IMG/VR virus record: IMGVR_UViG_3300017783_003196
Coordinates: 1 to 20,407 of that record
DNA: 20,407 nucleotides
From: a virus
Direction: 5' to 3' (one strand)
Part shown: one piece after another, positions 1-20,407 of the stretch
Numbering within the stretch: position 1 is the stretch's first letter
Layout: each line of letters opens with the position of its first letter
Notes under the pieces: model-generated
The model's input: only the letters and a program-made list of their open reading frames with translations
Databases searched by the model: none
What the model was told of the DNA's origin: nothing
Position numbers and translations under genes: made by a program

Positions 1-771
1 GTATCGCAGGCTCGGTTCCTTGCAAAGAGAATTAAAAAGTACTTAAACTTACCTACCACACTTGTAACAGATGATGTAGAACGTGTTGTAAAATTTTACA
101 ACGGAAAAGAAGTATTTGATAAAATTGTTTCATCATCTATAGAATATAAAAATCGTAAAACATATCAAGACGGAAGTTTATCTAAAAAAGTATTAGAGTT
201 TAAAAACTTTAATAGAAGTGATAGTTACGACTTAACTCCTTATGATAGAACTTTAGTGTTAGACACTGACTACATTGTAAGCAATGATTTACTTGCACAT
301 GCAATGACGTTACCGCACGAACTTATGATGTATAAAAAGTCAATGGATATTAGTGGTTGGAGAGATACAAGTGAGTTTGAATTAATTAGTGAAACATCAA
401 TAGACTTTTGGTGGGCGACATGTATTATATTTGATAAGTCAGATCGCAATGAAGCATTTTTTAATCTTGTAAAACATATAAAAGAACATTACGAACACTA
501 TCGTAACTTGTATCAAGTTACAACAACAGTATTTAGAAATGATATTGCATTTAGTATTGCAAATCATATTATGGGGTATACAAAAGAATTACCCGGTAAA
601 ATGGTTTATAGTACAGGCAAAGATATATTACAAAAAATTAAAGACGATTCATTTACACTACTTGTAGAAAAACAAGATCGTATAGGAGAATATACGTTAA
701 TTCGTACACAAGGTATAAATTTACATATAATGAACAAGTTTAGTTTAGGAAGGGAAATTGCTAATGCCTAA
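1..771 (+). CDS. Glycosyltransferase-like protein with DxD motif, 5' partial
   Basis: The frame is open from the first base of the window, so this gene begins upstream; 256 residues are visible. A GTG at 256 lies inside the conserved core and is not a credible start. Residues 86-92 read VLDTDYI, a hydrophobic strand ending in a DxD-type metal and nucleotide-sugar binding motif, as in GT-A glycosyltransferases. The upstream part (residues 3-30, with QARFLAKRIKK and LVTDD) aligns by eye with the start of the next gene (QAELLALSIRK, LITND), so the two look like tandem paralogues. The likely role is transfer of a sugar from a nucleotide sugar in the cytoplasm, but donor and acceptor are unknown. 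The stop overlaps the next start by 8 bases. GT-A fold assignment is moderate; the exact family is not recognised. Confidence 0.6.
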   Translation, partial: VSQARFLAKRIKKYLNLPTTLVTDDVERVVKFYNGKEVFDKIVSSSIEYKNRKTYQDGSLSKKVLEFKNFNRSDSYDLTPYDRTLVLDTDYIVSNDLLAHAMTLPHELMMYKKSMDISGWRDTSEFELISETSIDFWWATCIIFDKSDRNEAFFNLVKHIKEHYEHYRNLYQVTTTVFRNDIAFSIANHIMGYTKELPGKMVYSTGKDILQKIKDDSFTLLVEKQDRIGEYTLIRTQGINLHIMNKFSLGREIANA

Positions 772-1573
772 TTTTACTTTCCTTGCACAAAATAGTGAAT
801 ACAATTATATACGTCAAGCAGAATTATTAGCATTGAGTATTAGGAAAACTAATCCAGATAGTAAGATTTGTTTAATTACTAATGACAATGTAGAGCGTAC
901 AGAACTATTCGATGATATTGTACCTATACCGTGGGAAGATAAAGCAGAAGAACACAAGTGGAAAGTTCAAAACCGTTGGAAGATATACCATGCATGTCCA
1001 TATGACAGTACATTTGTATTAGACACAGACATGTTAGTGTGTCATAACTTATCTAATTGGTGGAACTTAATGCAAAATTATGAAGTTTTCTATACAACAA
1101 ACGTTACAGATTATAAACAATGTAAACTTAATGCAACATATTATAGGAAAATGTTTGAAGCAAACAACTTACCCAACATTTATGTTGCATTGCACTACTT
1201 TAAAAAGTCTGACTTTGCAAAAGAGTTTTATCATGCATTAGAATACACAATGAAACACTGGGAAGAGTGTTATGAAAAGTATGCACCCAAGCGTATGCAA
1301 AAGATTGCCAGTGTAGATGTATGTACAAGTATTGCAATTAAGATGTTAGGTGTAGAAAACAAAGTTACAAACAAGACTTTAGCGTTTCCAACTTTTGTAC
1401 ATATGAAACCTTATGTACAAACATGGAAAACACAAACAAAGAAATGGCAAGATCGTGTAAGTTGTTTTGTTAACAATGAAGCACAGTTAAGAGTTGGTGG
1501 TCATTTACAAGATACAGTGTTTCATTACACTGAAAAAGATTTTACGGATAAGTTTTATGACAGATATGCATAA
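764..1573 (+). CDS. Glycosyltransferase-like protein with DTD motif
   Basis: The product is 269 residues from the ATG at 764, preceded by the purine-rich AGGAAGGGAAA; a TTG six bases upstream is less likely. The N-terminus (FLAQNSEYNYIRQAELLALSIRK) followed by ICLITND resembles the first Rossmann-like half of GT8-type GT-A transferases, where a stored list of acceptors or sugars is reached through a strand ending in FVLDTDM (DTD at residues 87-89). This motif normally binds Mn2+ and the nucleotide-sugar diphosphate. A Trp- and aromatic-rich segment follows (LSNWWNLM), and HMKPYVQTW lies near the C-terminal end. It is the intact paralogue of the upstream gene and overlaps it by 8 bases, implying translational coupling. 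Acceptor unknown; surface glycan or protein glycosylation is inferred from context. Confidence 0.65.
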   Translation: MPNFTFLAQNSEYNYIRQAELLALSIRKTNPDSKICLITNDNVERTELFDDIVPIPWEDKAEEHKWKVQNRWKIYHACPYDSTFVLDTDMLVCHNLSNWWNLMQNYEVFYTTNVTDYKQCKLNATYYRKMFEANNLPNIYVALHYFKKSDFAKEFYHALEYTMKHWEECYEKYAPKRMQKIASVDVCTSIAIKMLGVENKVTNKTLAFPTFVHMKPYVQTWKTQTKKWQDRVSCFVNNEAQLRVGGHLQDTVFHYTEKDFTDKFYDRYA

Positions 1574-2120
1574 AGATGAAGTACAAACATATATAGAGTT
1601 TGATTCTAAGACAGGAAGTATCCTAACGATTACTTCATACCCAACAAAACAGCATATTGAAGTAGATCCAAAAGCAGTAGCAGGACTATTAGACGGCTCG
1701 GAAAACTTCTTACACTATAAAGTTCAATTTAATCCAACATCAACCATGTATGAACTTGTTAATGTACATGAAGAAGAACGTTTTGAATACAATGTTAACA
1801 ATAGTATATACAAGATACCTAATAATATAGAAGCAGACATTAATGTTATTAAAAATTACAAAACTAAAACATGGCAACTACAGTTTGGTACACTATTTGC
1901 TAAAACATTAGAAAAGAATACTGTAACACTACAAACGATTAAGAATTTTAGTGTTGTAGATAAAAACGATCCATATAAACTGCATAGAACATTAAAATTT
2001 AACTTGTCAGATGCAAATTTAGACTTGCAATTTGACCAAGATGATGTTATAATAAAACAATACGACTTATATACTAATAAGTTGTTCAATAGTTATAGCA
2101 CAGGAGTCATAAATGATTAA
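1557..2120 (+). CDS. Beta-rich protein of unknown function
   Basis: The product is 187 residues from the ATG at 1557, with a weak GGATAAG upstream; an ATG at 1566 is an equally possible start. An upstream TTG at 1494 would embed the N-terminus deep in the previous gene and is unlikely. I do not recognise the family. The sequence is rich in alternating hydrophobic/polar stretches (SILTITSY, HYKVQF, TWQLQFGTLF, LDLQFDQDDVIIKQYDLY) that suggest an all-beta fold. There are no cysteines, signal peptide or membrane segment. It sits between two glycosyltransferase-like genes and overlaps both (17 and 8 bases), so it is co-translated with them. It could be a binding module or a small structural or accessory protein; nothing in the sequence decides this. 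Confidence 0.6.
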   Translation: MTDMHKDEVQTYIEFDSKTGSILTITSYPTKQHIEVDPKAVAGLLDGSENFLHYKVQFNPTSTMYELVNVHEEERFEYNVNNSIYKIPNNIEADINVIKNYKTKTWQLQFGTLFAKTLEKNTVTLQTIKNFSVVDKNDPYKLHRTLKFNLSDANLDLQFDQDDVIIKQYDLYTNKLFNSYSTGVIND

Positions 2121-3006
2121 AATCGCTGAACAGGATATTATCTTTTTAAGTTATGACGAGCCTAATGCTGAAGAAAACTGGGCAGACCTAAAACGCAAAG
2201 TGCCGTGGGCAAAACGTGTACATGGTGTAGAAGGTTCTGACGCCGCACACAAAGCCTGTGCAGACTTATCCGATACAAAACACTTTGTTACTGTAGACGG
2301 TGACACTATTATTGATCCTAAATTTATAGAAGTAGTGTTAGACTTAGACAAATTAGGTGTAGATGATGATTACCAGTTTAGTTGGTGTGGTAAAATTGAT
2401 GTCAACGGACTAATGTATGGTAACGGCAGTTTAAAAATGTGGACTAAAGAGTTTGTTAAGAATATGCAAACACATGAAAACACAGACGGAACTGATCAAA
2501 CAAGTATTGAGTTTTGTTACTTTGACAACTACTATCAACTTAATCAAAACTACTCAACAAGTATTATAAGTTCAACACCACAACAAGCATGGAGAGCAGG
2601 TTTCCGTGAGGGTGTTAAGATGAGTTTAGATCAAGGTAAAGTTATTAAAGACTTTAGTGAACTATGGTGGCAGAATTATCATAGATTACTGGTGTGGATG
2701 CAAGTGGGTGCAGATGTTACAAATGGATTATGGAGTATTATGGGTGCAAGAGAGGGTTGTTATAAAACAATGCTTACTGATTGGGACCATACACAGACAA
2801 GAGATTTTGAATACTTAAACAAATACTGGAATGACTTGTACGATTCGTTTGACAAAGGACAATGTGAAGAAGAGATATTTAATCTTGGCGAACATTTACA
2901 AAACGCATTTGACTTACCGATAAGTACACGAGCATTAGACAAAGAGCAAAGCAAGTTTTTTAAACATGTTTATGTAAACGGAGATAGGGTAATTAGACGA
3001 AAATGA
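2113..3006 (+). CDS. Glycosyltransferase-like protein with DGD motif
   Basis: The product is 297 residues. The start ATG at 2113 follows AGGAG with a 6-base spacer. The order of elements is: an N-terminal strand DIIFLSYDEPNAEENW, then PWAKRVHGVEG, then HFVTVDGDTII with DGD at residues 62-64, the expected metal and nucleotide-sugar site of a GT-A-like enzyme. It is clearly related to the gene at 9754-10443, sharing NAE-NW, AKRV, VDGD, YG-G-K and WR-FRE-VK blocks in the same order. This copy carries roughly 70 more residues, partly as extensions. A glycosyltransferase role is inferred from the DGD strand and the neighbours; the family name is not certain. It overlaps the next gene in an ATGA arrangement. 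Confidence 0.6.
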   Translation: MIKIAEQDIIFLSYDEPNAEENWADLKRKVPWAKRVHGVEGSDAAHKACADLSDTKHFVTVDGDTIIDPKFIEVVLDLDKLGVDDDYQFSWCGKIDVNGLMYGNGSLKMWTKEFVKNMQTHENTDGTDQTSIEFCYFDNYYQLNQNYSTSIISSTPQQAWRAGFREGVKMSLDQGKVIKDFSELWWQNYHRLLVWMQVGADVTNGLWSIMGAREGCYKTMLTDWDHTQTRDFEYLNKYWNDLYDSFDKGQCEEEIFNLGEHLQNAFDLPISTRALDKEQSKFFKHVYVNGDRVIRRK

Positions 3007-3248
3007 AAATTAGATACTATCATAATATTAACGGATGGCGATGGTTAGGATTTTTTCTTGCTATGGCGTCTGCATTTATTTTAAGTGGAGGTGATCCTTC
3101 TTGGCAAGCCATAGGCTGGGGTGTTGCATGTTTTAGTTGCATCATTTGGATTTATATGGGTTGGAAAGATGGTGACACACCAAGAGCATTAATGGAATTA
3201 TTTTATTTGGTACTTGCCATGCGTGGAATTTATAACTGGATTCAATGA
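3003..3248 (+). CDS. Small three-helix membrane protein
   Basis: The product is 81 residues, starting at an ATG that overlaps the previous stop (ATGA). Three hydrophobic stretches are visible: about residues 11-28 (WRWLGFFLAMASAFILSG), 34-52 (WQAIGWGVACFSCIIWIYM) and 61-79 (ALMELFYLVLAMRGIYNW). The loop between helices 2 and 3 is charged (GWKDGDTPR). The ending AMRGIYNW recalls the helix ends of PnuC/SemiSWEET-type three-helix bundles, but this likeness is by eye only and may be due to composition. There is no signal peptide cleavage motif. The gene is wedged by two 4-base overlaps between a glycosyltransferase-like gene and a radical SAM gene, so it is made together with them. Function unknown; a small carrier half or a membrane tether are both possible. 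Confidence 0.7.
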   Translation: MKIRYYHNINGWRWLGFFLAMASAFILSGGDPSWQAIGWGVACFSCIIWIYMGWKDGDTPRALMELFYLVLAMRGIYNWIQ

Positions 3249-4612
3249 GCGAAGTAGAACAAATTAAAAAAATAATGCCAGAGGCAGATAAAATCTCGCC
3301 TACATTCTGCTTGGCTAAATGGCACCATGTAACAATATATTTGCAAACAGGAGAAACACACAGTTGTTATCACCCTGCTCCGCATAAAATACCACTCGAA
3401 GGTTTAATTGATAATCCAAGTCAATTACATAATACTCCGCAAAAGAAACAAGAACGTAAACAAATGCTTGCCGGAGAGAAGCCAAGCGGTTGTCAATATT
3501 GTTGGAACATTGAATGTATGGGTAAAGACTACATCAGTGATAGGCATATTAAAACAACAAGTATATACACACCTAAACGTATCGAAGAGATAAAAAACAA
3601 TCCGTGGGATTATAATATTAATCCTGAATACATTGAAGTAAACTTTAGTAATGAATGTAATTTTAAATGCGGATACTGTCACCCTAAATTTAGTAGTAGA
3701 TACTTTAATGAAATTAAAAAAGAAGGTCCGTACACAGATGTATCAGCACACCGTAATGACATTGATTGGTTTGAACTTTATGAAGAAGAAACTAATCCAT
3801 ATGTAGAAGCATGGTGGAAGTGGTGGCCTGAAGTTAGTAAGACACTAAACATCTTACGTATTACTGGTGGCGAACCTTTAATGCACAAAAGTACTTGGCG
3901 TTTGTTTGATGAACTTGAAGCAAATCCTAAACCTCATATACAAATTGAAGTAAACAGTAACATGGGTGTTAAGGAATCTCTTGTACACAAACTTGTAGAA
4001 CGTGTGAAAGAACTTAAAGCAAAGAACTGTATAAGAAGTTTCAAACTATACACAAGCATAGACACTTGGGGACCTAAAGCAGAATATACAAGACGTGGAT
4101 TAGATATTGAACTATGGGAAAAGAATTTAGATTACTATCTAACTGAACTTGGTTATCCTGTAACGTTTATGATTACATTCAATTTGTTTGCTGTAACAAG
4201 TTTTGATTTGCTTCTTAAGAAAATACTTGAATGGCGTAAAAAATACACAAGAGCAAATGCAGGTATACAATGGCAAAACATTAGATTTGATACTCCGTAC
4301 TTAAAAGAGCCAATACAGTTTGACATGAACATATTGCCTAAAGAACAGTTCATTCCGTACATGACAAGGCACCTACAGTACATCGGAGATAACGTTGATG
4401 ACAGTGACCGCCATAAGTTTAGTTTGTTGGAGTATGAGCGTTTTAGACGTGTTGTAGACTATATGCGTACAACTACCTATGATGATAAGAAGTTAGCAAT
4501 AGGACGTAAAACTTTTTACAATTGGTTTACGCAATATGACAAACGTAGCAATAGCAACCTTGTTGAAACGTTTCCTGAACTTAAAGAATTTTATGATTCT
4601 TGTAAACCTTAG
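3245..4612 (+). CDS. Radical SAM protein with N-terminal twitch domain
   Basis: The product is 455 residues. The radical SAM cluster motif CX3CX2C is at C138, C142 and C145 (NECNFKCGYC), and the SAM-binding GGEP is at 208-211 after ILRIT. Ahead of the barrel lie four further cysteines, C22, C41, C83 and C86 (FCLAKW, SCYHP, CQYC). This matches the layout of the N-terminal-twitch radical SAM family, in which a second [4Fe-4S] site precedes the barrel rather than following it. The enzyme would cleave SAM to a 5'-deoxyadenosyl radical in the cytoplasm; the substrate is unknown. Its start overlaps the membrane-protein gene by 4 bases, and its end overlaps the convergent minus-strand gene by 32 bases. 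The radical SAM call is firm; the reaction is not predictable. Confidence 0.9.
   Translation: MSEVEQIKKIMPEADKISPTFCLAKWHHVTIYLQTGETHSCYHPAPHKIPLEGLIDNPSQLHNTPQKKQERKQMLAGEKPSGCQYCWNIECMGKDYISDRHIKTTSIYTPKRIEEIKNNPWDYNINPEYIEVNFSNECNFKCGYCHPKFSSRYFNEIKKEGPYTDVSAHRNDIDWFELYEEETNPYVEAWWKWWPEVSKTLNILRITGGEPLMHKSTWRLFDELEANPKPHIQIEVNSNMGVKESLVHKLVERVKELKAKNCIRSFKLYTSIDTWGPKAEYTRRGLDIELWEKNLDYYLTELGYPVTFMITFNLFAVTSFDLLLKKILEWRKKYTRANAGIQWQNIRFDTPYLKEPIQFDMNILPKEQFIPYMTRHLQYIGDNVDDSDRHKFSLLEYERFRRVVDYMRTTTYDDKKLAIGRKTFYNWFTQYDKRSNSNLVETFPELKEFYDSCKP
4581..4612. other. Tail-to-tail overlap of two convergent genes
   Basis: The last 32 bases are coding on both strands: the plus-strand radical SAM gene stops with TAG at 4610-4612, and the minus-strand glycosyltransferase-like gene stops with TAA at 4583-4581. 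No hairpin plus T-run terminator is visible here, so convergent transcripts are expected to overlap. Confidence 0.85.
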
Positions 4613-5603
4613 CCGCAAGTGTTTGATTGTGTGTAAGCACATCGTCCATTTCAATAAGCATATCTTTACACTGCTCAATACTCATTAATTTTATACTATC
4701 TAACAAGTAACGTATTTTATTCATACGTTTGATATGGTCTTCTTCAGTATCATAACTTTCGTCCCAACTGAATGTTTTAAATCCTAACTTGCGGATATAT
4801 TCTAATGTGTAAGGCGGAGCAACGCAAACAAACGGGCGTTTGTGTATCATTGCATTAACAGTTTTTTCACTAAAATTTCCTGTTGGTTGATAGAAGCGTG
4901 TTTCGTTTGCAACTACACAAAAACTCTTTGCGTAATACTTAGATAGTCCTGCTGGACCATTTAAGTTTCCTTCAGGCCATTTTTTATGTGCAGGATCTAC
5001 ACTTTGTAATTCTGTATCAATACTTAATGGAGGATTACTAAACGCCCAACTATAATAACCTGGAGTGTCTTGTAGGTGTTCTATTATTAAGCGTCTGTGT
5101 AAACTGTAACGCCAATTAGGACAGATAAAGTGTTTGTCAATATCATTATTAACTGTAAGCACACCGCCATTAAACTGATTGCGTAAAAATATATCAAAGC
5201 ATTTTAGTTTAAACGGATAATCTTTTATATGTTTCTCTACATTATAATCACAGGTGTATACAGTAATCTCTACATCTTTTAGTGTTTCACTAAATGCTAA
5301 TATACTGTCTAACTCATCAGCATAAAGATTTTCACCACCTTTGAATTCACTAAAGAAATCTCTGTTATGCTTTTTGCCAACTTCGTATAAACTTAACGGC
5401 TCGTACAAATATATGCTGAGTGTTTTAAGTTTCTTTGCTATCTTAGGAGTAAGAGGAAACTTATCAAAGTTTATTTTGTTTGTACCAGTAAAAATAATAA
5501 AAGGCTCTTTAGGAAACCAATGTTCAAACAGTTCATTAAACATTGAGCCTAACTTGGTAGACTTAACAGGTAAGTTACCCCAGAAAATATCTTGTGAAAA
5601 CAT
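4581..5603 (-). CDS. Glycosyltransferase-like protein (GT-B C-terminal, exostosin/GT10-like)
   Basis: The product is 340 residues. The most informative block is residues 228-285: a FCVVANETRF strand, then FSEKTVNAMIHKRPFV (244-259), then APPYTLEYIRKLGFKTF and DESYD. A similar arrangement (SEK followed by a small helix, a strand and a Pro-rich turn) is seen in the nucleotide-sugar half of exostosin and GT10-type GT-B glycosyltransferases. The N-terminal half is not recognisable. The start ATG and the stop of the upstream oxygenase gene share one base (TAATG), so the two are translationally coupled. It is the last gene of the minus-strand amidinotransferase operon. A role in adding the operon's product to a glycan is inferred; glycosyltransferase assignment is moderate. 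Confidence 0.55.
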   Translation of the reverse strand: MFSQDIFWGNLPVKSTKLGSMFNELFEHWFPKEPFIIFTGTNKINFDKFPLTPKIAKKLKTLSIYLYEPLSLYEVGKKHNRDFFSEFKGGENLYADELDSILAFSETLKDVEITVYTCDYNVEKHIKDYPFKLKCFDIFLRNQFNGGVLTVNNDIDKHFICPNWRYSLHRRLIIEHLQDTPGYYSWAFSNPPLSIDTELQSVDPAHKKWPEGNLNGPAGLSKYYAKSFCVVANETRFYQPTGNFSEKTVNAMIHKRPFVCVAPPYTLEYIRKLGFKTFSWDESYDTEEDHIKRMNKIRYLLDSIKLMSIEQCKDMLIEMDDVLTHNQTLAAKVYKNHKIL

Positions 5604-6097
5604 TACCAGTAGGTGCCAGTAATCTGTAAAGTGTATCTTGAATCAACACCAATGTTGCTGGCCGCATGTGGTACTTCAGGATGCCATAAAACAAACTCAC
5701 CTGCTTTCCAATTTACAAGTGCAGTACTATCTACTTCAAAGTAGTGTCCTGGTTTCCAATCTTCTAAGAATACAATAGCACGTCTTACATCTTCATGCTT
5801 CTGATTAAAAACTTTACAATATGTATTATAATGATCAACATGGGTAGGCATAATATCTAATGTATCCATTTTATAAAATACAAATCCACAGTTTTTTAAG
5901 TTTAATAATTGTGCAACTTGTTCAGCATAGTCAGGCATAGGATTACGACTGTCATACATTTTACCTGTTGTAGTTTCATGCGTATAACCTTGCTCACGCC
6001 ACGTATCAGACTCAGCACCTGTAATAGGTTGTCTAACGTAATTAAAATATTTGTATCCTTCGTCCCATAGTACAGGGCATTTACCTTTAGTCCACAT
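5603..6097 (-). CDS. 2-oxoglutarate/Fe(II)-dependent oxygenase-like protein
   Basis: The product is 164 residues. The facial triad is visible as H86-x-D88 (PTHVDHYNTY) and H144 (EVPHAASN), with R154 (SRYTLQITG) at the position that binds the 2-oxoglutarate carboxylate in the double-stranded beta-helix fold. Between them lie FLEDWKPGHYFEVD and the WKAGEFVLWHPEVPH stretch, typical of phage and bacterial hydroxylases of this superfamily. The enzyme would hydroxylate or desaturate a substrate using O2 and 2-oxoglutarate; the substrate is unknown. It overlaps the amidinotransferase gene by 11 bases and the downstream glycosyltransferase-like gene by 1 base. It may act on the guanidino product, on a sugar, or on a protein side chain. 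The second oxygenase of this type is at 12721-13335, but the two do not look closely related. Confidence 0.75.
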   Translation of the reverse strand: MWTKGKCPVLWDEGYKYFNYVRQPITGAESDTWREQGYTHETTTGKMYDSRNPMPDYAEQVAQLLNLKNCGFVFYKMDTLDIMPTHVDHYNTYCKVFNQKHEDVRRAIVFLEDWKPGHYFEVDSTALVNWKAGEFVLWHPEVPHAASNIGVDSRYTLQITGTYW

Positions 6098-7055
6098 CTC
6101 TTTTTACATCCAATGTTACGCAGTGAAAGCCACCGCCAAGTGTACGTTGATGTCGCATTGGTAACATAGCACACTCTATTCCTTGGTGCTCAAGGAGATG
6201 TCTTAGATCCTCTTGGTGTTCTTCTAATGCAACTAACTTTGTATTTACACTAAACAAATTCATGTTAATCCATGTACTTGCATTACACCATTTAGGAAAG
6301 TGACCAATGTCTACAGGTTCAGGACACCATATAATATCCCAATTTCTAAATGGCTCAGGCAAATCTTCTCTTACTTTTATTCTACTTGGATTAACAAGTA
6401 ATAACCCTTCACGCAAAAATGCAACAGTACTGTCAATGTGCATATAACTATAAACGTCTTGCAGTAGATTTACTTTAGCAGTAGAACCTAAAGCCCCTTG
6501 TAATAAGTTTGCACCTAACTTGTTTGCACTATTACTAACCAAGTATAGCAGTTGATCGTTTGCACGAATAATATTAGCGGCATCAAATGCAGGACTGTAT
6601 TCATTGAGTGCTAAAATATCTTTATTGCCAATACAGTCTTTGTTGTATAATTGACTTTCATTGAAGCAACGTATTTCTTTAGGATTATCTAAATGATGTT
6701 GAAATGCTCTCCACTCACCCTTTCTTGCTCGTATAGGCATCGGTGTAGCAAGTGTTAGATTACCGTGTACAAGTACACTATCTCTTGGACAGTAGTTATA
6801 GTAATTACAATTTGTTTTCTCAGGACGTACAACTTCTACATTTTCTGCTTGTAAAAATTCTACAAATGTTTCTAAGTCTTCATTTGCTTCTTCAATAACC
6901 TTATTTGGATAAGGTCCTTTGATAATTTCTGTTTCGTCTAACTTATCAGCAAAGTTTACACAGCGTAAACTAATATCAATATCATCAGGTATCTTTGCAT
7001 GATCTGCAACTCCAACTATTACTTTTCTAAGTTGACCCCATTCGTTTGTATTCAT
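6087..7055 (-). CDS. Glycine/inosamine amidinotransferase family enzyme
   Basis: The product is 322 residues. The N-terminus EWGQLRKVIVGVAD is the typical first strand of the pentein-fold amidinotransferases. RDSVLVHGNLTLATPMPIRAR (residues 91-111) matches the conserved block before the active site. The catalytic set is present: D158 in PAFDAAN, H206 and D208 in MHIDST, and the nucleophile C312 in GGGFHCVTLD. Known members (GATM, StrB1-type inosamine-phosphate amidinotransferase, cyanotoxin enzymes) move the amidino group of arginine to an amine, making a guanidino compound and ornithine. The cytoplasmic acceptor here is unknown; an amino sugar or amino-cyclitol is suggested by the adjacent aminotransferase-like gene. 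It overlaps that gene by 4 bases (ATGA) and the oxygenase by 11. The family call is strong; arginine deiminase is less likely because of the GATM-like blocks. Confidence 0.85.
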   Translation of the reverse strand: MNTNEWGQLRKVIVGVADHAKIPDDIDISLRCVNFADKLDETEIIKGPYPNKVIEEANEDLETFVEFLQAENVEVVRPEKTNCNYYNYCPRDSVLVHGNLTLATPMPIRARKGEWRAFQHHLDNPKEIRCFNESQLYNKDCIGNKDILALNEYSPAFDAANIIRANDQLLYLVSNSANKLGANLLQGALGSTAKVNLLQDVYSYMHIDSTVAFLREGLLLVNPSRIKVREDLPEPFRNWDIIWCPEPVDIGHFPKWCNASTWINMNLFSVNTKLVALEEHQEDLRHLLEHQGIECAMLPMRHQRTLGGGFHCVTLDVKRDVD

Positions 7056-7645
7056 TTAAAAACTTTCATATCAGGCAAGTATGGATAGTCATCGCTACTC
7101 CAAATTTTCTGTTCTTCTTCTTTTACTGTTTTTAACAAGTCAATACCTTGTGCCGCAGTTTCAGGAGTCATGTAATAATGATAACCTATGTATTGAATGT
7201 CTTGTTCGCCCCATGGCTTGTCGTCAGTCCTACCATCATGTGCCATTGCTTTTAAAATATCATAATCATTCTGTGTGCTACAAAGTATTGCACCACCTCG
7301 TCCAAGTCCTAACATTTTTTTATATTGAAAACTTAAACACTTAAAAGTATCTGGCAAATAACTACCACGTTTGAAACTAACAGCACCATCAATAATTCTT
7401 GTGCCACCTAATACATATTCTTCTTTCCAAGAAGCATCAAGGAATTCCCACTTGATGTTTAACTTCATTAGTGTAAAAGGAATACTGATATATGTTCTTG
7501 CAGGTATCTTTACTTGGTCGGGTTGCAAGTAACGTAGGCAAAGTTCGATAGAATGAGTACAACTATCCGTTGCTACAGCAAATGGTGCATTGTAATAGTC
7601 TGCAATGCTTCTTTCAAACTCTTTGACGGTTTCAAACATACACAT
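7052..7645 (-). CDS. Short DegT/DnrJ/EryC1/StrS aminotransferase-like protein
   Basis: The product is 197 residues, about half the usual ~370 of this PLP-dependent sugar aminotransferase family. What remains is the PLP-binding large domain: ATDSCTHSIELCLRYL matches the phosphate-binding turn, IIDGAVS has D86 where the pyridine-nitrogen aspartate sits, and SFQYKKMLGLGRGGAIL places K110 at the Schiff-base lysine. A MTPETAAQG segment (about 158-166) fits the family's N-x-R region only loosely. The C-terminal small domain is absent. The reading frame is clean and ends by overlapping the amidinotransferase start (ATGA), so this appears to be a stable short form, not a broken gene. It may aminate a keto-sugar or keto-cyclitol. 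The ATG at 7645 has no Shine-Dalgarno; the ATG at 7639 is an alternative start. Confidence 0.75.
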   Translation of the reverse strand: MCMFETVKEFERSIADYYNAPFAVATDSCTHSIELCLRYLQPDQVKIPARTYISIPFTLMKLNIKWEFLDASWKEEYVLGGTRIIDGAVSFKRGSYLPDTFKCLSFQYKKMLGLGRGGAILCSTQNDYDILKAMAHDGRTDDKPWGEQDIQYIGYHYYMTPETAAQGIDLLKTVKEEEQKIWSSDDYPYLPDMKVFK

Positions 7646-7654
7646 ATTTATGTG
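7641..7654. repeat. Small perfect palindrome over the minus-strand start codon
   Basis: CACATA-TT-TATGTG is a perfect 6-base inverted repeat with a 2-base centre. It covers the ATG of the DegT-like gene, whose codon is read from 7645. It could be an operator half-site pair or chance in AT-rich DNA; nothing else supports it. Confidence 0.4.
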
Positions 7655-7712
7655 CGTAGTTAATAAGTAATAGTGTGAGTGAAACTATTGATTTATGCAA
7701 TTGGTCTGAAGA

Positions 7713-7734
7713 TTGGAGCCTTAGCCGGTTCCAA
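7713..7734 (+). promoter_or_regulatory. Hairpin in the 5' leader of the dehydrogenase operon
   Basis: TTGGAGCC (7713-7720) pairs with GGTTCCAA (7727-7734) across the 6-base loop TTAGCC, giving 8 pairs with one G-U wobble. No T-run follows, so it is not a typical intrinsic terminator. It lies 21 bases upstream of the AAGGAG ribosome binding site and may shape the leader or protect the transcript. The role is inferred. Confidence 0.45.
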
Positions 7735-7755
7735 AGTCTGCACCAGTGCGGTTAC

Positions 7756-7761
7756 AAGGAG
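7756..7761 (+). promoter_or_regulatory. Strong ribosome binding site AAGGAG
   Basis: AAGGAG lies 5 bases ahead of the ATG at 7767. It fixes this start over the in-frame GTG at 7746, which has no such signal. It is one of the few full Shine-Dalgarno sequences in the window. Confidence 0.8.
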
Positions 7762-7766
7762 ATATC

Positions 7767-8951
7767 ATGAAAATTGGATTTATTGGGGTAGGTAAATTGG
7801 GCATACCTTGTGCAGAGGAAATAGTTAAGAAAGGGCATACAGTTCAAGGCTATGACATTACAAATGTTTATAGTGAATTGATTGATCAAAAAGAATCAGT
7901 CTGTGAAGCAGTAACTGGTGCAGATATCGTATTTGTTGCAGTGCCAACACCACACCACCCTGACTATGACGGCAGACGTCCAACAAGTCATCTTGAACCT
8001 AAAGACTTTGATTATAGTATTGTAAATGAGGTTCTTGAAGAAGCAGATATGTTTATGACAAAAGATCAACTGCTTGTTCTTATTAGTACAGTATTACCAG
8101 GTACAACACGTAGAGAATTTGTACCACGTGTTACGCACACACGTTTTGTATATAATCCTTATTTAATTGCAATGGGTACTGTAGGTTGGGATATGATTAA
8201 TCCAGAGATGGTAATGATAGGCACAGACGATGGTAGCGAAACAGGTGATGCAAAACAACTAAAAGAATTTTATCAAAGCATTATGGAAAATGATCCACGT
8301 TATGTTATAGGAACATATGACGAGTGCGAATGTATTAAAGTATTTTACAATACATTTATTTCAACTAAATTAAGTCTTGTTAATATGATTCAAGATGTTG
8401 CACAACGTCAAGGTAATATTAATGTTGACGTAGTAACAGATGCACTTGCACATTCAACGCAACGTATTATGAGTCCAATGTACATGACAGCAGGTATGGG
8501 CGACGGTGGCAGTTGCCACCCAAGAGATAATATTGCATTACGTTACATGGCAAAAGAATTAAATTTAGAATATGATATCTTTGACAGTATTATGACAGCA
8601 AGAGAAGTACAAGCAAAAAATCTTGCAATGTTTGTTATTGAAACACAAAAGAAATATGGCGGAGGTATTTTTCTAAATGGTATTTCATATAAACCAGGAG
8701 TACCATATGTTGATGGTAGTTATGCGTTACTTGTAGATCATTATATAAGAGAAGCAGGAAAAACAACTATTGCTATTGATCCACTTGCAAGTGAAATGCC
8801 AAGCCATGAAGCAAACCTTGGCGGTATAGTTTTACTTGCTCACCCAACCCCATACTTAGATTATGCTGAGGATACTGTGTTTATTGATCCTTGGAGGAAA
8901 ATGAAAAAGAATTCTAAGTATCTTGTACTACAATACGGAAACACAAGATAA
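7767..8951 (+). CDS. UDP-glucose/GDP-mannose dehydrogenase family protein, full length
   Basis: The product is 394 residues. An N-terminal Rossmann domain begins KIGFIGVGKLG (GxGxxG at residues 7-12) and continues with VFVAVPTP and LVLISTVLPGTT. The central domain has RFVYNPYLIAMG in place of the usual SPEFL-EG, and CIKVFYNTFISTKLS with K191 at the expected catalytic-lysine position. The catalytic thiol is C250 in GDGGSCHPRDN, matching the family's GGSC-PKD block. A C-terminal domain with NGISYKPG is present. Family members oxidise a nucleotide-sugar C6 alcohol to a carboxylate with two NAD+, in the cytoplasm; the exact sugar is uncertain. It heads the long plus-strand operon, just downstream of the only non-coding gap. 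Its stop shares one base with the next start (TAATG). Confidence 0.85.
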   Translation: MKIGFIGVGKLGIPCAEEIVKKGHTVQGYDITNVYSELIDQKESVCEAVTGADIVFVAVPTPHHPDYDGRRPTSHLEPKDFDYSIVNEVLEEADMFMTKDQLLVLISTVLPGTTRREFVPRVTHTRFVYNPYLIAMGTVGWDMINPEMVMIGTDDGSETGDAKQLKEFYQSIMENDPRYVIGTYDECECIKVFYNTFISTKLSLVNMIQDVAQRQGNINVDVVTDALAHSTQRIMSPMYMTAGMGDGGSCHPRDNIALRYMAKELNLEYDIFDSIMTAREVQAKNLAMFVIETQKKYGGGIFLNGISYKPGVPYVDGSYALLVDHYIREAGKTTIAIDPLASEMPSHEANLGGIVLLAHPTPYLDYAEDTVFIDPWRKMKKNSKYLVLQYGNTR

Positions 8952-9766
8952 TGTATTACAGTAAAGATCATCCATTATTATATTTTCCCGGTAAGGCTGG
9001 TAAGAGTCTGCATTGGTATTGTGGAGATGATAAAGAAAATTATAAAGAACATAACAAAGAAGGTTGGCACTATCATAATACTGCTGACAAGTTAGAATAT
9101 AACTTTAATAGCCTTGGATATCGCACAAAAGAATTAACGGGTCTTAATCACGATTATATTTTAGTGTTCGGGTGCAGTTATACTGAAGGAGTAGGTTTAT
9201 ACGAAGAAGAAATATGGTGTAATAAAATTGCACAAATGTATGGTTTAGACGTAATAAACTTAGCCAAAGCAGGCACAGGACCTGATATTATTGCGTTAAA
9301 CACACATTTATTCGTGAAGAACAAAATAGTACTTCCTAAATGCGTCTTAATTCAATGGCCACACTCGTCAAGAAAGAGTTTTGCATACATAGAGAAAACA
9401 CTTTTTCATGGCTCGCAGATACGATTAGAAGATAGAAATATTAATTTTACTCCAGACGGAACTGAAGAAGAATATGAAATGATGGATTCAAATTGGTATC
9501 ATAAACGTTGGGCTCACGAACAAGGACAAATGAATTATGAAAATTTGTATCATTTAAATAGTGTAAACAATATATGGAACGCACTTGGGGTGCCTGTACA
9601 TAATTGGACGTTCCAAGCAGACTTTAAAACAAAGTATGACAAGGATATGGTACAAACAGTAAAAACAAAGATGACTGGTCGTGCAAGAGATATGGCACAT
9701 GATGGGTATGACATACACGATCAAGTTGTTGAACAAATAAAGGATAAAGTAAGATGTATGATATAG
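8951..9766 (+). CDS. SGNH/GDSL-type hydrolase-like protein
   Basis: The product is 271 residues. Block I is YILVFGCSYTEG with the likely nucleophile S76. Block II is NLAKAGTGPD around G108-G110. CVLIQWPHSSR lies at the block III position, and ARDMAHDG supplies the DxxH pair D247 and H250. The order and spacing fit the SGNH fold, in which the serine and histidine hydrolyse or transfer an acyl ester. In surface-glycan clusters these enzymes often remove or add O-acetyl groups. No signal peptide is evident, so it probably acts in the cytoplasm. The first 60 residues (aromatic, charged) are not recognised. It overlaps the next gene by 13 bases. Confidence 0.75.
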   Translation: MYYSKDHPLLYFPGKAGKSLHWYCGDDKENYKEHNKEGWHYHNTADKLEYNFNSLGYRTKELTGLNHDYILVFGCSYTEGVGLYEEEIWCNKIAQMYGLDVINLAKAGTGPDIIALNTHLFVKNKIVLPKCVLIQWPHSSRKSFAYIEKTLFHGSQIRLEDRNINFTPDGTEEEYEMMDSNWYHKRWAHEQGQMNYENLYHLNSVNNIWNALGVPVHNWTFQADFKTKYDKDMVQTVKTKMTGRARDMAHDGYDIHDQVVEQIKDKVRCMI

Positions 9767-10443
9767 TCTTTATAAGTCATGGCGAAGCCAATGCAGAAAA
9801 TAATTGGGAAATTTTGAGAAGCCAATTTCCTATGGCTAAACGTGTAAAAGACATTGACGGAATACATCAAGCACACATTGCCGCGGCTAAAAAATGTTTT
9901 ACTAAAATGTTCTGGGTTGTAGATGGTGATGCAGAATTATCAAGAGGCTTTCAATTTGATTACGAGGTTTCCGAGTGGGATTTAGAAACAGTACATGTAT
10001 GGCGAAGTATAAATCCGATTAATGACTTGGAATACGGGTATGGAGGTGTAAAGTTACTACCACGATCACTCACACTGAACATGGACATCTCTATACCCGA
10101 CATGACTACAAGCATTAGTAATAAATTTAAAGCAATGCCAGAGATCAGTTGTATAACTGCATTTAACACAGATGCTCTTAGTACATGGAGAGGTGCATTT
10201 AGAGAATGCGTAAAATTAGCAAGTAAAACTATACCAGGTCAAGTAGACGAAGAAACAGAACAACGATTAACAACATGGTGTACAGTAGGTGCCAACAACG
10301 AGTTTGGCAAGTATGCTATTCACGGTGCCCAAGTAGGAAAACACTTTGGTACAGCACACAAAGATGATAAAGAAATTTTATATAAAATAAATGACTTTGA
10401 ATGGTTAAAGGAGCAGTATGACGAATACAAAGATTCCATTTAA
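9754..10443 (+). CDS. Glycosyltransferase-like protein with DGD motif (second copy)
   Basis: The product is 229 residues, starting at ATG 9754 after AAAGGATAA. It shares with the gene at 2113-3006 the ordered blocks DIVFISHGEANAENNW, AKRV, FWVVDGDAEL (DGD at residues 57-59), YGYGGVK and STWRGAFRECVK. It is a shorter paralogue (229 against 297 residues). The DGD strand points to a GT-A-like metal and nucleotide-sugar site. It sits between the SGNH hydrolase and a radical SAM gene and overlaps them by 13 and 26 bases. Donor and acceptor are unknown; glycosyltransferase function is inferred from the motif and the setting. Confidence 0.6.
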   Translation: MYDIVFISHGEANAENNWEILRSQFPMAKRVKDIDGIHQAHIAAAKKCFTKMFWVVDGDAELSRGFQFDYEVSEWDLETVHVWRSINPINDLEYGYGGVKLLPRSLTLNMDISIPDMTTSISNKFKAMPEISCITAFNTDALSTWRGAFRECVKLASKTIPGQVDEETEQRLTTWCTVGANNEFGKYAIHGAQVGKHFGTAHKDDKEILYKINDFEWLKEQYDEYKDSI

Positions 10444-11380
10444 AGACATAGTAAGTCTCGGACAGAAAACAATGTTAGATACTAATCTATTCAGCGTTAG
10501 TTGGATCCTTGGCAGGTTCTGTAATTACAAGTGTAGTTACTGTTGGCCTTACGCTAACACCGACAAGCCAGACTATCAGGAATTAGAAGTTTATAAAACA
10601 TCTATTGATGAAATCAAGAAACAAGCAAAAGCAAATGGCTTCGATAAATTTCATTTTAGTTTTAGTGGTGGCGAGCCTACAGCATACAAAGGCTTTTTAG
10701 ATTTAGTTAATCACTATGAGGATTATGAAAGCGAATACCTAAGCATACACATGACAAGTAATTGTAGTCCAGCAAAGAAATGGTGGAAAAAGTTTTTAGA
10801 TGTTACAGATGTTATGGACAGAAGAAGTATTACAGCAAGTTTTCATGCAGAATTTGCAGATGAAAAAGAATTCGGAGATAAACTTTTGTATCTCCAAGAT
10901 GAAGGTGTACTTGTAACTATTAATCAAGTTATGGTACCCGAACTATGGGAGGAATATTATGCCAGAAGTAAAAGATTTATTGATAGAGGCTTACACGTCA
11001 CTCTTAAACCGCAAAGTGATCCAACTGCATCGTTTGTGGTCAGTGGTTACACAGAGGAACAAAAAGAAATATTGCGTACCGAAAGCGAACAATCAGTCCA
11101 CCAAGTCTCGCTTACGGATGTTAATGGAATAGAATATAGTATTGACCAAGCAGAACGCCTAAATGCTTACGGATTTAATAAATTTAAAGGTTGGGAATGT
11201 AACAGCGGATATCAAAGTTGCATAATTAGAAACAACGAAGTTAAACGTAGTTACAGTTGCCATGATCAACCTTTAGGCACGTTACAAGATGGATTTAGAT
11301 TGTTTGATAAACCAATGCTTTGTATTACACCAACGTGTGTAAGCAGTGCAGATAGCAAAATACCAAAGAGGAAATTATGA
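10418..11380 (+). CDS. Radical SAM protein with C-terminal auxiliary-cluster region
   Basis: The product is 320 residues. The start ATG at 10418 follows AAAGGAG, 26 bases before the previous stop. CX3CX2C is at C35, C39 and C42 (RFCNYKCSYC), and SGGEP places GGEP at 84-87. After the barrel, cysteines C261, C268, C281, C302 and C307 form a twitch/SPASM-like region able to hold a second Fe-S cluster. It is the closest relative in the window of the protein at 16166-17137, sharing FSVSW/FLVSW before the motif, the SGGEPT block and a GW-C entry into the C-terminal region. Reaction unknown; family known to do epimerisation, dehydrogenation, cross-linking and thioether formation. It ends with an ATGA overlap into the short dehydrogenase gene. 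Confidence 0.88.
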   Translation: MTNTKIPFKDIVSLGQKTMLDTNLFSVSWILGRFCNYKCSYCWPYANTDKPDYQELEVYKTSIDEIKKQAKANGFDKFHFSFSGGEPTAYKGFLDLVNHYEDYESEYLSIHMTSNCSPAKKWWKKFLDVTDVMDRRSITASFHAEFADEKEFGDKLLYLQDEGVLVTINQVMVPELWEEYYARSKRFIDRGLHVTLKPQSDPTASFVVSGYTEEQKEILRTESEQSVHQVSLTDVNGIEYSIDQAERLNAYGFNKFKGWECNSGYQSCIIRNNEVKRSYSCHDQPLGTLQDGFRLFDKPMLCITPTCVSSADSKIPKRKL

Positions 11381-12126
11381 ACGTAGGAATAGCAGGATAC
11401 GGTTACGTAGGCAAAGCCATTGCTGAGTGTATGAAAAACAAAAATACAGTTTTAATCAGCGATCATAAGTTTGGCCATTACGATGATTTACGAAATGCAC
11501 AAGCAATTATTGTTTGTGTAAGTACGCCACGACGATCTGATGGAAGTTGTAACATGAATAACGTATTTGAAGTTATTCAGGAAGCACCAGATGTCCCTAT
11601 TTTAATTAAGAGTACAATAAGTCTTGAAGGTTGGCGTATGCTACGAGATACATTTCCTGAAAAGCAGTTAACATTCAGTCCAGAGTTCTTACGTGCCGAA
11701 ACAGCAGTAATAGACTTTGCAAATACAAAGACTGTGTTGTTAGGTGGTGACAGTACACACTTCTGGGCAGGCTTTTTTGTAGAACTACTTGGAACTATAA
11801 CAGTAAAGCCAGCAGATCCTGAAGAATTAATATTAGCCAAGTATGCACGTAACAGTTTCCTTGCATTAAAAGTATCGTTCTTTAATCAATTAGAAGATCT
11901 TTGTAATAGTGCAGGAGTTAGTTCCGAACAAGTACGAAAATTTGTTGCAGAGGACGAACGCATAGGACATAGCCATTCAAATGTAACAGAAAAGCGTGGG
12001 TTTGGCGGCCATTGCTTTCCTAAGGACGTAGATGCACTAATACACCAAGCACAAGGGTACAATGCTGAATTTACATTGCTTCAAGAAGCAGTTAAATATA
12101 ATAAGAAGATTAGAAATGAAAATTGA
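11377..12126 (+). CDS. Short UDP-glucose dehydrogenase family protein lacking the C-terminal domain
   Basis: The product is 249 residues. It starts NVGIAGYGYVG (GxGxxG), followed by IIVCVSTP, LIKSTIS, TFSPEFLRAETA, and LAKYARNSFLALKVSF with K155 and N159. The catalytic cysteine C213 is in GFGGHCFPKD. These are all of the oxidation-site motifs of the UDP-sugar 6-dehydrogenase family. The C-terminal nucleotide-binding domain (roughly 100-120 residues in full members) is missing, and the protein ends soon after the central helix. The reading frame is intact and overlaps both neighbours (4 and 11 bases), so the short form seems real. It may use a different or non-nucleotide substrate, or rely on the full-length homologue at 7767-8951. 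Activity is not assured. Confidence 0.8.
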   Translation: MNVGIAGYGYVGKAIAECMKNKNTVLISDHKFGHYDDLRNAQAIIVCVSTPRRSDGSCNMNNVFEVIQEAPDVPILIKSTISLEGWRMLRDTFPEKQLTFSPEFLRAETAVIDFANTKTVLLGGDSTHFWAGFFVELLGTITVKPADPEELILAKYARNSFLALKVSFFNQLEDLCNSAGVSSEQVRKFVAEDERIGHSHSNVTEKRGFGGHCFPKDVDALIHQAQGYNAEFTLLQEAVKYNKKIRNEN

Positions 12127-12724
12127 TATTCAAGATATTAAGTTCTGGATGGACGCAATTCGCAATAGCGAAGATAAAGATCGTACATTAGAAACTTTTT
12201 GGGGTGGTCAAATACAATCTAAGTTATGGTTGATTAATACTATCTCAGAAAAGAACAAATTAATACGTAATGCTGAAATAGTTATACACGGAGGCTGGAA
12301 CGGATTACTGGCAAGTATGCTATTCAACAGCGAAGTAGGTGTTAAAAAAATTATAAGTGTTGATGTTGATCCTGTATGCAAGGAAATTGCAACTACAGTA
12401 AACAAGAGATACGAAATGGAAGGTAAGTTTGAAGCAGTGACTTGTGATATGGTAGATTACAAATATGAAACAGAGCCTTATATTGTTATCAACACAAGTT
12501 GCGAACACATTACTCATAAAAAATACAAACAATGGTTAAACAATGTACCAGATTCCGCACAGGTTATTGTGCAAAGTAATGATTACTACGAATTAGAAGA
12601 GCATGTTAATTGCTATGACAGTTTAGATCAATTTGCAAGGAAAAGTATGTTGGAGATAGAAGTAAAAGATGAGATTCAATTACCTAAGTACAAACGATTT
12701 ATGGTTATAGGGAAAAAGAAATGA
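12116..12724 (+). CDS. Class I SAM-dependent methyltransferase-like protein
   Basis: The product is 202 residues from the ATG at 12116. An upstream start at 12062 would lie inside the previous gene and lacks support. EIVIHGGWNGLLASML (about residues 54-69) is in the place of the SAM-binding glycine loop, with GGWNG in place of the common GxGxG. IISVDVDP (79-86) is the acidic second strand, and YIVINTSCEHI (122-132) sits where the catalytic-side motif lies. The fold assignment is reasonable but the glycine loop is diverged, so the cofactor role is not certain. No target domain is recognisable. It overlaps the short dehydrogenase gene by 11 bases and the oxygenase gene by 4 (ATGA). It may O- or N-methylate the cluster's product. 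Confidence 0.6.
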   Translation: MKIDIQDIKFWMDAIRNSEDKDRTLETFWGGQIQSKLWLINTISEKNKLIRNAEIVIHGGWNGLLASMLFNSEVGVKKIISVDVDPVCKEIATTVNKRYEMEGKFEAVTCDMVDYKYETEPYIVINTSCEHITHKKYKQWLNNVPDSAQVIVQSNDYYELEEHVNCYDSLDQFARKSMLEIEVKDEIQLPKYKRFMVIGKKK

Positions 12725-13335
12725 TACATAGACTTACACAATACGGTCAGCATATCGAATTAGACGTAACAACTGATCCAGAAATGTTAATTGCTTGGGC
12801 TAATGATTTTGAATGGCAAAAATATAATCCACGTAAAGATGTTAATCGTTGGGGATTAAGTGTTACAAGTTCAGACGGTACATTCAACGGTATTGATTTA
12901 GATAGTTTATACGAGTACAATAAAGAAAACAAAACATCATACAATGAAAAAGATTTTAACGTAGCAACTCCTGTACTAAACAAACAAATACATGATATAC
13001 TTAAACCTTGGGACAAAGATTATTATAGAACACACTTTTTAAAGTTTGGTCCAGGAGGATTCTTTCCTCCACACAGAGATTGGAACTACCATTCGGGTAA
13101 AGCAGACAGTTTTAGATTGATTATGCCTTTACGTAATGTTAATCCTCCGTACTTTAATTTTGTATTAGAAGATAAAACACTACATTGGGAACCAGGTAGA
13201 CTTTACTTTGTAGATACATTAAAAATGCACTATCTATTCAACAGTAGTTTTAATGATAGTTATTGGTTAATTGTAAATGTTGATTTAAATCCAGATACTA
13301 TTCAAAGCACACTTGAAAGGATGAATCAGAAGTAA
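12721..13335 (+). CDS. Aspartyl/asparaginyl beta-hydroxylase-like 2OG-Fe(II) oxygenase
   Basis: The product is 204 residues. FFPPHRDWN gives H118-x-D120, FRLIMPL carries R132, and GRLYFVDTLKMHYLFN gives the distal H170. This PPHRD...R...F-D...H pattern is close to the aspartyl/asparaginyl beta-hydroxylase branch of the cupin oxygenases. The enzyme would use O2, Fe(II) and 2-oxoglutarate to hydroxylate a small molecule or side chain; substrate not known. The N-terminal 80 residues are not recognised. It overlaps the methyltransferase-like gene in an ATGA arrangement and shares one base with the following radical SAM start (TAATG), so the three are co-translated. The other oxygenase at 5603-6097 belongs to a different branch. 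Confidence 0.8.
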   Translation: MIHRLTQYGQHIELDVTTDPEMLIAWANDFEWQKYNPRKDVNRWGLSVTSSDGTFNGIDLDSLYEYNKENKTSYNEKDFNVATPVLNKQIHDILKPWDKDYYRTHFLKFGPGGFFPPHRDWNYHSGKADSFRLIMPLRNVNPPYFNFVLEDKTLHWEPGRLYFVDTLKMHYLFNSSFNDSYWLIVNVDLNPDTIQSTLERMNQK

Positions 13336-14333
13336 TGTATAATTATCAGGACATAACGTCAATACATTTAGAAGTTACTTCTAAGTGCCAAGCACGTTGT
13401 CCAATGTGTCCACGTAGATTACATGGCGGTCCATTACTTGAGGGTTTAGATTTAGAAGAAATATCTATTGACACTTTCAAAGAATGGTTTCCTATAAGTT
13501 TTGTACAACAACTAAAGTTTCTTAATATGTGTGGAAACTTAGGAGATCCTATTGTTGCAAAAGATACATTAAAAATTTTTAGATACCTGCGTGAAAATAA
13601 TTCAGAAATGACATTGCAAATGCACACTAACGGAAGTGGTAGAACTAAAGAATGGTGGCGTGGACTTGCAGAACTAAAAGTAAAAGTTGTATTTGGTATT
13701 GACGGGTTAAATGACACACATGCATTGTATAGAATTAATACTAACTGGGAAAAGATTATTAACAATGCATCACAGTTTATACACGTAGGCGGAGATGCAC
13801 GTTGGGATATGTTAGTGTTTGCACACAACGAACATCAAGTTGATACTTGTGAAAAAATGAGTAAAGAATTAGGATTCAAAGGATTTAGTATTAAGCACAC
13901 TACAAGATTTAAAGATGGTAAGTTTGACGTACTTGATGACAACTACAATATCACACATACCTTATTGCCGTCAAGAAAGAGTCTTGAAATGATCGAGCCT
14001 GCAAAACAAGCAATGCAAGAAATACTACCTACAATTACTTGTAAAGCAAAACAAGATAATCAAATGTATATTAGTGCAAATGGTAATGTTAGTCCTTGTT
14101 GTTGGTTAGACTTAGAATGGATACCACAGCACTCAGCACAACGTATAGATTATATGGTAAAGATAGGTAAGTTTCCTAACCTACACAAGCAGTCCTTGAA
14201 AGAAATATTTGACAGTAACTTCTTTAACAAAATTAGTAGTTGTTGGACTTCAACTGGTATAAAAGAATGTTCAAAGCAATGTGGAAATTTTGACAAACTA
14301 AATGCACAGTTTGAAAGGAAAGAACATGTCTAA
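13335..14333 (+). CDS. Radical SAM protein with C-terminal SPASM domain
   Basis: The product is 332 residues. CX3CX2C is at C18, C22 and C25 (SKCQARCPMC). The usual GGEP is replaced by GNLGDP at 67-72, a variant at the SAM-carboxylate strand. C236, then NGNVSPCCW with C255 and C256, and finally C303, C312 and C316 form a SPASM-type auxiliary region. Enzymes with this layout include maturases of peptides and proteins as well as small-molecule enzymes. It lies between the beta-hydroxylase-like gene (1-base overlap) and an N-terminal-twitch radical SAM gene (8-base overlap). Radical SAM assignment is firm; substrate is unknown. Confidence 0.88.
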   Translation: MYNYQDITSIHLEVTSKCQARCPMCPRRLHGGPLLEGLDLEEISIDTFKEWFPISFVQQLKFLNMCGNLGDPIVAKDTLKIFRYLRENNSEMTLQMHTNGSGRTKEWWRGLAELKVKVVFGIDGLNDTHALYRINTNWEKIINNASQFIHVGGDARWDMLVFAHNEHQVDTCEKMSKELGFKGFSIKHTTRFKDGKFDVLDDNYNITHTLLPSRKSLEMIEPAKQAMQEILPTITCKAKQDNQMYISANGNVSPCCWLDLEWIPQHSAQRIDYMVKIGKFPNLHKQSLKEIFDSNFFNKISSCWTSTGIKECSKQCGNFDKLNAQFERKEHV

Positions 14334-15630
14334 AACATTTTGCCCTTTACCTTGGATACATTTAGCAACACGACCTAACGGTGATGTTAGAGTTTGTTGT
14401 ACTGCTAATGCATCAGGTGCAGGTATAGAAGATGATAAGACAGCAGGACTTGTTAAGAAAGACGGAGTCAGTATGAACTTGCGTGAACACACTATTGAAG
14501 AAGTATGGAATAGTGAACACATGCGTCGAACAAGATTGCAAATGTTAAATGATGAAATCCCAGAAAGTTGTCGCAAATGTTTTGCAGAAGAAAGCAAAGG
14601 TATTGTTAGTAAACGTCAATGGGAAACAGAAGTATGGAAACAACGTTTAGACATAGATAGCATTGTAGAAAAAACAGATGAACAAGGTAACTTGCCTGTT
14701 AATGTTCCTTACTTTGATTTACGTTTAGGTAATGTATGTCAACTTAAATGTGTTATGTGTAGTCCACATGATTCAAGCAGTTGGATTAAAGAATGGAAAC
14801 TAAATCATCCTAAGTACACAAACAAAGAGTTAATTAATGATCAAAGTTGGAATGAGGACTTTGATTACACTTGGTATAAGAAAGGATCGTTTTTAGATTC
14901 TATGAAAGACCAAGCACAGCATATTAAAGAATTATATTTTGCAGGCGGCGAGCCTCTAATGATTCCTGAACACTATAACATATTACAATTTATGGTTGAT
15001 GAAGGCCATGCTGAAAATTGTTGCATTAGATATAACAGTAACGGACTTGTATTAAAACCTGAACTATTTGTACTATGGCAACACTTTAAGGAAGTAACAT
15101 TTAATTTTAGTATTGATGCGTATGGTGAAAAGAATGATTACATACGTTATCCGAGCAAATGGGCAGACATTGAAAAGAATATAAAAATACTTGATTCAAG
15201 TAATGCAAATATTAATATCAACATAGCATCAGCAGTACAGATGTTTAATGTAGCACACCTTGACGAACTTGCTGAATGGAAACTTGATCAAAGGTTTAGT
15301 AAAGTAAATGCACAAACACAAGGTGGAATGATTAGTACACACCTTGTATACTTTCCGTCTTATCTAAATGTACGAGTGTTACCAGAAGAGTACAAACAGT
15401 TTGCTAAAAAACGTATTGAAGCATTTATAGACAGACAAAAATTTAACACACAATGGATTCAACACCCAATGGGCCGAGTACGTTGGGAAGGTTTAATAAA
15501 ATATATGATGGAAGAAGACTGGTCAGCAAAGTTACCTCAAACACTTGATTACATAAGAGTGCTTGATGAACAACGTGGATTAGACTACACTAAAATATTT
15601 CCTGAACTTGGAGATGCTTTATGCAAGTAG
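14326..15630 (+). CDS. Radical SAM protein with N-terminal twitch domain
   Basis: The product is 434 residues. The ATG at 14326 follows AAAGGAAAG and is preferred to the ATG at 14302, which lies within the previous gene and lacks a ribosome site. The N-terminal cluster region is classic: FCPLPW (C6), GDVRVCC (C24, C25), LREHTIEEVWNS, and ESCRKC (C82, C85). The barrel follows with C138, C142 and C145 (NVCQLKCVMC) and AGGEP (GGEP 207-210). A long C-terminal portion has no cysteine-rich region, so this is the permuted order, auxiliary site first. It is the best model in the window for this type, and overlaps both neighbours (8 and 10 bases). Reaction unknown. Confidence 0.9.
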   Translation: MSKTFCPLPWIHLATRPNGDVRVCCTANASGAGIEDDKTAGLVKKDGVSMNLREHTIEEVWNSEHMRRTRLQMLNDEIPESCRKCFAEESKGIVSKRQWETEVWKQRLDIDSIVEKTDEQGNLPVNVPYFDLRLGNVCQLKCVMCSPHDSSSWIKEWKLNHPKYTNKELINDQSWNEDFDYTWYKKGSFLDSMKDQAQHIKELYFAGGEPLMIPEHYNILQFMVDEGHAENCCIRYNSNGLVLKPELFVLWQHFKEVTFNFSIDAYGEKNDYIRYPSKWADIEKNIKILDSSNANININIASAVQMFNVAHLDELAEWKLDQRFSKVNAQTQGGMISTHLVYFPSYLNVRVLPEEYKQFAKKRIEAFIDRQKFNTQWIQHPMGRVRWEGLIKYMMEEDWSAKLPQTLDYIRVLDEQRGLDYTKIFPELGDALCK

Positions 15631-16211
15631 GATTAACAGGACACAAAGCAGGAATTGGAAAAGCATTTTACGAATTATACAAAAATGATTATGTTTGGGT
15701 ACTGCTTGATAGAAATGAAGAATGGTCATGCGATGTAAGAGATACTGCAAAAGCATTTGATCATTTACGTGATGTTGATATCTTTATTAACAATGTTTAC
15801 TGTGAAAATACACAAAGCACACTGTTTGATATGTGGAGTGTGTTTAATCAAGACAAAGATAAGTTGTGTGTAAACATAGGATCAGTTGTTGCAAATACTA
15901 CAAATGATATTTTCTTTGAAGAAGATTACTACAAAAATAAATTAGAACTACACACAAAAACACATAACTGGAATAATTTAAGACCTGAGTGTAAAGCAAG
16001 TCTTGTTGTTCCTGCATTTTGTGATACAGACTTTGCAGGTAAAGACGTTTATAAAAGCAAAGAAGTATTAGAAGAATTAAGAACAAAGTTTCATTACTTT
16101 AAAAAACAACACAAATTACTAAAACCAGAATCAGTTGCAAAGGTTATTAAGTTTATAATTGATGAATGGGAAAGTGGAAACCACATCAATACATTAGAGA
16201 TGAGAAATTGA
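15621..16211 (+). CDS. Short-chain dehydrogenase/reductase
   Basis: The product is 196 residues, short for the ~250 typical. TGHKAGIG (residues 6-13) is the NAD(P)-binding TGxxxGxG. INNVY (56-60) stands for the NNAG motif. S88 in NIGSVV and Y103-x3-K107 (DYYKNK) give the Ser-Tyr-Lys catalytic set. It would catalyse NAD(P)-dependent oxidation or reduction of a carbonyl or alcohol in the cytoplasm, plausibly on a sugar intermediate. It starts at ATG 15621, preceded by GGAG, with a 10-base overlap with the radical SAM gene before it. A second, more diverged SDR is at 17348-17896. Both follow radical SAM genes. Confidence 0.8.
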   Translation: MQVGLTGHKAGIGKAFYELYKNDYVWVLLDRNEEWSCDVRDTAKAFDHLRDVDIFINNVYCENTQSTLFDMWSVFNQDKDKLCVNIGSVVANTTNDIFFEEDYYKNKLELHTKTHNWNNLRPECKASLVVPAFCDTDFAGKDVYKSKEVLEELRTKFHYFKKQHKLLKPESVAKVIKFIIDEWESGNHINTLEMRN

Positions 16212-17137
16212 AATTAGAGTATGTAGACATAACGAAAAAAGATTGGTTCCTTGTTAGTTGGACACTCAGCAACAAGTGTAACTATCGTTGTGAATACTGT
16301 CCAGATATTTTACATAACGGAAGTACAGGTCAACCCAAATGGGAAACTGTAAAAAACTTTGTTGAAAAATTAAAAGTACCCAAGACAATGTGTTACAGAA
16401 TAAGTGGTGGTGAACCTACATACTGGAAACACTTTATTGATCTTGCAAAACTTGTAAAAAAGCAAGGACACTATTTTAGTTTTGTTACAAACGGAAGTCA
16501 ACGTGTAAAGTACTACAAAGAAATTAGTAATTACACAGACGGATTTATTATTTCGTATCACCCACAGTACGCAGACGTAGAGCATTTTATTGAAATAGCA
16601 AACACGGTTGACTGTCCTGTTGCTGTACATCTAATGATGGTACCAGAAAAATTTAATGAATTAGAAAGCATTGCTAAACAGTTATATGAAGGTAGTGATA
16701 ATCTTACAGTTGAGCCTAAGGTAATTGTAGACAAAACAAGTCAAGAACATGTAACAAATGAAGTTACAGTTTACACACCAGAGCAAAAAGATTTAATCAA
16801 TAACTGGAAGTACAAACGAGAGTTTAACTTTAGTAATTTACACCGCGGAGAGTTACTACTAAATAATTCAGTAGTTACTGCTAATGAAATCCTACTACAA
16901 GAAAAGAATCAATTTAGTGGTTGGAAATGTTGGGCAGGTATTGATGGAGTAAACGTAGATATGTGGGGGAACCTATACAGAGCAGATTGTCAATTTGGCG
17001 GTGCGTTAGGTAACCTTGAAAGATATAAATTGCCCAATGAGCCTATTATATGTGGTAAAAGTGTGTGCAGTTGTTTAAGCGATATTTTTATAAGGAAGGA
17101 ACACAATGACTCAAGTAACACGCAGAGAAGCATATAG
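16166..17137 (+). CDS. Radical SAM protein with C-terminal auxiliary-cluster region
   Basis: The product is 323 residues if the ATG at 16166 is used. This overlaps the SDR gene by 46 bases and has no ribosome site. A TTG at 16208 with a purine-rich leader and a 4-base overlap is an alternative, giving 309 residues. CX3CX2C is at C38, C42 and C45 (NKCNYRCEYC) and SGGEP at 80-84. The end holds C255 (GWKC), C275, C296, C301 and C303, a twitch/SPASM-like region. It resembles the protein at 10418-11380 along its length. It overlaps the small downstream gene by 32 bases. Substrate unknown. Confidence 0.85.
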   Translation: MGKWKPHQYIRDEKLKLEYVDITKKDWFLVSWTLSNKCNYRCEYCPDILHNGSTGQPKWETVKNFVEKLKVPKTMCYRISGGEPTYWKHFIDLAKLVKKQGHYFSFVTNGSQRVKYYKEISNYTDGFIISYHPQYADVEHFIEIANTVDCPVAVHLMMVPEKFNELESIAKQLYEGSDNLTVEPKVIVDKTSQEHVTNEVTVYTPEQKDLINNWKYKREFNFSNLHRGELLLNNSVVTANEILLQEKNQFSGWKCWAGIDGVNVDMWGNLYRADCQFGGALGNLERYKLPNEPIICGKSVCSCLSDIFIRKEHNDSSNTQRSI

Positions 17138-17357
17138 AATTTTTTATATGGTAAAGGGCCACTTAAACGCAACAGAAGATTGCATCTTTGATTGTTACGA
17201 TAGTTACTTTAAAAGGTTATGGAACAATAACGAAGCAATGCACAGAGAAGAAGGGTTTGAAGAAGCCTACAAAAAGGTAACAAATACATATACACAACGT
17301 GACTGGGATAGAACAGTAGGTTGGGGAACAGTACCAAAGGAATATAGATGCGAATAG
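17106..17357 (+). CDS. Small protein of unknown function
   Basis: The product is 83 residues, with an AAGGAAGGAA ribosome site and ATG at 17106, so it is probably a real gene despite overlapping its neighbours by 32 and 10 bases. It is hydrophilic and probably helical (EAYRIFYMVKGHL, FEEAYKKVTN), with three cysteines (C26, C30 and C82; ATEDCIFDCYD and YRCE). No membrane segment or signal is seen. It is not a known family to me. Its place between a radical SAM gene and an SDR gene leaves open that it is a substrate, carrier or partner for them, but it has no obvious leader or core peptide arrangement. Confidence 0.65.
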   Translation: MTQVTRREAYRIFYMVKGHLNATEDCIFDCYDSYFKRLWNNNEAMHREEGFEEAYKKVTNTYTQRDWDRTVGWGTVPKEYRCE

Positions 17358-17896
17358 TTGTAACAGGTAATCCTAATTATGAAGGCTTATGCTCGGGTAT
17401 ATGGGAAGCCTACAGTCGTAATCAAGTAGAATTTATTGGTAGATGGAATGACTGGGATCTTACAGATGCTGACGCAGTAGCAGAACACGTAAAAGATCAT
17501 AATGTATTTGTAAACAGTCAATACGGTCCTAATGGCGAACAAGTAGAATTGTTACGTAAGGTATATGAAAAGTTTAATGGTGAACACATTATTAATATTT
17601 CAAGCACAACAAGTTATTGGGGTGACGGATATAATCCAGGCAACTATCTTAAAAACAAAACCGAACTTGATGAATTAAGTAAAAAGTATTCACAGTACGG
17701 AACGTTTGGTAGTAGCAAAATTCGTGTAAGCAATATTGCGTTTGGTCAACTTGCATCACAAACACAATTAGATAAAAGCACTAATAACAAAATTAGTTTG
17801 CTTGAAGCAGGTAAACTTGTTAAATGGGTAATTGATAGTCCACGTAGTTACAACTTACACTATATGGCACTTGATCCTATACAAACAGATCTTTAA
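17348..17896 (+). CDS. Diverged short-chain dehydrogenase/reductase-like protein
   Basis: The product is 182 residues from the ATG at 17348. It starts RIVVTGNPNYEGLCSGI, in which the glycine-rich nucleotide loop is altered compared with TGxxxGxG. HNVFVNSQYG stands at the NNAG position. NISSTTS (S85, S86) and Y100-x3-K104 (NYLKNK) keep the catalytic Ser-Tyr-Lys set. It looks like a relative of the SDR at 15621-16211, with a changed cofactor loop. It ends the plus-strand operon, and its last 20 bases overlap the convergent minus-strand radical SAM gene. NAD(P) binding is likely but less sure than for the other SDR. Confidence 0.65.
   Translation: MRIVVTGNPNYEGLCSGIWEAYSRNQVEFIGRWNDWDLTDADAVAEHVKDHNVFVNSQYGPNGEQVELLRKVYEKFNGEHIINISSTTSYWGDGYNPGNYLKNKTELDELSKKYSQYGTFGSSKIRVSNIAFGQLASQTQLDKSTNNKISLLEAGKLVKWVIDSPRSYNLHYMALDPIQTDL
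17877..17896. other. Tail-to-tail overlap of two convergent genes
   Basis: The last 20 bases code on both strands: the plus-strand SDR-like gene stops with TAA at 17894-17896 and the minus-strand radical SAM gene stops at 17879-17877. No terminator hairpin with a T-run is visible on either side. Confidence 0.8.
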
Positions 17897-18995
17897 GTTC
17901 TGGACAATAATCTAAAACACTTGTATCTCTAATCTTATCTAAGTCCTTAGTATAGTTTACAAACATATCTAATAGTTTGCTATTGTTTTGTTCGTACGTT
18001 ATGTTAGGTAACTTGTGTTCAATACTTTGTAATACTTCATTAGGCAGTACACGAGGATTTAAGTAGGCAGGTTGTGCTACTACATTATTAAAGTATATAC
18101 TCCAATTATCTTTTTTGTTAGCATCAAACCAAGTTTGTATTTTATCTAAGTGTGCAATATTATATGCCATCACAGTTACAGCAATAATAATTCTATCAAA
18201 GTTGTATTGTTTTAGATTGTTATTAAGTTGGTCAAACGTAAAGTTCTTTCCACCTCTAATGTATTCATAAAGTCCGCCAGTGCCTTCAACACTTACTGTC
18301 CATTTAGTTTCGCCAAAGTGTCCAGCAAGTTCCTGTACTTCTTCATCAACAATCGTACCATTCGTTGTCCAGTCAAGTATAACATTTTTTGCAACTCCTA
18401 AGTCTATAAATTTGTGCAATATTTTTTTATTTGCAGGTTCCATGTAAGGCTCTCCGCCTTTAATACTAAGATAACGTAACCCCATAAACGGAGTAGGATC
18501 TTCAAATAAGCGTTCTATAATCTGTTCGCTTTTATTAACATATCCAAACTCTGGATTGTCAATTCTTCTATGATATGGATTACCATTTTGTGCAAGTTTC
18601 AATTCGTCTTTGACCCAAGCACTTGAATTGATTCCATCACACATTCTACATTTTAAATTACAAATATTACTCATATTAAATTCCAAAAACTTAATATCAT
18701 GGAAGTTTTTTGAGTAATCATTATTAGATTCTTCAAGCATTGGATTCAATATATCACGGAAGAATAATCTCCTACTATGACCTACTGTAGCCTCTTTTAA
18801 AGCACATTGTTGACACTCGGGCGGCAACACTCCATTACGGATACTATCCTTTGTGTATGACGCTGTAATGCTGTCTAAGACGGTGTTTAAGGGCTCTTGT
18901 AGCACGTTTCCGTAGCGTTTAGTGTACACACCATCAGGTACAATATCGCCGTTAAAACGTACCAAAATACTATGCCAGGGTGCGTAACATTTCAT
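17877..18995 (-). CDS. Radical SAM protein with degenerate N-terminal twitch region
   Basis: The product is 372 residues from the ATG at 18995, preceded by GGAGAG; a TTG at 19010 is a weaker start. The N-terminal region keeps C3 (KCYAPW), FNGDI and ECQQC (C61, C64), but where relatives have a cysteine or CC (VRVCC in the 14326 protein) it has VPDGVY. So one likely cluster ligand is missing, with D21 nearby. The barrel is standard: C112, C116, C119 (NICNLKCRMC) and IKGGEP (GGEP 180-183), with WTTNGT later. It is the last gene of the minus-strand operon and overlaps the phosphotransferase gene by 26 bases. It may bind a different cluster there, use an aspartate ligand, or have lost the auxiliary site. 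Confidence 0.85.
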   Translation of the reverse strand: MKCYAPWHSILVRFNGDIVPDGVYTKRYGNVLQEPLNTVLDSITASYTKDSIRNGVLPPECQQCALKEATVGHSRRLFFRDILNPMLEESNNDYSKNFHDIKFLEFNMSNICNLKCRMCDGINSSAWVKDELKLAQNGNPYHRRIDNPEFGYVNKSEQIIERLFEDPTPFMGLRYLSIKGGEPYMEPANKKILHKFIDLGVAKNVILDWTTNGTIVDEEVQELAGHFGETKWTVSVEGTGGLYEYIRGGKNFTFDQLNNNLKQYNFDRIIIAVTVMAYNIAHLDKIQTWFDANKKDNWSIYFNNVVAQPAYLNPRVLPNEVLQSIEHKLPNITYEQNNSKLLDMFVNYTKDLDKIRDTSVLDYCPELKDLFV

Positions 18996-19434
18996 CGAAT
19001 TTCTCTCCAAAAGCAGACCTTAAATCGCTTTCCAATTTATCAAATACTACACTGGGTTGATACACTCCTACATTGTCCCAATCAATTAATTCATATGAAT
19101 TACCTTGAACAATAATGTTACTGAGTACCCAATCTCCGTGTGCAAATGGTTGTGTGGTGTTAATGTTTTCTAAACAAAAATTGTATATACTTTTTACAAA
19201 TTCTGGTGTATGCGGTAGTGTGTTTGCTACAGTGCCTTCAATAATTTTAGTATCAATAAACATTCTGCCAGCGTCAATACCGTGATTAATAATGTAACCA
19301 GGACGTACTTCTTCCATTATATCAATATGGTCGTCAAGCCATTCTTGATTTGCAAAGTCCCATTGTTTACGATAAAAGTTTGCACCTTTATAAACACGTC
19401 TTAATTTTTCTTTATTCTCTTTAATTAATTCCAT
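18970..19434 (-). CDS. Minimal APH/choline kinase-like phosphotransferase
   Basis: The product is 154 residues, much shorter than the ~260-300 of typical aminoglycoside or choline phosphotransferases. The catalytic core is clear: FAHGDWVLSN (H99, D101, N106) is the catalytic loop and ELIDWDN (D118, D120) the metal-binding motif. The N-lobe is reduced to about 80 residues (LRRVYKG, FYRKQW, IIEGTVAN), and the usual C-terminal helices are nearly absent. It would phosphorylate a hydroxyl on a small molecule such as a sugar, cyclitol or choline using ATP, in the cytoplasm. It lies between two radical SAM genes, overlapping them by 14 and 26 bases. Whether this small form is active cannot be told. 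Confidence 0.75.
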   Translation of the reverse strand: MELIKENKEKLRRVYKGANFYRKQWDFANQEWLDDHIDIMEEVRPGYIINHGIDAGRMFIDTKIIEGTVANTLPHTPEFVKSIYNFCLENINTTQPFAHGDWVLSNIIVQGNSYELIDWDNVGVYQPSVVFDKLESDLRSAFGEKFDEMLRTLA

Positions 19435-20407
19435 AAGCCTTTGCTACCTCTGGGATATATTCTTTTAGACTACAGCCTCTTTGTTTATCAAAGATAGATA
19501 TCCATTTTTTAAATGCTTCTTGTTGAATAATATCTGCAGGTTGATCTACCCAGTACTTAAATTTTTCTGGACAGTATTGTTTAATTTCATCTGGTGCATT
19601 TTTTGTGTTAAGATATTCAGGATTCATTAATAAGTTATCAAAGAATTGAAAGTCATGTTTTTTACACCAATCAATAATTGTTTCGTAGTGATGTAAATTT
19701 AAAACTTGTATAGTAGGCCCGAGGCTTTTGTATTTTACTATCTCAGCCCATTTAAGCATATTAGTTTCTACTTGTTCCCAGTTACTACCCCAACGTATGT
19801 AATCGTTTACTTTACCAATACCGTCTATACTAAAACACATATTAACAGTTTCGAAACGTTTTAGTTCTTCATATATGTTAGGATTCATAATTGTAGCATT
19901 AGTATTAAAACGTACTTCAACTGAACTGTCTAACTTTTGTAAAAATTTATGAAGTCCTTTAACCATCATAGGTTCGCCACCTGTTAAGTATACTTCTCGT
20001 AGTTCAGGTAATGTGGCTAAGTATTCTCCACGCTCATCTGTGTACCAATCAAAGTTTGGAAAAGGTTCATTACCCCAAGGCGATTCAATACCTTGTTTAA
20101 GCATCTCTTGATGTTCTTTAGCAAGACTACTTGACACACCTGGATAACACATAGTACATTGTAGGTTACAGTTACTACCGAAACGTAAGTCTAAATGACT
20201 AACACCTGGACCATACTGTCGTGGTCTTGTACGTTGACTTGTTTCTCCGGCTTCTTCTTGTATTTTACATTTTTCACAAGCCTTGGGAAACAATCCGTTT
20301 TCAAATGTTGCAATAGCATTTTGATATGTTGCACTATTACGCCAGTCGTCTACAGTGTGTGTTGTTACATTTTCTCTATTAGTAGGTTCATTACTAATAC
20401 AACACAA
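19421..20407 (-). CDS. Radical SAM protein with N-terminal twitch domain, 5' partial
   Basis: The gene runs off the window edge; the TTG at 20407 is inside the coding region and not its start. The first visible residues, CCIS, match the CC that follows CPLPW...G-V in relatives, so roughly 20-25 residues are missing. Next come WRNSATYQ, ACEKC (C44, C47 of the visible part), then the barrel with CX3CX2C at C80, C84 and C87 (SNCNLQCTMC) and LTGGEP (GGEP 143-146). SIDGIGKVNDYIRWGSNW matches the same region of the 14326 protein. It overlaps the phosphotransferase gene by 14 bases and is upstream in that operon. Substrate unknown. Confidence 0.88.
   Translation of the reverse strand: MCCISNEPTNRENVTTHTVDDWRNSATYQNAIATFENGLFPKACEKCKIQEEAGETSQRTRPRQYGPGVSHLDLRFGSNCNLQCTMCYPGVSSSLAKEHQEMLKQGIESPWGNEPFPNFDWYTDERGEYLATLPELREVYLTGGEPMMVKGLHKFLQKLDSSVEVRFNTNATIMNPNIYEELKRFETVNMCFSIDGIGKVNDYIRWGSNWEQVETNMLKWAEIVKYKSLGPTIQVLNLHHYETIIDWCKKHDFQFFDNLLMNPEYLNTKNAPDEIKQYCPEKFKYWVDQPADIIQQEAFKKWISIFDKQRGCSLKEYIPEVAKAYGIN

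What the first reader, a model, noticed from the sequence alone, without database searches (positions are those of the whole stretch)
17877..18995. N-terminal twitch region missing a cluster cysteine
In the three relatives a cysteine follows the first strand after C-x-x-x-W (CYHP at 3245, CC at 14326, CC at 19421). This protein has VPDGVY there, while the first Cys and the C-x-x-C pair remain. An aspartate ligand, an open iron site for substrate binding, or loss of the cluster would each change the reaction.
Basis: seen in the sequence. Interest (0 to 1): 0.5.

Follow-up and report, generated by a model that had tools for sequence, protein, structure and literature searches.

The report
Radical enzyme with aspartate-for-cysteine cluster ligand
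A radical enzyme carried by bacteriophages has, at one of the four positions where its relatives use cysteine to hold an iron-sulfur cluster, a long-conserved aspartate that appears to have switched back to cysteine once in evolution, so the aspartate probably holds the cluster itself.

Summary
The protein at 17877-18995 (minus strand) is an N-terminal-twitch radical SAM enzyme (NF033640, 222 bits, cutoff 170). Its seven cysteines are C3, C61, C64 (twitch), C112/C116/C119 (radical SAM) and C364. The second twitch ligand, the Cys of C-x9-15-G-x4-C, is Asp21. A profile of the domain has one significant PDB match, BtrN (E 1.1e-5), and aligns D21 with BtrN Cys187. Asp21 is fixed in a clade (99/97 support) of phage proteins plus two Bdellovibrionia MAGs, down to 34% identity, with dN/dS about 0.1. 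C3 is present in 355 of 355 distinct homologous ORFs and C61/C64 in 354; position 21 is Cys in 297 and Asp in 53, the other five being four shifted rows and one spurious row. The tree needs two changes: one C-to-D and one D-to-C. The reverted lineage keeps signature residues and most neighbours. This favours Asp as a true fourth ligand over an open substrate site, a lost cluster, or rescue by C364. Ligation is unproven: model coordinates were not readable. Substrate is unknown; D-type genes of four other lineages lie beside or near an inosamine-type amidinotransferase.

The parts
17877..18995 (-). N-twitch radical SAM protein, 372 aa (the finding)
   Evidence: NCBIfam NF033640 222 bits vs cutoff 170; Pfam Radical_SAM PF04055 33.4 bits; 53 viral relatives
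18987..18989 (-). C3, first twitch ligand
   Evidence: 355 of 355 distinct homologous ORFs; aligns with BtrN C169
18933..18935 (-). D21 (GAT) in place of the Gx4C ligand cysteine
   Evidence: Asp in 53 of 355 distinct homologous ORFs, Cys in 297; aligns with BtrN C187
18804..18815 (-). C61-x-x-C64, third and fourth twitch ligands
   Evidence: both Cys in 354 of 355, the other row reads C/S; align with BtrN C232/C235
18639..18662 (-). radical SAM motif C112-x3-C116-x2-C119
   Evidence: three Cys in 354 of 355, the other row has an X at 116
17904..17906 (-). C364, the only spare cysteine
   Evidence: Cys in 40 of the 50 D-type ORFs and 20 of the 259 C-type ORFs that have a residue aligned there
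18970..19434 (-). small phosphotransferase-like ORF overlapping the start of the finding's gene
   Evidence: window copy: no Pfam or PHROGs hit at 0.001 and a sub-cutoff NCBIfam match to a kinase model, 16.2 bits; homologue L020:3204-3656 hits Pfam APH at E 0.0014, below the gathering score; family in 29 of 37 loci examined
19421..20407 (-). C-type N-twitch paralogue cut by the window edge, upstream on the same strand
   Evidence: NF033640 216.8 bits; complete N-terminus read in L005
6087..7055 (-). StrB-like amidinotransferase of the same island (a related family neighbours D-type genes in other lineages)
   Evidence: best PDB match inosamine-phosphate amidinotransferase 1BWD, E 4.7e-58

Best explanation
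This is a working N-terminal-twitch radical SAM enzyme whose auxiliary iron-sulfur cluster is held by three cysteines (C3, C61, C64) and one aspartate (D21). Steps shown here: family membership, the position of D21 at the ligand site of the BtrN-type twitch, its deep conservation, and one natural return to cysteine (inferred from trees). Steps inferred: that the cluster is present and is [4Fe-4S]; that the D21 carboxylate binds an iron; that this tunes the potential or lability of the cluster; and that the cluster takes the electron from a substrate radical, as proposed for BtrN, PqqE and SuiB.
For: The N-terminal domain profile has BtrN as its only significant PDB match and aligns D21 with C187, C3 with C169 and C61/C64 with C232/C235. 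Foldseek with the domain model (pLDDT 94.0) returns five chains with E up to 10, all SPASM/twitch enzymes, BtrN first (TMq 0.68, rmsd 2.0, E 0.9); VIA-align gives BtrN Z 5.0 over 75 residues. C3 is kept in 355 of 355 homologous ORFs and C61/C64 in 354; position 21 is C in 297, D in 53, and the other five are four rows whose Gx4C cysteine is shifted by one column and one spurious row. D-type rows plus revertants form one clade, 99/97, with two state changes on the tree. Revertants group with D-type L027 (100/97*), and holding the D rows together without them is rejected, AU p 0.0002. dN/dS is 0.09-0.12 against seven near relatives, and D codons vary synonymously. Precedent: Asp319 is inferred to ligate AuxII of PqqE (PMC5715301, passages). 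A C268H mutant of PqqE, one of its AuxI cysteines, still shows a [4Fe-4S] AuxI signal (PMC9012708, passages).
Against: No measurement and no readable model coordinates: distances from D21 to the cysteines were not checked. The Foldseek match of the isolated domain is weak (E 0.9, none under 0.001), the VIA-align Z is modest, and Pfam SPASM scores just below its cutoff (20.0 vs 21.5 bits). Asp can also be a labile ligand that leaves when substrate binds, which conservation cannot tell from a fixed ligand. A conserved Asp could have a second-sphere role. The revertants also differ from all D rows at seven other positions and lack one neighbour gene, so their function may not be unchanged.
Confidence: 0.62

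Rival explanations
1. Three-cysteine cluster with an open or easily opened iron site that binds substrate, as in MoaA; D21 only caps it or positions substrate.
For: Three Cys plus open site is known in the twitch of MoaA and in CteB (PMC6231123 passages). The D clade has its own conserved residues (for example D208, E186, N107, K67). That Asp is a weaker ligand than Cys is recalled, not from a call.
Against: An empty ligand position should drift, but it is Asp in all 28 D-clade rows other than the two revertants. The revertants put Cys back, which would close the site, yet keep D208, E186, N107 and K67 and most neighbours.
Confidence: 0.22
2. C364 near the C-terminus replaces the missing cysteine as fourth ligand.
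For: C364 is the only spare cysteine; it is Cys in 40 of 50 readable D-type but only 20 of 259 readable C-type ORFs.
Against: Ten of 50 readable D-type ORFs, from the deepest branches (L138/L139, L102, L103-L106, L107/L117/L259), and L293-L295 lack it, so D21 exists without it; revertants with the full cysteine set keep it. For the inner clade that has C364 this is not excluded by structure.
Confidence: 0.07
3. The auxiliary cluster is lost or is a [2Fe-2S]/[3Fe-4S] form; the domain is structural.
For: One ligand changed; [2Fe-2S] forms are known at this site in SkfB and PqqE (PMC6231123 passages).
Against: C3, C61 and C64 would decay after loss, but they are present in all 28 D-type rows of the 49-row set, and the gene is under purifying selection. 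A [2Fe-2S] form is not excluded by these facts.
Confidence: 0.08

Closest known systems
NF033640, twitch domain-containing radical SAM protein (N_Twi_rSAM)
   Same: Match above the curated cutoff over residues 3-371; same domain order, twitch then radical SAM core.
   Different: Second twitch ligand is Asp, not Cys.
BtrN, twitch radical SAM dehydrogenase of butirosin synthesis
   Same: Nearest solved twitch domain by profile and by fold; all four ligand positions align.
   Different: BtrN has four Cys ligands and its twitch after the barrel; here the twitch comes first and one ligand position is Asp. Substrate of the phage enzyme unknown.
PqqE (SPASM)
   Same: An Asp ligand on an auxiliary cluster (Asp319; PMC5715301, passages).
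   Different: In PqqE the Asp is on AuxII and stands for a Cys of the second half of the SPASM motif; here it is at the AuxI/twitch Gx4C position.
MoaA and SkfB twitch domains
   Same: Only three protein ligands seen on the cluster (PMC6231123, passages).
   Different: In SkfB the unused position is the Cys before the hairpin; no conserved Asp at the Gx4C position is mentioned for either in the passages read.

Membership tests
NF033640 N_Twi_rSAM | score above curated cutoff over the whole model | tested here: met
   222 bits vs 170, profile 5-398 of 398
Radical SAM superfamily | CX3CX2C motif and core domain | tested here: met
   C112/C116/C119; PF04055 33.4 bits vs 29.5; barrel matches such as NifB Z 12.6, viperin 12.3 and anSME 11.7
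SPASM/twitch domain | twitch fold | tested here: met
   profile A3 to BtrN E 1.1e-5; domain model: all 5 Foldseek matches with E up to 10 are SPASM/twitch enzymes, though none is below 0.001. Pfam SPASM alone is 20.0 bits, below its 21.5 cutoff
SPASM/twitch domain | CX9-15GX4C with both cysteines | tested here: not met
   C3-x12-G16-x4-D21
SPASM/twitch domain | three or four conserved cysteines for one auxiliary cluster (wording of PMC10452713, passage) | tested here: met
   C3, C61, C64 conserved
BtrN-type dehydrogenase | four-cysteine auxiliary cluster | tested here: not met
   Asp at the C187 position
BtrN-type dehydrogenase | two-electron oxidation of an aminocyclitol | not testable with these tools
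   needs substrate and enzyme assay
MoaA-type open-site twitch | open iron that binds substrate | not testable with these tools
   needs structure or ENDOR

The most novel reading that the evidence does not exclude
A whole clade of phage (and rare Bdellovibrionia) twitch enzymes uses an Asp-ligated auxiliary cluster in a BtrN-like dehydrogenase that works beside an inosamine-type amidinotransferase. On this reading the phages make or modify a guanidino- or amino-cyclitol or sugar, with alcohol oxidation by the radical enzyme, amination, then amidino transfer. The D-to-C revertant lineage would be a natural ligand-swap experiment.
Probability: 0.15. Interest if true: 0.75.

Novelty: new variant of a known kind. 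Interest (0 to 1): 0.52.

Why it matters
If D21 ligates iron, it would be an aspartate ligand at the AuxI/twitch Gx4C position, fixed over a deep clade. The cases that I read about have Asp on AuxII of PqqE or on other kinds of Fe-S protein. Natural D and C versions of the same enzyme (L027 and L038, 85% identical) give a clean pair for asking what a non-cysteine ligand does to the potential and role of an auxiliary cluster; PMC6231123 (passage) says that the coordination state of these clusters has long been debated. It also points to a large, uncharacterised set of N-twitch enzymes in phages: in 14 virus records 87 of 145 matches pass the NF033640 cutoff, 4 to 14 per record, against none in 14 control genomes.

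Tried and rejected
C364 as the replacement ligand: rejected on phylogenetic grounds, not on structure. The second cysteine of the CC pair as a switched ligand: it is G, C, A, V, P or R in the 53 D-type rows and I in L293-L295, so it cannot be the general replacement. Only the PDC subgroup (L048, L049, L098 and kin) keeps a Cys there; for that subgroup a one-residue ligand shift is not excluded.

Gene conversion as source of the CC in the revertants: L038 and its D-type sister L027 share the 15 bases before codon 21, so any donor tract would be short; not excluded. Sequence search of the PDB with the single protein found only weak matches, best SkfB E 0.018. Tblastn in the phage collection found two Vibrio phages, 27% identity over 41%. 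For the isolated domain VIA-align listed only BtrN, SuiB and SkfB of 7 chains compared. The first change count on the tree (9) used a faulty regular expression for the state; it was redone from the alignment column (2 changes). A first count of D-type rows without C364 (13 of 53) included three ORFs cut before that position; it is corrected to 10 of 50. The PLP-enzyme guess for the neighbour family (L107:4166-5119 and kin) got no support from Pfam, NCBIfam or PDB searches.

Rows chosen by hand: of the 98 rows listed, I gave 84 to and added five (L038, L077-L079 and L150:2862), making the 89 of A2; A3 holds 78 of the 88 cut rows; the tree holds 40 of the 89 A2 rows plus nine others. The 355 ORFs are distinct strings, so a cut copy of a gene counts again (for example L003, a cut copy of the window gene).

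Literature: searches listed no title or abstract that describes an Asp at this twitch position. I read passages, not whole texts. Most subscription papers are not held, and the Grell review was not held.

Full report
WHAT IS THERE. The window is an IMG/VR virus fragment of 20407 bases. The ORF on the minus strand from 18995 to 17877 encodes 372 residues. It matches NCBIfam NF033640, 'twitch domain-containing radical SAM protein', with 222 bits against a cutoff of 170, profile positions 5-398 of 398. Its seven cysteines are 3, 61, 64, 112, 116, 119 and 364. C112/C116/C119 are the radical SAM motif. C3, C61 and C64 are three of the four expected twitch ligands. The SPASM motif begins CX9-15GX4C in PMC6231123 (passages); here it reads C3-x12-G16-x4-D21. 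One detail is not: the 19421 relative is cut by the window edge, and its first motif, read in L005, is C-x-x-x-D.

IS D21 A CLUSTER LIGAND POSITION? A profile of the N-terminal 82 residues (78 rows, A3) searched against 177635 distinct PDB sequences gave four matches with E up to 10: two BtrN constructs (1.1e-5 and 1.3e-5), SuiB (0.56) and one named mt-SAF34 (1.1). In the printed alignment C3 falls on BtrN C169, position 21 on C187 and the C-x-x-C on C232/C235 (numbers counted from the alignment). PMC6231123 and PMC9012708 (passages) state that four cysteines ligate the BtrN auxiliary cluster. The whole protein was predicted at mean pLDDT 93.9 and the domain alone at 94.0. The model shows a helix after C3, two short strands with the second ending just before D21, and C61/C64 on a helix. 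Foldseek of the domain gave five matches with E up to 10: BtrN, SuiB (three chains) and SkfB, all SPASM/twitch enzymes, BtrN best with TM 0.68 and rmsd 2.0; none reached E 0.001. VIA-align gave BtrN Z 5.0 over 75 residues. Coordinates could not be read, so no distances are claimed.

CONSERVATION. Of 53 viral relatives from a single-protein scan, 48 cover the start; 42 have Asp (VPDGVY or TPDGVY, but VPDPVY in L026 and VPDCVY in L048/L049/L051) and six have VPCCVY (L038-L042, L055). Over the 289 sequences (window and loci) held by then, 355 distinct ORFs had the N-terminus covered. C3 was present in 355; C61 and C64 in 354; position 21 was C in 297, D in 53, S in 4 and N in 1. The four S rows have the cysteine one alignment column later and obey Gx4C. 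The N row (L205) shows no twitch motif and is taken as a chance row. An earlier pass with a narrower profile gave 327 ORFs with C 267, D 52 and 8 other. These sets were fetched with D-type queries, so the D fraction is not a population frequency. In a later probe of 15 phage records chosen as C-type, nine had a match at E 1e-60 or better to the D-type profile. I fetched four stretches from these records: three hold a further D-type group, VLPDIIY (L293-L295), and the fourth (L296) is C-type. Of 290 genomes of the phylum of the Bdellovibrionia MAG L138, six had a match at E 1e-40; of the nine loci returned, the two best, 92% identical, are D-type, and the motifs read in the other seven are C-type.

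HISTORY. In a tree of 89 rows built without columns 21-22, the state changes twice. Forcing the 26 D rows into one clade without the revertants is rejected (AU p 0.0002), whereas the 30 rows with the four revertants form one clade, 98*. In a second, more careful tree of 49 rows that includes the new D groups and four bacterial C-type rows, the 28 D rows plus two revertants form one clade (99/97) and again two changes suffice. Long branches at the base (for example L138, L102) make the inner order unsure. The simplest reading is one old C-to-D change and one recent D-to-C change; parsimony counts do not by themselves give direction. L027, the D-type sister, reads GAC GGA at codons 21-22; L038 reads TGC TGT (four differences in six bases) and L077 TGT TGT (five), and L038 and L027 share the 15 bases before codon 21. 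Revertants come from nine separate contigs (L038-L042, L055; L077-L079). L038 and L077 agree with each other but differ from all 26 D rows at eight positions, one of them position 21. They keep the clade's other signature residues, such as D208, E186 and N107. Their upstream neighbours are the same families as in D-type L024 and L028; downstream, L039 and L078 lack the family-4 ORF that adjoins the gene in L024 and L028. L038 is 85.2% identical to L027 and 75.5% to the window protein. dN/dS between the window gene and seven near relatives is 0.09-0.12, and 0.16 to L038.

WHICH EXPLANATION. If the cluster had been lost, the three remaining cysteines should decay; they do not. If the position were simply vacant, as in MoaA, it should drift; in the sampled clade it is always Asp, except where it is Cys again. 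If C364 had taken over, D-type proteins without C364 should not exist; 10 of the 50 D-type ORFs that reach that position lack it, among them the deep branches, and so do L293-L295. An Asp ligand explains all of these facts. Asp319 of PqqE is a precedent on AuxII, where D319S keeps the cluster but lowers SAM cleavage (PMC5715301, passages). [quoted passage not shown] that C268 is the Gx4C cysteine is my inference from the order of ligands. What an Asp does to the potential here is not known. A labile Asp that leaves when substrate binds is a mixed case between the best reading and the open-site rival. For the PDC subgroup a shift to the neighbouring Cys is not excluded.

SURROUNDINGS AND POSSIBLE ROLE. 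Fourteen virus records that carry D-type or revertant genes were examined. Seven have a T4-type major capsid gene (Gp23). All fourteen have NF033640 matches over the cutoff, 4 to 14 per record (87 of 145 matches; below the cutoff such matches also occur in all 14 control genomes). The Gp23 of one record (L289) is closest, among 50697 phage records, to those of Sinorhizobium phage Phosso (74.8%, 469 kb), Vibrio phage 2.275.O (70.2%, 349 kb) and PA5oct-type phages (69.7%, about 287 kb). No call tells the habitat of the contigs. T4-like ocean viral genomes rich in radical SAM genes have been reported (PMC5332604, passages), and radical SAM cassettes are described in the host-recognition island of pelagimyophages, which also holds glycosyltransferases (PMC7029224, passages). 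In the window clade a small phosphotransferase-like ORF precedes the gene, directly or with one or two genes between (family in 29 of 37 loci). In four other D-type lineages (L103/L104/L106; L107; the bacterial L138/L139; L293-L295) an amidinotransferase lies immediately upstream or one or two genes upstream; it was not seen beside L102 or L105. The L138 member and the window amidinotransferase have the inosamine-phosphate amidinotransferase 1BWD as best PDB match (E 5e-30 and 4.7e-58), ahead of SxtG, HsvA and arginine:glycine amidinotransferase, and L294 is 45% identical to L138. The link is not exclusive: with the window amidinotransferase as query 8 of 28 records matched, five of the 13 chosen as D-type or revertant and three of the 15 chosen as C-type, one of which (G305) proved to carry a D-type gene too. 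That query missed, at its threshold, the members found in G302 and G303 and in G307 and G310. A BtrN-like oxidation next to inosamine-type amidino transfer suggests amino- or guanidino-cyclitol or sugar chemistry. This is a lead only; no substrate was tested.

VERDICT. It is a new ligand variant of a known kind of enzyme. Confidence that D21 is a ligand is about 0.62; the mended counts did not require a change.

Noticed in passing
L038-L042, L055, L077-L079: Natural D-to-C revertants; L038 and L077 show four and five base differences from the D-type sister packed in codons 21-22, and also K179L next to GGEP and N123A near the radical SAM motif.
   Followed up: partly
L296 (851 aa ORF) and G160:C47 (886 aa ORF, L211): Single open frames long enough for two N-twitch radical SAM units; in L211 two Cys motifs of that kind are visible in one frame.
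   Followed up: no
L138 record (G001 contig C192): A Bdellovibrionia MAG contig with 14 matches to the N-twitch protein at E 1e-10, plus amidinotransferase and hydroxylase-like genes; looks like a biosynthetic or phage-derived island.
   Followed up: partly
window 6087-7055: StrB/AGAT-type amidinotransferase in the same island; 63% identical to one in Synechococcus phage S-SCSM2R annotated inosamine amidinotransferase.
   Followed up: partly
L107:4166-5119, L138 (2131 bases before the match), L294:4663-5565: Neighbour family that resembles a PLP enzyme by eye; recurrent near D-type genes. No match in the searches run: L107 copy in Pfam and NCBIfam, L294 copy in PDB and NCBIfam.
   Followed up: partly
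window 12721-13335 and L139:8986-9786: Aspartyl/asparaginyl beta-hydroxylase-like oxygenases (Pfam PF05118) in both the phage and the bacterial island.
   Followed up: no
L020:3628-4869 and 4865-6001, and kin: Two tandem proteins of about 380-415 aa with repeated IYxxPYG/xxPPxG-like stretches, directly upstream of the D-type gene in one phage subgroup; no Pfam or PHROGs match for the two copies tested, L032:3601-4869 and L020:4865-6001.
   Followed up: no
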